60,472 nt of DNA, taken from contig CANISR010000005.1 in the NCBI GenBank assembly GCA_947470105.1, positions 1 to 60,472 of the forward strand, read 5' to 3'. Position 1 is the stretch's first letter, and every line of letters begins with the position of its first letter. The position numbers were made by a program, and so were the translations under genes. The DNA is from Fidelibacterota bacterium (GTDB lineage Bacteria > Pseudomonadota > Alphaproteobacteria > Rhodospirillales > Rhodospirillaceae). A model generated the notes under the pieces. It saw only the letters and a program-made list of their open reading frames with translations, was not told where the DNA came from and did not search any database. Below are positions 1-60,472 of the stretch, in pieces.

Positions 1-1
1 C

Positions 2-931
2 CTGCTCAACCGGGTGCTGACCGAGAACCACGGCAAGAAGTACGCGGTGATCGTCAACGAGTTCGGCGAGATCGGTATCGACAACGATCTGGTGGTGGGC
101 GCCGACGAAGAAGTCTTCGAGATGAACAACGGCTGCATCTGCTGCACCGTGCGCGGCGACCTGATCCGCATCATCGGCGGCCTTATCAAGCGCAAGGACA
201 AGTTCGACGCCATCCTGGTGGAAACCACGGGCCTCGCCGATCCGGCGCCGGTGGCGCAGACCTTCTTCACCGACGACGACGTCAAGCGCCGCACCCGCCT
301 CGACAGCATCGTCACGGTGGTGGATGCGAAGCACGTGAGTCTGCGCCTTGATGATGCCGGGGAAGCCGAAGAACAGATCGCCTTCGCCGACGTCATCCTG
401 CTCAACAAGACCGACCTTGTGACCGCCGACGAGCTGGCCAAGATCGAGGCCAAGATCCGCGCCATCAATCCCTTCGCCAAAGTGCACCACACGGTGCGCA
501 GCAATATCGCCCTCGATCAGATTCTGGACCGCGGCTCCTTCGACCTGAACCGCATCCTCGGGCTCGACCCCAATTTCCTCGAAGGCGGCCACGACCATCA
601 TCACCACCATGATCATGCAAACCCGCTGCATGACGAAGAAATCCGCAGCCTGTCGGTGCTGCTCGACAAGCCCGTAGACCCGGCCAAGTTCAATGACTGG
701 ATCTCCGGCCTGCTCATGAGCGAGGGCCAGAACATCCTGCGCACCAAGGGCATCCTGAATATGGACAAGTCCGACCAGCGCTTCGTCTTCCAGGCCGTCC
801 ACATGGTTTCGGAAGGCAGCTTCACCGGTCCGTGGCCGGCCAAGGACAAGCGCAAGAGCCGCCTGGTTTTCATCGGACGCAAACTGAACGAAGCGGCCTT
901 GCGCGCCGGCTTCGCCGCCTGCGCGGCCTAG
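2..931 (+). CDS. CobW/P47K family GTPase, 5' end outside window
   Basis: COG0523 GTPase, a likely metal chaperone or metal-cofactor insertion factor of the cytoplasm. The frame is open from base 2. The first visible residues (LLNRVLTENHGKKYAVI) are those that normally follow the Walker A loop, so the P-loop lies off the left edge and the GTG at 14 is not the true start. Visible features are the family CxCC metal motif (GCICC, visible residues 44-48), the NKTD guanine-specificity motif near residue 134, a histidine-rich stretch near 590-615 that probably binds metal, and a CobW C-terminal domain. A WD40 gene starts 4 bases after the stop, so the two are probably co-transcribed. The metal is unknown; zinc is only a guess from the His-rich loop. 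Confidence 0.93.
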   Translation: MLNRVLTENHGKKYAVIVNEFGEIGIDNDLVVGADEEVFEMNNGCICCTVRGDLIRIIGGLIKRKDKFDAILVETTGLADPAPVAQTFFTDDDVKRRTRLDSIVTVVDAKHVSLRLDDAGEAEEQIAFADVILLNKTDLVTADELAKIEAKIRAINPFAKVHHTVRSNIALDQILDRGSFDLNRILGLDPNFLEGGHDHHHHHDHANPLHDEEIRSLSVLLDKPVDPAKFNDWISGLLMSEGQNILRTKGILNMDKSDQRFVFQAVHMVSEGSFTGPWPAKDKRKSRLVFIGRKLNEAALRAGFAACAA

Positions 932-935
932 ACCC

Positions 936-1994
936 TTGGCCGATCCCAAGGACTCCGGCGCCCGCGCCCGCGCCAAAGTCATCACGCGCAAGTACGACGC
1001 CTATGTGGTGGCCGCCAGCGCCAACGGCCGCCTGTTCGGCGTGGCCTTCGGCGACGGCAATGTGCGCCTGGTGGACAGCGAAACCCCAGAAGCGGATCCG
1101 GTGACGGTCGCGGCGCATAGCGGCGCCGTACTCTGTCTCGCGCCCGACATTACACCGGGGTCGTTCCTGACCGGCGGCGACGACGGTAAGCTGATGCGCA
1201 TAGCGCCCCCTGACGTGTGCGAAGTCATCGCCGAGGAAAAGGGCCGCTGGATCGACCAGGTGACAGCCCATGCCGGATCGGGCGTGCGCGTTTATGCGGC
1301 CGGCAAGGAAGCCACCATCCTGCCTAAGGGCAGCCCCAAGAACGATAAAGCTGCGCCTCGCAAACTCAAGCATCCCACTGGGGTCGGCGGCCTGGCCATC
1401 AATCCCAAAGGCAAGCGTTTGGCCGTCAGCCACTATAATGGAGTCAGTCTCTGGTGGCTGGGCGCCGAAGGCAACGCCACGGTGCTGGAGTGGAAGGGTT
1501 CCCACCTGAATCTCGCCTGGTCCCCGGACGGCGAGCACCTGATCTCCATCATGCAGGAAAATTCCCTGCACGGCTGGCGGCTATCCGATAACGAGCACAT
1601 GCGTATGACCGGCTACGGCGCCAAGGTGCGGTCCATGGCCTTCACCAAGCGCGGCCATTTCCTGGCCACCGGCGGCGCGGACGCCATCATTTGCTGGCCG
1701 TTCACCGGCGGCGGCCCCATGGGCAGGGCGCCGCTGGAATTCGGCTACGCCGGCGGCGCGCCGGTGACGGCGGTGGCGTCGAACCCCAAGCACGATGTGC
1801 TGGCGGCCGGCTTCGAGGACGGCACGGTGATCATTGGCCAGCCCGGCCCCGCGACGCCGGCGCTGATTGTCATGGGTAGCGGCGTGTTGGGTGAGGGCAA
1901 GGGCATCACGGCCATGGCCTGGAACCCCGACGGCGACCGCCTGCTGGCGGGCGCCGAGGACGGCACGCTGCACCTGGCGGATTTCCGACTCTAA
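936..1994 (+). CDS. WD40 repeat protein
   Basis: A 352-residue beta-propeller protein with recurring WD40-like blades (for example VAAHSGAVLCLAPD, LNLAWSPDGEHLISI and ITAMAWNPDGDRLLAGAEDG). No signal peptide or membrane segment is visible, so it is probably a cytoplasmic scaffold. The start is a TTG four bases after the CobW-type GTPase stop, and no later start keeps the first blades. The tight coupling suggests that it works with the GTPase, perhaps as a partner in metal delivery; this is inference from position. No enzymatic motif is seen. Confidence 0.85.
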   Translation: MADPKDSGARARAKVITRKYDAYVVAASANGRLFGVAFGDGNVRLVDSETPEADPVTVAAHSGAVLCLAPDITPGSFLTGGDDGKLMRIAPPDVCEVIAEEKGRWIDQVTAHAGSGVRVYAAGKEATILPKGSPKNDKAAPRKLKHPTGVGGLAINPKGKRLAVSHYNGVSLWWLGAEGNATVLEWKGSHLNLAWSPDGEHLISIMQENSLHGWRLSDNEHMRMTGYGAKVRSMAFTKRGHFLATGGADAIICWPFTGGGPMGRAPLEFGYAGGAPVTAVASNPKHDVLAAGFEDGTVIIGQPGPATPALIVMGSGVLGEGKGITAMAWNPDGDRLLAGAEDGTLHLADFRL

Positions 1995-2002
1995 TTTTGG
2001 TC

Positions 2003-2046
2003 GCATCGTTTCGCCGAAAACCGGCGTCCACTTTTCGGAACGATGC
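2003..2046. repeat. REP-like intergenic palindrome
   Basis: A 44-base imperfect palindrome with two nested perfect stems: GCATCGTT (2003-2010) with AACGATGC (2039-2046), and CCGAAAA (2014-2020) with TTTTCGG (2032-2038), around an ACCGGCGTCCAC-type centre. It sits between two convergent genes (stops at 1994 and 2048). Sequence and position resemble the abundant intergenic palindromes of Rhizobiales genomes, as I recall them. It may also act as a bidirectional mRNA end or stabiliser. Confidence 0.7.
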
Positions 2047-2047
2047 T

Positions 2048-2854
2048 CTAAGAGACCGAGAACAAAATCCCGAGCATCACCACGCCGACGATGATGCGGT
2101 AGATGGCGAAGGCGCTGAAGTCGTGGCCGGAGATGTAGCGCAGCAGCCAGCGCACTGCAGCCAGCGCCACGATGAACGACACCACAAAGCCCACCGCGAT
2201 CACCGCCGCTCCGTCGAGGCTCAGGGTGTCGCGGTTTTTGTAGATGTCATAGAACGTCGCCGCGAACATAGTGGGGATCGCCAGGAAGAACGAAAACTCC
2301 GCGGCGGTGCGCCGGTCCACGCCCATCAACAGCGCGCCCATAATGGTGGCGCCCGAGCGTGAGACGCCGGGCACCAGCGCCAGGCATTGAAACAGACCGA
2401 TGGCCAGGGCGCGGGACGCCGGCATGGTATCGACGCTGCGCACGACCGATGTCCGCGGCATGCGCTCGATGATCAGGATGGCGATGCCGCCGACGATCAG
2501 ACTCACCGAGACCACCCACGGCGAGAACAGCACCTCTTTGATGAAGTCGTGGAACGCCAAACCTACCAGCGCTGCCGGGATAAACGCCAAGGCGACATTG
2601 AGGGTGAGACGCTGCGCCGGCTTCTCGCGCCCCAGCCCCAGCAGTGTGCGCCACAGCAGGTCGCGGTAGACCCACACCACCGACAGAATTGCGCCAAACT
2701 GGATGACGATTTCGAACAGCTTCCCCGGCGGACCTTCGAAGCCGAGCAGGTCTTCCACCAGGATGAGATGACCGGTGGAGGAAATAGGCAGGAACTCCGT
2801 GATCCCTTCCACCACGCCGAGAAGGGCCGCGAGCAGCAAACTTTGAAGATCCAT
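2048..2854 (-). CDS. uppP: undecaprenyl-diphosphatase (UppP/BacA)
   Basis: Integral membrane phosphatase that recycles undecaprenyl diphosphate to the monophosphate carrier used for peptidoglycan and other envelope polymers. Length (268 aa) is normal for the family. Both signature motifs are present: GITEFLPISSTGHL near residues 17-31 and PGVSRSGATI near 161-171, together with about eight hydrophobic segments. It is transcribed alone toward the WD40 gene. The stop is two bases from the palindromic repeat, which may define the 3' end. Confidence 0.97.
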   Translation of the reverse strand: MDLQSLLLAALLGVVEGITEFLPISSTGHLILVEDLLGFEGPPGKLFEIVIQFGAILSVVWVYRDLLWRTLLGLGREKPAQRLTLNVALAFIPAALVGLAFHDFIKEVLFSPWVVSVSLIVGGIAILIIERMPRTSVVRSVDTMPASRALAIGLFQCLALVPGVSRSGATIMGALLMGVDRRTAAEFSFFLAIPTMFAATFYDIYKNRDTLSLDGAAVIAVGFVVSFIVALAAVRWLLRYISGHDFSAFAIYRIIVGVVMLGILFSVS

Positions 2855-2950
2855 GGACTGTCTGATTACCTAAAGGAGAGCCGCATCAGGACAGAGGCGG
2901 GATTCCTTGGCAAGCCCGCGCACGGACGTCAGCAACTCAACGCCGCCGCC

Positions 2951-2992
2951 GAAAAAGAAAACCCGCCCCGGATCATCGCCCGGGACGGGTTT
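2951..2992 (-). terminator. intrinsic terminator of the small coiled-coil gene
   Basis: Hairpin AAACCCG (2959-2965) with CGGGTTT (2986-2992), continued after one mismatch by CCCGG (2967-2971) with CCGGG (2980-2984), loop of 8. On the minus strand it is followed by a T-rich tract (TTTCTTTTTC, 2951-2960 read in reverse). It lies just past the stop of the minus-strand gene at 3047. A weaker T tract on the plus side could allow bidirectional use. Confidence 0.8.
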
Positions 2993-3046
2993 ATCTTTTG
3001 CATCCGGCGCGCCCGCAAAGAACGGGCGCGTCAGGATGACGAAAGC

Positions 3047-3322
3047 CTACTTCTTGCCGGCCGGACGCTTGGCCGCAGCAGCGGCGGCGATGGTGTCGAG
3101 CTGGGTCTGGAGATCGGCTTTCTGAGTGGTGCATTGATCCAGGTTAGCCTGAACGGCTTTGCCTTCAGACTGATACTGGGTCATGCGGGTCTTCCAGGCA
3201 TCGCGATCCTTGGTGATGCCTTCCACCTGGATCCCGGCCGCCTCAAGCTTCTGGTTCACGGTGAACAGATAGATGCCCATACCGACCAGGACGAAAAACG
3301 CTACGACTAGAACACGTGCCAT
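3047..3322 (-). CDS. small membrane-anchored coiled-coil protein
   Basis: A 91-residue protein with one N-terminal hydrophobic segment (about residues 3-21, VLVVAFFVLVGMGIYLF), then a helical, charged, Gln/Lys-rich stretch (about residues 25-80) with heptad character, ending in an Ala/Lys-rich tail. This fits a single-pass inner-membrane protein with a periplasmic or cytoplasmic coiled coil. I recognise no family and assign no function. A clear intrinsic terminator follows, and a purine-rich ribosome site (GGGGAGG type) precedes the ATG, so it is likely expressed as its own unit. Confidence 0.75.
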   Translation of the reverse strand: MARVLVVAFFVLVGMGIYLFTVNQKLEAAGIQVEGITKDRDAWKTRMTQYQSEGKAVQANLDQCTTQKADLQTQLDTIAAAAAAKRPAGKK

Positions 3323-3650
3323 TATAGAAACCTCCCCTAAGGCGTACTAAACGCGTGAAAGCTGCAGGCAAACCGTAGGGCCAAAGCCAACACGGTCAAC
3401 GTGTGCCCTCCCCAAAGTTCACAGCGCCACGACTATAGCGGCTCGCGGAGGAATGTGGCGTGCAAAAATGACCCCCGACGCGCCGATGTGTTATTTTGTT
3501 TTAGTGTTTGATATTAATATGTTGCAGAGCAGCATGACTTGTCTGACAAGACCTGCCGTCTGTGGATGATTTAAAATAGCGGGGATAAAACTGTGGCCGG
3601 GCCGTTCCCAGGTGTTCGGCCGGGATGGAGCAGGATAGTGTCCGCGGCTT
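3323..3650. promoter_or_regulatory. intergenic region with divergent promoters for the small gene and dnaB
   Basis: 328 bases between divergently transcribed genes. The part near 3490-3560 is clearly AT-richer than its surroundings, as expected for a promoter. It holds an inverted repeat CTTGTC-T-GACAAG (3538-3550), about 100 bases before the dnaB start, which could be an operator. No open reading frame of credible composition and no RNA gene is seen here. Confidence 0.4.
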
Positions 3651-5177
3651 ATGGTCACACCCCTTCGCATTACCGAAACACCCGACGCCGCCGGGCTTCG
3701 CACCCCCCCTCATAACTATGAGGCGGAGCGGGCGCTCCTGGGCGCGATTCTGATGAACAACCGCTCCTACGAGCGGGTGTCGGAGTTCCTGACCCACGAG
3801 CATTTCGCCGACCCGGTGAACGGGCGGGTTTACCAGTCCTGCGCCAAGCTGATCGAGCAGGGCCAACAGGCCAATCCGGTCACCCTCAAGACCTACCTGG
3901 AGCGCGACGACCTGGTGGTCGCGGCCGGGGGCATGAAATACTTGGCTACCCTGGCGGCCTCCGCCGTTACGGTCATCAACACTGCCGAATACGGCAAGCT
4001 GATCTACGACCTGTTCCTCCGGCGCGAATTGATCGCCATCGGCGAGGACATGGTCAATGAAGCGTTCGACTCCAAGCCCGACGAGACCGCCAACGACCAG
4101 ATCGAGACCTCGGAGCACAAACTGTTTGAGCTGGCGTCCACGGGCGCCACCGATGGCGGCCTTAAGACTTTCAACCGGGCCCTCGCCGACGCCATCGATC
4201 TGGCGGAAGCCGCGCACCGCCGCGAAGGCGCCTTGGCCGGCGTCACCACCGGCCTGCGCGACCTCGACAAAAAACTCGGCGGATTGCACAAATCCGACTT
4301 ACTGATCCTCGCCGGCCGTCCGTCCATGGGCAAATCCGCGCTGGCCACCACCATCGCCGTCAACGCGGCACGCTATTTCAAGACCACCGACCGGCCTGAG
4401 GATCGCGGCAAGCAGGTTGTGTTCTTCTCGCTCGAAATGTCTGCCGAGCAGCTCGCCACCCGCGTCCTCGCCGAGCAGGCGCGCATCAACAGCCACTTGA
4501 TCCGCAGCGGTGGCCTGTCCAACGATGAGTTCAGCCGCATGGTCGTGGCCTCGCAAGAGCTCGATCAATTGCCGCTGTTTTTCGACGACACGCCGGCGGT
4601 GACGGTGTCCACCATCCGCACCCGCGCGCGGCGTCTCGCCCGCAAGAAGAACCCCGGCCAAGAAGCCGCCAACGGCTTGGGCTTGATCGTGATCGATTAC
4701 CTGCAGCTCATCGCGCCGCCGCGCGGTGAGCGCAGCGAAAACCGCGTGCAGGAAATTTCCGGCATTACCCGCGGCCTCAAGGCGCTGGCCAAAGACCTCG
4801 GCGTGCCGGTGCTAGCGCTGTCACAGCTTTCGCGTGCAGTAGAGCAACGCGAAGACAAGCGGCCGCAACTCTCGGATTTGCGCGAGTCAGGCACCATCGA
4901 GCAGGATTCCGACGTCGTCATGTTCGTGTACCGCGAACAGTACTACCTCGAGCGCGCGGAACCCGCGCAAAAGCCCGAGGAAACCGGCGACAAATTCCAC
5001 GAGCGCCACCTCAAATGGCAGGAGCGTTGCGAGCTTGCGTTCAATGTCGCTGAAACAATCATCGCCAAACAGCGTCACGGCCCAATCGGCTCGGTGAAGT
5101 TGCACTTCGAAGCGGACTTCACACACTTCAGTGATCATATTGACGCAGATCATTTACCTTCGGGATTTGAGGAGTAA
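3651..5177 (+). CDS. dnaB: replicative DNA helicase DnaB
   Basis: Hexameric helicase that unwinds DNA ahead of the replication fork and recruits primase. At 508 aa it matches the family. The N-terminal domain starts with the typical NYEAERALLGAIL segment (about residues 22-34), and the RecA-like motor has Walker A GRPSMGKSA near residues 222-230, the VFFSLEMSAEQLATR motif, Walker B LIVIDYLQLI, and the SQLSRAVEQREDKRPQLSDLRESG region. No intein is seen. The ATG gives the expected N-terminus. Confidence 0.98.
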   Translation: MVTPLRITETPDAAGLRTPPHNYEAERALLGAILMNNRSYERVSEFLTHEHFADPVNGRVYQSCAKLIEQGQQANPVTLKTYLERDDLVVAAGGMKYLATLAASAVTVINTAEYGKLIYDLFLRRELIAIGEDMVNEAFDSKPDETANDQIETSEHKLFELASTGATDGGLKTFNRALADAIDLAEAAHRREGALAGVTTGLRDLDKKLGGLHKSDLLILAGRPSMGKSALATTIAVNAARYFKTTDRPEDRGKQVVFFSLEMSAEQLATRVLAEQARINSHLIRSGGLSNDEFSRMVVASQELDQLPLFFDDTPAVTVSTIRTRARRLARKKNPGQEAANGLGLIVIDYLQLIAPPRGERSENRVQEISGITRGLKALAKDLGVPVLALSQLSRAVEQREDKRPQLSDLRESGTIEQDSDVVMFVYREQYYLERAEPAQKPEETGDKFHERHLKWQERCELAFNVAETIIAKQRHGPIGSVKLHFEADFTHFSDHIDADHLPSGFEE

Positions 5178-5273
5178 GATCACTCCCACTGATTCGGCGT
5201 CGTTGCGCGGAGGGGTTCCGTGCACCGTTGGGGAACGCGAACGCCGAATGCAATTTCTCTCGGGGGCTTCCAC

Positions 5274-5660
5274 ATGGACTGGAGCGACAAGTTGAACGCC
5301 GTCAAATTTTCTTTTGACGACGCGTGGCGTTTTCACGAAGCACTCGACCGCGAAGAGGTTCAGCCCGATGACGCAGAGAGCGCATTGGCCTTCGCGATGA
5401 AATTCTTCAACGGCAACCGCCCGCGCGCCATTGCGTTCGCCTTGCGCATGGATGCCTTCGTCGAACTGTTCGCCACCGACAACCGCATGGTTGCCTGGAC
5501 GATGCCGATGCAGGGTGACGGCAGCGCCGCCCTGCAGGAGCCGGTGTTCCACGCCATCGCCGGCTGCCCCTTGCGTCTGATCGACGGCAAGATGCGCTTC
5601 AACGACGACGTCTTCTTCAACATCGTCCTGCAGAACGCATTCCAGGCCGGCGCGGCTTAA
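5274..5660 (+). CDS. conserved hypothetical protein
   Basis: A 128-residue acidic soluble protein beginning MDWSDKLNAVKFSFDDAWRF. The frame can be read from a GTG at 5220, but the ATG at 5274 is preferred because the extra 18 residues look non-coding and a G-rich stretch lies just upstream of the ATG. No membrane segment, signal peptide or catalytic motif is visible. It sits about 100 bases after dnaB and before alr and may be read from either promoter. No function is assigned. Confidence 0.6.
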   Translation: MDWSDKLNAVKFSFDDAWRFHEALDREEVQPDDAESALAFAMKFFNGNRPRAIAFALRMDAFVELFATDNRMVAWTMPMQGDGSAALQEPVFHAIAGCPLRLIDGKMRFNDDVFFNIVLQNAFQAGAA

Positions 5661-5728
5661 AGCGTCGGTTTCAAGGGCGATTTTGGGTGGGTAGGCGATA
5701 AGCCGCCGTCCGTGGTACACGGGCGGCC

Positions 5729-6856
5729 ATGGCTGGGCCCTCCTCCTCGCAAGATCGCGCCGGCGCGATCCTCTCTATTGATCTCCAGGCGCTGGTGGAA
5801 AACTGGCGCCTTCTCAAAAGCCGCTGCGCCGCCCGCGACACGGGCGCCGTGATCAAAGCCGACGGCTACGGCATCGGCGCCGTCCAGGCCGCCATCGCCT
5901 TGAAGGCCGCCGGCTGCGCCACCTTCTATGTGGCCCATCTCGACGAAGGCATCGCCGTGCGCGCCGCCATCGGTCCCGGGCCGCGGGTGGTGGTGATGCA
6001 CGGGCCCAATCGGGGCACCGAGGCGGATTTTGCCGCCCATAAACTTATCCCCGTACTCAATACGCCGCAGCAGATCGCAGGCTGGCGCAAATACGCCGAA
6101 GCCGCAGATTTGCTGAGCGAATCCCTGGTGCATGTTGATACCGGCATGAATCGCCTGGGCCTGACTGCAACGGAGTTCGCGGACCACATGGCCGGCGACG
6201 GCTTCTACGGCCTGCATCCCCTGGCCCTCATGAGCCATCTGGCCTGCTCGGAGATGAACCACCCGCTCAATGAGAACCAGCGCCGGCGTTTCGCCGATAT
6301 GCTCGTCATGTTCCGGGCCAAATTCCCGGACGCGAAGGCGTCGTTCACCAATTCCTCGGGGATCTTTCTCCCCCCCGCCTACCACTATGATTTCGCCCGG
6401 CCGGGGGTCGCCCTCTACGGCGTGAACCCCACCCCGGACAAGCCCAACCCCATGCTTCCGGTGGTGCGCCTGAGCGCGAAAATCATCCAGGTCCGGCGCG
6501 TTGACCAGGCTTCTTCGGTTGGATATGGTGCCACCGTCCTGGCCCCTGATGGCGCAAAATTGGCAACAGTATCAATAGGTTATGCTGATGGCCTGCCGCG
6601 CTCCTGGGGCGCGGGCGGGCGCGGGTTCATTGACGGGATAAAAGCCCCGGTCATGGGTCGGGTGTCCATGGACCTGGTGATCTTCGACGTCTCCGCGGTG
6701 CCTGACTCCAGCCTGTTTCCCGGCGCGCTGATGGAGATCATCGGCACCCACACCACGGTCGACGACGCCGCCACCGCCGCCGGGACCATCGGCTACGAAA
6801 TCCTCACCTCCCTCGGCGGCCGCTATCACCGCCACTATCTGCCGGCCAAAGCCTGA
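5729..6856 (+). CDS. alr: alanine racemase
   Basis: PLP enzyme converting L- to D-alanine for peptidoglycan. The cofactor lysine is in AVIKADGYGIG (about residue 42), and the second catalytic base, tyrosine, is in SVGYGATV (about residue 265). At 375 aa it has the usual TIM-barrel plus C-terminal beta-domain size. Its TGA overlaps the mlaE ATG (TGATG at 6854-6858), so it heads the run alr-mlaE-mlaF-radA-cvpA-purF, an order often kept in Alphaproteobacteria. Confidence 0.96.
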   Translation: MAGPSSSQDRAGAILSIDLQALVENWRLLKSRCAARDTGAVIKADGYGIGAVQAAIALKAAGCATFYVAHLDEGIAVRAAIGPGPRVVVMHGPNRGTEADFAAHKLIPVLNTPQQIAGWRKYAEAADLLSESLVHVDTGMNRLGLTATEFADHMAGDGFYGLHPLALMSHLACSEMNHPLNENQRRRFADMLVMFRAKFPDAKASFTNSSGIFLPPAYHYDFARPGVALYGVNPTPDKPNPMLPVVRLSAKIIQVRRVDQASSVGYGATVLAPDGAKLATVSIGYADGLPRSWGAGGRGFIDGIKAPVMGRVSMDLVIFDVSAVPDSSLFPGALMEIIGTHTTVDDAATAAGTIGYEILTSLGGRYHRHYLPAKA

Positions 6857-7635
6857 TGAATTTCTTGAGCCTCATCGGCGGCGTGGTGTTGCGGTTCCTG
6901 GGCAACCTTGGGCGGCTCACCATTTTCGCCGGCACTGCTGTTTCCCACTGCGTCCGACCGCCGTTCCATGTGCGGCGCATCGGCCAGCAGATGGTCGACA
7001 TCGGCTATTTCTCGCTGCCGGTCGTAGGCCTCACCGCCATCTTCTCCGGCATGGTGCTGGCGCTGCAAAGCTACACCGGCTTTGCGCGCTTCTCGGCCGG
7101 CTCCGAGACCGCCGTCGCCAACGTGGTGGTGGTGTCGCTGACCCGGGAGTTGGGCCCGGTGCTCGCCGGGCTCATGGTCGCGGGGCGTATCGGCGCCTCC
7201 ATGGCCGCCGAGATCGGCACCATGCGCGTGACCGAACAGATCGACGCGCTCACCACGCTGTCCACCAATCCCTTCAAGTATCTGGTGGTGCCGCGCCTTA
7301 TCGCGGGCGTGCTGATGCTGCCCGTCCTGGTGCTGATCGCCGACATCATCGGCGTCTTCGGCGGATTTCTGGTGAGCGTCTACAAGCTGGGCTTCAACCC
7401 CGCCTCTTACATCAACAACAGCTACGATTTTATGCAGGCCTTCGACGTAATCTCGGGCCTGATCAAAGCTTCCGCCTTCGGTTTCGTCATTGCCTTGATG
7501 GGTTGCTACAACGGCTACTACTCCAAGGGCGGCGCCCAAGGCGTCGGCGCCGCCACGACGAACGCCGTAGTGTCGTCGTCCATCCTGATCCTCACGCTGA
7601 ACTACATCATCACCGAACTGTTCTTTGGAACATGA
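6856..7635 (+). CDS. mlaE: MlaE-type lipid transport permease
   Basis: Inner-membrane permease of the Mla/MCE system that moves phospholipids between inner and outer membrane. 259 aa with about five to six hydrophobic segments and the family stretch RELGPVLAGLMVAGRIGASMAAEIGTMRVTEQ near residues 96-127, split here only by the usual small-residue helix. It overlaps alr at its start and mlaF at its end (ATGA). The MCE-domain protein MlaD is not adjacent, so the rest of the system must be encoded elsewhere. Confidence 0.93.
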   Translation: MNFLSLIGGVVLRFLGNLGRLTIFAGTAVSHCVRPPFHVRRIGQQMVDIGYFSLPVVGLTAIFSGMVLALQSYTGFARFSAGSETAVANVVVVSLTRELGPVLAGLMVAGRIGASMAAEIGTMRVTEQIDALTTLSTNPFKYLVVPRLIAGVLMLPVLVLIADIIGVFGGFLVSVYKLGFNPASYINNSYDFMQAFDVISGLIKASAFGFVIALMGCYNGYYSKGGAQGVGAATTNAVVSSSILILTLNYIITELFFGT

Positions 7636-8399
7636 CGCCAAAAATCGCCCTCAGGGACGTGCGCAAATCCTTCGGCCCGAAGAAGGTCCTGGACGGCGTC
7701 ACTCTCGACATCGCGCCCAAAGAGTCGGTGGTGGTGATCGGCGGCTCGGGTACCGGCAAGTCGGTGCTGATCAAATCCATTATCGGCATCTTACTCGCGG
7801 ATTCCGGCACCATCGAAGTGGACGGACAGGACGTCACCCAAATCCCCGCATCGAACCGCGACGCGGTAAATCGTAAATTCGGCATGCTGTTCCAGGGTGG
7901 CGCGCTGTTCGACAGCCTGCCGGTTTGGGAAAACGTGGCTTTTGGCCTGATCCAGCGCGACCACCTGTCCCGCGCCGACGCCAAGGAACGCGCCATCGCC
8001 ACGCTGGCCAAGGTCGGACTCAACGCCGACGTGGCGATGCTGTCACCGTCGGAACTTTCCGGCGGCATGCAGAAGCGCGTCGGCCTGGCCCGCGCCATCG
8101 CCGGTGAACCGGAGATCGTGTTTTTCGACGAGCCCACCACCGGCCTCGACCCGATCATGGCGGATGTGATCAACGAACTGATCATCGCCTGTGTCAAACA
8201 GCAAGGCATCACCGCGCTGTCCATCACCCACGACATGCATTCAGCGCGCAAGATCGGCGACCGCATCTGCATGTTGTATCAGGGCAAGCTGATCTGGACC
8301 GGGCCGGCCGCCGACGTGGACAAGAGCGGCAATCCCTTCGTGGAGCAGTTCGTCCACGGCGCCGCCGAAGGACCCATCAAGATGCAGGTGCGTGGGTAG
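7632..8399 (+). CDS. mlaF: MlaF-type ABC transporter ATP-binding protein
   Basis: ATPase partner of the MlaE permease, 255 aa. Walker A GGSGTGKS lies near residue 37, the signature LSGGMQKR with its family-typical Met is near 142, and Walker B EIVFFDEPTTGLDP follows. The frame is open upstream, but the ATG at 7632 overlaps the mlaE stop (ATGA) and gives the standard N-terminus MTPKIALRDVRKSFG, so it is chosen. Translational coupling to mlaE is likely. Confidence 0.95.
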   Translation: MTPKIALRDVRKSFGPKKVLDGVTLDIAPKESVVVIGGSGTGKSVLIKSIIGILLADSGTIEVDGQDVTQIPASNRDAVNRKFGMLFQGGALFDSLPVWENVAFGLIQRDHLSRADAKERAIATLAKVGLNADVAMLSPSELSGGMQKRVGLARAIAGEPEIVFFDEPTTGLDPIMADVINELIIACVKQQGITALSITHDMHSARKIGDRICMLYQGKLIWTGPAADVDKSGNPFVEQFVHGAAEGPIKMQVRG

Positions 8400-8402
8400 G
8401 CC

Positions 8403-9824
8403 TTGGCGAAAAACCTGAAAACCTTTGTCTGCCAGAACTGCGGCGCCACCACCACGCGGTGGGCGGGCAAGTGCGAAGCCTGCGGCGAATGGAACACCAT
8501 CATCGAGGAAGCCGCGCGCGAGAATCTGCCCAAGGGCGTCTCGGGGGGCAAAGGCGGTCGCAAGATCGAGTTCTTCGACTTGAAGGGCGCCAGCGCCCCC
8601 CCGCCGCGGCGCTCCACCACCATCGGCGAGCTTGACCGGGTGTGCGGCGGCGGCTTGGTAGCGGGTTCGGCCATCCTGGTGGGCGGCGATCCCGGCATCG
8701 GTAAATCGACGCTGCTTTTACAAGCCTGCGGCCTGCTCGCGGCTCATTCGGTGTGCGTCTATATCACCGGCGAAGAATCCGTCGATCAAGTGCGGCTGCG
8801 CGCCCAGCGTTTGGGTTTCGGCGACGCCAAAGTGGCGCTGGCCGCCGCCACAAATGTGCGCGACATCGTCGCCAGCCTGGAATCCGGCGCATCGCCGGAT
8901 GTCGTCGTGATCGATTCCATCCAGACCATGTTTTCCGACAGCATCGATTCCGCGCCGGGCACCGTTACCCAGGTGCGCACCTGCGCCCATGAACTGGTGC
9001 GCGTGGCCAAAAAGCGCGGCTTTACCTTGTTCCTGGTGGGCCATGTCACCAAGGAAGGCACACTCGCCGGCCCGCGCGTGCTCGAGCACCTGGTCGACAC
9101 CGTGCTCTATTTCGAAGGCGAGCGCGGCCACCAGTTCCGAATCCTGCGCGCGGTGAAGAACCGCTTCGGCGCCACGGATGAGATCGGCGTGTTCGAGATG
9201 ACCGACGCCGGCCTCAAGGAAGTGCTCAACCCCTCCGCTCTGTTCCTGGCTGAGAGGCGGGGAAATGTAAGCGGCAGTTGCGTTTTCGCAGGCTTGGAGG
9301 GATCCAGGCCGGTTCTTGTGGAAATCCAAGCCCTTGTGGCTCCCACCAGCCCCGGCCAGGCACGCCGGGCGGTGGTGGGCTGGGATAGCGGCCGCCTCAA
9401 CATGATTGTGGCGGTGCTTGAAACCCGTTGCGGCCTTGCCTTCGGCAGCACCGATATATATCTGAACGTCGCCGGGGGCTTACGCATCCAGGAGCCTGCG
9501 GCGGACCTGGCGGTGGCCGCGGCGCTGGTCTCGGCCCTGACCGGGAATCCGGTCCCTGCGGGGGCCATAGTGTTTGGTGAAATCGGTCTTTCCGGGGAAG
9601 TGCGCGCGGTATCGCAGCGCGACCTGCGGCTGAAGGAAGCGGCGAAACTTGGCTTTCAACAAGCATGGATCCCGCGGTCGCCCCAAAAAGATAAGGGGGG
9701 GGCCGATAGGGCGTCGCGCGACACAAAAACCGGCTTCGCGATAAAGGACATCGGACACGTGCAGGACGTGGTCAGCCAATTCACCGAACCCAAGGCGCCC
9801 CGCGCCAAGGGGACCGAGGCGTAA
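8403..9824 (+). CDS. radA: DNA repair protein RadA/Sms
   Basis: RecA-like branch-migration ATPase for recombinational repair. It has the N-terminal C4 zinc finger (CQNCG...CEACGEW, about residues 10-31), Walker A GGDPGIGKST near 94-103, the RadA-specific KNRFG motif near 250, and a C-terminal Lon-protease-like domain. 473 aa is within the normal range. The start is a TTG three bases after the mlaF stop, and no ATG lies before the zinc finger. The stop overlaps the cvpA start. Confidence 0.96.
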   Translation: MAKNLKTFVCQNCGATTTRWAGKCEACGEWNTIIEEAARENLPKGVSGGKGGRKIEFFDLKGASAPPPRRSTTIGELDRVCGGGLVAGSAILVGGDPGIGKSTLLLQACGLLAAHSVCVYITGEESVDQVRLRAQRLGFGDAKVALAAATNVRDIVASLESGASPDVVVIDSIQTMFSDSIDSAPGTVTQVRTCAHELVRVAKKRGFTLFLVGHVTKEGTLAGPRVLEHLVDTVLYFEGERGHQFRILRAVKNRFGATDEIGVFEMTDAGLKEVLNPSALFLAERRGNVSGSCVFAGLEGSRPVLVEIQALVAPTSPGQARRAVVGWDSGRLNMIVAVLETRCGLAFGSTDIYLNVAGGLRIQEPAADLAVAAALVSALTGNPVPAGAIVFGEIGLSGEVRAVSQRDLRLKEAAKLGFQQAWIPRSPQKDKGGADRASRDTKTGFAIKDIGHVQDVVSQFTEPKAPRAKGTEA

Positions 9825-10567
9825 TGGACAGCCTTCCCATCAACGGTCTCGACCTGGCTGTCGGCGTGGTGCTGTTGATCTCCGCCCTGCTCGCCTTCAT
9901 GCGCGGGTTTGTTCACGAAGTGCTCTCGGTCGCCGCCTGGATCGGCGCCCTGGTCGCCGCCACCTATGGCCTGCCCTACGCGCGCCCCTTCGCCCACAGC
10001 ATCATTCCCTTCGGCTGGGCCGCCGACGCCGCCGCCGCGGTGGTGATTTTCCTCACCGTGCTGCTGGTGCTCTCGATCATCAGCCATTCCATTGCGGCCC
10101 GTATTCAGAAAAGCGCGCTCAACAACCTCGACCGCTCCCTGGGCTTTGTCTTTGGCCTGGCCCGCGCCGTGCTGATTCTCGGTGTCGGCCTGATGGTGGT
10201 CGATTGGCTCACTGATCGCGACCGCCCGGTGTGGGTGCGCACCGCCAAGACTCTGCCGATTATCGAAAGCGCCGCCACCGGCATCAAATCCCTGGTCCCG
10301 CCATCGTTCCTGTCCCCTGGCATGGCCCCGTCCGAAGCCGCCAAGGAGGCCTTGAAAAAGGCCAACGCCGCATCAGATACCCAGAAGACTTTCGACCGGC
10401 TGGCGGCGCCTGCCGCAGCAGCGGAAAAAGGCGCCGAGGGCGAAACCACCTATCAAAAAAAAGAGCGGCAGGATATGGAGCACCTGCTCCAGAGCACGAC
10501 CGGTGCTGCCGCTCCGGATGCTCGCCCAGCAGCCGAAAAGCCGCCGGAAGGTTCCCCGCATGAATAG
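9824..10567 (+). CDS. cvpA: CvpA family membrane protein
   Basis: A 247-residue inner-membrane protein with four hydrophobic helices in the first 170 residues, followed by a long polar Ala/Lys/Glu-rich C-terminal tail. CvpA proteins are linked to envelope homeostasis and, in E. coli, to colicin V production; the molecular role is unclear. As in many Proteobacteria it sits directly before purF, overlapping it by 8 bases, and its ATG overlaps the radA stop. Confidence 0.88.
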   Translation: MDSLPINGLDLAVGVVLLISALLAFMRGFVHEVLSVAAWIGALVAATYGLPYARPFAHSIIPFGWAADAAAAVVIFLTVLLVLSIISHSIAARIQKSALNNLDRSLGFVFGLARAVLILGVGLMVVDWLTDRDRPVWVRTAKTLPIIESAATGIKSLVPPSFLSPGMAPSEAAKEALKKANAASDTQKTFDRLAAPAAAAEKGAEGETTYQKKERQDMEHLLQSTTGAAAPDARPAAEKPPEGSPHE

Positions 10568-12041
10568 TTCCGATATGCTCACCACTGACCCTTTTGAGCC
10601 AGAAGATGGCGATCACCTGAAGGAGGAGTGCGGGGTTTTCGGCATCATCGGCGACCCCGAGGCCGGTCCGCAGACGGCGCTGGGTCTGCACGCCCTGCAG
10701 CACCGCGGCCAGGAAGCCGCTGGAATGGTCACCTTCGACGGCCGCCAGTTCAATAGCCACAGAGGTATGGGGCAGGTGGCCGAGAACTTCGGTTCTGAAT
10801 CGGTCATGAACCTGCTCAAGGGTCACATGGCCATCGGCCATACCCGCTACGCCACCACCGGCGGCACTATCCTGCGCAACGTTCAGCCGCTGTTCGCCGA
10901 GTTGGAGCCGGGCGGTTTTGCCATCGCCCATAACGGCAACCTCACCAACGCGCTGACCTTGCGCGGGGAACTGAAGGCGCGCGGCTGCCTGTTCCAGTCC
11001 ACGTCCGATACCGAAGTGGTCATCCACCTCATGGCCATCAGCGAGGAATCCACCTTCGAGGACCGGTTGGTGGACGCGTTACGCCAGATCGAGGGCGCCT
11101 ACTCCTTCGTGTGCCTGACGCCCAGTTCCGTCATCGGCGCGCGCGACCCCTTGGGCGTACGCCCGCTCGTGCTGGGCCGCATGGATAACGCCTGGATCCT
11201 GTGTTCCGAGAGCTGCGCCCTCGACATCATCGGCGCCGAATATGTGCGCGATGTGGAACCGGGCGAAGTGGTGATCCTGTCCACTGAAGGCGTGCGCAGC
11301 CTGAAGCCCTTCCCCAAACAGCATCCGCGGTTCTGCATTTTCGAATACATCTACTTCGCCCGCCCCGACACCGTGAGCGAAGGCCACAACGTTTACGAAG
11401 TGCGCAAACGGATCGGCGAGCAACTCGCCAAGGAAAGCCCGGTGGACTGCGACATTGTCGTGCCGGTGCCGGATTCCGGCGTGGCGGCGGCATTGGGCTT
11501 CTCGGCCGTGTCCGGCGTGCCGTTCGAGATGGGCATTATCCGCAGCCACTACGTCGGCCGCACCTTCATCCAACCCACCGACAAGAGCCGCCACTCGGGT
11601 GTGCGCCGCAAGCACAACCCCAACAAGGCCGTGCTTGAAGGCAAGCGCGTGGTGCTGGTGGACGATTCCATCGTCCGCGGCACCACCTCCAAGAAAATCG
11701 TCGAGATGGTGCGCCAGGCCGGCGCCACCGAAGTGCATATGCGCATCTCCTCGCCGCCGACCGCGCATCCGTGCTTCTACGGCATCGACACGCCCGACTA
11801 CGACAAACTTCTGGCGGCCCAGCACGACGTGGCTGGCATGGCTAAGCTGCTCGGCGTCGACAGCCTCGCCTTCATTTCCTTGGACGGACTCTATAAAGCC
11901 CTGGGCGAAGCCAAGCGCGACGCCGCCCACCCGCAGTATTGCGACGCCTGCTTCACCGGCACCTATCCGCTGCCGCTGACCGACCGCCTAGCCGGCAGCA
12001 AGCCCAAGCAGCTTTCGTTGCTCAACGAAGAACTGGTTTAG
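10560..12041 (+). CDS. purF: amidophosphoribosyltransferase
   Basis: First committed enzyme of purine synthesis: PRPP plus glutamine to 5-phosphoribosylamine. The N-terminal nucleophile cysteine lies in KEECGVFGI (about residue 24), so the mature enzyme needs removal of a short propeptide. The PRPP-binding motif [14 protein letters not shown] is near residue 364. The ATG at 10560 overlaps the cvpA end and is preferred over the open upstream frame. 493 aa is normal. purT, a later purine step, is also in this window but far away. Confidence 0.97.
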
Positions 12042-12046
12042 GCCTG

Positions 12047-12757
12047 ATGTCGGGACGACTCGCCGGGCGCATTGCGCTCGTGACCGGAGCCTCGCGCGGG
12101 ATCGGCCGCGCGGTAGCGGTGCGGTTTGCCCAGGAAGGCGCCCATGTGATCGCCTATGCGCGCACCCAGGGGGCGCTCGAGGAACTGGACGACGAGATCT
12201 TCAAGCTCACCGGCAATCACGCAACGCTGGTTGCAGAAAACCTTACCAATTTCGAGAAGATCGACCAGACCGGCGGCGCCATATTCCAGCGCTGGGGTAA
12301 GCTCGACATTCTCGTCGGCGCCGCGGCGCAACTGGGGCAACTTTCACCTACGCCGGTCTATACGCCGAAGATGTGGGAAGGCGTGTTCAACCTCAACCTC
12401 CATGCCAACTGGCGCCTGATCCGCTCGCTCGACCCGCTGCTGCGCGCATCCGACGCAGGCCGCGCCATCTTCGTGACGTCAGGTGTCGCCGGCGGCGATC
12501 GCATGTATTGGGGGCCCTATGCCGCCTCCAAGGCCGCGCTCGAGCAGATGGTACGAACCTACGCGGCGGAAATCGCCCATACCAAATTGCGTGTGAACCT
12601 TCTGGATCCTGGCCGCATACGCACCCGCATGCGCGCCGAGGCTTACCCGGGCGAGGACCCTTTGACGCTTCCCACGCCGGAGTCCATCGCCGGTGTCTTC
12701 GTCGATCTCGCGGCGGCGGACTGCACCCGTAACGGCGAACGGGTGAAGGCTCCCTAA
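12047..12757 (+). CDS. SDR family oxidoreductase
   Basis: Classical short-chain dehydrogenase/reductase, 236 aa. The nucleotide-binding TGASRGIG is near residues 13-20, the catalytic Ser is in VTSGVAG near 145, and the YAASK Tyr-Lys pair is near 158-162. NAD(P)H use is likely but the substrate is unknown. The ATG at 12047 begins five bases after purF. The usual NNAG is replaced by GAAAQLG, a variation seen in some SDRs. It is probably the last gene of the alr-purF run. Confidence 0.9.
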   Translation: MSGRLAGRIALVTGASRGIGRAVAVRFAQEGAHVIAYARTQGALEELDDEIFKLTGNHATLVAENLTNFEKIDQTGGAIFQRWGKLDILVGAAAQLGQLSPTPVYTPKMWEGVFNLNLHANWRLIRSLDPLLRASDAGRAIFVTSGVAGGDRMYWGPYAASKAALEQMVRTYAAEIAHTKLRVNLLDPGRIRTRMRAEAYPGEDPLTLPTPESIAGVFVDLAAADCTRNGERVKAP

Positions 12758-12918
12758 GCCACGCGTTCCTCTCACGTGTAAAGCCCCCCTCCTTCTGCCA
12801 CCGCCAATGCGAGTCGCTCCACGAATGTGGGGCGGCACGCCAGAATTTATGGCGCGCACGTCGTTCAGCGGCGATACTTATTGGGGTTGGGGGGCGTTGA
12901 TAAGAGAACGGGCGCCCC

Positions 12919-13629
12919 ATGGTATCGCGACAATTATCAGCATTTCGCGGAGAGCTTTCGGCCAAGGATGTGGCCGACGGCATCAATGCGGCTATTCGAA
13001 ACGCCAAACGTCTGGCGGCCGACGCCAAGCTGATGCTCGACGCCAAGCGCTACCCCACCGCGGCGGCCCTGGCCATCTACTCCCTCGAAGAGACCGAAAA
13101 GGTATCCACCTTGCGCGCCCTGTCGGTGGCCCAGACCAAGGACGAGCTGGGCCACGCATGGGAGGACTACCGCAGCAACCGCACACAGAACTCCGCATGG
13201 ATCGCGGCGGAACTGGATTCAAAAGGCGCGGGGCACCTCTCTGGCTTCAGCGACGCCATGGAGAAGGATGCCTACCACTCCAGCATGCTGACGATCATCA
13301 AGCGCCTGGGCCTGCACACCGAGTGTTACCGCAAAGGATATTGGTCCGAGCCCTCGGTGGTGATCGACGCCAATGCCGCGGCGGTCCTGGTGCGCATCGC
13401 CGAAAATGCCTGCGCCAAGAATGAAATCTCCGACCGCGAGATCGCCCTCTGGGTGGAGCATGTGGGCCCGGCCTGGCACTCCTCGAAAATGCCCGACGCC
13501 CTGCTGCGCTGGGCTCAGGCCATGGAAGAGGAAGGCCTGATCAAGCCCGCCAGCGATGATGTGCAGCGGATCGGGATCAACTTGGCCGATCCCGGCGGTG
13601 ACGAACGCCGGAAGAAATACCGGCACTAA
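12919..13629 (+). CDS. AbiV-like (abortive infection) protein
   Basis: A 236-residue soluble helical protein. The segment near residues 24-56 (NAKRLAADAKLMLDAKRY, then AAALAIYSLEETEKVS) matches the hallmark of the AbiV family, in which a helical repeat ends in ALAI..LEE.GK. Lactococcal AbiV gives phage resistance by binding a phage early protein and blocking translation. Here the glycine of the E-x-GK element is replaced (ETEK), and the C-terminal half is longer than in short AbiV proteins. No other phage-defence gene is adjacent. The family call is fairly firm; a defence role is inference. Confidence 0.65.
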   Translation: MVSRQLSAFRGELSAKDVADGINAAIRNAKRLAADAKLMLDAKRYPTAAALAIYSLEETEKVSTLRALSVAQTKDELGHAWEDYRSNRTQNSAWIAAELDSKGAGHLSGFSDAMEKDAYHSSMLTIIKRLGLHTECYRKGYWSEPSVVIDANAAAVLVRIAENACAKNEISDREIALWVEHVGPAWHSSKMPDALLRWAQAMEEEGLIKPASDDVQRIGINLADPGGDERRKKYRH

Positions 13630-13632
13630 ACT

Positions 13633-14091
13633 TTACGGCAAGCCCCGCGCCATCAGGACGGCCGCCAGCGGAATCAGCACCAGCAGCAGCCACTCGAGTT
13701 TGATGAACGTCCGGATGCGCGCCAGCGCTTCAGGCTTGGGCCGGAAGCCGCCGTTCGCTTTCAGGCTCTTGCGCCAGGCGATGAAAGCGAGAGTCGGCGG
13801 CACGGACGCCAGACCGGCGGCGAAGAACAAGGCGATCTTCACCCAGAACACCGGATTGCCCATGTAGTAATCCGCGCCTTTGAGCCCCCACACCACCCGG
13901 CCGGCGCCGGCCACGAGGATCGCAACGGCCGCGAGGCCGAGGCCCATGTCGATCTTGTTCAGCCGTTCGATGGCGGCGGGCGTGGGCGCGTCGCGCAGAA
14001 GCACCGTCTGCATCGCCAGCACCGCCACCAGGGCGCCGATCCCGAGGAAATGCACCAGGGCAAAAAGAGCATCGGTGATCATCGGGGGCAT
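13633..14091 (-). CDS. DUF2214 family membrane protein
   Basis: A 152-residue integral membrane protein with four hydrophobic helices (about residues 8-28, 47-69, 82-105 and 131-150). The N-terminal ALVHFLGIGAL, with its membrane His, and the YYMGNPVFWVKIALF stretch recall the DUF2214/CopD-like group, whose members may bind haem or copper. Function is unknown. It is convergent with the AbiV-like gene (4-base gap) and divergent from the iorA/iorB pair. Confidence 0.75.
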   Translation of the reverse strand: MPPMITDALFALVHFLGIGALVAVLAMQTVLLRDAPTPAAIERLNKIDMGLGLAAVAILVAGAGRVVWGLKGADYYMGNPVFWVKIALFFAAGLASVPPTLAFIAWRKSLKANGGFRPKPEALARIRTFIKLEWLLLVLIPLAAVLMARGLP

Positions 14092-14237
14092 GGCTGTTCC
14101 TGAGTTGTGGACTTAGCTGAATACCATTGAAGCGCGCAAATCAGTGCTTCCCGGCAACCACCCCTGGCTTACACGCGTTCCCGAGAAGCCTGGGGCGCCG
14201 GCATTTAGCCAGCACAACTATTGCGGGGACAGAATCC

Positions 14238-14684
14238 ATGCCAACGCTGAATGTGAACGGACAAAACTACACCGTCGATACTCCGAGTGGAACGCCGTTG
14301 CTGTGGGTCTTGCGCGATTTCTTGGGTTTTACCGGCACTAAGTATGGCTGCGGAATCGAAGTCTGCGGCGCATGCGCCGTCCTCGTCGATGGCGAAGTAG
14401 AAAAATCCTGCGACATGGAGGTCGGCGAGGCCGTCGGCAAGAAAATCACGACCATCGAAGGACTTTCGCCCGACAACTCTCATCCCGTGCAACTCGCTTG
14501 GATCGCCGAGCAGGTACCGCAATGCGGTTACTGCCAATCTGGAATGATCTTATCGGCGGTCTCGCTGCTGCGCACGAAGCCGAATCCAACCGATTCCGAC
14601 ATCGACCGCGCAATGAATAATATTTGCGTCTGCGGGACCTACCAGCGAGTGCGCAAGGCGATCCATCGCGCGGCAAAAGGCTAA
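14238..14684 (+). CDS. iorA: [2Fe-2S] subunit of a molybdenum hydroxylase (IorA type)
   Basis: Small iron-sulfur subunit passing electrons from the molybdenum site of a xanthine oxidase family enzyme. 148 aa with both cluster motifs: the plant-ferredoxin type [15 protein letters not shown]...C (about residues 42-62) and the helical CGYCQSGM...CVCGTY (about residues 98-135). The ATG at 14238 follows a GGGGA ribosome site; the longer open frame upstream lacks family similarity. iorB begins 8 bases after the stop. The substrate may be an N-heterocycle or aldehyde; isoquinoline is only the family name. Confidence 0.92.
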
Positions 14685-14692
14685 GGCACACT

Positions 14693-16972
14693 ATGAAAAC
14701 CTCTTCGCCCATGCCGTCACTGTTGCTCGACGCGCCGACTACAGGCGGTCTAAACCGCAGGGAATTGCTCGCCGCCAGTGCGGCCTGTCTCGTCTATGCT
14801 TTTTCAGTCCCGCTGACCGCGCGCGGCGCCAGGGCTGCAGCGGCTCAGACATTCATCGGCGCCTTCGTTCGCATCGATGCCAATGAAGGTATTACCGTCT
14901 TGGTCGGCGTCTCCGAAATGGGACAAGGGACCATATCCAGTATTGCCCAGGTGCTAGCCGAGGAACTGACGGTGGATTGGCGAAATGTCTCGGTGCAGTC
15001 CGCGCCGGCCAATTCCGCCTTTGGCAACCCCATCCTGCGCGGCACTCAGGCGACCTTCGGCAGTCTGTCGATGCGGGGCTTCTTCGCACCAGCGCGCATC
15101 GCTGGCGCGACTGTGCGCGAGATGTTGAAGATGGCCGCAGCGAAAGCGTTCAACGTTCCGGTCGGCTCACTTACGACCGCCAATGGCAAAGTCTTCGCGG
15201 GCAATTCCTTCCTCACGTACGGCAATTTAGCCGCGAGCGCGGCGAAGGAAACGCCGCCGGTCAATCCGCCGCTTTTGGGTACCGGACAATATGTCGGCGT
15301 GTCGGTTCCACGGTCGGATATTCCGATGAAGGTGAACGGCAGCGCCGTCTTCGGCATCGATGTGCGGCTTCCTGGCATGGTCTATGCAGGAATTCAGAAC
15401 GCTCCCGTTGTCGGCGCAACCGTGTCGCCGGGGGCAACGTTTGCGGTTCCGCCGGGAACGTTGGCCGTCGTTGCGCTCGACACCGCCGTCGCCGTGGTCG
15501 CGAGGGACACCTATACCTCGACCCGAGCCGCCCGGAACCTGCAGGTCAATTGGTCGGTACCGGCGGGCAATGGCGCGATCTCCAGCGCCGGCATCATGAC
15601 CCAAGCCGAGCAATTCATGACTACCGGCCCGGTGCTCACCGCCGAGACAGTCGGATATCCGCAAGGGGCGATCCTCGCAGCTGCCAAGACTGTTGATCTA
15701 ACCTACAGCGTGCCCTACCTGGCACATGGGTGTATGGAGGTCTTGAACTGCACGGCTCTGATCACTGCCACGAGTTGCGTGGTTTGGGCGCCGACGCAGG
15801 CCCAGAGCGCCGTGGTGGCCACTGCCGTCGCCATTACCGGGCTCCCGGCAAGCGCTATCACCGTCAACACGACCTTCCTGGGTGGCGGACTGGGCCGCAA
15901 GATCGAGCAGGACTTCATCGCTCAGGCAATCAAGATCGCCAAGACCATGAGCGGCACGCCGGTCAAACTCACCTGGTCGCGCGAACAGGACTTTGCCGCA
16001 GACCAGTATCGGCCGATGGCGTTGGCGCGTGTACAGGCCGGCCTGGACGCCTCGGGCAATCTCAGCGTGTGGTGGAACCGCCTGGTAGCTCCGTCTTATA
16101 GCTTCCAGCACGGCGGCAGCACGGGCGTGGATTTTCTCGCCATCACCGGGGCGACTGGACTGCCCTATGCCATCGCTCATCGCCTGGTGGAGTATGTCCG
16201 TCACACCACACCCGTTGCCGTCGGCTCGTGGCGCTCCATTGGCTGCTCGATAAATACTTTCGTCGTGGAGAGCGCGCTCGACGAACTCGCCCTCACCGCC
16301 GGAGTTGATCCCCTGGCCTTTCGCCGCCGCCTGTTGGCGGGCAATGCCCGGGCGCTAGCGGTGCTGGAGGCGGCGGCGGCCCTCGGCGATTGGGGCACGC
16401 CGCCGCCGGCCGGCAGGTCACGCGGGATCGCCTTCTGTTTTTCTGACAATTCCTATGTCGCGCAGGTGGTGGAAGTCTCGCAGCCGAGCCCAGGGACTAT
16501 GAAGGTTCACGCGGTAGCCTGCGTCGTCGATTGCGGCATGGCGGTGAACCCGGATGCCGTGACCGCACAGATCGAAGGCGGAATTGTCCACGGCATGAGT
16601 GCGGCGCTGTGGGGCCAGGTAACCTTTGCATCCGGCCGGCCCAATGTACGCAACTTCGACACGTATCGCGTGGCCCGCATGCGGGATATGCCGGTCATCA
16701 AGGTGGAGATCATCAACGGTGCGCCGGCGTCCCTTGGCGGCGCAGGCGAAGTGAGCGTACCGCCGGTGGCGCCCGCGCTTGCCAATGCCTGGGCCGGCCT
16801 CACGGGTCAGCGCATACGATCGCTGCCGCTATTTCCCCGCGCCGTGTCTTCGGCTGGTGGGGGTTCGAATGGCCAGTCGGACGACGGCGAATCCGGCGAT
16901 GATGGGTCTGACGGCGAAAAACCCCAGAAAGCCCGCTCCAAGAGCAAAAGCGGAAAGCGCGACGACGATTAG
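14693..16972 (+). CDS. iorB: molybdopterin-binding subunit of a xanthine dehydrogenase family enzyme (IorB type)
   Basis: Large catalytic subunit, 759 aa, partner of the upstream [2Fe-2S] protein. A twin-arginine leader (LNRRELLAASAACLVYAFS, about residues 18-36) indicates Tat export, probably as a folded complex with IorA. Family features include MGQGTISSIAQVLAEEL near residue 77 and the C-terminal GGAGE loop carrying the catalytic Glu. No flavin subunit gene is adjacent, so electrons probably go to a cytochrome or other acceptor. The last 40 residues form an odd Gly/Ser/Asp-rich then Lys/Arg-rich tail not needed by the fold. The ATG at 14693 is chosen over the upstream frame because the leader begins there. 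Confidence 0.92.
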   Translation: MKTSSPMPSLLLDAPTTGGLNRRELLAASAACLVYAFSVPLTARGARAAAAQTFIGAFVRIDANEGITVLVGVSEMGQGTISSIAQVLAEELTVDWRNVSVQSAPANSAFGNPILRGTQATFGSLSMRGFFAPARIAGATVREMLKMAAAKAFNVPVGSLTTANGKVFAGNSFLTYGNLAASAAKETPPVNPPLLGTGQYVGVSVPRSDIPMKVNGSAVFGIDVRLPGMVYAGIQNAPVVGATVSPGATFAVPPGTLAVVALDTAVAVVARDTYTSTRAARNLQVNWSVPAGNGAISSAGIMTQAEQFMTTGPVLTAETVGYPQGAILAAAKTVDLTYSVPYLAHGCMEVLNCTALITATSCVVWAPTQAQSAVVATAVAITGLPASAITVNTTFLGGGLGRKIEQDFIAQAIKIAKTMSGTPVKLTWSREQDFAADQYRPMALARVQAGLDASGNLSVWWNRLVAPSYSFQHGGSTGVDFLAITGATGLPYAIAHRLVEYVRHTTPVAVGSWRSIGCSINTFVVESALDELALTAGVDPLAFRRRLLAGNARALAVLEAAAALGDWGTPPPAGRSRGIAFCFSDNSYVAQVVEVSQPSPGTMKVHAVACVVDCGMAVNPDAVTAQIEGGIVHGMSAALWGQVTFASGRPNVRNFDTYRVARMRDMPVIKVEIINGAPASLGGAGEVSVPPVAPALANAWAGLTGQRIRSLPLFPRAVSSAGGGSNGQSDDGESGDDGSDGEKPQKARSKSKSGKRDDD

Positions 16973-17091
16973 AACCGCTCGCATTTAGTCCGGATCGCTG
17001 CGCAGCTCGAGATCATGTTTCCCGCGTCGCCTGTGCCGAAAACCGGCTCCGCTTTCTGCACAAACCGTCAGCGGCAGAGTGCCGCCCGCGC

Positions 17092-18642
<1,551 letters not shown>

Positions 18643-18705
18643 GGCCGTTGTTCTTCCTGCCGCCGCAAACGTGCGCGCTGTTGGTTCGCGTAGGCGCTGT
18701 ATGGT

Positions 18706-20094
18706 TTAGCGATAGGCCGCGAGCTGGCCGTCGTCGTCGAGCAGATACATGGTGCTGTTGGCGAACACCGGCACCAGGCTGGCGGAGCTGTCCAGCTCCA
18801 CCTTGCCCAACACTTCGCCTGAGTAGGGAGACAGCGACAGCGCATCGCCGTTGGAGCCCACCAGGATCAGGCGGTCGCTGGCCAGGGCCGGGCCGGCCCA
18901 GACGATGCGGTTCTTCTTGCGCTTCTCGTTGCCGAAGCTGGGGAGCTGGGTCACCCAAACAATACGCCCGGTGCGGGCGTCGACGCAGATGGCTTCACTG
19001 TCGATGCTCACGGCGTAGATGAAATCGCCCGCGACCCAGGGCTCGTTGATGCCGGCTACGGGCACTTCCCACAGGCGCGATCCGGTGCGCAGGTCGATCG
19101 CCACCATCACGCCCGATTGGCCGACGGCATAGACGCGACCCTTGTCGATCACGGGACGGCCGGCGATGTCCGGCAGGCTGGCGGCGGCTTCGGTGCGGCG
19201 GGTGGCGACGACGTTTTCCAGCCAGAGCTGGGTGCCTGAGTCGGTACGCAGGGCCACCAGTTCGCCGGTGGTGAGGGCCGCCACGACCACGCCGCCGTCC
19301 ACGGCCGGCGCGGTGCCGCCCAGGATCACGGTCGGCGTCGATGCGCCGGAGTAGGTCCACAGTTTGCGCCCGTCGTTCCCGGCCAGGGCCACAACCTGGT
19401 TTTCGATGGTGATGATGAACACGCGGCCGCCGTTGACTGTCGGAGCGGCGCGGATCGGAGTTTCAACCGCGGTGCGCCAGATTTCCTTGCCGGTGTTGGC
19501 GTCGAAGGCCACAACTTCAGCAGCCCCGGTGGTCGCATACAGCTTGCCGCTGTCCACCGACAGGGCGCCGCCGAGGAATTTCGCCGGCGCGCTCTTCCAC
19601 GGCAGGAAGCTGAAATTGGTCTGCTTGGACTTGGGTGCGGTGATGGCGCGCCACAGGCGCTTACCGGTCTTGGCGTCGAGCGATGTGATCTCGCCGTCGG
19701 AATCCATGGTGAAGATCTTGCCGTCGGCAACGATAGGTTCGGCGAAGATGTGATTGCGCAGGCCGGTGCCTTCACCGATGCCCGTCTCCCATACCTTCTT
19801 CGGCTGCTCCGCCATGACGAGGTGATGCATGGCGTGGTGCGAGAAGCCGCCGGCGCCCGGCCACGCGGGCGTGTCCTGAGGCTGCGGCAGGATAATGCGG
19901 ATGTCGGTGGCTTCGAGGCTGGGGCGCAACTGGCGCTCCATGGCCAGCACCGAGATGCGGGTGCCCGGCAGATTGTTCTTGCTGTCCGAGCCGCTGAACA
20001 GGCCGCTCATGGTGTCGCAGGCCGCCATCCCGCCGGCGAGCGCGATCAGCGCTGCGGCAATGGCGATACGGCGGACGGCAATGGAACCGGTCAT
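18706..20094 (-). CDS. bamB: outer membrane assembly lipoprotein BamB
   Basis: PQQ-type eight-bladed beta-propeller lipoprotein of the BAM complex, which inserts beta-barrel proteins into the outer membrane. The 462-aa protein starts with a signal peptide and a lipobox-like end (GGMAACD, Cys near residue 26), then repeats of the form LDAKTGKRLWR, FDANTGKEIWR, IDLRTGSRLWE and VDARTGRIVWV. It lies between the TPR protein gene and der, an order common in Proteobacteria. Confidence 0.92.
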   Translation of the reverse strand: MTGSIAVRRIAIAAALIALAGGMAACDTMSGLFSGSDSKNNLPGTRISVLAMERQLRPSLEATDIRIILPQPQDTPAWPGAGGFSHHAMHHLVMAEQPKKVWETGIGEGTGLRNHIFAEPIVADGKIFTMDSDGEITSLDAKTGKRLWRAITAPKSKQTNFSFLPWKSAPAKFLGGALSVDSGKLYATTGAAEVVAFDANTGKEIWRTAVETPIRAAPTVNGGRVFIITIENQVVALAGNDGRKLWTYSGASTPTVILGGTAPAVDGGVVVAALTTGELVALRTDSGTQLWLENVVATRRTEAAASLPDIAGRPVIDKGRVYAVGQSGVMVAIDLRTGSRLWEVPVAGINEPWVAGDFIYAVSIDSEAICVDARTGRIVWVTQLPSFGNEKRKKNRIVWAGPALASDRLILVGSNGDALSLSPYSGEVLGKVELDSSASLVPVFANSTMYLLDDDGQLAAYR

Positions 20095-20131
20095 TTCAGT
20101 AACCTTAAAAAACAGCAGGCTTAAAAAAGAA

Positions 20132-20917
20132 CTAGGGCTTCGTCGCAGGCGCCTTCAGGGGCACCGGCGCGTCGACAGCGGGAGGAGCGGCATCAGCGGG
20201 CTTGTAGAGGGCTGCGAGATCGGTGGCGCGCTGGCGCACACCGGCCGGCGCGGTGGGATCGCCGAGAATGCGCTGCAGTAACGCGTAGGCGTGTTTGGTG
20301 TTGCCCTGCTTCGCCGACAGGACGGCCGATAGTTCGAGGGCCGAAAAACTGAACGCGTTACTGGCGTCCGTCACCGGCGCCAGGGCGGTCTCGAGCTCCT
20401 TGGGATTTGCGGTGTCCAAGCTGTGCAAGGCGCGCAATACGATGGCCAGGTCATGGAACGCCGGGTCGATGCTGTTGTCGGTGGCCAAGGCGGCATAGAC
20501 TTTCGCGGCTTCCGCCGGCTGGTTCTTTTTCAATTGGACCGCGGCTTCGCCGAGGCGCGAGAGCACGTAGTAGCCGCCGGCGAGACGGCGGCCAGCGATA
20601 TCCTGAAAACCCTTCAGCGCCGGATCGAGTTCTCCAGCGTCGAGCTGCTTGGCCGCGGTGTCGTAGCTGAGCGCGATTTCGCCGCGGACGCGGGTCTCGT
20701 ACTGGCGCCAGGCCTGGAAGCCGATCACACCGACGACCAGAGAGATCGCGAACGCCATGACGACGCCGCTATACTTCTTCCAGATCTTTGAAAGCTCTTC
20801 CTCACGGATATCGGACTCGATTTCCGACATAAGGCCTTCGAGTTCGTGATCGACCTCGACTTTGACCTCGCCGGCGGGGGCGACAGCAGTGGTGGCGGGC
20901 TTGGGAGTCTTGGCCAA
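20132..20917 (-). CDS. membrane-anchored TPR protein (YfgM-like)
   Basis: A 261-aa protein with a cytoplasmic N-terminus (about 50 residues, with the family's IREEELSKIWKKYS just before the membrane), one helix near residues 50-68, then periplasmic TPR-like helices and a Pro/Ala-rich tail. This matches the YfgM group, which binds the SecYEG translocon and periplasmic chaperones. It is followed at 37 bases by bamB and then der, as is usual for this cluster. Confidence 0.85.
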   Translation of the reverse strand: MAKTPKPATTAVAPAGEVKVEVDHELEGLMSEIESDIREEELSKIWKKYSGVVMAFAISLVVGVIGFQAWRQYETRVRGEIALSYDTAAKQLDAGELDPALKGFQDIAGRRLAGGYYVLSRLGEAAVQLKKNQPAEAAKVYAALATDNSIDPAFHDLAIVLRALHSLDTANPKELETALAPVTDASNAFSFSALELSAVLSAKQGNTKHAYALLQRILGDPTAPAGVRQRATDLAALYKPADAAPPAVDAPVPLKAPATKP

Positions 20918-21214
20918 GGGAAGGTCCTCTTGAGGGGCGCTCTAGCAACGTAATAGGGCCGGATTTCACATAACCCGGCCGGCGGGGCGCACCATAAAGA
21001 ACCGGGGGCCCTGTGGCAATTCCAAGGACGCGCGGGGACAGCCGAAAGGATGGCGTAAAACCCCATGTTTACAAAGGGGTGGCGACCGCCTCACGTTAGG
21101 GTGACCGGCGCGCCCGAGGGCGACGGATTCAGGGTTTATTAACGCGGCCCGGCCAGAGTCCCAGCCATCGCGGCCGAAGGGGTTAAAATCGCCCCTGCTG
21201 ACATAGGTCAACCC

Positions 21215-21547
21215 ATGGCATCCCGCCTCACGGCTTCACGTCTCGTTCCGGCCCGCATTCGCTATGCCGCGGGCATGGTCGGCCTTTACGCCGCCGGTAT
21301 CGCCATCACCGCGCTAGCCCTTTATGGCTGCTCCACCGAGCCCGACAGAATTTACGCCCAGGCTTTTGGCTATCAGTGCCAGAACGCCGACAACAGCGTG
21401 GGCGACGTCCTGTGCAGGAACCGTCCCCCCGGGCGTGGCCAGGAACACGTCAGCCGCTACTGCTACAAGACCCTCGCCGACGCCAACTGTTTTGACCGGC
21501 CTGATCAGGATCGCAAGAATCAGGCACTTGGCTCCTCGGGCTATTAA
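21215..21547 (+). CDS. small cysteine-rich envelope protein, unknown
   Basis: A 110-residue protein with one hydrophobic N-terminal segment (about residues 18-39, ending ALALYGC) and a polar domain with several cysteines. ALYGCS resembles a lipobox, though Tyr at -2 is unusual, so a lipoprotein or a single-pass membrane protein are both possible. No family is recognised. The preceding 297 bases (20918-21214) carry the divergent promoters and no recognisable gene. An inverted repeat begins at its stop codon. Confidence 0.55.
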   Translation: MASRLTASRLVPARIRYAAGMVGLYAAGIAITALALYGCSTEPDRIYAQAFGYQCQNADNSVGDVLCRNRPPGRGQEHVSRYCYKTLADANCFDRPDQDRKNQALGSSGY

Positions 21548-21616
21548 ACTGCTTTCGGTTTGAGTTTTCCGGCGGAGTCTGGAAAACTACCTCATGCGCC
21601 GTGATGTAGCAGTTTA
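21545..21616. repeat. nested inverted repeat in 3' region
   Basis: A perfect 9-base outer repeat TAAACTGCT (21545-21553) with AGCAGTTTA (21608-21616) encloses a perfect inner hairpin GTTTTCC (21564-21570) with GGAAAAC (21581-21587). The outer arm starts with the stop codon of the upstream small gene, and the element ends 12 bases before the DUF2794 start. There is no T tract, so it is not a standard intrinsic terminator. Confidence 0.6.
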
Positions 21617-21627
21617 GGAGCGGGCCC

Positions 21628-21993
21628 TTGGTCGTGAACCCTGTTGTTCGCCTCCAGGACTACCGGTCTCATCCCGGGCGCAGGCCCCCCGCCCTGCACT
21701 TCACCCGCGCCGAACTCACCCGCCTGCTAGGCCTTTACGCGACCCGTGTGATCAAAGGCGAATGGCGCGACTACGCCATCTGCTCGGGGCCGGAATCCGC
21801 CAGCTTCATGGTGTTCAAGCGGTCCCACGAAAATCCCCAGTTCGTGATCTCCAAACTCGATAATGGCGCCCGCGGCCGGGCGCGCCAGGGGCGCTATGTG
21901 GTCACCAGCCGGGAGTGCAAACTCAGCCAAGGCCACTCGCTCGACGACGTATTGGCGGTGTTCAACCGTCCGCTCGGACTGGTCACGATATAA
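21628..21993 (+). CDS. DUF2794 family protein
   Basis: A 121-residue soluble protein whose core (FTRAELTRLLGLYATRVIKGEWRDYAI, then FMVFKRSHENPQFVISKL) matches DUF2794, a small family largely confined to Alphaproteobacteria; function is unknown. The start is TTG at 21628 (alternative GTG at 21634). It supports the taxonomic placement of the window. No terminator follows directly; the nearest intrinsic terminator, at 22177-22216, is better assigned to the candidate small RNA. Confidence 0.75.
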   Translation: MVVNPVVRLQDYRSHPGRRPPALHFTRAELTRLLGLYATRVIKGEWRDYAICSGPESASFMVFKRSHENPQFVISKLDNGARGRARQGRYVVTSRECKLSQGHSLDDVLAVFNRPLGLVTI

Positions 21994-22090
21994 AATTTCC
22001 CGCGCTTAGATCTAATATTGCGCAATGCAGTTGTCCGCGGAGGTTTACGCCGCGAAGACTGATTTTTTTGATTTTGGGAAAAATCGCGCG

Positions 22091-22116
22091 GGAACATCGG
22101 ACCGGGTACCGCGTTT
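22091..22116 (+). promoter_or_regulatory. EcfG-type (general stress) promoter
   Basis: GGAAC (22091-22095), 16 bases, CGTTT (22112-22116). This is the exact consensus of promoters read by EcfG/SigT, the general stress sigma factor of Alphaproteobacteria. A start site would be expected near 22122. The next feature downstream is a structured, terminated, non-coding segment rather than a gene. Confidence 0.65.
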
Positions 22117-22121
22117 GGATA

Positions 22122-22216
22122 AGTGTTCTGGTGCGTCCCCAAGCCCCAACCCCCGGAGCAAGCACCGAACCCAACGCCCCTCCGCTGTCCCCCCCAGCGG
22201 AGGGGTATTTCTTTTT
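22122..22216 (+). ncRNA. candidate stress-induced small RNA with C-rich loops
   Basis: About 95 bases from the predicted start after the EcfG-type promoter to an intrinsic terminator. Hairpin 1 pairs GTTC-(T)-GGTGC (22125-22134, one bulged T) with GCACC-GAAC (22162-22170) and exposes a 27-base loop with three C runs (4, 4 and 5). Hairpin 2 is the terminator, with a loop of seven C. There is no credible ORF. Architecture and promoter type resemble Caulobacter GsrN, a SigT-dependent RNA that acts through a C-rich loop. C runs could pair with G-rich ribosome sites. Exact ends are predicted, not observed. Confidence 0.6.
22177..22216 (+). terminator. strong intrinsic terminator
   Basis: Perfect 11-base stem CCCCTCCGCTG (22177-22187) with CAGCGGAGGGG (22195-22205), a loop of seven bases that is almost all C, and the tail TATTTCTTTTT (22206-22216). 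The T tract is only on the plus side, so it ends rightward transcription, not that of the minus-strand methyltransferase at 22248. Confidence 0.9.
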
Positions 22217-22247
22217 GGGCGAAGCCGGCCAAAAAGCTTCGTGAGGG

Positions 22248-22970
22248 CTACCCTAATTTCCGCAGCAGATCGACCCGCATGGGGCGCTGGAAATCCGCGC
22301 CCTTGGCCGTCATGTGCTGCTTCAACTGCTTCTCGATTGCCGCGCGCTGAACGGCATTGAGCCGATGTTGCGTATGGGTGGTGTTGATGAACTGGGCCTC
22401 GAAATCGGCGAAATCGTCCACATGCAGGGGGGTGAGAAAAAACTTCTCCGTCACGAGCGCCATGCCCCCTGAGGACACCGCTTCCTTGAGAGCTTCGAAG
22501 GCCGCCGCACGGACTTCGCGTTCATCGTGGAACAGGCGAATGATGGCGTTGAAGGCGCCCGCAAAAACGGGCTCGGCCACGTAGAGATGACCACCCGGAT
22601 GCAGCACCCGGCGCACTTCGCGCATGGCCTGGCCCATATCGCCGATCGGCACGTGATGCAGCGACATCATCATGAGGACGATATCCACGCTCTCGTCCTC
22701 GGCCGGAATGCGTTCGGCGCCGCCGGCAGCGAACTCCAGATTGGGTAATTGGGGGCCGGCAAGATTGGCGTCGAGCTGAACCGTGTCCACCTCGAGCGCC
22801 AAAACCGAAGCGCTCTTATGGGCCGTGGCGATGGCGCGGCTGACCGCGCCGGCGCCGCAGCCCAGGTCGATGACCCGCGCGTCCTTGAAGTCCAGCAGCT
22901 CTTCATAGACAGCGGTCGCGTCCAGAACCGGGGCGCCGCGGGGATCCCATAACTGCATGTTGTCGCTCAT
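22248..22970 (-). CDS. class I SAM-dependent methyltransferase
   Basis: A 240-aa methyltransferase of the UbiE/Methyltransf_11 type. Motif I VIDLGCGAGAVSRA is near residues 33-46, an acidic residue ending motif II (ALEVD) near 60, and a MMMSLHHVP plus VLHPGGHLYVAEP pair near 100-130. The substrate is unknown. It is a single gene, convergent with the candidate small RNA and divergent from no close partner. Confidence 0.88.
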   Translation of the reverse strand: MSDNMQLWDPRGAPVLDATAVYEELLDFKDARVIDLGCGAGAVSRAIATAHKSASVLALEVDTVQLDANLAGPQLPNLEFAAGGAERIPAEDESVDIVLMMMSLHHVPIGDMGQAMREVRRVLHPGGHLYVAEPVFAGAFNAIIRLFHDEREVRAAAFEALKEAVSSGGMALVTEKFFLTPLHVDDFADFEAQFINTTHTQHRLNAVQRAAIEKQLKQHMTAKGADFQRPMRVDLLRKLG

Positions 22971-23048
22971 GCGCAGGTCTATAGACCGGACTTACGGCCC
23001 GCGCCAGCTTGTCGCGTTCCGCGCCAGGCTATTGCGTCCCGCGACAGA

Positions 23049-23495
23049 CTATTGAGAAAGCAGCATCAGATCAGCGTGCAGGCCGGCAGGGTTTTTCAGC
23101 CGCTTCTCGAGCTTGCGGTGATGCAGCTTCCAGATTGGAAATGCCGCGGCGAGCAGCTTGCGGCCTGCCGGCGTCAGCGACAACCGGCGGCCGCGCCGGT
23201 CGGCCGGGTCCACCACAACTTTCACCAACCCACGCCGCGTCAGCGGCTTCAGAGCCGCCGTCAGCGTGGTGCGGTCCATGGCGAGCAGGTCGGCCACCGG
23301 CCCCATGGGCGGCGGGCTCGGCCGGTTGAGCGACATGAGCAGCGAGAACTGGCCGTTGGTAAGGCCCAGCGGTTGCAGGGCCTCATCGAAGACTCGCGCC
23401 AGCGTACGCGCAGCCTGCTGGACGGCAAGACACAGGCAGGTGTCACGCACCATCAGCGTGATCTCGAAAGGCACGTCCGTGAACTTTGTAGCCAT
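23049..23495 (-). CDS. MarR family transcriptional regulator
   Basis: A 148-residue winged-helix repressor: dimerisation helices at both ends and a central domain (LTNGQFSLLMSLNRPSPPPMGPVADLLAMDRTTLTAALKPL, shown here as family pattern GQFSLL...LAMDRTTLT) followed by the wing VVDPADRRGRRLSLTPAG. It is divergent from the VOC gene at 23572, with a palindromic site in the 76-base gap, so it probably controls that gene and itself. Confidence 0.9.
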   Translation of the reverse strand: MATKFTDVPFEITLMVRDTCLCLAVQQAARTLARVFDEALQPLGLTNGQFSLLMSLNRPSPPPMGPVADLLAMDRTTLTAALKPLTRRGLVKVVVDPADRRGRRLSLTPAGRKLLAAAFPIWKLHHRKLEKRLKNPAGLHADLMLLSQ

Positions 23496-23504
23496 GTCGG
23501 ACTA

Positions 23505-23525
23505 ATATGTTGACATCAACCTATA
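23505..23525. promoter_or_regulatory. probable MarR operator
   Basis: GTTGA-CA-TCAAC (23509-23520) within an AT-rich ATAT...CTATA context, in the short gap between the divergent marR-type and VOC genes. This dyad is typical in size for MarR dimers and overlaps a likely TTGACA -35 element. Confidence 0.5.
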
Positions 23526-23571
23526 ACGTCAAGTTCAATGCCGGCCGCACATAAAAATCAGGGAGGCGCAC

Positions 23572-24345
23572 ATGGCCACGGGTTTCTTCTGGTACGACGT
23601 CATGACCACCGATGCCAAAGCCGGCATCAAATTCTATACGGATGTCGTCGGCAGCTGGGGCGCCGAGGACGGACCCGGCGGCAACGGCAACGGCTACACC
23701 GTCTTCACTGTGGAAGGTCAAGGCGTGGCCGGCCTCATGAAGCTGCCCGAGGACGCCGCCAAGATGGGCGTGCCACCGTGCTGGATGGGCTATATCGCCG
23801 TCGACGACGTGGACGCAGCCGCGGCCAGGCTCGAAAAACTCGGCGGCAAGATCCACAAGCCGCCCCAGGACATTCCCGGCGTCATCCGCTTCGCGGTGGT
23901 GGCCGATCCGCAAGGCGCGGGCTTCATCATCGCCAAGGGCCTCATGGACAAACCCATGGCGTCGTTCCCCCCCGGCACCCCCGGCACCGTGGGCTGGCAC
24001 GAGTTGTATGCCGTCGATGGCGCGACGATTTTCGACTTCTACGAAAAGATGTTCGGCTGGACCAAGTCCGACGCCATGGATATGGGCCCCATGGGTGTCT
24101 ACCAGATGTTCAAGACCGGCGGAGAATTCGCCATGGGCGGCATTATGACCAAGCCGCCGGCTGTGCCGGTGCCGCACTGGGGTTTCTATATCAACGTGCC
24201 GGCCATCGACGCCGCAGTGGAACGCGTCACCACAGGCGGCGGCAAAGTTATCAACGGCCCCATGGAAGTCCCCGGTGGACAGTGGATCATCCAAGGCATC
24301 GATCCGCAGGGAGCTTTCTTCAACTTGGTGGCGCCCAAGCGCTAA
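23572..24345 (+). CDS. two-domain VOC family protein
   Basis: A 257-aa protein with two vicinal-oxygen-chelate (glyoxalase/dioxygenase fold) modules: residues about 1-120 (FFWYDVMTTDAKAGIKFYTDVVG) and about 135-257 (VGWHELYAVDGATIFDFYEKMFGW). Similar proteins are annotated as lyase- or antibiotic-resistance-like, but the substrate is unknown. An AGGGAGG ribosome site lies before the ATG. It is likely repressed by the divergent MarR protein and relieved by a small molecule. Confidence 0.88.
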   Translation: MATGFFWYDVMTTDAKAGIKFYTDVVGSWGAEDGPGGNGNGYTVFTVEGQGVAGLMKLPEDAAKMGVPPCWMGYIAVDDVDAAAARLEKLGGKIHKPPQDIPGVIRFAVVADPQGAGFIIAKGLMDKPMASFPPGTPGTVGWHELYAVDGATIFDFYEKMFGWTKSDAMDMGPMGVYQMFKTGGEFAMGGIMTKPPAVPVPHWGFYINVPAIDAAVERVTTGGGKVINGPMEVPGGQWIIQGIDPQGAFFNLVAPKR

Positions 24346-24458
24346 GGCAGGCTTCGTTCGCCCGGTTGAGCAACGGCCTCTCGCATTCGAGCAATACGGG
24401 GCGTGCCCTAACGTCCACGCGATAATTGGTATGCGCGTGTAAAGCAGCGCTTTTCATT

Positions 24459-24498
24459 CCACGGCTCTTCATCCTAAGAACGGAATGAAGAGCCGTGG
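24459..24498. repeat. 14-base perfect inverted repeat before the HWE kinase
   Basis: CCACGGCTCTTCAT (24459-24472) and ATGAAGAGCCGTGG (24485-24498), loop 12, extended by one T:A pair outside. It ends 12 bases before the GTG start, so in mRNA the stem would cover the ribosome-binding region; alternatively it is an operator. No T tract follows, so it is not a terminator. Confidence 0.7.
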
Positions 24499-24510
24499 AG
24501 CATCCGCGCA

Positions 24511-26388
24511 GTGACCGTCGACTACACCGCCTCGAACGCATCCCTCCTCCAGATCCCTTTCCCGGTCGGCGGGGGCGAACTCGGCGAGCTCATCCGCGCC
24601 TTCGATTGGTCCAGGACCGGTCTCGGGCCCATCGCCGAATGGCCACAAAGTCTCAAGACCGTCACCAGCATGCTGTTGCAGTCACCGGTGCCCATCGTCC
24701 TGCTCTGGGGCGAAGACGGGGTGATGATTTATAACGACGCCTATTCTGGCTTCGCCGGCGGACGGCACCCCCAGCTCCTCGGCAGCAAGGTGCGCGAGGG
24801 CTGGCCGGAAGTGGCGGCGTTCAACGACAACGTCATGAAGGTCGGTCTCGCCGGTCGCACCCTCGCCTATAAGGATCAGGAGCTCACCCTCTATCGCCAC
24901 GGCAGGGCGGAGCAGGTGTGGATGAACCTCGATTACTCGCCGGTACAGGACGAAAGCGGTCGGCCCGCCGGCGTCATCGCCATCGTCGTGGAAACCAGCG
25001 ACCGCATCCGCGCCGAGCGCGCGCTTAACGCAGAGCGTGACCGCCTCACCACCCTGTTCGAGCAAGCACCGGGTCTGATGGCCATGTTGCGCGGACCGGC
25101 GCACATCTTCGAGCTCGCGAATCCGGCCTATATGCAGCTCATCGGTCATCGGGAGGTCATAGGCAAGCCGATCCGCGAAGCCCTGCCTGAGGTCGAGCGC
25201 CAGGGCTTTCCCGCACTGCTCGACGACGTTTACCGCACCGGCAGGGCCTATGTCGGCACGGCGACGCAAGTCCAACTGCAGCGTTCTCCGGATGCGCCGC
25301 TGGAGACCCGCGTCCTGGATTTTGTGTACCAGCCGGTCACCGACGCCGACGGCCGCACCACTGGAATCTTCGTCGAAGGCTATGACATTACCGAGCGCGC
25401 CACAGCCGAGAAGCAAGTGCGCGCCAGCGAGGAGCGCTTCCGCGCCCTGGTGACGGCCACCTCCGACGTCATTTACCGCATGAGCGCCGACTGGACGGAG
25501 CTGCAGACACTCGACGGACGCGGTTTCATTCCCGACACAGATAGCGCCTCCGTTGACTGGATGAAGGACTACCTGTTCCCTGAGGACCAGGCCGAGGTCC
25601 TGGCAACCGTGGACGAAGCGGTCCGCAAGCGCGGTGTCTTCCAAATGGAACACCGCGTACGACGGGTCGACGGAAGCGCGGGCTGGACATTCTCCCGGGC
25701 CGTGCCGATTTTCGGTGAGTCGGGTGAAATCCTTGAATGGTTCGGCGCCGCCAGCGACGTGACGGAACGCCATAAAGCCGAGGAACGTTTACGCCTGGTG
25801 ATCAATGAACTGAACCATAGGGTAAAAAACAACCTGGCCATGACCCAGGCCATCGCCGCCCAGACCTTCCGCCGCTCGGCCGATCTCACCGAAGCACAGG
25901 CGAACTTCACCGCGCGCATCCTCGCCCTCGCCCAAGCCAACGACCTGCTCACGGGCGAGCGGTGGGTGGGCGCTTCGCTCCGCGGCATCCTGGAACAGGC
26001 CGTGCGGCCACATTGCAGCGACGAAGCGCATCGCTGCGTTTTCGCGGGGCCTGAGGTTCACCTCTCGCCCAAAACGGCGCTGTCGCTCTCTATCGCGATG
26101 CACGAACTCGCCACCAATGCCCTGAAGTACGGCGCCTGGTCGACCCTTGGCACCGTCGCGATTACCTGGCGGATCTATGCTGAGGTCAACGGCAGTGAAC
26201 GATTGCACATGGAATGGCGGGAGAGCGGCGGCCCCACCGTGACACCGCCCAAGCACCGCGGCTTCGGTTCCCGGCTGATAGAACGTGGCCTGGCGGCCGA
26301 GATGGGCGGCAATGTCAAAATGCTGTTCGAGCCGGACGGACTGGTTTGCACCGTCGATGCGCCGCTCACCTTCCGGGCCGGCGAATGA
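24511..26388 (+). CDS. PAS domain HWE histidine kinase
   Basis: A 625-aa cytoplasmic sensor kinase without membrane segments. Three PAS/PAC-like modules fill residues about 20-420 (for example VIAIVVETSDRIRAERAL and GIFVEGYDITERATAEKQ). The kinase core has the phospho-His in VINELNHRVKNNLAM (near 434) and the HWE family WRE element in HMEWRESGGP; the classical F box is missing, as usual in this family. GTG start at 24511. Its stop overlaps the ATG of a single-domain response regulator, the probable partner. HWE kinases often feed the general stress response or light signalling in Alphaproteobacteria. Confidence 0.92.
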   Translation: MTVDYTASNASLLQIPFPVGGGELGELIRAFDWSRTGLGPIAEWPQSLKTVTSMLLQSPVPIVLLWGEDGVMIYNDAYSGFAGGRHPQLLGSKVREGWPEVAAFNDNVMKVGLAGRTLAYKDQELTLYRHGRAEQVWMNLDYSPVQDESGRPAGVIAIVVETSDRIRAERALNAERDRLTTLFEQAPGLMAMLRGPAHIFELANPAYMQLIGHREVIGKPIREALPEVERQGFPALLDDVYRTGRAYVGTATQVQLQRSPDAPLETRVLDFVYQPVTDADGRTTGIFVEGYDITERATAEKQVRASEERFRALVTATSDVIYRMSADWTELQTLDGRGFIPDTDSASVDWMKDYLFPEDQAEVLATVDEAVRKRGVFQMEHRVRRVDGSAGWTFSRAVPIFGESGEILEWFGAASDVTERHKAEERLRLVINELNHRVKNNLAMTQAIAAQTFRRSADLTEAQANFTARILALAQANDLLTGERWVGASLRGILEQAVRPHCSDEAHRCVFAGPEVHLSPKTALSLSIAMHELATNALKYGAWSTLGTVAITWRIYAEVNGSERLHMEWRESGGPTVTPPKHRGFGSRLIERGLAAEMGGNVKMLFEPDGLVCTVDAPLTFRAGE

Positions 26389-26744
26389 GCGCGGAAAAGG
26401 CGCTGCGCATTCTGATCGTCGAGGATGAGATGACGATCGCACTGTTGATGGAAGATATGCTCCTTGATCTTGGTCACGAGGTCGCCGGGATGGCCATGCG
26501 ACTGCCCCAGGCCCTGGAGTTAGCGGAAACTGCGGTCTTCGACATCGCCATTCTCGACGTCAATCTTGATGGCCGCATGTCTTTTCCGGTGGCTGACGTG
26601 CTGGCCGCGCGCGGCGTGCCGTTCCTGTTCTCCACCGGCTACGGCGCCGCCGGCGTCGATCCCGCCTACAGTGGGCGCGTCGTCATGAGGAAGCCCTTTG
26701 AGATTAAGGACCTTCAGAGTGCCATCGCGCGCGCCGCCCCCTAG
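26385..26744 (+). CDS. single-domain response regulator
   Basis: A 119-residue receiver domain with the acidic pair in VEDEM, the phospho-acceptor Asp in AILDVNLDG (about residue 57), Thr/Ser in FSTGYG and Lys in RKPFE. There is no output domain, so it either relays phosphate or acts by protein contact. The ATG overlaps the kinase stop (ATGA), indicating translational coupling. Confidence 0.93.
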   Translation: MSAEKALRILIVEDEMTIALLMEDMLLDLGHEVAGMAMRLPQALELAETAVFDIAILDVNLDGRMSFPVADVLAARGVPFLFSTGYGAAGVDPAYSGRVVMRKPFEIKDLQSAIARAAP

Positions 26745-26762
26745 TTAAAGTCTGGGCAGCGC

Positions 26763-26788
26763 TGATCCAAGGGGCGCACCCCACCGTT
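26763..26788 (+). promoter_or_regulatory. ECF sigma promoter (site 1) of the MipA/OmpV gene
   Basis: TGATCCAA (26763-26770), 14 bases, CGTT (26785-26788). Identical elements and spacing occur at 29012, 31619 and, on the other strand, 31610. The distance to the MipA/OmpV start at 26849 allows a leader of about 50 bases. Confidence 0.7.
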
Positions 26789-26848
26789 AATCACTATATG
26801 TCGCACGGTCGGCGGTCTTCCTCATGGATACGGAGTGAAATAGGCGTG

Positions 26849-27637
26849 ATGGCTTTTTGGCAGCCGAAGCGGACAGCAGTGTTACCCGTGTTGGCCGCAG
26901 CACTGGCTGTAGCGCTTGCCGCGCCGGCGCAGGCTCAGCCCACTGCGCCGTCGGCGTGGCGTGTAACCGTGGGGCCAGGATTCATTGTCGGGCCGCGCTA
27001 TGTGGGCAGCGACGATATCCGCGTGCTGCCCATCCCCGCGCTCGATATCCGACGGGACAATCTCTTCCTGAATGGGCGCGATGGCTTGGGCGTGGACCTG
27101 CTGCGCGACCCCGGCGGCTTGCGCGCGGGCGTGGCGGTTTTCGCCCGGTTTGGACGCAAGGAGAAGGACGACCCCGTGGCGCTGGCGGGATTGGGGGATA
27201 TCGATCCTGTCCCGCAGCTACGGGCTTTTGCCGCTCACCGCCTGGGCCGGGTCAGGATCTCCGCGCAGATCGCCCGCGACCTCGGCGGCAGCCGCGGCAC
27301 CACCCTGGACCTGGACGCCAGCGCATCAACAGCCTTGAGCGACCGCGTCATCCTGTCGGGCGGCCCGCAACTCAGCTTCGGCGATGCGCGGTTCACCCGC
27401 GCCTTTTTCGGAATCACGGCTACCCAGGCAACGGCGGGGCGCCGGACGCCTTATGCGGTCGGCTCCGGCTTGTTCCAGGCCGGCGTCGGCGCGAGCCTCA
27501 TCGTGAAGCTCGACGATCGTTGGTCCATGACCGCCATATCGAGCGTGGCCCGCTTGACCGGTGCATTTGCCCGCAGTCCCGTTGTCACCGACCGAACCCA
27601 GAAAAGCGGGGGCTTGTTCCTCGCCTACACCTTTTAG
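26849..27637 (+). CDS. MipA/OmpV family outer membrane protein
   Basis: A 262-aa precursor with a signal peptide (about residues 1-30, ending APAQAQ) and alternating beta-strand pattern through to a C-terminal aromatic residue (GLFLAYTF), typical of an outer-membrane barrel. MipA/OmpV proteins scaffold murein enzymes or act as porins. Of several in-frame starts the ATG at 26849 (or GTG 26846) fits the signal peptide; 26798 would lie almost at the predicted transcription start. An ECF-type promoter precedes it. Its stop overlaps that of the convergent GyrI-like gene. Confidence 0.85.
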   Translation: MAFWQPKRTAVLPVLAAALAVALAAPAQAQPTAPSAWRVTVGPGFIVGPRYVGSDDIRVLPIPALDIRRDNLFLNGRDGLGVDLLRDPGGLRAGVAVFARFGRKEKDDPVALAGLGDIDPVPQLRAFAAHRLGRVRISAQIARDLGGSRGTTLDLDASASTALSDRVILSGGPQLSFGDARFTRAFFGITATQATAGRRTPYAVGSGLFQAGVGASLIVKLDDRWSMTAISSVARLTGAFARSPVVTDRTQKSGGLFLAYTF

Positions 27638-28095
27638 GTCAACGGCCGGACAAGTTCGGTGCGCCAGTCGGCGGGGTTGCTGCTCGACTGCGGACCGACG
27701 GCATAGACTTCCCACAGGTCTTCGGCCGGTGCGTGGCCATTTTCTTTGATCCACGCCATGAACGCGCCCCAGGCGCCGGGGAGGCCTTCATAGCCACCGC
27801 TATAGACCGTGCGCGCCGCGCGGACTGCCGGCAGAGCGCCCGGCTGCACGCGCCCCGCGGCTGTCACCAGCGCCGCGACCTTTATGCCCAATTCAAAATC
27901 GAACATATCCGGCGGCATACGCAGGTGATGGGCAAACACACCGCCGATGGGCTCTACGCCTTGCGCGGCGAGCCCCTTCAGCAGTTCCCCGACGGCGGGG
28001 CCGAAAGCAGTACGCATCTCGGCGCGGGGAATGGTGAGGCGGACGACGGCGGCGGCCTGAGCTTCGGTGGTGATGACTTCGGGTGCAGATATCAT
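27634..28095 (-). CDS. GyrI-like small-molecule-binding protein
   Basis: A 153-aa protein of the GyrI-like/AraC effector-binding fold (VVRLTIPRAEMRTAFGPAVGEL near residues 16-37, then FELGIKVAALV and WGAFMAWIKENG). Stand-alone members bind or hydrolyse hydrophobic small molecules. The start at 28095 (MISAPEV) lies 10 bases after the SRPBCC stop. It is the third gene of an ArsR-SRPBCC-GyrI operon. Ligand unknown. Confidence 0.75.
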   Translation of the reverse strand: MISAPEVITTEAQAAAVVRLTIPRAEMRTAFGPAVGELLKGLAAQGVEPIGGVFAHHLRMPPDMFDFELGIKVAALVTAAGRVQPGALPAVRAARTVYSGGYEGLPGAWGAFMAWIKENGHAPAEDLWEVYAVGPQSSSNPADWRTELVRPLT

Positions 28096-28105
28096 TTCGG
28101 GTTTC

Positions 28106-28585
28106 CTACACCGGCGTTCCGAGAATTTCCGCCTCAAGGCGGACATAACTTGCTTCCATCCCGTGCTCCATACCGGTGGCCAGCATCGCGGTGCGCGTTT
28201 CCGCGTCGGGCAGTGTCATGCGCATGGTCATCAACGTCCCATTGTTATCCGGCGTAAAGGTGGTGACGACGTGATTGTCGGGGGTGGGATCAGGCAGGTG
28301 CATGCGCTCAACATGTTCGAGCCGGCTGAACGGGCTCAGTGCGATGAACTCGCCGGTGAGATGGAATCCGCCACCTTTGCCGTCGGTCCAGGCGTAATGG
28401 ATCTTGCCGCCGGGACGGGCATCGTTGATGCAAGTGGGCATGGTCCACCCCGGCGGCCCGAGCATCCATTTTTGAATCAACGCCGGCTCCACATGGGCGC
28501 GGTACACAGCCTCGGGCTTGGCGGCAAAGCGCCGGGTTACGACGACATGGGTATCGCCTTCGGTCTTAAGCGTGAGCTTGGTCAT
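28106..28585 (-). CDS. SRPBCC (AHSA1-like) family protein
   Basis: A 159-aa helix-grip protein with the AHSA1 signature (FAAKPEAVYRAHVEPALIQKW, then GPPGW and a YAWTDGKGGGFHLTGEF block). Members bind hydrophobic ligands. It overlaps the upstream ArsR gene by 4 bases, an arrangement found in many bacteria in which the pair is co-regulated. The substrate is unknown. Confidence 0.88.
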   Translation of the reverse strand: MTKLTLKTEGDTHVVVTRRFAAKPEAVYRAHVEPALIQKWMLGPPGWTMPTCINDARPGGKIHYAWTDGKGGGFHLTGEFIALSPFSRLEHVERMHLPDPTPDNHVVTTFTPDNNGTLMTMRMTLPDAETRTAMLATGMEHGMEASYVRLEAEILGTPV

Positions 28586-28920
28586 GGCCTGTCCTGTGTG
28601 GGGGTTGAATCCATCGCCGCCAAAACGCCGTCGAGGCGGCTGTAATTCGCTTCGAGAGCCTCGCGCAGCATGGCCAGCCAGCGGTCGATCTCGGTGATCG
28701 CCGCCGGCGCCAGCCGGCAGGGCCGTTTGGCGCCTTCGCTGCGCCGGAGTATCAGGCCGGATTGCTCCAGGACCTTGATATGCCGGGAGATGGCCGGTTG
28801 GGTGATTTGAAACGGTTCCGCCAGCTCCATCACCGTGGCCTCGCCCAGCGCCAGACGGGCGAGAATCGCCCTGCGGGTGGGGTCTGCCAGGGCTGAAAAA
28901 GCCGCATTTAAATTGGCCAT
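28582..28920 (-). CDS. ArsR family transcriptional regulator
   Basis: A 112-aa winged-helix repressor of the SdpR/SRPBCC-linked ArsR branch (ALADPTRRAILARLALGEATVMELAEPFQITQPAISRHIKVLEQ pattern: DPTRRAIL near residue 12, recognition helix QPAISRHIKVLE near 43). No CxC metal motif is present, so it is unlikely to sense arsenic. A perfect palindrome, ATATGCGCATAT, lies 16 bases upstream of its ATG. Confidence 0.9.
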   Translation of the reverse strand: MANLNAAFSALADPTRRAILARLALGEATVMELAEPFQITQPAISRHIKVLEQSGLILRRSEGAKRPCRLAPAAITEIDRWLAMLREALEANYSRLDGVLAAMDSTPTQDRP

Positions 28921-28936
28921 TAATGGCGTCCTCTAT

Positions 28937-28948
28937 ATATGCGCATAT
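28937..28948. promoter_or_regulatory. probable ArsR operator
   Basis: Perfect 12-base palindrome ATATGCGCATAT 16 bases upstream of the arsR-type start, followed by a TTATATAAC element (28951-28959). The AT-rich dyad is typical for ArsR dimers and probably mediates autorepression. Confidence 0.5.
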
Positions 28949-29011
28949 TGTTATATAACCGATTAGTTATTGTAAAGGAGAATATTGCCCCCCAACCGGC
29001 ATCACCGGGAT

Positions 29012-29037
29012 TGATCCAACAGGCGGTTTGTCGCGTT
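29012..29037 (+). promoter_or_regulatory. ECF sigma promoter (site 2) of the DUF2177 gene
   Basis: TGATCCAA (29012-29019), 14 bases, CGTT (29034-29037), the same pattern as the sites at the sigma gene. A start near 29044 would give a leader of about 34 bases containing the ribosome site of the gene at 29078. Confidence 0.72.
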
Positions 29038-29077
29038 GCCATTTAAGGAGCGCACCGCTCGCAGCGAGGATCCCACC

Positions 29078-29479
29078 ATGACCTATCTCTACGCCTACCT
29101 GTCGGTCCTGCTGTTGTTCCTGCCGGCCGACTTCGCATGGCTCGGAACCATGACCAGCCGCCTTTACCGGCCCACCTTGGGCGACATCCTGCTCGACAAG
29201 GTGAGCATCGCCCCGGCGATTGTTTTTTACCTGGCGTACCCCATGGGCATCGTGATCTTCGCGGTCATGCCCGCTCTCAAGAGCGGCACGCTGGCCCAGG
29301 CCGCGATTTACGGCGCGCTGTTCGGCGCCTTCTCCTACGGCACCTACGATCTCACCAACCAGGCGACATTGCGCAATTGGTCGACCACGTTGACGGTCGT
29401 GGATATGGCCTGGGGCAGTGTCCTCGGCGCCTTCGCTGCGGCGGGCGCATTCTGGATCGTCGGCAAGCTGGCGCAGTAA
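29078..29479 (+). CDS. DUF2177 family membrane protein
   Basis: A 133-aa integral membrane protein with four hydrophobic helices. The segments LFLPADFAWLG near residue 14 and YGTYDLTNQATLRNW near 90-105 are DUF2177 hallmarks. Function is unknown. In this window it has an ECF-type promoter matching that of the sigma/ChrR locus, with its DUF1295 neighbour convergent at 16 bases. This suggests a role in the same membrane or oxidative stress response. Confidence 0.82.
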   Translation: MTYLYAYLSVLLLFLPADFAWLGTMTSRLYRPTLGDILLDKVSIAPAIVFYLAYPMGIVIFAVMPALKSGTLAQAAIYGALFGAFSYGTYDLTNQATLRNWSTTLTVVDMAWGSVLGAFAAAGAFWIVGKLAQ

Positions 29480-29495
29480 ACCTTCAGTCGCCGTC

Positions 29496-30284
29496 TCAGC
29501 GCCGGGGCGGCCACGGAAAGAAGGCGCTGGTGCGCGCGCGGTAGACCGCGAACAACCCACCTCGCGTGCGCATGAGATGAGTTTCCAGCGGCGGAATGCC
29601 CGAGACATGGGCCAGTAACCAGTACATGCAGACCGGCGCAAGAAACGCGACGTAGCCCAGGGGGTAGGCGCCCGTGCCGTCCATGGCCAACAGCGGGTAA
29701 GACAACCAGCACATCCACTCAAAGAAGTAGTTGGGGTGGCGCGACCAGCGCCAGAGGCCGCGGTCACAGATGCGGCCGCGATTTTCAGGTCGCGACTTGA
29801 AGCGCCGCAACTGCAAGTCCGCGAGGCCGCCGCCGATCAAACCGACGGAGAATACCAGCGCCGCGAGCAGATCGAGCGGCCGGAGGAACGGCGCCGGATT
29901 TTGCGCCGCGACCACAATTGATCCTGCAAGCAGGATGCTCACAGCCGCCTGGCTTTGCAGGAACCAGAACAGCCGCGATCCGGCGCGCGGTCCCCATTGC
30001 TCCATCAAATCGCGATACCGGGGATCATCGGTGATGTGCAGCGTGCGCGTGAACAGGTGCAGGCCGAGGCGCACCGACCAGATGCCGGCGAACGCCGCCG
30101 CCATGATCTGGCGGTGGCTCACGCGTTCTTGCGTCAGTGTCAGGATGACGGCAACGGCGCCCAGGCTGAAGGTCCAAATGGTATCGATCCATCCCGCGTT
30201 GCCGGTGATGCGCTGAATCCACCAGGCGCAGGCCATGAACGCCGACAAAGCGACGGCGGCGGCCGTCAAACTGGCGAGGTCCAT
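29496..30284 (-). CDS. DUF1295 family membrane protein (steroid 5-alpha-reductase-like)
   Basis: A 262-aa protein with about six to seven hydrophobic helices and the C-terminal SRHPNYFFEWMCWLSYPLLA motif near residues 178-197, the NADPH-binding region of the isoprenylcysteine methyltransferase/5-alpha-reductase fold. DUF1295 genes often sit near cyclopropane fatty-acid synthase genes, so a fatty-acyl or lipid reduction is a fair guess. It is third in the sigma-chrR operon, overlapping chrR (TGATG). Confidence 0.85.
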   Translation of the reverse strand: MDLASLTAAAVALSAFMACAWWIQRITGNAGWIDTIWTFSLGAVAVILTLTQERVSHRQIMAAAFAGIWSVRLGLHLFTRTLHITDDPRYRDLMEQWGPRAGSRLFWFLQSQAAVSILLAGSIVVAAQNPAPFLRPLDLLAALVFSVGLIGGGLADLQLRRFKSRPENRGRICDRGLWRWSRHPNYFFEWMCWLSYPLLAMDGTGAYPLGYVAFLAPVCMYWLLAHVSGIPPLETHLMRTRGGLFAVYRARTSAFFPWPPRR

Positions 30285-30931
30285 CAGAAGGAAATGAGCG
30301 GTTGCAGCAGGCGGCCGAACACGCCTTTAAGCCTTAGCGTCCCCTGCATGGCCACCAGGCTGATGCAGGCTTCATCCGTGCCGATCTCGATTTCATGTTC
30401 GTCCTCGGGCGTGCCCATGTCGAAATCACCCACCGCATAGCGCCTATTGTCGTGCGTGAAGCTGCCCGTAAGCACGCAGGTCAGCTCGAAGCCGGTGTGG
30501 GTATGGGGCAGGAGTTTGGTGCCGGGGCCGGATTTGAGCAGAAACACGCGGGTCGGAGAGGTTCCGCCGAGCTCGATGCGGCGCACATGCAGAGAGGGGG
30601 CCACCCACACCCACGGCTCCGCCGGCAGCGCGCGCACGAAAGCCGGCAGGCCGGGCACGTCCGGGAGGCTATCCCCGTCGCGCCGTGATGCCGACTGATG
30701 CGGCGCCTCGGCCAGCCGCGGCGCGATCCGGCTTAGGGCGTCCGGGGCCATTGGTGCAGGCGGGAGCTCCGCCAGCACCGCGCCGCCCACATTTTCCACG
30801 GACTTCACCCAGCCCCGGCACGCGGGACAATGGCCAAGGTGCGTGGCCGCGGCGATGTGCTGGCCGCGGTCCAACGTACCCGCCGCGAAGGCCGTCAGCA
30901 GTTCTTCAGAGGGATGGTGCTGGATGCTCAT
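30284..30931 (-). CDS. chrR: ChrR family anti-sigma factor with cupin domain
   Basis: A 215-aa protein. The N-terminal anti-sigma domain has a zinc-binding pattern (H near residue 6, HLGHCPACRGW near 31-41). The C-terminal cupin (LLPHTHTGFELTCVLTGSF, about residues 140-158, and DEHEIEIG) carries His/Glu metal ligands. In Rhodobacter, ChrR holds RpoE inactive and is degraded on singlet oxygen. It overlaps the sigma gene by 4 bases, ensuring balanced synthesis. Confidence 0.9.
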   Translation of the reverse strand: MSIQHHPSEELLTAFAAGTLDRGQHIAAATHLGHCPACRGWVKSVENVGGAVLAELPPAPMAPDALSRIAPRLAEAPHQSASRRDGDSLPDVPGLPAFVRALPAEPWVWVAPSLHVRRIELGGTSPTRVFLLKSGPGTKLLPHTHTGFELTCVLTGSFTHDNRRYAVGDFDMGTPEDEHEIEIGTDEACISLVAMQGTLRLKGVFGRLLQPLISF

Positions 30932-31509
30932 GACAGATCGTCCAAGAGGATGCGCAGTTTCGACATGGCCAGGCGCAGGCGCGATTTCACAGTGCCCAAG
31001 GGAATCCCCAGGACCGCGGCGATGTCGCCGTGGGCTCGCTCCTGATAAAACGACAACTCGATCACCCGCTTCTGTTCGGCGGATAGTTCCTTGAGGGCCG
31101 CGCGGACGCGGGCGTCGGCTTGCTGGCCGGCCAGCACCGCGTCCGGCGTAGGAGCGCCGTCTATCAGAAACTCCGCATCGATGTCGCCGGCCCGCGCAGA
31201 CACACCGCGCTCACGGCGCAAGGCGTCGACGCGCAGATTGCGGGCGATGGTGAAAATCCAGGCGCCGGCGCCGGCCGTGGCAGGGTCGAACTGGGCGGCC
31301 TTGCGCCACACCATCAACAGTGTTTCCTGGGCCAATTCCTCGGCCGCAGCATCGTCCGCGCCCGACCGGCGCATGAAGGTCTTCACCCTTGGCGCGAAGT
31401 ATTCAAAAAGACGCGCGAACGCCGCCCTGTCCTGATGGGTGGCAACGGCGCTCAGACACTGCGACCATTCCTGGGGAGTCACCGGCTCACCGGCCATGGC
31501 TAAGCCCAT
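30928..31509 (-). CDS. rpoE: RNA polymerase ECF sigma factor (RpoE/ECF11-like)
   Basis: Sigma-70 family ECF factor with region 2 (LFEYFAPRVKTFMRRSG, then EELAQETLLMVWRKA) and region 4 (LSAEQKRVIELSFYQERAHGDIAAVLGIPLGTVKSRL, cited as its ends LSAEQKRVIEL and GTVKSRLRLAMSKLR). Length is 193 aa from ATG 31509; ATG 31497 is also possible. The frame is open to 31575, but that start would lie at or before the transcription start predicted from the promoter at 31610-31585. It is the first gene of the sigma-chrR-DUF1295 operon and likely drives its own promoter and three others nearby. Confidence 0.92.
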   Translation of the reverse strand: MGLAMAGEPVTPQEWSQCLSAVATHQDRAAFARLFEYFAPRVKTFMRRSGADDAAAEELAQETLLMVWRKAAQFDPATAGAGAWIFTIARNLRVDALRRERGVSARAGDIDAEFLIDGAPTPDAVLAGQQADARVRAALKELSAEQKRVIELSFYQERAHGDIAAVLGIPLGTVKSRLRLAMSKLRILLDDLS

Positions 31510-31584
31510 TCTGCGGAGCCGCCGTACCGGCAACTCCGCCAGGGGCGGCGGCGCATATGCGTGGAGGGCTAGCATACCCGGTCA

Positions 31585-31610
31585 AACGCAAGGCCGCGGG
31601 ACTTGGATCA
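31585..31610 (-). promoter_or_regulatory. ECF sigma autoregulatory promoter (site 3)
   Basis: On the minus strand: TGATCCAA (31610 down to 31603), 14 bases, CGTT (31588 down to 31585). A start near 31574 leaves a leader of about 65 bases to the ATG at 31509. Its -35 box forms a palindrome with that of the divergent site 4. Confidence 0.75.
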
Positions 31611-31618
31611 CTGGCAGG

Positions 31619-31644
31619 TGATCCAAAACCGCGGGCGGTCCGTT
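31619..31644 (+). promoter_or_regulatory. ECF sigma promoter (site 4) of the FAD oxidoreductase operon
   Basis: TGATCCAA (31619-31626), 14 bases, CGTT (31641-31644), back to back with the sigma gene promoter: TTGGATCA-N8-TGATCCAA spans 31603-31626. The expected start (about 31651-31656) coincides with the ATG at 31656. Confidence 0.75.
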
Positions 31645-31655
31645 GTTCATGACGT

Positions 31656-33059
31656 ATGACGGCAAATCTGAAAATCATTGATGAAGTATCGGGTCTCAAT
31701 CGGGCCACCGCCAGCCGTAAAGACCCGGGCGGCGGCAGACTGAAGATCGCGGTGGTCGGCAGCGGCATCTCCGGGCTGTCAGCGGCATGGCTGCTGAGCG
31801 GACGCCACGATGTCACGCTTTATGAGCAGGCCGGCCGTCTGGGCGGCCATTCCCACACTGTACGGGTTCCCCGGCCGGGCGGGACCGATATCGCAGTGGA
31901 CATGGGCTTCATCGTGTTCAACCGGGTGACCTATCCCAATCTCACGGCGCTGTTCGCGCACCTTGGCGTCTCGACCGAGGCCTCGGACATGTCCTTCGCC
32001 GCATCCCTGGACGGCGGCGGGTTCGAATACTCGGGCAACGACCTCGCCGGTCTGTTCGCGCAGAAGCGCAACATCCTCCGGCCACGTTTTTGGTCGATGC
32101 TGTGGGGTATCCGCAAATTCTATCGCAACGCCGTGCGCCATGCGGAATCCGGAAACGAGCATCTGACCCTGGGCGAAGTCCTTGCCAGCGGCGGCTATGG
32201 CCCGGCCTTTCGTGACGACCACTTGCTGCCCATGGCCAGCGCCATCTGGTCATCCACGCCGGCGGATATGTTGTCGTTCCCGGCCCTCTCCTTCATCCGC
32301 TTCCACGCCAACCACGGCCTGCTGCAGATCGTCGACCGGCCCACCTGGGAAACTGTCACCGGCGGCAGCGTCTCCTATGTGCAGCGCATGGCGGCGGTGC
32401 TCAAAGACCGCATCCGCCTGGATGCCGGCGCCATCAGCGTGCAGCGTTTGGCGGACGGCGTGCGGATTGCCGACGCCAAGGGACAGGCCGAGACCTTCGA
32501 TCACATTGTGCTCGCCACCCATGCCAACCAGGCGCTGGCGCTGCTGGAGGATCCGACCCCAGCGGAAAAAACACTGCTCGGAGCCTTTCGCTATCAGCGA
32601 AATTTCGCCGTGTTGCATTCCGACCCAAGCTTCATGCCCAAACGCCGCGCCGCCTGGGCGAGCTGGAACTACATCGGTGGCGAACGCGCGCGGCCCGGCT
32701 GCTTCACCTATTGCATGAACCGGCTGCAGAATATTCCGGCCGAGGTGCCTCTGTTCGTGACCCTGAATGCGCCGCGCGACCCGGCGCCGGATCTGGTCCA
32801 TCATCAGGAGGTGTACCAGCATCCGGTTTTCAATACCGCCGCGCTCTCGGCGCAAAGCCGCCTCTGGCAATTACAGGGCGTACGGCGCACCTGGTATTGC
32901 GGCGCTTACTTCGGCGCAGGCTTCCACGAGGACGGTCTGCAGGCCGGCCTGGCGGTGGCCGAGGAACTCGGCGGCGTGCGCCGGCCATGGACGGTGCCCA
33001 ACGAGTCAGGCCGCATCGTGCTCGCCCCGGCACGAAACGTGTCGGAGCCGGCGGCGTGA
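31656..33059 (+). CDS. FAD-dependent amine oxidase-like oxidoreductase
   Basis: A 467-aa flavoprotein. The dinucleotide-binding GSGISGLSAAWLL is near residues 36-48, preceded by an atypical 30-residue polar leader; LYEQAGRLGGHSHTV follows, and a C-terminal GAYFGAGFHEDGLQAG flavin-contact motif is near 425. This family commonly precedes DUF1365 and, in Rhodobacter, sits in the RpoE/ChrR regulon, where relatives take part in unusual fatty-acid formation on phospholipids. The ATG may be leaderless given promoter site 4. The next gene overlaps (GTGA). Confidence 0.88.
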   Translation: MTANLKIIDEVSGLNRATASRKDPGGGRLKIAVVGSGISGLSAAWLLSGRHDVTLYEQAGRLGGHSHTVRVPRPGGTDIAVDMGFIVFNRVTYPNLTALFAHLGVSTEASDMSFAASLDGGGFEYSGNDLAGLFAQKRNILRPRFWSMLWGIRKFYRNAVRHAESGNEHLTLGEVLASGGYGPAFRDDHLLPMASAIWSSTPADMLSFPALSFIRFHANHGLLQIVDRPTWETVTGGSVSYVQRMAAVLKDRIRLDAGAISVQRLADGVRIADAKGQAETFDHIVLATHANQALALLEDPTPAEKTLLGAFRYQRNFAVLHSDPSFMPKRRAAWASWNYIGGERARPGCFTYCMNRLQNIPAEVPLFVTLNAPRDPAPDLVHHQEVYQHPVFNTAALSAQSRLWQLQGVRRTWYCGAYFGAGFHEDGLQAGLAVAEELGGVRRPWTVPNESGRIVLAPARNVSEPAA

Positions 33060-33790
33060 GCGCCGCGCTGTATATTTGCTCCGTCATGCACCGGCGCGTG
33101 AGCCCGCGCGTACATCGCTTCCGCTACCGCGGATTTTGGCTGCTGTTCGATATCGACGACATGGCGGGGCTTGGCGCCCGGCACGCCCTTTTGTCCCACA
33201 ACCGCTTCAATCTTTTCAGCCTGTTCGACCGCGATCACGGCGACGGCGGCGCGACGCCGCTGGGCGACCAGATCCGCACGCGCCTGCGCACGGCCGGCAT
33301 CGAGATCGGCGGGGGCGAAATTCGCCTGCTGTGTATGCCGCGCACCCTCGGGTACAGCTTCAACCCGCTCAGCATCTATTTTTGCCGGCATGAGAATGGC
33401 GCGGCCGCGGCCCTGATCTATGAGGTGCACAACACCTTCGGCCAGCGGCACAGCTATGTCATTCCCGCGGCGGAAGCCGAAGGCGCCTTCCACCAGTCCT
33501 GTGACAAGCGGTTCTATGTCTCGCCGTTCCTGGAGATGGATTTGCGCTACGACTTCGCGGTTGCCGAACCGGGCGAGCGCCTGGCGGTATCGATCCGCGC
33601 CAGCCGCGCCGGCGAGCCGGTGATGTTTGCCTGCCTCGCGGGCGCGCGCCGCGACCTGACGGACGCAACACTTCTCGGCAGTTTCCTGCGGATGCCCGCG
33701 ATCACCCTGAAGGTGATCGCGGCGATCCACTGGGAGGCCTTAAGGCTATGGTTTAAAGGCCTGCGGCTGGTGCCGCGCCCTCAACACTAG
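33056..33790 (+). CDS. DUF1365 family protein
   Basis: A 244-aa soluble protein with the DUF1365 landmarks VMHRRVSPRVHRFRYRGFWL near residues 10-29, LGYSFNPLSIYFC near 98-110 and EVHNTFGQRHSYV near 123-135. The GTG at 33056 overlaps the stop of the FAD enzyme, so the two are translationally coupled. The frame continues upstream, but family similarity starts here. Likely a lipid-modifying partner of the FAD enzyme; the chemistry is not known. Confidence 0.88.
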   Translation: MSAALYICSVMHRRVSPRVHRFRYRGFWLLFDIDDMAGLGARHALLSHNRFNLFSLFDRDHGDGGATPLGDQIRTRLRTAGIEIGGGEIRLLCMPRTLGYSFNPLSIYFCRHENGAAAALIYEVHNTFGQRHSYVIPAAEAEGAFHQSCDKRFYVSPFLEMDLRYDFAVAEPGERLAVSIRASRAGEPVMFACLAGARRDLTDATLLGSFLRMPAITLKVIAAIHWEALRLWFKGLRLVPRPQH

Positions 33791-34290
33791 ATTAGCTTGG
33801 GGTCCATGCCCGGGCCGGAGATCTGGACGTCGAATCCGTCCGGATCGGTGATATGAAAGCTGAGGTCGGTGTCCGGCCGCGGCGTATGGCCGCGCCGCTT
33901 CAGCTCGGCTTCCACCGCCGCCTTGTCCCAGGTGTCGATCGTATAGGCGACATGATCGATGGTGCCGGGTGCGCGGCCCTCACGCGCATTGCGCGCCACC
34001 ACGAAGGATTTGCCGATCTCCATGAAGCACTGGGTTTTGCCGTTGTCGTGCGACACCTTCATGCCCATGAGGTCGGCATAGAAGTCTGCGGTCTTTTTGT
34101 AGTCCTTGACGTTATAGGACAGGTGATTGACCGCGATGGTGTTGAAGCCTTTCTTTGCCGGTTCGGCGCCGAGTGCGGGTGCCGTCGCGGCGCTGGCCGC
34201 CGCGGTGACTGCGAGAGTCGTGATGAGGCTGCGGCGCGACATCTTGCCGCGTTCGAAGTCGGTGAGCAGGTTGGCGATAATCTGTTCCAT
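33787..34290 (-). CDS. Tat-exported VOC family protein
   Basis: A 167-aa precursor. A 16-residue polar N-terminus precedes a twin-arginine leader (SRRSLITTLAVTAAASAATAP, read as RR at residues 19-20 and an Ala-rich core), then one VOC module (AVNHLSYNVKDYKKTADFY, ending SFHITDPDGFDVQISGP with the metal-site acid region). Export of a VOC domain is uncommon. It is convergent with the DUF1365 gene. The N-terminus resembles that of the nearby RidA-type leader at 40253. Confidence 0.85.
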   Translation of the reverse strand: MEQIIANLLTDFERGKMSRRSLITTLAVTAAASAATAPALGAEPAKKGFNTIAVNHLSYNVKDYKKTADFYADLMGMKVSHDNGKTQCFMEIGKSFVVARNAREGRAPGTIDHVAYTIDTWDKAAVEAELKRRGHTPRPDTDLSFHITDPDGFDVQISGPGMDPKLI

Positions 34291-34406
34291 GGGTAGATCC
34301 TCCCTCTATGTAATCCCATGCTGAGCTTAGCGCGGATGGGGACCACGCTGCCATCATTTGCCGGCATCTCTCATGACGCCGGGATCGTGAAAGCTTCCGC
34401 TCGGCA

Positions 34407-36053
34407 TCAGCGGGCAGCGGGGGCGGCCGTCCGGGTGTAGATCTCCACGTTGCGTCCGAGCACTATGACGTTGGCGCTCAGCCGGAAGCGCTCCCCCAGC
34501 CGGAGGCGCGCTTCCGGCGAAAGCGGCACCGCATTGGCCTGGTGCATCACGGCCGAGATGGAGTCATCGCCGATCCAGCTCAGGAGCGTCGCATCGGTCC
34601 ACAGTGATTCCGCTTCCAAAATGCGGATGGCCTCTGCCCGTTGGGCGTCGGGCAAATCGCCGCGCAGCCGCCGGTAGCTCTGGCGCATGTTGAGGCCCTG
34701 CACGGGCAAAGTCCGCCCCGCCAGAGCCGCCGCGTAGGCCAGCGCTGGTTGATCATCGAGCACCAGCACCCGGGCGTTCGCCGGCGTTGCCATGGCGACG
34801 ATACGCGCGAGCCGCTCGCTCACCACCAAATCCGGGAGACCGCTGTTGAGCGACACCAGCGGCATCGGGAAAGTGCGGTAAGGACTTGGCTCACCCATGG
34901 CATTGGGCACCGCGAAGGCCGTCCCGAAAACATTGGCGGCAAGCGCGCCGGCCCCCACAGCGGCGGCCAGCCATGCATTTCCCCGCCGCCACAGCACATC
35001 GACCGCGAGGGCGGCCGCCACCGCACCGACGCCGACGAAGTAACTGGTGTAGGTGAGGATGCACACCGGGCAATAGCCGGCGGATCCCAGGTAATGGGTC
35101 ACCGCGAGCAGGAAGAAGAACGCCGGCACCAGGAGCAGAAAGCGCTCGGAGCGCCGCACTGCGAACACGGCCAGCGCCACCGTGCCGAGGAACGGCAGGA
35201 CGAACCCGTTCATGGGGTCGCGCCACGACAGGCGGCCGGGATCGAGGCTCAAGGTATACCGCGTCTCGGTGGCCTCCTGGATGATGCGTAAGGTGTCCGG
35301 AAGCAAGCCAAGCTGATGCAGCAGCGGCGTCACCACCGGCAGGCGTATGGCGTAAAGCGCCAGTTTCTCCGGAAAGACCGCCAGCACGAGGGCGGACACC
35401 GTTGCCGCGGCCAGGATCATGATGCCGCCGTTCACCGCCCGACGCCCGCCGATGAGATAGATATAGAGCGGCGCCAGCACCGCGAGCGCCAACACCATAT
35501 TCTGCCGGTAGAAGTACAGCACCGCGAACAGCACCCCGAGGCCTGCCGACACGCCCAGCCGCGGCTTGCCTGCGCTCGCTTGGATTGTGTAGATCGCCAG
35601 CAGGAGCAGGAGCGCGACTGTGGCTATGGGCGTAGCCGTGGCGAAGTAATAGGCCGTGGTCGGCGTCAGCAGATAGAGCGCCACCGCCCCGGCGGCGACC
35701 GCAGCACTCACATTCAACCGCCGGCAGATCAGGAACACGAGGCCGCCGCTGAGGGCGCCCATGACGCTCGACATCACCCGCCCTGTGACATGTCCCTGCC
35801 CGAAGACCTGTTGCGCCCAGCCGAGCTGGTAGAAGTAGAATGGCATGTACCAGGTGGCATCGGCGTCGCTGTAGGGCCGCACTGAACCCGTAACGTACCA
35901 ATAAGATTTGACGATATAGGTAACCTCGTCGAGCCACGTACGGCCATAGATCACACCATAGGCCGACATGGCGGCGTAGACCGCGATGGTCACGGCCAGG
36001 ATGGCGATGACGGCGCGCGGGTGCGCACCGTCTGATGGCGCTGTGTGATTCAC
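34407..36053 (-). CDS. multi-spanning membrane glycosyltransferase-like protein
   Basis: A 548-aa protein with about ten to eleven hydrophobic helices and a soluble C-terminal domain. The first periplasmic loop (YGRTWLDEVTYIVKSYWYV, then WYMPFYFYQLGWAQQVFG) resembles the GT-C fold of ArnT/PMT-type transferases, with the acidic pair DE as candidate catalytic residues. Donor and acceptor are unknown; lipid-linked sugar use is inferred from the fold. Monocistronic, divergent from the ABC transporter operon. Confidence 0.7.
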   Translation of the reverse strand: MNHTAPSDGAHPRAVIAILAVTIAVYAAMSAYGVIYGRTWLDEVTYIVKSYWYVTGSVRPYSDADATWYMPFYFYQLGWAQQVFGQGHVTGRVMSSVMGALSGGLVFLICRRLNVSAAVAAGAVALYLLTPTTAYYFATATPIATVALLLLLAIYTIQASAGKPRLGVSAGLGVLFAVLYFYRQNMVLALAVLAPLYIYLIGGRRAVNGGIMILAAATVSALVLAVFPEKLALYAIRLPVVTPLLHQLGLLPDTLRIIQEATETRYTLSLDPGRLSWRDPMNGFVLPFLGTVALAVFAVRRSERFLLLVPAFFFLLAVTHYLGSAGYCPVCILTYTSYFVGVGAVAAALAVDVLWRRGNAWLAAAVGAGALAANVFGTAFAVPNAMGEPSPYRTFPMPLVSLNSGLPDLVVSERLARIVAMATPANARVLVLDDQPALAYAAALAGRTLPVQGLNMRQSYRRLRGDLPDAQRAEAIRILEAESLWTDATLLSWIGDDSISAVMHQANAVPLSPEARLRLGERFRLSANVIVLGRNVEIYTRTAAPAAR

Positions 36054-36120
36054 GCAAAGCCCCCAGATCCCCGCGAGAATTGCCTTGCGTCGCGAAGGAT
36101 GCTTGCCTCACAGTTTAGCC

Positions 36121-37002
36121 ATGGGAATCACCAGCGTCATCAAGCTGAGCGCGCCGTGTTGTGTGGGATTGCTGGCCATGCTGGGTGCTTTATGGGCAAC
36201 GCCTGCGCGCGCCGCCGAAACTGCCTGCGAGCCAGCCAAGCTGGCGGTCAAATATCCCAGCCTCAAGGGCGTCACGGTCAAAGTGGGACAGGACGGCGAA
36301 AGCCCGCCCTTCAGCCACCGGGACCCCAAGGACTTCAGCAAGATCATCGGTCTCGACGCGGACTTGGCCCGCGCCGTGTTCGCCTGCGCCGGCGTCCCCG
36401 TCACTTTCGTCACCGGCAGTTGGTCGGGCCTGATCCCGGCCGCCATGGCCGGGCAGATCGACGTCATGTGGGATACGCTGCTGTATACGCCCGAGCGCGC
36501 GAAGAAGCTGGATTTCGTGGTCTATATGGGCGCGGTCACCGGCGTCATGGCGCCGAAGGGCAACCCCAAGAATCTCAAATCCCTGGGCGATCTGTGCGGC
36601 CTCAAGGTGACCGCGGGCCTCGGCACCACGCAGGAGGCCCAGTTGCGTGACGCCGCCGGCAAATGCACGGCCGCCGGCAAGAAGGCCATCGACATCATCA
36701 CCGCGCCCGACATCCCTGCCGGTATCCGCCTCGTGCAGAACGGTCGCGCCGACGCCTTCAGCACCAACAAGGCGCTGGTGACCTCCATGGCCGAGAAAAT
36801 GCCGGGTGTGTTCGATATCGCCTTCGAGATCGAGACCGGCAGCAAGATCGCCGCCGGCGTCGCCAAGGGCCGCGATGATCTGCGCCGGGCGATCTTTGAC
36901 GGCCTGCGCGCCATCGCCGCCGACGGCCGCATGCAAAAGATCTTCGCCGACAACCGGATCGACTTCGCCACCGCGCGCGCCCCCGAAGTCCTGACCGAAT
37001 AG
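36121..37002 (+). CDS. polar amino acid ABC transporter substrate-binding protein
   Basis: A 293-aa periplasmic SBP_bac_3 protein with a signal peptide (about residues 1-32, ending PARAAE) and the family segments [51 protein letters not shown] and [14 protein letters not shown]. The ATG at 36121 fits the signal peptide better than the upstream in-frame start at 36085. It is followed after two bases by the fused permease/ATPase. The ligand is likely a polar amino acid or derivative. Confidence 0.88.
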
Positions 37003-37004
37003 CC

Positions 37005-38522
37005 TTGCGCGAAGCTCTGCAAGAGACGCTTTCCTACGCCGTCGCGCCGTTCCTGCTGGAGGGCGCCCTCACCGCCATCGAAATCGCCCTGCTCGCCATG
37101 CTCGGGGGCCTGGTGTTCGGCTTGTTGCTGGCCATGGCGCGGGTGTCACGGGCCGCGCCCTTGCGCTGGGTGGCCTGGTTCTACATCTGGTTCATGCGCG
37201 GCACGCCGGTGCTGTTGCAACTTGTGCTGCTCTACGACGCCTTGCCGTCCCTGGGCATCAAGTTCGACAGCTTCACCACCGCCGTCATCGGCTTTGCCCT
37301 CAACCAGGCCGCCTATAGCGCTGAAATAATCCGCGGCGGCATCCTGTCGGTGAACCGCAACCAGAGCCTCGCGGCGGCGGCCCTCGGGATGAAGCCTTTC
37401 CTGACGCTCCGGCGAATCATTTTGCCCCAGGCCATGCGCGCGATCTTGCCCGGCATGTCCAACGAGGCCATCAGCCTCATCAAGGGCACGTCCGTCGCCT
37501 CTGTGATTTTCGTCAACGAACTCACCTTCCGCGCCCAGCAGATCGTCGGTCAGAATTTCAAATTCTTCACGGTCTTCGCCGCCGCCGGCATCCTCTATCT
37601 GATCATGACCAGCGCCGTGGCGGCACTGCAGAGCTACCTGGAACGTCGCTTCAATCCGGAGACGCGGCATAAAGAGACGCCGCTGCCCGCCGCTCCGACG
37701 TCTGATCGGTCGTGGACAGCGCGGATCGTGCAAACCGGCGCTGGTCCGGATGCAGCCTTCGTGCAGTGCAAAGGCGTGCACAAAAGGTACGGCGGACGCG
37801 AGATCCTGCGTGGCGTGGACCTCACCGTGGCGCGCGGCGAAGTGGTGGTGGTCATGGGACCCAGCGGCTCGGGCAAGAGCACCCTCTTGCGCCTCATCAA
37901 CCACCTGGAGGCCTTGGACGGCGGCGAGATCACCGTGGACGGCAAGTATGTCGGTTACGAAAAACGCGACGGCGTGCTGCGCCCGCAGAGTGACGTCTGG
38001 CGCGCCCGGGCCGAGGCGCGCATCGGCATGGTGTTCCAGAGCTTCAACCTGTTCGATCATTTCAGCGCCCTGGACAACATCACCGAGGCGCCGGTGCAGG
38101 TGTATGGCGAAGCCCCCGACGCCGCGCGCGCGCTGGCTGTGAGTCTGCTCGGCGGCGTGGGTCTTGCTCATCATGCCAATCACCTGCCGCATCGCCTGTC
38201 GGGCGGCCAACAGCAACGCGTCGCCATTGCCCGGGCCCTTGCCGTTTCGCCGCGCCTGATGCTGTTCGATGAACCGACCTCGGCCCTGGACCCTGAATTG
38301 GTCGGCGAGGTCCTCGCTGTGATCCGCGAACTGGCGGAAGCCGGCATGACCATGATCGTCGTGACCCACGAAGTACGCTTCGCCCGCCAGGTGGCCGATC
38401 GCGTGATCTTTATGGACGAAGGCCGCGTCATCGAGGAAGGCCCGCCTGAGCAAGTGCTCGACAATCCCACCCAGGACCGGACCCGGCGCTTCTTGAACCT
38501 GGTCGGCCCACGGCAAGATTAA
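37005..38522 (+). CDS. fused ABC transporter permease and ATP-binding protein
   Basis: A 505-aa fusion of an amino-acid permease (residues about 1-215, with the EAA loop near [22 protein letters not shown]) and an ATPase (about 250-505: Walker [10 protein letters not shown] near 285, signature LSGGQQQR near 398, Walker [14 protein letters not shown]). The two are normally separate proteins (GlnP/GlnQ type). No stop or frameshift separates them. TTG start two bases after the binding-protein stop. It probably works as a homodimer with the binding protein upstream. Confidence 0.92.
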
Positions 38523-38540
38523 TTAGGAGAGGAAAATCCA

Positions 38541-39674
38541 ATGAAACCCAGGTTTCGTGAACTCGTGAACATCGCCCGCCTGGAGGCGAGGATGGATGCC
38601 GCCGGCCTGGATGCCATCGTCGCCCGGGCCGGGATCAACCTGTGCTACCTCGCCGGCTTCGCTTATCCGGGCACGCTGGCCCGCCACGTGGACCTGGCCG
38701 ACTCACCCCGGCCCATCTACCTGATCTGGCCGCGCAAGGGCGAGCCGCGCATGGTGCTCAACGCCATCGCCGAGGGCCTGTCGCGCCGGGATTCCTGGAT
38801 CGAACACTTCGACGCCTATGCGGCCTATATCGACAACCCGGCGGAGCGCCTGGCCGAATCCCTCACCGCCATGGGCCTGGCCGACGCCCGCGTCGGCTTC
38901 GAGCGCAACTATGTCAGCGCCGCCGATTGGGACACCATCGCCAAGAGATTGCCGCACCTGCGCATGATGGACTCGGCACCGGTCATGGATGACGTGCGCA
39001 TGGTCAAGACCGAGGGCGAGATTGCGCTGTTCAAGAAGGGCGCCGACATCCTCGACGACGCCTTCATGAACTGCTTCCCCAAGGTGCGCCCCGGAATGCG
39101 CGAGCGCGATCTGCACGGCTTGCTGATGAATGACTGCCTGGCGGGAGGCTGCGAGTTCGTTCACGGCATTCTCAACTCCAGCCGCAACACCATCGCCTAC
39201 GCCGGCGAAAGCGACTTCGCCTTTGCGGCCGGCGACGCCATTCGCACCGATTATGTGGCGTATCATAAAGGCTACCCCGGCCACCAATCCCGCTGCGCCG
39301 TGGTGGGTAAGGCGACGCCGGCGCAAAAGAGCGAGTACCGCGTGATCCGCGATCTTTATCGCGCCGCCTGCGCCCAGCTCCGTCCGGGGCGCACGGCCGG
39401 TGACGTGTGCGCCTTCGTCACCGAGAGTTTCGGCAAGGCCGGCTTACCTTATAAGCCCATCATCGCCGGCCACGGCGTCGGCGCGTGGTGGCACCAGCAA
39501 GAGCCCATCATCTCCCGTGACAACCCGCGGGTGCTGGAGGAAGGCATGGTTATCGCCATGGAGCCCCATGTGAACCACTGGCATATCCAGGACATCCTGG
39601 TGATCCGCAAAGACGGGGCTGAGGTGATCTCGAGCAAGATGTCCACGGACGAAATGTTTGAGTGCGTGGGGTGA
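38541..39674 (+). CDS. M24 (pita-bread fold) enzyme with altered metal site
   Basis: A 377-aa creatinase/prolidase-type protein. The N-terminal domain covers residues about 1-150, the catalytic fold 160-377. Of the five canonical metal ligands, D237, H311 and E341 are kept, but the second Asp is H248 (exactly 11 residues after D237, the standard spacing) and the last Glu is Q350 (HIQDILVI). This suggests a metal-free, creatinase-like C-N hydrolase or a different metal site rather than a standard aminopeptidase. A GGAGAGG ribosome site precedes the ATG. It lies 18 bases after the ABC transporter, so it probably acts on the imported compound. Confidence 0.88.
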   Translation: MKPRFRELVNIARLEARMDAAGLDAIVARAGINLCYLAGFAYPGTLARHVDLADSPRPIYLIWPRKGEPRMVLNAIAEGLSRRDSWIEHFDAYAAYIDNPAERLAESLTAMGLADARVGFERNYVSAADWDTIAKRLPHLRMMDSAPVMDDVRMVKTEGEIALFKKGADILDDAFMNCFPKVRPGMRERDLHGLLMNDCLAGGCEFVHGILNSSRNTIAYAGESDFAFAAGDAIRTDYVAYHKGYPGHQSRCAVVGKATPAQKSEYRVIRDLYRAACAQLRPGRTAGDVCAFVTESFGKAGLPYKPIIAGHGVGAWWHQQEPIISRDNPRVLEEGMVIAMEPHVNHWHIQDILVIRKDGAEVISSKMSTDEMFECVG

Positions 39675-39707
39675 GTCGCCCCACCCCACCGCATCTCCTA
39701 TTGAACT

Positions 39708-40103
39708 TTACGCATCCACCATCGCGATGGCATTGACCTCGAACAGCGCCTCGGGGAACGCGAGCGCGCTTACCTGAACCGTGGTGCTGGTGGGCAGGTT
39801 CTTCCCGACATACTCAAGCCGGGCGTCGCCGGCTTCACGGAACTTGTCCCAACTGGTGACAAAGGTGGAGGTTTGCACGACGTCGGCCAGTGTGGCGCCT
39901 TCCGCGGCCAAAGCGGTCTTCAGGTTTTCATAGACCTGGCGGAGTTGCGCTTTGGGATCATTGACGCCCACCGGCTTACCTTGGGGATCGCGGGCGAGCT
40001 GGCCGGCGATGAAGATCATCTTCTTGCGGCTGGAACTGGTGACATGTGAATAGGCGGGCTTGGCCGCCGTTCCGGGCGGCGCCAGGCCCGGCACCGTCTG
40101 CAT
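39708..40103 (-). CDS. RidA family protein, separated from its leader by an in-frame stop
   Basis: A 131-aa RidA/YjgF domain (YSHVTSSSRKKMIFIAGQLARDPQGK near residues 18-43, then VNAIAMVDA at the end). The canonical deaminase Arg is replaced by Ala (VQVSALAFP), so imine hydrolysis of the RidA type is doubtful. Upstream in the same frame 12 codons remain open, then a TAG (40142-40140), then a complete Tat leader with ribosome site at 40253. The ATG at 40103 has no good ribosome site. It may be a pseudogene, a newly cytoplasmic protein, or a readthrough product. Confidence 0.75.
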   Translation of the reverse strand: MQTVPGLAPPGTAAKPAYSHVTSSSRKKMIFIAGQLARDPQGKPVGVNDPKAQLRQVYENLKTALAAEGATLADVVQTSTFVTSWDKFREAGDARLEYVGKNLPTSTTVQVSALAFPEALFEVNAIAMVDA

Positions 40104-40139
40104 GCGTTTGATGGGCGAGGCCGGCTCGGCCGCGGCGGC

Positions 40140-40253
40140 CTATGAGACAGGCGCTGCGGCAGCCGCGGCAACGGTCAATCCGGACATGAGCTGACGGCGC
40201 GACGGCATACCGCGCGTGACGGCGGACAACAGCTTCGAAACAGTGTCTTGCAT
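40140..40253 (-). pseudogene. orphaned Tat leader of the adjacent RidA gene
   Basis: ATG at 40253 with a textbook AAGGAG ribosome site (40267-40262, spacing 8) opens a 37-residue frame: polar N-terminus, twin arginine (MPSRRQLMSG), hydrophobic Ala-rich core ending APVS, then TAG. Without that TAG the frame runs straight into the RidA domain at 40139, giving a 181-residue exported protein like the paralogue at 40378-40899. Confidence 0.75.
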
Positions 40254-40377
40254 GGTGCGATCTCCTTTGGTGTGAAAGAGACGCCCCGACACCCTCCCCG
40301 CATCGGGCGCCAGCCTCATCCTGCGCGTAAGACCGGCCCCTGACAATGCGTGTCGGCGTTGACCTCGCCGGGAAAAC

Positions 40378-40899
40378 CTAGCCGTCCACCATCGCAATCG
40401 CATTGATCTCGAACAGGGCTTCCGGATAGGCCAACGCCACAACCTGTACCGCCGTGGAGGTAGGCAGGTTCTGGCCGAAATATTCCGCGCGGATGTCGGA
40501 GGCCTCGCGGAATTTCTCCCAACTGGTGATGAAGGCCGTGGTGGTCACGATATCGGCGAGGGTGGCGCCTTCTGCCGCCAGGGCAGCCTTCAGGTTCTCG
40601 CAGATCTGGCGCATCTGCGCTTTGGCGTCGCCCACACCCACATTCTTGCCCTGAGCATCGCGCGCGAGCTGCCCGGCCACGTGGATGGTTTTGCGCCGGG
40701 TGGTGGAGACCACATGAGAATACATGGGCTTGGCCGGCGCATTGGGTGTCGCCAGGCCGGGCACCGCCTGCTTGCGGGTGATGGGCGAAGCGCCTGCGGC
40801 TGCGGACGCCGGTGTCGCAACGGCGGTGACGGCGGCAACAACAGCGGTCGTGACCGCGACGTTGGAGATGAGCTGGCGGCGAGAGATGTCCTGTTCCAT
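40378..40899 (-). CDS. Tat-exported RidA family protein
   Basis: A 173-aa precursor: twin-arginine leader (ISRRQLISNVAVTTAVVAA, residues 5-23, cut probably after TPASA), then a RidA domain close to its two neighbours (YSHVVSTTRRKTIHVAGQLARDAQGK; end EINAIAMVDG). The deaminase Arg is again missing (VQVVALAYP). An intact paralogue of the interrupted gene downstream. Export of RidA proteins is unusual and points to a periplasmic ligand. Confidence 0.9.
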   Translation of the reverse strand: MEQDISRRQLISNVAVTTAVVAAVTAVATPASAAAGASPITRKQAVPGLATPNAPAKPMYSHVVSTTRRKTIHVAGQLARDAQGKNVGVGDAKAQMRQICENLKAALAAEGATLADIVTTTAFITSWEKFREASDIRAEYFGQNLPTSTAVQVVALAYPEALFEINAIAMVDG

Positions 40900-41006
40900 G
40901 ACGGCCCCTTTGAGAGAATGACGGGGATCACCCTGGCGGGTAACCCTGGGGCCAGCATAGCGCGGCGGCCGGACGGAGTGTTATCCCCACCGGCCGCCCG
41001 GAAAGG

Positions 41007-41414
41007 CTAGTCGTCCACCATGGCGATGGCGCTGATTTCGATCATGAAATCGGGATGGGCCAGGGCGCTGACCTGTACCGTGGTGCTGGTGGGCAGGGCC
41101 CCCAGGTATTCCTGGCGCACGTCGAGGCACTCGCGGAATTTGCTCCAGTCGGTGACGAAGGTGGAGGTGGCCACGATATCGTCGAGGGTGGCGCCGGCTG
41201 CTGTGAGAGCTGCTTTGATGTTCTCGCCCACCTGGCGCATCTGGGCGCGCATATCGCCTTTGCCGACCACTTCGCCGGCCATGTTGGAGGCGAGTTGGCC
41301 GGCGATATAAATCGTCCGTTTGCGACGGCTGGAGACGGCGTGGGAGTAGACGTCCAAGCCGTTGAAATTCGGGCGGCGCAGACCCGGGCCTTCCTGGATG
41401 CGTGTGATGGTCAT
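41007..41414 (-). CDS. cytoplasmic RidA family protein
   Basis: A 135-aa RidA domain protein without leader (MTITRIQEGPGLRRPNFNG), third of the tandem set. Core YSHAVSSRRKRTIYIAGQLASN and end EISAIAMVDD match the neighbours; the deaminase Arg is replaced (VQVSALAHP). It starts 11 bases after the purT stop, so it is probably read with purT. The tandem appears to have arisen by duplication with gain or loss of export leaders. Confidence 0.9.
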   Translation of the reverse strand: MTITRIQEGPGLRRPNFNGLDVYSHAVSSRRKRTIYIAGQLASNMAGEVVGKGDMRAQMRQVGENIKAALTAAGATLDDIVATSTFVTDWSKFRECLDVRQEYLGALPTSTTVQVSALAHPDFMIEISAIAMVDD

Positions 41415-41425
41415 AGTGATGCCCC

Positions 41426-42610
41426 CTATTTGTATTCGATTTTGACTCTATCGGCGGCGGATTTGGCGGCCTTGCGGGCGAGGTCCGTATCGCCATTGCG
41501 CGCCAGCGCCAGCGCCACGCCCATGCGGCGATAGGGCCGCGTGGTGGGCTTGCAGAAGATGCGCACATCCACCTCGACGCCCGGCGCGGTGGGCTGCAGC
41601 GCGTCTTTGAGCCCGGTAATTGCGAAGTCCGAAGCTTCCCGGTCGGCGAGGATCACCGCGGAGGCCGAGGCGCCGTATTGGGTGATTGTCGGGATCGGCA
41701 GGCCGAGGATGGCGCGGGCGTGCAGGTCGAATTCCGTCAGATTTTGGGAGATGAGCGTCACCATGCCCGTATCGTGGGGGCGCGGCGACAGTTCGGAGAA
41801 GATCACGTCCTCGCCTTTGACGAAGAATTCCACGCCGAACAGGCCATAGCCGCCGAGATTATCCACCACCGCTTTGGCTTGGGCCTTGGACGATTCCAAC
41901 GCCTTGGCCGACATGGCGGTGGGCTGCCATGATTCCTGGTAGTCGCCGCGTTCCTGTCTATGCCCGATGGGATCGCAGAACAGCACGCCGTCGCGGGTGC
42001 GGATGGTGAGCAGCGTGATTTCGTAGTCGAAATTCACAAAGGCCTCGACGATCACACATTTCCGGTCACCGCGCATGCCGGCCACGGCGTAGTCCCAGGC
42101 GGCGTCGATCTTATCCGGGCTTTTGATGGTGCTCTGGCCTTTGCCCGACGACGACATCACCGGCTTGATGACACAGGGGATGCCCACCTCGACCACCGCC
42201 GCGCGCATCTCCTCCAGCGTTTCGGCATAGAGGTACTTGGACGTGGGCAGGCCCAGTTCCTTGGCCGCCACCTCGCGGATGCGGTCCCGGTTCATGGTCA
42301 TGAGGGTGGCGCGGGCCGAGGGCACGACTTTCTGGCCTTTATCCTCATAGTCCTTCAGCACCTGGGTGCGGATCGCCTCCACCTCCGGCACGATGAAATC
42401 GGGTTGGTGCTTGTCGATAGCCGCCGACAGGGCGGCGGCGTCGAGCATGGAGAACACCTCGGCCTGGTCCGCCACCTGCATGGCCGGGGCGCCGGCATAG
42501 GAATCGCAGGCGATGACATGGGCGCCGAGGCGCTTGGCGGAAATCACGAACTCGCGCCCCAGTTCACCGGAGCCCAACAACAGGATTTTCGCAGTCGGCG
42601 TCATCGGCAC
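41426..42610 (-). CDS. purT: formate-dependent phosphoribosylglycinamide formyltransferase
   Basis: ATP-grasp enzyme that formylates glycinamide ribonucleotide with formate and ATP, the folate-independent third step of purine synthesis. 394 aa, with the N-terminal KILLLGSGELGREFVISAKRLG, the ATP-grasp VIKPVMSSSGKGQS near residues 150-163, and SELSPRPHDTGMVTL near 272. The window also carries purF. It is followed closely by a RidA gene. Confidence 0.96.
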   Translation of the reverse strand: MPMTPTAKILLLGSGELGREFVISAKRLGAHVIACDSYAGAPAMQVADQAEVFSMLDAAALSAAIDKHQPDFIVPEVEAIRTQVLKDYEDKGQKVVPSARATLMTMNRDRIREVAAKELGLPTSKYLYAETLEEMRAAVVEVGIPCVIKPVMSSSGKGQSTIKSPDKIDAAWDYAVAGMRGDRKCVIVEAFVNFDYEITLLTIRTRDGVLFCDPIGHRQERGDYQESWQPTAMSAKALESSKAQAKAVVDNLGGYGLFGVEFFVKGEDVIFSELSPRPHDTGMVTLISQNLTEFDLHARAILGLPIPTITQYGASASAVILADREASDFAITGLKDALQPTAPGVEVDVRIFCKPTTRPYRRMGVALALARNGDTDLARKAAKSAADRVKIEYK

Positions 42611-42668
42611 AGTCCCCCTTTGGTCTGCCTTGGGTTATGCCCGAAAAAGCCGGCGCGGAACAACGGTG

Positions 42669-44390
42669 CTAATGCGATGGCTTCGTCAATTGCCGGATCT
42701 GCGCGTCCACGCTGTCCCAGTTGACGGGCTTCCCGGCGATGTCGTCCACACCGGCCTCGCGGAAGCCGCGCACCCGCTCCGGGATCAGGTCGGCGGTCAC
42801 GGCGAGAATGGGCACGCGCGGGGCGCCGCGGGCGGCCTCGCCGGCCCGAATGGCGCGGACAGCGTCGGGTCCGTTCATGACCGGCATATGCATATCCATG
42901 AGGATGCAATCATAGCCGCCGGCGCTCGCCGCCTTGAGCGCCGCCAAGCCGTCGTTGACGATGGTTATCTTATGGCCCATCTGCGCCAGCTTGATTTCAA
43001 GGATCATGCGCATGCTGGCGTCATCTTCCGCCGCCAGCAGGTTGAGCGCGCGACCGCCCGCGGGAGCGGTGGGCAGGGTGGCGCGGGTCGTGTGTGGGGC
43101 CCCGTGCTCTATCGGCACCGTGAGCGTAAACGTCGATCCATGGCCCGGCTTCGAGGACACGGTGATATCCCCGCCCATAGCCTGGGCCAGACCACGGCAG
43201 ATGGTCAGACCCAGTCCGGAACCGCCGTATTTTCGCGAAATCGAGGTATCTGCCTGAACGAAGGGCGCGAAGATCTCCGCCTGCTGGCTGGACGCGATGC
43301 CGATGCCGGTGTCACTCACGGCGCATGTGAGAAGCAGGCTGTCGCCGCGCTGCGTCTGATCGAGGGAAAGCGCCACCCCGCCGGCGTCGGTGAATTTCAG
43401 GGCGTTGTCCATCAGGTTGGACAGAACCTGGGCGATGCGATGGCCGTCGCCGATGAGATCGTCCTGGAACGCGTGCGGAAATTCGATCCTGAGTTCGACG
43501 CCCTTTTGCCTGGCTTGGGCTTCAAAGGCGGCGACGAGGTCCGTCGTCATCTCCGATAGACGAAATGGCGCGCGTTCCACCAGGACCGTACCCGCCTCGA
43601 ACCGCGCGAAATCCAACAGGTCGTTGAGGATCACCATCAGGTTGCGGCTGGACCGGATCAAGGTGTCGGCCATGTCCCGGCGCTGATCGCTTGATACTTC
43701 ATTGGCAGGCTGCGTATCGCGCAGCACCTCCGCCATGCCGATGATGCCGGCCATGGGGGTGCGCAGTTCGTGGCTCATATTGGCAAGAAATGCGGTACGG
43801 GCATCGGCAGCGGCATTGGCGCGCTGGCGCTCCCCGTCCAGGGCCTCGTACACCGCGGACAGGGCGTAGACCGGCGCCGCGCCGGCAAAGGTGTAAGACA
43901 CGGCGATGGACAGCCAGGTCACGAGACTGAGAGTGTAGTCGTCCGTCGAGAGGTGGGAGACAACGAGCCCAAATCGGAACGAACCGTAGACGCCCGCCAG
44001 TACGACCATCCCCAGACCGACCACGGTGAGCGCGGCCCGGCGGCTAAAGAAACACCCTGCCATGACGGAGCTGGACACAAAGAACATGAGCGCCCCGCTC
44101 AGGCGCCCTGAGGAGAAGATGCTCGCCGCCCCGATAATGAAGGGAATCGCCGTGACCATGGTGGCGCGGACGGTGAGCCCGAAATGCCGCCGGCCCAGCG
44201 ATACCACTACCAGCAGCGCCAGCAGCGCCACGTAGACGATCATGATCGGCATGAAGCCCTGCTCGAGCAGCCGCAGGCCTATGACGGCGAGGCCCGGCCC
44301 CACGAGCAGCGATATCATCGTCAGGATTTTGTTGCAGGCGTCCGAGCGGATTTCGCTCAAGGAGCGTGAGGACTCACTCACTGCGTACAT
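42669..44390 (-). CDS. membrane hybrid histidine kinase/response regulator
   Basis: A 573-aa protein with about five to six N-terminal helices (residues 20-180, a small membrane sensor), HisKA with FLANMSHELRTPMAGIIGM (His near residue 208), HATPase_c with N, G1 (DTGIGIA) and G2 (GSGLGLTI) boxes, and a C-terminal receiver with phospho-Asp in YDCILMDMHMPVMNG. No Hpt or partner gene is adjacent; the signal is unknown, perhaps a membrane or redox cue. Confidence 0.93.
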   Translation of the reverse strand: MYAVSESSRSLSEIRSDACNKILTMISLLVGPGLAVIGLRLLEQGFMPIMIVYVALLALLVVVSLGRRHFGLTVRATMVTAIPFIIGAASIFSSGRLSGALMFFVSSSVMAGCFFSRRAALTVVGLGMVVLAGVYGSFRFGLVVSHLSTDDYTLSLVTWLSIAVSYTFAGAAPVYALSAVYEALDGERQRANAAADARTAFLANMSHELRTPMAGIIGMAEVLRDTQPANEVSSDQRRDMADTLIRSSRNLMVILNDLLDFARFEAGTVLVERAPFRLSEMTTDLVAAFEAQARQKGVELRIEFPHAFQDDLIGDGHRIAQVLSNLMDNALKFTDAGGVALSLDQTQRGDSLLLTCAVSDTGIGIASSQQAEIFAPFVQADTSISRKYGGSGLGLTICRGLAQAMGGDITVSSKPGHGSTFTLTVPIEHGAPHTTRATLPTAPAGGRALNLLAAEDDASMRMILEIKLAQMGHKITIVNDGLAALKAASAGGYDCILMDMHMPVMNGPDAVRAIRAGEAARGAPRVPILAVTADLIPERVRGFREAGVDDIAGKPVNWDSVDAQIRQLTKPSH

Positions 44391-44455
44391 CTCGCGGGGC
44401 GTTTTCAGGGAGCATCCCGCAAATTAACGCAGCGGGAGAATCGATGCGAGCGCCT

Positions 44456-44668
44456 TTACGTGCCTTCGCGCAGCACTTTCAGGATGTCGTCGGCGAGGTG
44501 TGTGCCCGACCTTTTCGCGGCGAATGCGGCGGCCAGACGCCGCCGCTCCTCGACCGGGTCTTCGCTGCCCAAGAGCGCCAGATGCCGTTCCAGGCTGACC
44601 TGGACCGACGGGACCGAGAAGCCCTCGTCGTGCATCACCACCAGTTCTTCCGCAAAAGTTGCCGCCAT
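44456..44668 (-). CDS. small hypothetical protein
   Basis: A 70-aa, probably helical soluble protein (MAATFAEELVVMHDEGFSVPS; end LADDILKVLREGT). Composition is coding-like and a GGGAGAA ribosome site lies before the ATG, 45 bases after the RND gene. No family is recognised. It could be the fourth gene of the efflux operon or an independent small gene. Confidence 0.5.
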   Translation of the reverse strand: MAATFAEELVVMHDEGFSVPSVQVSLERHLALLGSEDPVEERRRLAAAFAAKRSGTHLADDILKVLREGT

Positions 44669-44713
44669 GACGCTGTTCTCCCTGGGAAACTCTATCCCGG
44701 AAGAACGCCGCTG

Positions 44714-47700
44714 CTACCCGATGGTTCCGGCGCGCGGCTGCGGAGCCGGGGCATCCTGCGGCACCAGGGGTGTACGGTGGGTGAGACGGGCGATCCAGGC
44801 CTCGAATTTGCCCACGTAGACGAACACCACCGGCACCACCAGCAGGCAAAGGCCCGTCGATGTGATCAGGCCTCCGATAACGGCCGCCGCCATGGGCTGG
44901 CGGAAGCTGGCGTCGGCACCCAGGCCGAGGGCGATGGGCATCATGCCCGCGGTCATGGCGATCGTCGTCATAACGATGGGGCGCGCGCGTTTGTGGCAGG
45001 CGTCGATCAGGGCCTCGTGGATCGGCATGCCGCGGTCGCGGGTATTGGTCAGCGCATAGTCCACCAGCAGGATGGAATTCTTGGTGACAATGCCCATGAG
45101 CGTGATGAGCCCGATCATGGCCGGCACGCCGAGTTCGATGCGGCCGATGAGCAGCGCGAAGAAGGCCCCGCCGGCGGACAGCGGAATCGCCGACAGGATG
45201 GTGACCGGTTGCAGGAAGTCCCGGAACAGCAGCACGATGACGCAGAAGATGCAGATGAAGCCCGTCAGCAGCGCCAGGCTGAAGCCGGCCAGCAGCTCGC
45301 CGACGAATTCGGCATCACCGGTGGTGATCTGTTTGACCGACGGCGGCAGCGACGTCATGACCGGCAGGGCTTTGGCCTGCTGGAGGGCGGGGCCCAGTGA
45401 CATGCCGCCGAGATCGGCGCTGACGTTCACATAGCGCGAGCGGTCGAAGCGGTCGATCTGCGACGGGCCGGTTTCGATCCCCACATCGGCGACACTGGAC
45501 AGCGGCACCAGGCCGTTGCGGCCGGGGACTCGCAGATCGGCGAAAGTATTGATGTCGGTACGCGAGGTGTCGGGCACGCGCACCCGGATATAGACCTGGC
45601 GATTGTCGAGGTTGAGCTTGGCCACCTGGGCGTCGAAATCGCCTCCCGTGGCGATGCGCAAGGCTTCACCGATGGCAGCCGTCGTTACGCCGCGTTCCGC
45701 GGCGCGCTGTGGATCGGGCCGCACAGTAATTTCGGGCCGCTCGATGGCTGCGCTGGAGGTGACGTTGGAGAGTGTGCCGACGCCGCGCAACTCGCGCTCA
45801 AGGGCTTGAGCCGTGGTCTTCAGCGCCTGGACATCGGCGCTGGCGAGCGTGAGCTGCACCTTCTCGCCGTTGCCGCCGAAGCCGATGTCGAACCTGGCGC
45901 CCGCAACTTTCTGGAGTTCCTGGCGCGCCAGCTTCTCGATTTCCGCCTGGGAGGGACGCTGATCCCGCGGCGTCAGCGTGATCAGCATGTTGGCGCGCCG
46001 GACCTCGCCGCCCTGGGCACTGCGTCCGGGAACCGGTATGGCGCCGGCGGTGGTGTAGACGTTCTCAATGCCGGGAATCTTGGCGAGCAGTCCCCGCGCC
46101 TCTTCGGCGGTCTGCAGGGTGCGTTCCAGGGACGTGCCCGGCGGCAACTGCACGCGGATGAAGGTCGTGCCGCGATCGCCTGCGGGAATGAAACCCGTGG
46201 GAATATACGGCAGCATGGCGAGGGAGAGCGCGAAGAAGGCGCCCGCGCCGATCATGGTCATGCGCCGGTGCCGCAGGCACCAATCAACCGCCGCCAAATA
46301 CCGGGTCATGATCGGGCCGTCCTGCTCCACGCGCTCCGGGCGCGCTTTCAGGAACCGCGCCGCCAGGAGCGGCGTGAGCATACGCGCCACCAGCAGGGAC
46401 GCGAGCACCGCGATTACGACGGTCCAGCCGAACTGGCGGAAGAATAATCCCGGCACCCCGCTCATGAGGGCGGTAGGCAGGAACACGACCACCAGGCTCA
46501 TGGTGGTGGCGATGACGGCCAGGGCGATTTCGTTGACCGCGTCCTCGGTAGCCTTTTCGACCGACTTGCCCATATGGACATGGCGCTCGACGTTTTCGAT
46601 TTCGACGATGGCGTCGTCCACCAGGATGCCGACGATCACCGCGAGAGCGAGCAGGGTGAGCGTGTTCAGCGAGTAGCCAAGCCACGCCATGGCCGCGAAT
46701 GCCGGCAGGATCGACAGCGGCAGGGCGGCGGCCGAAATCAAGGTGGCGCGCCAGTCGCGCAGGAACACGAACACCACCAGCACGGCGAGCAGCGCGCCCT
46801 CATAGAGCAGGTGCATGGAGCCATCGTATTGGTCCAGCGTGTAGCGCACCGTGTCGGAAATCAGCGTCACGTTGAGGGTGGGATCGGATTTGGCCAGCTT
46901 GTCGATGGCGGCCTTGACGCCTTCCATGCTCTTCACTTCGTCGTAACCGCGCGAGCGGTACATGCGGAACCCGACCACGGGCTTGCCGTTCAAAAGCGCG
47001 GCCTGGGCGCGTTCGCCGGTGCTGTCGGTAATGGTGGCGACTTCATCCAGCCGGACGTTGCGGCCGTTGGGCAGGACGATGGGAAGCGCCTCAAGTTCCA
47101 AGGCCTGGCGTACCGTGGCGATGGTGCGCACCGCCTGTTCGGCGCCGCCGATCTGGCCGCGACCGCCGGAGGATTCCTGCTGCACCTGGCGCAACGCACG
47201 GGAGACCTGCGCCGCCGTGATGCCGAGGCCAGCGGCCCGGGCTGGGTCGATTTCCACGTGGACTTCGCGCTGGACGCCGCCGATGCGCTCGAACTTGCCG
47301 ACGCCGGGAACGGCGACCACCGTGCGGCCCACCGTGTCGTCGACGAACCATGACAACCCTTCCTCATCCAGGCGGGTCGAGCTGACGGCATAGGTCAGCA
47401 TCCACTGGCCGTTGACGGTGATGGCGTTGACGATGGGCGGCTGCATGTCGGCGGGGAGATCGCCGCGGGTCTGGTCGACCGCGTTCTTGGTCTCAGACAC
47501 CGCGTCGGACAGGTTCTTGGACAGGTCGAACTCGACCACGATGGAGACGGTGCCGCTGGTGACCGTAGTCCGCAGGTGTTTGAGGCCCTGGAGGGTGGAG
47601 AGCGAATCCTCCACCTTGCGCGCAATTTCCGTCTCCAACTGCGCGGGCGCAGCACCCGGCTGCGACATGACGACCATGACCGTGGGCAGGTCGATGTCGG

Positions 47701-47812
47701 GAAAATTCTGGATGGGGAGGCGCGAGAAGCCCCAGAAGCCCGCCAGCGCCAGCAGGGCGAAGACCAGGATCGTGGGAACCGGATTGCGGATCGACCAGGT
47801 TGCGAGATTCAT
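44714..47812 (-). CDS. RND efflux transporter permease
   Basis: A 1032-aa inner-membrane drug/proton antiporter of the HAE1 type. The start MNLATWSIRNPVPTILVFAL and the pore-domain block IQNFPDIDLPTV are typical of the AcrB/MexB-like subgroup found with MarR regulators; twelve helices in two repeats with the proton-relay segment IVGILVDDAIVEIENVERH near residue 395. Its start overlaps the adaptor's stop. The outer-membrane TolC partner is not in this operon. Confidence 0.95.
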   Translation of the reverse strand: MNLATWSIRNPVPTILVFALLALAGFWGFSRLPIQNFPDIDLPTVMVVMSQPGAAPAQLETEIARKVEDSLSTLQGLKHLRTTVTSGTVSIVVEFDLSKNLSDAVSETKNAVDQTRGDLPADMQPPIVNAITVNGQWMLTYAVSSTRLDEEGLSWFVDDTVGRTVVAVPGVGKFERIGGVQREVHVEIDPARAAGLGITAAQVSRALRQVQQESSGGRGQIGGAEQAVRTIATVRQALELEALPIVLPNGRNVRLDEVATITDSTGERAQAALLNGKPVVGFRMYRSRGYDEVKSMEGVKAAIDKLAKSDPTLNVTLISDTVRYTLDQYDGSMHLLYEGALLAVLVVFVFLRDWRATLISAAALPLSILPAFAAMAWLGYSLNTLTLLALAVIVGILVDDAIVEIENVERHVHMGKSVEKATEDAVNEIALAVIATTMSLVVVFLPTALMSGVPGLFFRQFGWTVVIAVLASLLVARMLTPLLAARFLKARPERVEQDGPIMTRYLAAVDWCLRHRRMTMIGAGAFFALSLAMLPYIPTGFIPAGDRGTTFIRVQLPPGTSLERTLQTAEEARGLLAKIPGIENVYTTAGAIPVPGRSAQGGEVRRANMLITLTPRDQRPSQAEIEKLARQELQKVAGARFDIGFGGNGEKVQLTLASADVQALKTTAQALERELRGVGTLSNVTSSAAIERPEITVRPDPQRAAERGVTTAAIGEALRIATGGDFDAQVAKLNLDNRQVYIRVRVPDTSRTDINTFADLRVPGRNGLVPLSSVADVGIETGPSQIDRFDRSRYVNVSADLGGMSLGPALQQAKALPVMTSLPPSVKQITTGDAEFVGELLAGFSLALLTGFICIFCVIVLLFRDFLQPVTILSAIPLSAGGAFFALLIGRIELGVPAMIGLITLMGIVTKNSILLVDYALTNTRDRGMPIHEALIDACHKRARPIVMTTIAMTAGMMPIALGLGADASFRQPMAAAVIGGLITSTGLCLLVVPVVFVYVGKFEAWIARLTHRTPLVPQDAPAPQPRAGTIG

Positions 47813-48942
47813 TAGCGGTCGCTCCCCTTCTTGACCGCGTCCGCCGCAGTCTCCACGACGCGCACCAGGTCGCCATCATTCAGAAAGCCGGAACCGCGCA
47901 CGGCGAGTTTGGCGGTCTCAGGCAGGCCGCTGAGGATCTCGAGCTCGGCGCCTTCACGGCGGCCGACCTCGACCGGGCGCAAGGACACCTTGGCCGTATT
48001 GTCCTTTGCCCCGCCGTCCGTGGGCATGAGTTCGAGCACATAAGTGCGTCCGTCACGCAGGACGACGGCCTCGGCCAGCACTGCCAGCGCCGGCGCGTCG
48101 CCGATGGCGATCCGCCCGGTGCCGTACATGCCGGCGCGGGCTTCGGGCTCGGGTTCGATGTCGGCGTAGACAAAGGCGAGCCGTGAGTCCGTGTTGAGGG
48201 TGGGTGCCACCTGACGCACGGCGGCGGCCGTGGTTGCGCCGTTGGGCAGGGTCAGTTGCACCGCCTGGCCCGGCCGGATGAGGGTGAGCTGCCGCGCCGA
48301 AAGTTCGCCGCGCCACTCGAGGCGGTTCTGGCGCACCAGACGGAACAGCTCCTGGCCGGTGGTGGCGATACTGCCGAGGGTGGCGTTGCGGGCGCTGATG
48401 GCGCCGTCGTCCGGCGCCGTGACATCAGTATAGCGGAGCTGGAGCCGCTTGGCGTCCAGTAGCGCGCGGGTGGTTTTCACCTGGGTTTCGAGTTGCAGGA
48501 TATTCTGGTCGCTGATGAAGCCGTTGCTCTTCAGGGTCACGGCGCGTTTGTGGTTCGCTTCCGCCTGTTCGAAGTTCGCGACCAGAAGCGCCTCATCCGC
48601 GCGCAGCAGCGCCTGGTTGATGCGCGCCAGAACCTGGCCCTTCTTCACCTGGTCGCCGACATTGACCAGAATCTCGGTCAACTGATAGCCGCTGATCTGC
48701 GGGCTGATAATCGCTTCCTGCCAGGGCGCGATGGCGCCCGGCACCTCGAGGATGGTCGGCCACACGACATGGCGCGGTACGGCGGCGGTGACCGTGAGCG
48801 CCGCAGCCGGCGCCTTCACGACCACGGGCTTGTGTGTGCGCTGCCAGATCAGTACGCCTGCAATCAGCAGGACCGCGGAGAATACCGCCGCGCCGATGAG
48901 GTACTTTTTCTGCACGCCGGTGTGGCTCATCATGATGCTCAT
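47812..48942 (-). CDS. RND efflux periplasmic adaptor subunit
   Basis: A 376-aa membrane-fusion protein: one N-terminal helix (YLIGAAVFSAVLLIAGVLIW, residues about 14-33), a lipoyl half-motif EAIISPQISGYQLTEILVNVGDQVKKG pattern (SGYQLTEI and VGDQVKKGQVL), an alpha-helical hairpin near 100-165 and beta-barrel domains. Bridges the RND pump and an outer-membrane channel. Overlaps marR upstream (ATGA) and the pump downstream. Confidence 0.94.
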   Translation of the reverse strand: MSIMMSHTGVQKKYLIGAAVFSAVLLIAGVLIWQRTHKPVVVKAPAAALTVTAAVPRHVVWPTILEVPGAIAPWQEAIISPQISGYQLTEILVNVGDQVKKGQVLARINQALLRADEALLVANFEQAEANHKRAVTLKSNGFISDQNILQLETQVKTTRALLDAKRLQLRYTDVTAPDDGAISARNATLGSIATTGQELFRLVRQNRLEWRGELSARQLTLIRPGQAVQLTLPNGATTAAAVRQVAPTLNTDSRLAFVYADIEPEPEARAGMYGTGRIAIGDAPALAVLAEAVVLRDGRTYVLELMPTDGGAKDNTAKVSLRPVEVGRREGAELEILSGLPETAKLAVRGSGFLNDGDLVRVVETAADAVKKGSDR

Positions 48943-49370
48943 TTGAGGTTCGCCGTAATTTTGCGGAATAAATTCAACAGGGTGTCTTGTTCGGTGGCAT
49001 CGAGCGCCTTCAGCAACTGCGTCACGAACTCAAGATGTGAGTCCTGGACGATGTCGTAGAACTTATGGCCGGCGTCGGTCAGCGTCACTTCGACCACGCG
49101 CCGGTCGTCCTTCTTGCGCCCACGGGCGACGAACTTCTTCTTCTCCAGCTTGTCGATGACCGACGTCATGCTGCTGAGTGACAGCTGCAAACGGTCGGCG
49201 ATGGCGCTCATGGTCATGGCCGCGCTTGCGCCGATGGTGAGCAGCGCGTGCACCTCCTGCACGTTCAGCACCTGCGAGATCCTGGGATTCCATTTGTCCA
49301 CCCGCTGGAGTTTTTGGCGAATGACGCGGAGATACCCGGCCAACTCCTGCGATCGTGCCTTGACGTTCAT
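48939..49370 (-). CDS. MarR family regulator of the efflux operon
   Basis: A 143-aa winged-helix protein (helix-turn-helix SAIADRLQLSLSSMTSVIDKLEKK, cut here as SAIADRLQLSLSSM and VIDKLEKKKF, then wing RKKDDRRVVEVTLTDAG). First gene of the marR-adaptor-RND operon, so probably an autorepressor released by a pump substrate. An inverted repeat lies directly before its ATG. Confidence 0.92.
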   Translation of the reverse strand: MNVKARSQELAGYLRVIRQKLQRVDKWNPRISQVLNVQEVHALLTIGASAAMTMSAIADRLQLSLSSMTSVIDKLEKKKFVARGRKKDDRRVVEVTLTDAGHKFYDIVQDSHLEFVTQLLKALDATEQDTLLNLFRKITANLK

Positions 49371-49681
49371 TACTTCGAAATCCGAACCATTCGATTTGCG
49401 AAGCTTTTAGAGCGGACAGACCGCGGGCGCAATGGAAACCCGTATTCCATGACAGCATTGCCGGACGGCTGAATTGCATGATGTCCCCCACTCTACTTGG
49501 GGTCACACAGAGCAATAGCTATGCCAGCGTCAGGAAATTTTAAGTGATTGATTTAGAAGGATTATTTGTCTGCACGGAGACCATTAACAAAGCAGGACCG
49601 GCAACTAATGGCGGAATTGACCAATAGGTGGCGCAGAACGATATGGCCTGGATCCAGCCCTTTAGCGGGCGGGGCTCCGCC
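49371..49681. promoter_or_regulatory. intergenic region upstream of the efflux operon
   Basis: 311 bases between the MarR start and the VOC stop. An imperfect dyad TTCGAAATC (49374-49382) with GATTTGCGAA (49393-49402) sits at the efflux operon start and is the probable MarR operator. The part around 49540-49620 is AT-richer than the surrounding genes. No open reading frame or RNA gene is convincing. Confidence 0.45.
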
Positions 49682-50050
49682 TCACACCGTGCAAAACGCC
49701 GCCAGTTTGTTGCCGTCGGGGTCGCGGAAGTAGGCGCCATAAAAGCCGCCGCCGCGGGCGCCCGGGGCGCCTTCGTCCTTGCCGCCTAACGCAATGGCCT
49801 TGGCATGGAGCGCCTGGACCTGGTCGGGAGTGGACGCCGCCAGGGCGACCATGGTGCCGTTGCCGACCGTGGCCTTGCCCGTGTCGAAGGGGCGCATGAC
49901 GCTGAACATGGGCTTGTCGGGCGCTACACCCCAGCCCACGCCGCGCTCACTCTTGAAAAACACCTGAGCGCCCAAAATACCCAGCAGCTCCGTGTAGAAC
50001 GCCACGGCCTTGTCCAGGTCGTTGGTGCCGACGCAGGTATATCCGATCAT
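49682..50050 (-). CDS. single-domain VOC family protein
   Basis: A 122-aa glyoxalase-fold protein (MIGYTCVGTNDLDKAVAFYTELLG; end GAYFRDPDGNKLAAFC with the metal-site Glu position replaced by Ala-Ala-Phe context). Such proteins are common and of varied function; the substrate is unknown. Monocistronic in appearance. Confidence 0.87.
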   Translation of the reverse strand: MIGYTCVGTNDLDKAVAFYTELLGILGAQVFFKSERGVGWGVAPDKPMFSVMRPFDTGKATVGNGTMVALAASTPDQVQALHAKAIALGGKDEGAPGARGGGFYGAYFRDPDGNKLAAFCTV

Positions 50051-50117
50051 GAAGCCCTCCCGATGTGGTGCGCGGGATTCTATACCCGCGCCTAAGCGCG
50101 CGCCAAAATTGTTTCTC

Positions 50118-50471
50118 TCAGCGGCCCACTGCGCCCGCGTAAATCTCCGGCTTGAAGCCCACCAAAAGCTTGCCGCCGCCGAGATCGAGGACGGGGCGCT
50201 TGATCATGGATGGCTGGTCCAGCATCAGCGTCATGGCCTTGCCTTCTGTGAGGCCGGCCTTGTCCTTGTCCGGCAATTTACGGAACGTGGTGCCGGCGCG
50301 GTTAAGCAGCGTTTCCCATCCTACCTTCTTGCTCCAGCGCTCCAGCAGCGCGGCATCGATGCCGGCGGTCTTGTAGTCATGGAATGCATAGGCCACGCCG
50401 TGGGCCTCGAGCCAGGCGCGGGCCTTCTTCATGGTGTCGCAGTTCTTAATTCCGTAGATGGTGACGCCCAA
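50118..50471 (-). CDS. ArsC family (YffB/Spx-like) protein
   Basis: A 117-aa thioredoxin-fold protein with the NCDTMKKARAWLEAHG start of the YffB group; one redox Cys near residue 11. The C-terminal MIKRPVLDLGGGKLLVGF segment matches the family. It is probably a glutathione-dependent thiol reductase or regulator rather than a true arsenate reductase, since no ars genes are nearby. Confidence 0.9.
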   Translation of the reverse strand: MGVTIYGIKNCDTMKKARAWLEAHGVAYAFHDYKTAGIDAALLERWSKKVGWETLLNRAGTTFRKLPDKDKAGLTEGKAMTLMLDQPSMIKRPVLDLGGGKLLVGFKPEIYAGAVGR

Positions 50472-50538
50472 CGGCTTACTCCCGCGTTCGGTTTCCTGAT
50501 AGCCTCAGCACAGCGGCGACTGAAACTGGGGGGCTGAA

Positions 50539-51954
50539 ATGAAGCACTTTCTGTGGCTGGTTTTCCTGCTGGTATTCTTCGAGCAGGCTCATGCTCAAGC
50601 GCAGAAGGCTTCCGACCCGCCCGTATTCCTCTCCGGCGCCACGCTGGTCGATGTGATCCGCGGCGAAGTCTACCCCGACATCGGCGTCCTTGCCGAGGGT
50701 GGCAAGATCACCGGGCTGTTTTTCGATTTCGCCTATAACAAGAACCGCATCCCGGCCAACGCCGTGCGGGTGGACCTCAAGGGAAAATATCTCATCCCCG
50801 GGATGATGGATCTCCATGTCCATGCGCCCAGCACCTACAAGAACGTCAAAATCAATCTTCCCCATTACCTGAAGATGTTCATGGCCGGCGGGATCACCAC
50901 CGTGCGCGCCATGGGTGACCGCGACAACAACCTGGTGTCGCTCAAGCATGACGTGGATACCGGCAAGATCGCCGGCCCCAATATGGTGCTCGGCTCGTTC
51001 CCGCCCATCGAGCAGGCGCCCGGCTTCCCGCGTCTGGAGCGCACCGACATCGTCAACTCGCCGCAGGAAGCCCGCGCGCTGACGCGCGACTACATCTTCC
51101 AGGGCTCCCAGTGGGTAAAGTTCTACAACTACGTCGATGCGGAAATGACCGCGGCCGTTGTGGACGAATCGCATAAACACGGCGCGAAGGTGTTCGGCCA
51201 TTTCGCCATGCTCGGCGCCGCCGAAGCCGCGCGGCTGGGCGTCGACAGCATCGAGCACATGACCGCCCTGGTCCAGAACACGCTGGATTACCAGGACAGC
51301 ATCTCCATGACCGACCTCGGCTACTACCGCGGCTTCGTGCTGTGGACCAAGGCCAACGAAAAGAAGCTCGACGAGATCTTCAAGGTGATGATCGCGCACA
51401 GGACCGCCCTCATCCCGACCATCATCATCCAATATGTGGCCGCCGACCCGGAAGGCATCCAGAAGCGCAGCAGCCCGTGGTTCGACCTCTATCAGAAGGA
51501 CATCATGACGGCGTTCGAGAAGGACCCGTTGCGCGTCGCCGCGGTCTACGACTTCAAGGCGGTGAAAGAGCAATGGAAGCAGAGCATGCTGGTCCAGGCC
51601 AAGCAGGTGGCGCGCTTCGTAAAAATGGGCGGGCGCGTCGGCACCGGTTCAGACCTCACACCCGCACCGCCCATCGTGCCGGGCCTGAGCATCCACCAGG
51701 AGCTGGACCTGTTCGTCCAGGGCGGCATGACGCCGCTGGAAGCCCTCCGCACCGCGACCATCGGGGCCGCGGAAATCCTGGGCTGGCAGGACCGCTTCGG
51801 CTCCATCGAAATCGGCAAGCAGGCGGATATCGTGGTGGTCAACGGCAACCCGCTGGCGGATATCAGGAACGTCGGCAACATCGACACCGTCGTCCAGGCG
51901 GGCCGCGTTTATAAGATCAGCGACTTGAAAGCCGAGCTCAAAGCCGCGCCTTAA
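50539..51954 (+). CDS. exported amidohydrolase family protein
   Basis: A 471-aa metal-dependent hydrolase with a signal peptide (residues about 1-20, ending AHAQA). The metal site is visible: HVH in GMMDLHVHAPS near residues 92-97, a central Lys (SQWVKFYNYV), His in KVFGHFAM and SIEHM, and Asp in GTGSDLTPAPP. Relatives include imidazolonepropionase-like and Xaa-Pro dipeptidase-like enzymes. The periplasmic substrate is unknown. A nitrobindin-like gene follows after 30 bases. Confidence 0.9.
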   Translation: MKHFLWLVFLLVFFEQAHAQAQKASDPPVFLSGATLVDVIRGEVYPDIGVLAEGGKITGLFFDFAYNKNRIPANAVRVDLKGKYLIPGMMDLHVHAPSTYKNVKINLPHYLKMFMAGGITTVRAMGDRDNNLVSLKHDVDTGKIAGPNMVLGSFPPIEQAPGFPRLERTDIVNSPQEARALTRDYIFQGSQWVKFYNYVDAEMTAAVVDESHKHGAKVFGHFAMLGAAEAARLGVDSIEHMTALVQNTLDYQDSISMTDLGYYRGFVLWTKANEKKLDEIFKVMIAHRTALIPTIIIQYVAADPEGIQKRSSPWFDLYQKDIMTAFEKDPLRVAAVYDFKAVKEQWKQSMLVQAKQVARFVKMGGRVGTGSDLTPAPPIVPGLSIHQELDLFVQGGMTPLEALRTATIGAAEILGWQDRFGSIEIGKQADIVVVNGNPLADIRNVGNIDTVVQAGRVYKISDLKAELKAAP

Positions 51955-51984
51955 GCGGGAACGAGCGCACTACACGAGAGACCC

Positions 51985-52629
51985 ATGGCGAATATTCCCG
52001 ACGATATCTTCACCGAACCCGAAGCTTCGCCGGATACGCTGGCCAACCTGGGACCGCTGCGGCGCCTGGCCGGCGTGTGGCAGTCGGACCTGGGCGTGGA
52101 CATCAGTCCGAAAGCCCAAGGCCCCGAACGGCGCGTGTTCCGGGAGCATATCCGCATGGACCCCATCGACCCCCAGGCCAACGGGCCCCAGCTCCTCTAC
52201 GGGCTGCGCTACCACACCCATATCAACACACCGGAGGAGGCCATCACCTTCCACGATCAGGTGCGCTATTGGCTGTGGGAGCCGGCCACCGGGATGATCA
52301 TGCAGACCATCGCCATTCCGCGCGGGCAGGTGGTGCTGGCGGGCGGAACGGCTGCGCCCGATGACAAAAGCATTTCGGTCGAAGCGCGGCGCGGCGACAC
52401 GCGTTTCGGCATCTGCTCGACCACGTTCCTGGAAGAAGCATTCCGCACCGACTACTACCGTATCGACATCACGTTCAATGATGACGGTAGCTGGTCCTAT
52501 GTGACCCGGACGGACCTGGCGGTGCGCGGCCAGACGCCGGCCTTCAACCACCGCGACACCAATACCTTGCGGCGGGTCGCGGCGCCTACGCCGAACCCGC
52601 TGGCCGGCCTGCAGAAGCCGCCCGCGTGA
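51985..52629 (+). CDS. nitrobindin-like (FABP family, haem-binding beta-barrel) protein
   Basis: A 214-aa soluble beta-barrel protein. LRRLAGVWQSDLG near residues 24-36 resembles the GxWxGxG start of nitrobindins, and the repeated strands ITFHDQVRYWLWEPATGMIMQTI fit the FABP-like fold; a conserved C-terminal haem His is not obvious here. Its 3' end overlaps the convergent MFS gene by 44 bases. Probably co-transcribed with the amidohydrolase. Confidence 0.72.
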   Translation: MANIPDDIFTEPEASPDTLANLGPLRRLAGVWQSDLGVDISPKAQGPERRVFREHIRMDPIDPQANGPQLLYGLRYHTHINTPEEAITFHDQVRYWLWEPATGMIMQTIAIPRGQVVLAGGTAAPDDKSISVEARRGDTRFGICSTTFLEEAFRTDYYRIDITFNDDGSWSYVTRTDLAVRGQTPAFNHRDTNTLRRVAAPTPNPLAGLQKPPA

Positions 52630-53863
52630 TGTAAATGGTCAGACAGACGGTGACGGCCAGGAGAGCCGCGGCGCTGAGGCCCAGGGACCAGTGAATACCG
52701 ACCAGGGTGCCGCCGAGGCCCACGGTCACGCCGCTGAAGGCGCGCAAGCCTAAGCTGGACACAGCGTAGAAGCCGATCACCCGGCCGCGGATTTCCCCCG
52801 GCGCGTTCAACTGGACCAGGGTCTGAGCCATGGAGTTGAACGACAGCTCCATGAAGCCGGCGATGAACAGGGCCGCCAGCGCCAGCGCATAGGACGGCGC
52901 CAAGGCAAAGGCCACCAGGGCGGCGCACCACATCATCACCAGTATGAAGGCCGTGCGCGCCCGGGGCTGGAGCATGCCGGTGCTTTCCAGGAGGAAGCCG
53001 CCGAACAGTGCCCCGGCGGCGTCGGCGGCCAGCAGCATGCTGTAGAGCACGCCCACATCGCCGTGGCCCAGATCGCGCGCGAACTCGGGCATCTGGGCTT
53101 GGTAGGAATTCCCCACCGCGAAGGACGCGCAGCCCACCAGGATGGTCATGGACAGCAGGATCGGATTGCCGCCGACCACGCGGGCGGTGGACAGCACATC
53201 CGCCAGGCCGCGCAGCGCCGGGCGCGGCGCCTCGGGCGTTGTGCGAAAGCGCGGACCGTAGGGCGCCTTCCACAGCCACAGCACCAGGGGCAGATAGATC
53301 GCAGCGTTCAACGCAATGCCGTAGATGGGTCCGAATAGCAGCAGGATCCCGCCGCCCACCGCCGGCCCCAGCAGCAGACCCATGTAGCGGGCGGTGGCGT
53401 TGAGGCGCACCGCGCTTTGCAGATGTTGCTTGCCGACAATATCGTGGATCAGGAGCTGGCTCGCCGGCGCCCACAGCACGCCGGCGAAACCGTGGATCAC
53501 CAGCAGCACCTGGGCGTGCCAGATCTCCAGGGTATCGGTGAGGAAAAAATAGCCCCACGCCAGGGAGACGCCCATGAACAGCCCCATGCCGATCTGGATC
53601 AGGCGGCGGGGATCGAACCGGTCCGCCAGCGCACCTGAGTAGACCGAGAAAAACAGGAACGGCAGCCAGTGCGACAGCACCGCGAAGCCGCCGAGGGCCG
53701 GCGACTGGAATTTCTGGAACACCATCCAATAGCTGATCACATGCTCGATGCTGTCGGCCATCATCGCCAGGGCGGAGCAGGTGAGGTAGGCGCGGAAACC
53801 CGGATGACGGAAGGCCGCGAAAGATTGGTGGGGGACGGGGGACGACGAGGTCACGGGGTGCAC
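52586..53863 (-). CDS. MFS transporter
   Basis: A 425-aa permease with about twelve hydrophobic helices. The loop 2-3 motif ADRFDPRRLIQIG near residue 78 and MELSFNSMAQTLVQLNAPGEIRGRVIGFY near 295-325 place it in the enterobactin exporter/MFS_3 (EntS-like) group. GTG start overlapping the stop of the YdeI-like gene by one base (TAGTG), so it is the last gene of a three-gene run. Substrate unknown. Confidence 0.9.
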   Translation of the reverse strand: MHPVTSSSPVPHQSFAAFRHPGFRAYLTCSALAMMADSIEHVISYWMVFQKFQSPALGGFAVLSHWLPFLFFSVYSGALADRFDPRRLIQIGMGLFMGVSLAWGYFFLTDTLEIWHAQVLLVIHGFAGVLWAPASQLLIHDIVGKQHLQSAVRLNATARYMGLLLGPAVGGGILLLFGPIYGIALNAAIYLPLVLWLWKAPYGPRFRTTPEAPRPALRGLADVLSTARVVGGNPILLSMTILVGCASFAVGNSYQAQMPEFARDLGHGDVGVLYSMLLAADAAGALFGGFLLESTGMLQPRARTAFILVMMWCAALVAFALAPSYALALAALFIAGFMELSFNSMAQTLVQLNAPGEIRGRVIGFYAVSSLGLRAFSGVTVGLGGTLVGIHWSLGLSAAALLAVTVCLTIYITRAASAGRPAGSA

Positions 53864-54462
53864 TACTTCTTGCGCTGAGGGTAAATTGTTTCTCCGCGCT
53901 TGAGCATGGCGACGAAGGTCTCGATCTTTTTCTTTCGCCCGGCCGGCGTCTTCATGTTGTGGGTACGGAACGCCAGCGCGAAGCGGTTCTGCGCGCTGAG
54001 TTTCGCCAGCATCGCCTTGGCCCCGGCGTCAGCGTCGATGGCGGCCAGGAGATCGGCGGGGATCTTCATGTCCTTGCCGCTCTTGTAGGCGCGGTCCCAG
54101 CGCCCGTCGGCCTTGGCGGCTTCGACCTGTTTGAGCCCGTGCGCGGTCATCCGCCCGTCCTTGATGAGCCGCGCGACGTTGTCGACATTGATCTGGCTCC
54201 AGATGCTCTTCCGGCCCCGCGGCGTATAGCGCTGCAGGAAGCTCCGCTCATCAAACGCCTTGCGCAGCCCATCGATCCAGCCCCAGCAGAGCGCCACATC
54301 TATGGCCTCCTTGGGAGTGATGGACTTGAGGCCGGAATCCACCTTGTGAATCTTGATCCAGATTTCGGCGTCGGTGTCGTGGTGCCTGGCGAGCCACTGG
54401 TAAAAGCGCGCGGCGTCCTTGAACGCGCGAATCTTGGCGGGATCGATCTTGACGGCGGCCAT
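53863..54462 (-). CDS. YdeI/OmpD-associated family protein
   Basis: A 199-aa soluble protein: an N-terminal domain with WIKIHKVDSG and ALCWGWIDGLRKAFDERSFLQRYTPR (about residues 33-75), and a C-terminal helical domain (ALAFRTHNMKTPAGRKKKIETFV). The family has been linked to peptide and polymyxin tolerance, mechanism unknown. The ATG at 54462 overlaps the stop of the upstream MFS gene (TGATG); the frame is open further upstream but lies within that gene. Confidence 0.87.
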   Translation of the reverse strand: MAAVKIDPAKIRAFKDAARFYQWLARHHDTDAEIWIKIHKVDSGLKSITPKEAIDVALCWGWIDGLRKAFDERSFLQRYTPRGRKSIWSQINVDNVARLIKDGRMTAHGLKQVEAAKADGRWDRAYKSGKDMKIPADLLAAIDADAGAKAMLAKLSAQNRFALAFRTHNMKTPAGRKKKIETFVAMLKRGETIYPQRKK

Positions 54463-55775
54463 CAGCTCAAATCTTTTGTATCGCGGCCGGCGCGCGAACG
54501 GAGGGGCGATGTCTCCGGCATGAGCATAAATACCGGAAGAACGCACACCGCCACCACAGCGATCATGACGCCGGGGATCATCGGCCAGCCGGTGCGCTCC
54601 AAAAGCACTTGAGCAAGATAAGGCGTGAGGCCGCCGAAGATGGCGGTCGCGCCGGTGGCCCCCAAGGCGAGGCCGCTGAGACGCCCTTCGCCGGGGAACT
54701 GTTCGGCGGTTCCAACCGCGCCCACGGCGCTCACACCGCCGGCGACGGCCGCCAGCACAATGGCGCCGACCAGAGCGCGCAGCTCCGATCCGCTGGCCAT
54801 CAGGGAGAACAACGAAATCGGCAGGACGGCGCTGCATACGCACAGGAATAGCAGGACGGGCTTACGGCCGAGGCGATCCGAGGCCGCACCCACAAGCGGG
54901 GTCACCAGGATCACGGCCACGGCCGCCACTGTGGACAGCCCCAGGGACGCACCCTCGGCCAGGGCGCCCGCCGTGGTCAGGAACGCCGGGACATAGGTAA
55001 TGCCCACATAGTAGGTGATGGACCCCAACGCCGAGATGGCGAAGGCGCGGAAGATGCCGCGGCGGTGGTTGGCGATCGTGTAGCGCAGCGGCCGGGCGGG
55101 CGCGGTTCCGGCGGCCCGTTGGCGTTCGAATTCCGGAGACTCCTCCATGGTCGCGCGCGCGACCCATACGCTGAACGCCAGCACAGCGCCCACCAGGAAC
55201 GGGATACGCCACCCCCAGGAACTCAGATCCGCCGCGTCGAGTAAATACACCGTCACCGCCGCGACACCAACGGCCAGCAGGCTGCCGATCTCGCTGGCCG
55301 CAGAGGCCAGTGACGTGATCATCCCGCGGCGTTCCGGCGCGGCGCCCTCCAGCATATAGGCGACCACCCCCGTGTATTCGCCGCCCACCGAGAAGCCCAT
55401 GACGCAGCGCAGCGCCAGAATCGCCCATCCCGCCGCCGGGCCGATCTGGGCGTAGGTCGGCAGCAGCGCGGTGAGGAACATGGCCGCGCTCATCAAGGTC
55501 ATGGAGCGCAGCATCATCCGGCGCCGGCCGAACCGGTCGCCGATATGCCCGAAGAAAATCGCGCCGAGCGGGCGAAAGAGATAGGCGACCGCGAAGCCGC
55601 CGAAGGTGGCGGCAAGCGAGGCAGCGCCGCCGCCGAAAAACACCCGCGACAGCACGGTCGCGAAGTAGAGATACAGCGTGAAATCATACCACTCGACGAT
55701 GGTCGAGAACGCGGCAATGACCATCGACTTGCGCGAGACCACGCGCGGCAATCCGATGGCTGCTTCTACCGCCAC
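54462..55775 (-). CDS. MFS transporter, metabolite:H+ symporter type
   Basis: A 437-aa permease with twelve helices. STIVEWYDFTLYLYFATVLS near residues 24-43 and GHIGDRFGRRRMMLRSM near 73-89 are the MHS-family (ProP/KgtP/ShiA-like) hallmarks, as is FSVGGEYTGVVAYMLE. GTG start. Substrate probably a carboxylate or compatible solute. First gene of a run with the YdeI-like and EntS-like genes. Confidence 0.92.
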   Translation of the reverse strand: MAVEAAIGLPRVVSRKSMVIAAFSTIVEWYDFTLYLYFATVLSRVFFGGGAASLAATFGGFAVAYLFRPLGAIFFGHIGDRFGRRRMMLRSMTLMSAAMFLTALLPTYAQIGPAAGWAILALRCVMGFSVGGEYTGVVAYMLEGAAPERRGMITSLASAASEIGSLLAVGVAAVTVYLLDAADLSSWGWRIPFLVGAVLAFSVWVARATMEESPEFERQRAAGTAPARPLRYTIANHRRGIFRAFAISALGSITYYVGITYVPAFLTTAGALAEGASLGLSTVAAVAVILVTPLVGAASDRLGRKPVLLFLCVCSAVLPISLFSLMASGSELRALVGAIVLAAVAGGVSAVGAVGTAEQFPGEGRLSGLALGATGATAIFGGLTPYLAQVLLERTGWPMIPGVMIAVVAVCVLPVFMLMPETSPLRSRAGRDTKDLS

Positions 55776-55842
55776 GCAATCGCCCTGCTGTTCTGTTCGG
55801 CAATCATGCGGCTATCGTAGCAGGAATAGGCAAGCTGGGGCG

Positions 55843-56259
55843 CTAGCCACGCGCGCGGCCGCGGCGCTTTGGCGCCTTTGCGGCGGCGGTCGGGTCACCC
55901 ATAGTCTCGTTGAGCGCAATCGCGGCCCGCATCAAATGAGCCGCCTTGGCGGGACTGACCGGGTCACCCTGTTTGAATGCGATGGTCGCCATTTCATACT
56001 TGCCGCTGGGCTTCAGGCGGGGCTCAAGTTCGACCAGGCGTTTGCCGCGCCAGAAACCGAACAGCACGCGGGACTCCTCGGCGCGGATCAAGGCGACGGG
56101 ACCGTTCGCGAAATAGACGAGATGGCCCCATTTCATGGCTTCGTCTGCGGGCTTTGCCCGCCGCACGGCGGCGCGGAGTTTCCTGACCAAGGCGGCCTGC
56201 CAGCCCGAGAGAGCGTCCACATAGACCTGAGGATTGGCGGCCGGGACCACCTTGCGCAT
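55843..56259 (-). CDS. DUF1801 family protein
   Basis: A 138-aa soluble protein of the DUF1801/YdhG type (LVRKLRAAVRRAKPADEAMKWGHLVYFANGPVALI, as KLRAAVRRA and EAMKWGHLVYF; FGFWRGKRLVE). The start at 56259 follows the RidA stop by 11 bases; the open frame upstream lacks similarity. Function unknown. A second, broken DUF1801 gene lies at 58450. Confidence 0.82.
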   Translation of the reverse strand: MRKVVPAANPQVYVDALSGWQAALVRKLRAAVRRAKPADEAMKWGHLVYFANGPVALIRAEESRVLFGFWRGKRLVELEPRLKPSGKYEMATIAFKQGDPVSPAKAAHLMRAAIALNETMGDPTAAAKAPKRRGRARG

Positions 56260-56270
56260 GGGCAAGGCCG

Positions 56271-56657
56271 CTATTCCTTCGCGGCAATCACTTCGACCTC
56301 CAGCAGCATTTCCGGCCAAACGAGTTGGGGAACGATGAGGAGCATTGAGGCGGGTTTTACATCGCCCAGGAACTGTTTGCGCACCTTGGCATAGGCCGCA
56401 ATGTCTTCCGCGCGAATCAGATATTGGGTGACTTTGACAATATCGGCGGGCCCCATGCCGGCCTTATCCAATATCCGGAGAATGTTCTTCCAGGCCAATT
56501 CCGCCTGCCCGACAATATCCTTTGGGAGCTCGCCGCCGGCGGAAAGACCGGGCGTACCCGATGTGATGAGCCATCGCAGGTTCGGCCGGGCCTCCACGCC
56601 ATCGCTGTATGAGCCGATCTGGCTGGCGATGCCGACGTCATGAATCGTATGCGTCAC
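56271..56657 (-). CDS. RidA family protein (distant subgroup)
   Basis: A 128-aa YjgF-fold protein (RWLITSGTPGLSAGGELP near residues 28-45; ILRILDKAGMGPADIVKVTQYL near 60-81). It differs clearly from the three tandem paralogues at 39.7-41.4 kb, and also lacks the deaminase Arg. Co-transcribed with the DUF1801 gene downstream (11-base gap). Confidence 0.86.
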   Translation of the reverse strand: MTHTIHDVGIASQIGSYSDGVEARPNLRWLITSGTPGLSAGGELPKDIVGQAELAWKNILRILDKAGMGPADIVKVTQYLIRAEDIAAYAKVRKQFLGDVKPASMLLIVPQLVWPEMLLEVEVIAAKE

Positions 56658-56730
56658 TTCAAGCGCTCCCTCTGCGGTGGTGGCGTCCCAATGGACGTTA
56701 GCCCCGCCCGGCCCGCCGCGGCAATGCGTA

Positions 56731-58377
56731 CTATCCGCCCGGGTGCAGCCCCGGGGCTTCGTGGCCGGTGCGGGCCACGTATTCGGTGTAGCCGCCGCCG
56801 TATTGATGGAGGCCTTCGGGCGTCAGCTCAAGGACGCGATTGGAGAGCCGGGCCAGAAAGTGGCGGTCGTGGGATACGAACAGCATGGTGCCCTCGAAAT
56901 CAGCCAAGGCCGCCACCAGCATTTCCTTGGTGGCCATGTCCAAGTGGTTGGTGGGCTCGTCAAGCACAAGGAAGTTGGGCGGATCGAACAGCATCTTGGC
57001 CATGACCAGGCGCGCCTTCTCGCCGCCTGACAGCACGCGGCAGGGCTTCTCCACATCGTCACCCGAGAAGCCGAAGCATCCGGCCAGGGCGCGCAAGGTG
57101 CCCTGCCCGGCTTGCGGGAACGATGAGTCCAGCGATTGGAACACCGACTCGTCGCCGTCCAGCAGATCCATGGAGTGCTGCGCGAAGTAACCCACTTTGA
57201 CGTTGGCGCCCAGCTTCACCGTGCCGGTGTCCGGGAGGGTGCCCAACTCCGGCTCCAGCGCGCCCGCCACCAGTTTCAGCAACGTCGATTTCCCGGCGCC
57301 GTTGACGCCCAGCACGCACCAGCGCTCCTTGCGGCCCAGGTGGAAATCAAACCCTTCGTAAATCTTGTGCCGGCCGTAAGCCTTGTGCACGTTTTCGAAG
57401 GTGACCACGTCGTCGCCCGAGCGCGGCGGATTGCGGAATTCGAACTGGATGGTCTGGCGCCGCTTGGGCGGTTCCACCCGCTCGATCTTGTCCAGCTTCT
57501 TCACCCGGCTCTGCACTTGGGCCGCATGGGAGGCGCGCGCCTTGAAGCGCTCGATGAACTCGATCTCCTTGGCCAGCATGGCCTGCTGACGGTCGAACTG
57601 CGCCTGGCGCTGCTTTTCGGTGAGGGCCCGCTGTTCTTCGTAGAAGTCGTAGTTGCCGGAATAGGTCGTGAGCGCGCCGCCGTCGATTTCGACGATCTTG
57701 TTGACGATGCGGTTCATGAACTCGCGGTCGTGGGATGTCATGAGCAACGCGCCGTCGTACCGCTTCAGGAAATCTTCCAGCCAGATGAGACTTTCCAGGT
57801 CCAGATGGTTGCTCGGCTCGTCCAGCAGCATGCCGTCGGGTTTCATCAGCAGAATGCGCGCCAGCGCCACGCGCATTTTCCATCCGCCCGACAGCAGGCC
57901 CACGTCGCCGTCCTGGCGCTCAGGACTGAAGCTCAACCCCGCCAGCACTTCACGGGCGCGGCTTTCCAACTCATAGCCGCCCAGTTCCTGGAAGCGCCCC
58001 TGCACTTCGCCGTAGCGCGTAACCAGGTCGTCCATGGCGTCGGCCTGTTCGGGGTCGGCCATGGCTGCTTCGAGGGTGACCATTTCCGCCGCCAGCGCGC
58101 TCACGGGGCCGGCGCCGTCCATGACCGCCGCCACCGCGCTCTGGCCCGACATCTCGCCCACGTCCTGGCTGAAGTAGCCGATGGTCATGCCGGCATCCAC
58201 CAGCACCCGGCCGTCGTCGGGCTGCTCGCGCCCCGTGATCATGCGGAAAATCGTCGACTTGCCGGCCCCGTTGGGGCCCACGAGCCCGACCTTCTCCCCC
58301 TTCTGAATAGCCATCGACGCATCGATGAACAGGATCTGGTGGCCGTAGTGCATGCTGATGGAATCGAGACGAATCAT
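56731..58377 (-). CDS. ABC-F family ATPase
   Basis: A 548-aa soluble protein with two ABC domains (Walker A GPNGAGKST near residue 35 and GVNGAGKST near 350; signatures LSGGWKMR and LSGGEKAR) joined by the ABC-F linker (EEQRALTEKQRQAQFDRQQ near 230). No membrane domain. ABC-F proteins act on ribosomes to relieve stalls or protect from antibiotics; the general Uup/YheS-type housekeeping role is most likely. Confidence 0.93.
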   Translation of the reverse strand: MIRLDSISMHYGHQILFIDASMAIQKGEKVGLVGPNGAGKSTIFRMITGREQPDDGRVLVDAGMTIGYFSQDVGEMSGQSAVAAVMDGAGPVSALAAEMVTLEAAMADPEQADAMDDLVTRYGEVQGRFQELGGYELESRAREVLAGLSFSPERQDGDVGLLSGGWKMRVALARILLMKPDGMLLDEPSNHLDLESLIWLEDFLKRYDGALLMTSHDREFMNRIVNKIVEIDGGALTTYSGNYDFYEEQRALTEKQRQAQFDRQQAMLAKEIEFIERFKARASHAAQVQSRVKKLDKIERVEPPKRRQTIQFEFRNPPRSGDDVVTFENVHKAYGRHKIYEGFDFHLGRKERWCVLGVNGAGKSTLLKLVAGALEPELGTLPDTGTVKLGANVKVGYFAQHSMDLLDGDESVFQSLDSSFPQAGQGTLRALAGCFGFSGDDVEKPCRVLSGGEKARLVMAKMLFDPPNFLVLDEPTNHLDMATKEMLVAALADFEGTMLFVSHDRHFLARLSNRVLELTPEGLHQYGGGYTEYVARTGHEAPGLHPGG

Positions 58378-58449
58378 GTGTCCGCGCTGGAATTAAGGGG
58401 TGATATAAGCGTTCCGGCGCGGTGATAAACGTATCGGAAGACGATAACA

Positions 58450-58748
58450 ATGCCGTCTGTCGAAGCCTTCCGCCGGGGACTGGACAGCGAGACACGCGCC
58501 ATCGTCGATGGCTTACGCAAAATCATCGCCGGCTCAAACGCCAAGCTGGAAGAAGGCATCAAGTGGAATGCCCCAGTTCTCGCTGGAAGGGAATGACCGG
58601 ACCTTGGGGATTGAAAGCAAAGGCGGCGTCCGGGTGGTCTTTCACCGCGGCGCAAAAGCCCGGGATGCTGCCAAGTTCAATTTCGGGGACCCTGCCGGCG
58701 GGGCCCAATTGCCCGCGCGCGACCGCGCTGTCGTTATCGCTAAGTCTC
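58450..58748 (+). pseudogene. frameshifted, 3'-truncated DUF1801 gene
   Basis: The frame from ATG 58450 reads MPSVEAFRRGLDSETRAIV...EEGIKWNAP, then stops at 58594-58596. From 58577 a second frame continues the family sequence (FSLEGNDRTLGIESKGGV, RVVFHRGAKARDAAKFNF, ARDRAVVIAKSL). The join needs a net -2 or +1 shift near 58573-58577. The expected C-terminal helix is missing: similarity stops near 58745, where the helicase gene's 3' end begins. The breakpoint marks foreign DNA on the right. Confidence 0.75.
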
Positions 58749-60290
58749 TCATCCCACCGCAATATCAGACAGGTGGGGTTGATATTCGCCCGCGGGACGC
58801 TCGTCACGCTTATACGGAAAAGGGTCCTCTGGAGCCGGCACACTCGTGTCTTTTTTGGGTGTACGGAGGTAGCTGCGCCAAGCGTCGCTCGTATGCCGGA
58901 GGTCAATCTCGGCGCTGACCCGGGGCTGCCGGCACGCGTCCATGCACGCCTCGACAAAGTATTTCTCGCGGATGAACGACGCTAACTGCTCCTCGTCAAA
59001 CGAGCGCGCTAGGTATGGATAATGGATCGACAGCTCCGCCTGTCCATGATGCATCAGCTGGGTATTCACCTTGCCAAAGAGGCGGTCCACGCGGCCGACG
59101 CGTTGCTCGTTATCGCCAGGTGTCCAGGCAATGCCGTAGTGATGCACCTTGCAGCACTGCATGTGTAGGTTTACGCCCTCCTGCAGCACCGAGGTCGTAG
59201 CTAGCACGTTGGGATAGAAGGGGCTGTTGAAGCCGAGGATCAGCCGCTGCCTGTCCTTGACCTCGCCGCTAGCGTAGAGCGCAGGGCTACTTAACCCCGT
59301 CAGCACGTGCCAGTGGGTTTTGAAGTTACCTTCCCAGCTCTCGCGCAGCGCCTCGAAGGTTTCCAGCGCCGCACGGAAATAGGCTAGCGCCAAGGACCCT
59401 CTTAATTTGCTGGACATGAAACCCAGAAAGGCCAAATAGCGCTGTTGCACGTTGCCCGTTTCCCGGGCCCTGCAGAACGCCGCATACCAACAGTACAGTT
59501 CGACGATCACCGGGCTAGCGAAGAGAAAGCCGTTTTTAAGATAGTGACCGAAGCTCTCGGCCACACCGGTGTCGCCAGCCAATGATTCGATTCTCTCGCG
59601 ATCGGTTGGCGGCAATAATTCATACATCAGCCCCCACAGCGTTGGCATCGGCTGGTCAAATTCGGATTCCGGCGCCGTGACAGCTCCGTGGCTGCGGGCT
59701 AGGAGCGCTGCCGAGGCGTACTCATCCCGCGGCCTGCCACCCGAACGCTTACGATTGTAATAGCGATAAGTCCCTGTGCGGTAGTCGCTGGCCGGCTCGA
59801 GTAACAACGAGAAAAGGCTCTCCGGCTTGCGCAAGCGCAGGCTGAAGTTCGAGCAATCGGTGCTGCGATCCGCGCCTGCCTTTTTCACGACGAAAAGGTT
59901 AGCCACCTGCGAATGAACTTCGGCATCCGCGTCCACGTGCTCCTCGGGCGCCGCTTCGTTGTCTTCCAATAGCGCGGGATCGCCGGCCTCCCCTTCGTTA
60001 CTGAAAAGCAGATTGAAGGCCTCACGCGACCAATGGCTGGTTTCCCACTGCCGCAGTCGGCGCGAGTCGTCCGGCGCCAATGCCTGCGCAATCTTTGTTC
60101 CCAACTGCTTGTCGTAGGCCGCGTTGACGCGCTTGGTGATCTCGCGAACTGCCGGAATCCTCCGCACAAACACCAGGTGCTTATGCTGGTGGACCTCGAC
60201 CTCCGCATCGAACACGTCGGTGGGCAAGCAACCACTCACCAGAGCGTCGTACTTGGGATGAGCGGGTAGTCCACCCAGGCTTCTGTGCAT
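58749..60290 (-). CDS. N-terminally truncated superfamily 2 helicase
   Basis: A 513-aa frame holding the second RecA domain: motif V LATTSVLQEGVNLHMQC and motif VI GDNEQRVGRVDRLFG near residues 365-410. The DEAD/DEXH ATP-binding half is absent. The frame stays open above the ATG to a TGA at 60338-60336 (residues EKRAPDTEILTRLAG), inside transposase-like sequence, so the 5' part was lost at that junction. Codon use looks less GC-biased than in neighbours. Related helicases occur in mobile and defence islands; activity of this remnant is unlikely. Confidence 0.7.
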   Translation of the reverse strand: MHRSLGGLPAHPKYDALVSGCLPTDVFDAEVEVHQHKHLVFVRRIPAVREITKRVNAAYDKQLGTKIAQALAPDDSRRLRQWETSHWSREAFNLLFSNEGEAGDPALLEDNEAAPEEHVDADAEVHSQVANLFVVKKAGADRSTDCSNFSLRLRKPESLFSLLLEPASDYRTGTYRYYNRKRSGGRPRDEYASAALLARSHGAVTAPESEFDQPMPTLWGLMYELLPPTDRERIESLAGDTGVAESFGHYLKNGFLFASPVIVELYCWYAAFCRARETGNVQQRYLAFLGFMSSKLRGSLALAYFRAALETFEALRESWEGNFKTHWHVLTGLSSPALYASGEVKDRQRLILGFNSPFYPNVLATTSVLQEGVNLHMQCCKVHHYGIAWTPGDNEQRVGRVDRLFGKVNTQLMHHGQAELSIHYPYLARSFDEEQLASFIREKYFVEACMDACRQPRVSAEIDLRHTSDAWRSYLRTPKKDTSVPAPEDPFPYKRDERPAGEYQPHLSDIAVG

Positions 60291-60323
60291 ACCTGCCAGC
60301 CGCGTTAGGATCTCTGTGTCGGG

Positions 60324-60472
60324 TGCACGCTTTTCTCAGTTGGACGATCGAGCTTGGGCTATCAGGGTCGTAAGATCGCCCGGGATGCGGCGGTGATCGC
60401 ACGGATGAAGGCGCTGTCGGCGCAGTATCCGCGCTTCGGGTATCGGCGGATCAGGATCTTTCTGGGCCGCGA
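60324..60472 (+). mobile_element. IS3-type transposase (OrfB) fragment, runs off the window
   Basis: Plus-strand frame from about 60324 reads CTLFSVGRSSLGYQGRK, then AQYPRFGYRRIRIFLGR, the N-terminal helix-turn-helix and the YP.GYRRI block of IS3 family OrfB (IS51/IS407-like). The beginning of OrfB and all of OrfA are missing to the left, where helicase sequence begins. The DDE catalytic part would lie beyond the right edge. Confidence 0.75.

Follow-up and report, generated by a model that had tools for sequence, protein, structure and literature searches.

A predicted small RNA with an EcfG-type promoter box and a C-rich loop, resembling GsrN in layout, behind a DUF2794 gene

The window, by which we mean the whole 60,472-nucleotide stretch of DNA that was analysed, carries the features collected in Table 1 in and around the gap between a DUF2794 gene and a convergent methyltransferase gene. 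A sequence-only reading of this DNA had described, in a gap between two genes, a promoter GGAAC-N16-CGTTT, a 9 bp stem with one bulge that exposes C4, C4 and C5 runs, and an 11 bp terminator with seven C and a T tract. The gap, its flanking genes (forward and reverse, respectively) and the promoter box are present, with GGAAC at 22091-22095, a spacer of 16 and CGTT at 22112-22115. The coordinates of the 5' stem were exact: 22125-22134 pairs with 22162-22170 through nine Watson-Crick pairs, U22129 is bulged, and the 27-base loop holds C4 at 22137-22140, C4 at 22144-22147 and C5 at 22150-22154. The terminator stem, 22176-22187 with 22195-22206, comprises the 11 Watson-Crick pairs and in addition a closing G-U; the seventh C of the run closes the stem and the loop is U plus six C. 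The 5' end of the RNA probably lies near 22122, about 7 nt past the -10 element.

Table 1. Features of the small-RNA locus (window coordinates).
Feature	Position	Strand	Basis
DUF2794 gene, upstream neighbour	21628..21993	+	PF10984, 71.6 bits
-35 element GGAAC, EcfG/SigT-type promoter	22091..22095	+	sequence; promoter 24/26 identical in G056
-10 element CGTT, spacer 16	22112..22115	+	sequence
Predicted small RNA, about 90-95 nt	22122..22216	+	fold z -5.3; covariance models R1-R3
5' hairpin, 9 pairs, U22129 bulged, 27-base loop	22125..22170	+	fold; pair changes
C4/C4/C5 loop runs, putative seed for G-rich targets	22137..22154	+	unpaired probabilities
Intrinsic terminator, 12-pair stem, C-rich loop, T-rich tail (predicted)	22176..22216	+	prediction
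Methyltransferase gene, convergent, downstream neighbour	22248..22970	-	PF08241, 70.8 bits

For the 95-nt RNA the predicted folding energy is -38.9 kcal/mol, whereas dinucleotide shuffles average -23.8 +/- 2.9 kcal/mol (z -5.3) and none of 200 does as well. The predicted mean unpaired probabilities of the C4, C4 and C5 loop runs are 0.79, 0.50 and 0.98; the middle run may be engaged in weak pairing inside the loop. The promoter box by itself is weak evidence since the window holds four GGAAC/CGTT boxes where 0.98 are expected, a count reached in two of 100 shuffles. The weight of evidence for the RNA lies in its conservation and in the copies found elsewhere.

A BLASTN search of 73 draft genomes of the family returned one other full copy, in G056, a member of the same genus, where it lies between the same two genes. 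Matches at E <= 0.1 occurred in eight of the 73 genomes, those besides the window and G056 being partial (17-46 bases). From promoter to terminator, the two genomes agree at 116 of 121 aligned bases (promoter 24/26, 5' hairpin region 55/56, terminator 37/39). This exceeds the identity of the flanking genes (857/1063, 81%; p 2e-6), which amounts to 287/354 in the DUF2794 gene and 570/709 in the methyltransferase gene, and also that of the rest of the gap (64/89; p 9e-7), namely 60/82 upstream of the RNA and 4/7 after it. Promoter, hairpin and terminator are conserved in G056 as one unit. The G056 copy retains all three loop C runs and lacks one A between runs; its terminator stem is kept, and the clear differences there are additional C's in the loop and the final part of the T tract. 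The two copies share a recent common ancestry. Conservation of the hairpins between relatives was an observation on which the sequence-only reading had staked its claim, and it is borne out.

The RNA is not a fixed companion of the DUF2794 gene, which was detected in 51 of the 73 family genomes. Among the 30 loci read in these 51, the RNA is present in two and G045 has a recognisable decayed remnant, with the promoter damaged and the hairpin gone; the gaps behind the 27 other DUF2794 genes read are without the RNA. At this locus the RNA is either young or easily lost.

Copies elsewhere were sought with three covariance models, the E-values of which are rough. The first, R1, was built from the two transcripts of the window and G056 with the promoter excluded and was run over 317 genomes of the order under strict filters, a part of the first-look candidates being scored. 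It matched at E <= 0.5 in 43 of the 317 genomes, at 57 places, of which 55 were outside the training set and 28 of these were read. The best two new hits within the genus, in G054 and G048, both have a perfect EcfG box right upstream; a hit in G196, from another family, falls between them in score (E 7e-7) and has no box. The second model, R2, was built from four sequences and run over 19 genomes of the genus, where 63 places outside the training set reached E <= 2; 26 of them were read, two of these shared with the R1 reading. This added three perfect boxes, one at a second copy in each of G054 and G056 and one at a copy in G057, and all three copies are within the five best hits. Non-training hits were read 54 times in all, at 52 distinct loci, and a perfect GGAAC-N16-CGTT box was found in five of these readings, always with a spacer of 16, where about 0.1 would be expected from the box density of the window multiplied by the scan width, or 0.01 by local density. 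Each of the five further copies is predicted to have the stem, C runs in the loop and the terminator. They adjoin genes other than those of the window copy and keep the same box and layout. In G054 and G048 (L072 and L074, about 1905-2267) the RNA is divergently oriented upstream of an apparent single-domain response-regulator reading, a setting different from the DUF2794 surroundings of the window copy.

R1 hits outside the genus were considered as relatives. None of those read has a perfect box, L089 having a loose near-box, and they were taken for chance C-rich terminators. The third model, R3, with seven sequences, was run over 40 genomes (the window's own, 38 others of the family and one Brevundimonas) and gave E <= 0.05 in 31 of them; an EcfG box accompanies one of the 29 hits read, in G042 of another genus. 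In six family genomes E-values of 6e-8 to 1e-5 belong to hits without a box, and a Brevundimonas locus (L199) reaches E 7e-5 with R2, likewise without one. Since low E-values occur without boxes, at other C-rich terminators, model E-values alone were not used. The window RNA has the features by which the class was delimited in the genus, namely an EcfG box, a stem of 7-10 pairs, C runs in the loop, a terminator and compensatory changes, as it must by construction because it is one of the founding sequences.

These observations bear on the idea that the feature is no more than the 3' end of the DUF2794 mRNA with its terminator, and that the promoter box arose by chance. The strand is the same, the terminator would also serve the DUF2794 mRNA, and chance boxes do occur, four being present in the window. 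However, the genes have diverged more than box and hairpin, copies beside other genes keep box and layout, and the 27 other DUF2794 genes read do without the RNA behind them, so that we consider this explanation improbable.

Base-pair changes point in the same direction as the conservation of the sequence. In the seven-sequence alignment 15 of 21 base pairs have changed on both sides and are still paired, a count that leans toward pairing, the alignment having been fitted to the structure, and that represents about five lineages because the seven rows hold two close pairs. Paired cells make up 98.6%, a value equalled in none of 500 shuffles, against 40-51% in slid controls. Within the 5' hairpin changes on both sides were seen at eight of the nine pairs across the seven sequences. 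Such compensatory changes fit an RNA structure and argue against a short protein gene, for example the open reading frame with a GTG start at 22123. Open frames do span the region and the first residues are similar in G056, but single-base insertions or deletions in the loop and before the terminator shift the G056 frame over the middle of the open reading frame; a coding function is extremely unlikely. The earlier claim of an RNA of about 95 nt with a stress promoter and a C-rich loop is in our view well supported by the conservation in G056, the boxed copies and the compensatory changes.

The sequence-only reading had called the RNA GsrN-like, after the studied small-RNA example in the alphaproteobacterial general stress response. 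The GsrN paper gives the SigT elements as GGAAC and CGTT with a spacing of 15-17, to which the window box conforms, and describes GsrN as an RNA of about 100 nt that raises KatG by pairing of its C-rich loop with the leader of katG (PMC5869019). Its authors report BLASTN homologues in Caulobacteraceae only and position-based candidates in Rhizobiaceae and Bradyrhizobium; the typical place of GsrN is beside phyR/nepR/ecfG, C. crescentus being an exception (PMC5869019). We queried with Caulobacter PhyR and took the best 80 loci among the matches listed, mostly from Caulobacter, Phenylobacterium and Brevundimonas by title. A scan of the fetched loci for an EcfG box, a C run and a terminator led to an RNA downstream of phyR. 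The GsrN core GACGC(C)nGACTTGA is present in 66 of these best 80 phyR loci, and 34 of the 66 have the strict box; the EcfG-box test is conservative, since the strict box misses about half of the cases with the core. At the same positions, three examples of this phyR-locus RNA match the Rfam family RF01529 (CC3552). To judge by its location, promoter and C loop, RF01529 is very probably GsrN; our literature search under the name CC3552 found no relevant paper.

The window RNA shares with GsrN the EcfG/SigT box, of which the use as a promoter is inferred, a length of about 100 nt, an exposed C-rich 5' loop and an intrinsic terminator. It would be natural on these grounds to regard it as a sequence homologue, or orthologue, of GsrN/RF01529. 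We find this very unlikely. RF01529 has no match in the window at gathering, nor is it among the five matches to E 5, and it scored above the cut-off in none of the 317 order genomes (strict filters, 11 candidates scored per genome), the Caulobacter control being above it. Matches below the threshold occurred in 23 of the 317, including the window's genome at another place (contig C69, 21.6 bits). The GsrN core motif is absent from the window and from the other examined loci up to L123, and R2 has 34 matches in the 80 phyR loci of which not one falls on a GsrN core, the best, L199, lying elsewhere. Comparison of the 5' domain of the window RNA with that of one GsrN (L131) showed no similarity beyond chance, 1166 of 2000 shuffles scoring as well. 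Unlike the window RNA, a folded GsrN example has a longer outer stem, a single C run and a stable inner hairpin. As far as sequence tells, the window RNA is not GsrN by descent and is GsrN-like in layout: the earlier likeness stands for promoter, shape and exposed C runs and fails for ancestry, given the missing RF01529 match and core motif.

The likeness also fails for position. A typical GsrN lies at the stress locus and the window copy does not: phyR and nepR have no match in the draft genome of the window, so that neither is on its contig, and the best EcfG relative in the genome, an EcfG-type sigma factor, is encoded on contig C173 (L064:6510-7112, reverse strand; 54% identical to the EcfG of G045). 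By eye, this gene adjoins the end of an apparent clpA gene. In relatives it is a different C-loop RNA that lies beside the general-stress genes. On the phyR-ecfG contig of G056 an EcfG box, a C-loop hairpin and a terminator follow a response-regulator gene, which was matched in seven of the 19 genus genomes. An RNA of this kind stands directly behind the response regulator in five of the seven, namely G000 (the window's genome), G056, G048, G047 and G054, and is absent behind it in G045 and G057. Each of the five combines a perfect box with a conserved core and a terminator; their lengths are 95-102 nt. The gene phyR is on the same contig in G056, G048 and G047; it was not found in G000 or G054, and for that reason it is the response regulator that ties these two to the stress locus. 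The stress-locus RNA of G000 is on contig C201, of 6.2 kb, which ends about 0.3 kb further on, so the absence of phyR and nepR may well reflect a break in the assembly. Because its own genome has this second EcfG-box C-loop RNA, we regard the window copy as an extra, dispersed one. All genomes with RNAs of the window type (G000, G056, G048, G054 and G057) are among the seven with the response regulator.

The stress-locus RNA resembles the window RNA in its perfect EcfG box, outer stem, C runs and terminator, and differs by a conserved core of its own, in which an inner hairpin is clear. R2 matches two of these RNAs weakly (E 0.018 in G056, 0.09 in G047). In comparisons of the 5' domain of the window RNA with the five stress-locus RNAs, 38, 105, 303, 91 and 63 of 1000 shuffles were as good, a similarity so weak that a common origin is unproven. 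To our knowledge, from a limited literature search, there is no earlier report of C-loop RNAs of the window type or of the stress-locus type.

Two further genes in the window touch on the same system. At 24511-26744, some 2.3 kb beyond the RNA, a PAS/HWE histidine kinase is followed by an apparent single-domain response-regulator reading; kinases of the HWE type frequently signal into the general stress response. On the reverse strand, 30946-31398 reads as an ECF sigma factor, 33% identical to the EcfG of G045.

Rfam at gathering gave nothing in the window and nothing in the 11 loci with related RNAs. A permissive search of the window returned five matches below threshold, the best being sX13 (RF02232) with 27.3 bits against a gathering value of 50. 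The sX13 RNA of Xanthomonas is reported to have C4, C4 and C5 loops and to repress mRNAs that carry G-rich sites close to the start codon, and matching mutations failed to restore its action (PMC3771888). It shares the C4, C4 and C5 loop motifs with the window RNA and differs in distributing them over three hairpins, as well as in its score below gathering. A further parallel is offered by the putative GsrN-like RNAs of Rhizobiaceae, which were predicted from an EcfG box, a position at the general-stress locus, transcription and an exposed C-rich loop (PMC5869019).

Our analysis supports the idea that the locus is a gene for a trans-acting small RNA of the alphaproteobacterial general stress response, a reading that we consider quite probable, with transcription, EcfG control and target pairing inferred. 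PhyR, EcfG and DUF2794 point to an alphaproteobacterial source. Under stress, RNA polymerase with an EcfG-type sigma factor would start near 22122 and stop at the terminator near 22216. The 5' hairpin, of about 50 nt, would expose the C4, C4 and C5 runs, which could pair with G-rich sites in mRNA leaders or at ribosome sites, and the pairing would alter translation or stability of the targets, as GsrN does with katG in Caulobacter. By analogy, the window RNA likely exposes the same kind of seed as GsrN and sX13 and acts by stress-induced pairing. An RNA under EcfG control might instead act through its C runs as a sponge that binds a protein or a different RNA, and not as an mRNA antisense. The runs are found in both the hairpin loop and the terminator loop, and the latter varies in length. 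Nevertheless, GsrN and sX13, as known C-loop RNAs, are reported to act through G-rich mRNA sites, and we give the sponge a low probability.

We were drawn by the RNAs described here to a wider suggestion, which we advance tentatively and to which we attach a little less than even weight. The alphaproteobacterial stress sigma factor may recurrently control C-loop RNAs that are alike in function and not in sequence, as with GsrN of Caulobacteraceae on the one hand and the stress-locus RNA and the dispersed copies on the other. Promoter, C runs and terminator would persist while the rest turns over, and the several RNAs of one genome would regulate G tracts either redundantly or with a division of labour. 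RNAs that are unrelated in sequence and yet follow one promoter and loop logic, at the stress locus and dispersed, suggest that C-loop RNAs could belong generally to the stress response, and such RNAs would have to be sought by layout, not by BLAST. A testable rule for other genomes follows, in which an EcfG box is succeeded by a C-loop hairpin and then by a terminator.

Other hairpins were seen during the reading of hits. L105 (G046), L108 (G058) and L087 (G049) share a second hairpin family, GAACCGGCG-CCCACCGTCCCCCAACGAT-CGCCGGTT with a terminator, and have upstream a near-EcfG box, NGAAC-N16-CGTT, that is one base off; this is maybe another EcfG-driven C-loop RNA. L100 (G047), L116 (G048) and L103 (G051) contain a third repeated C-rich hairpin with a terminator, with no EcfG box in the stretch read. 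Finally, L238 (G064) and L245 (G009), from two other genera of the family, have a conserved CCACTGG...TCTCCCATCCCCCCAACAGCCTCCAGTGG hairpin with a terminator. No EcfG box accompanies it, and this may be a C-loop RNA that a different promoter drives.
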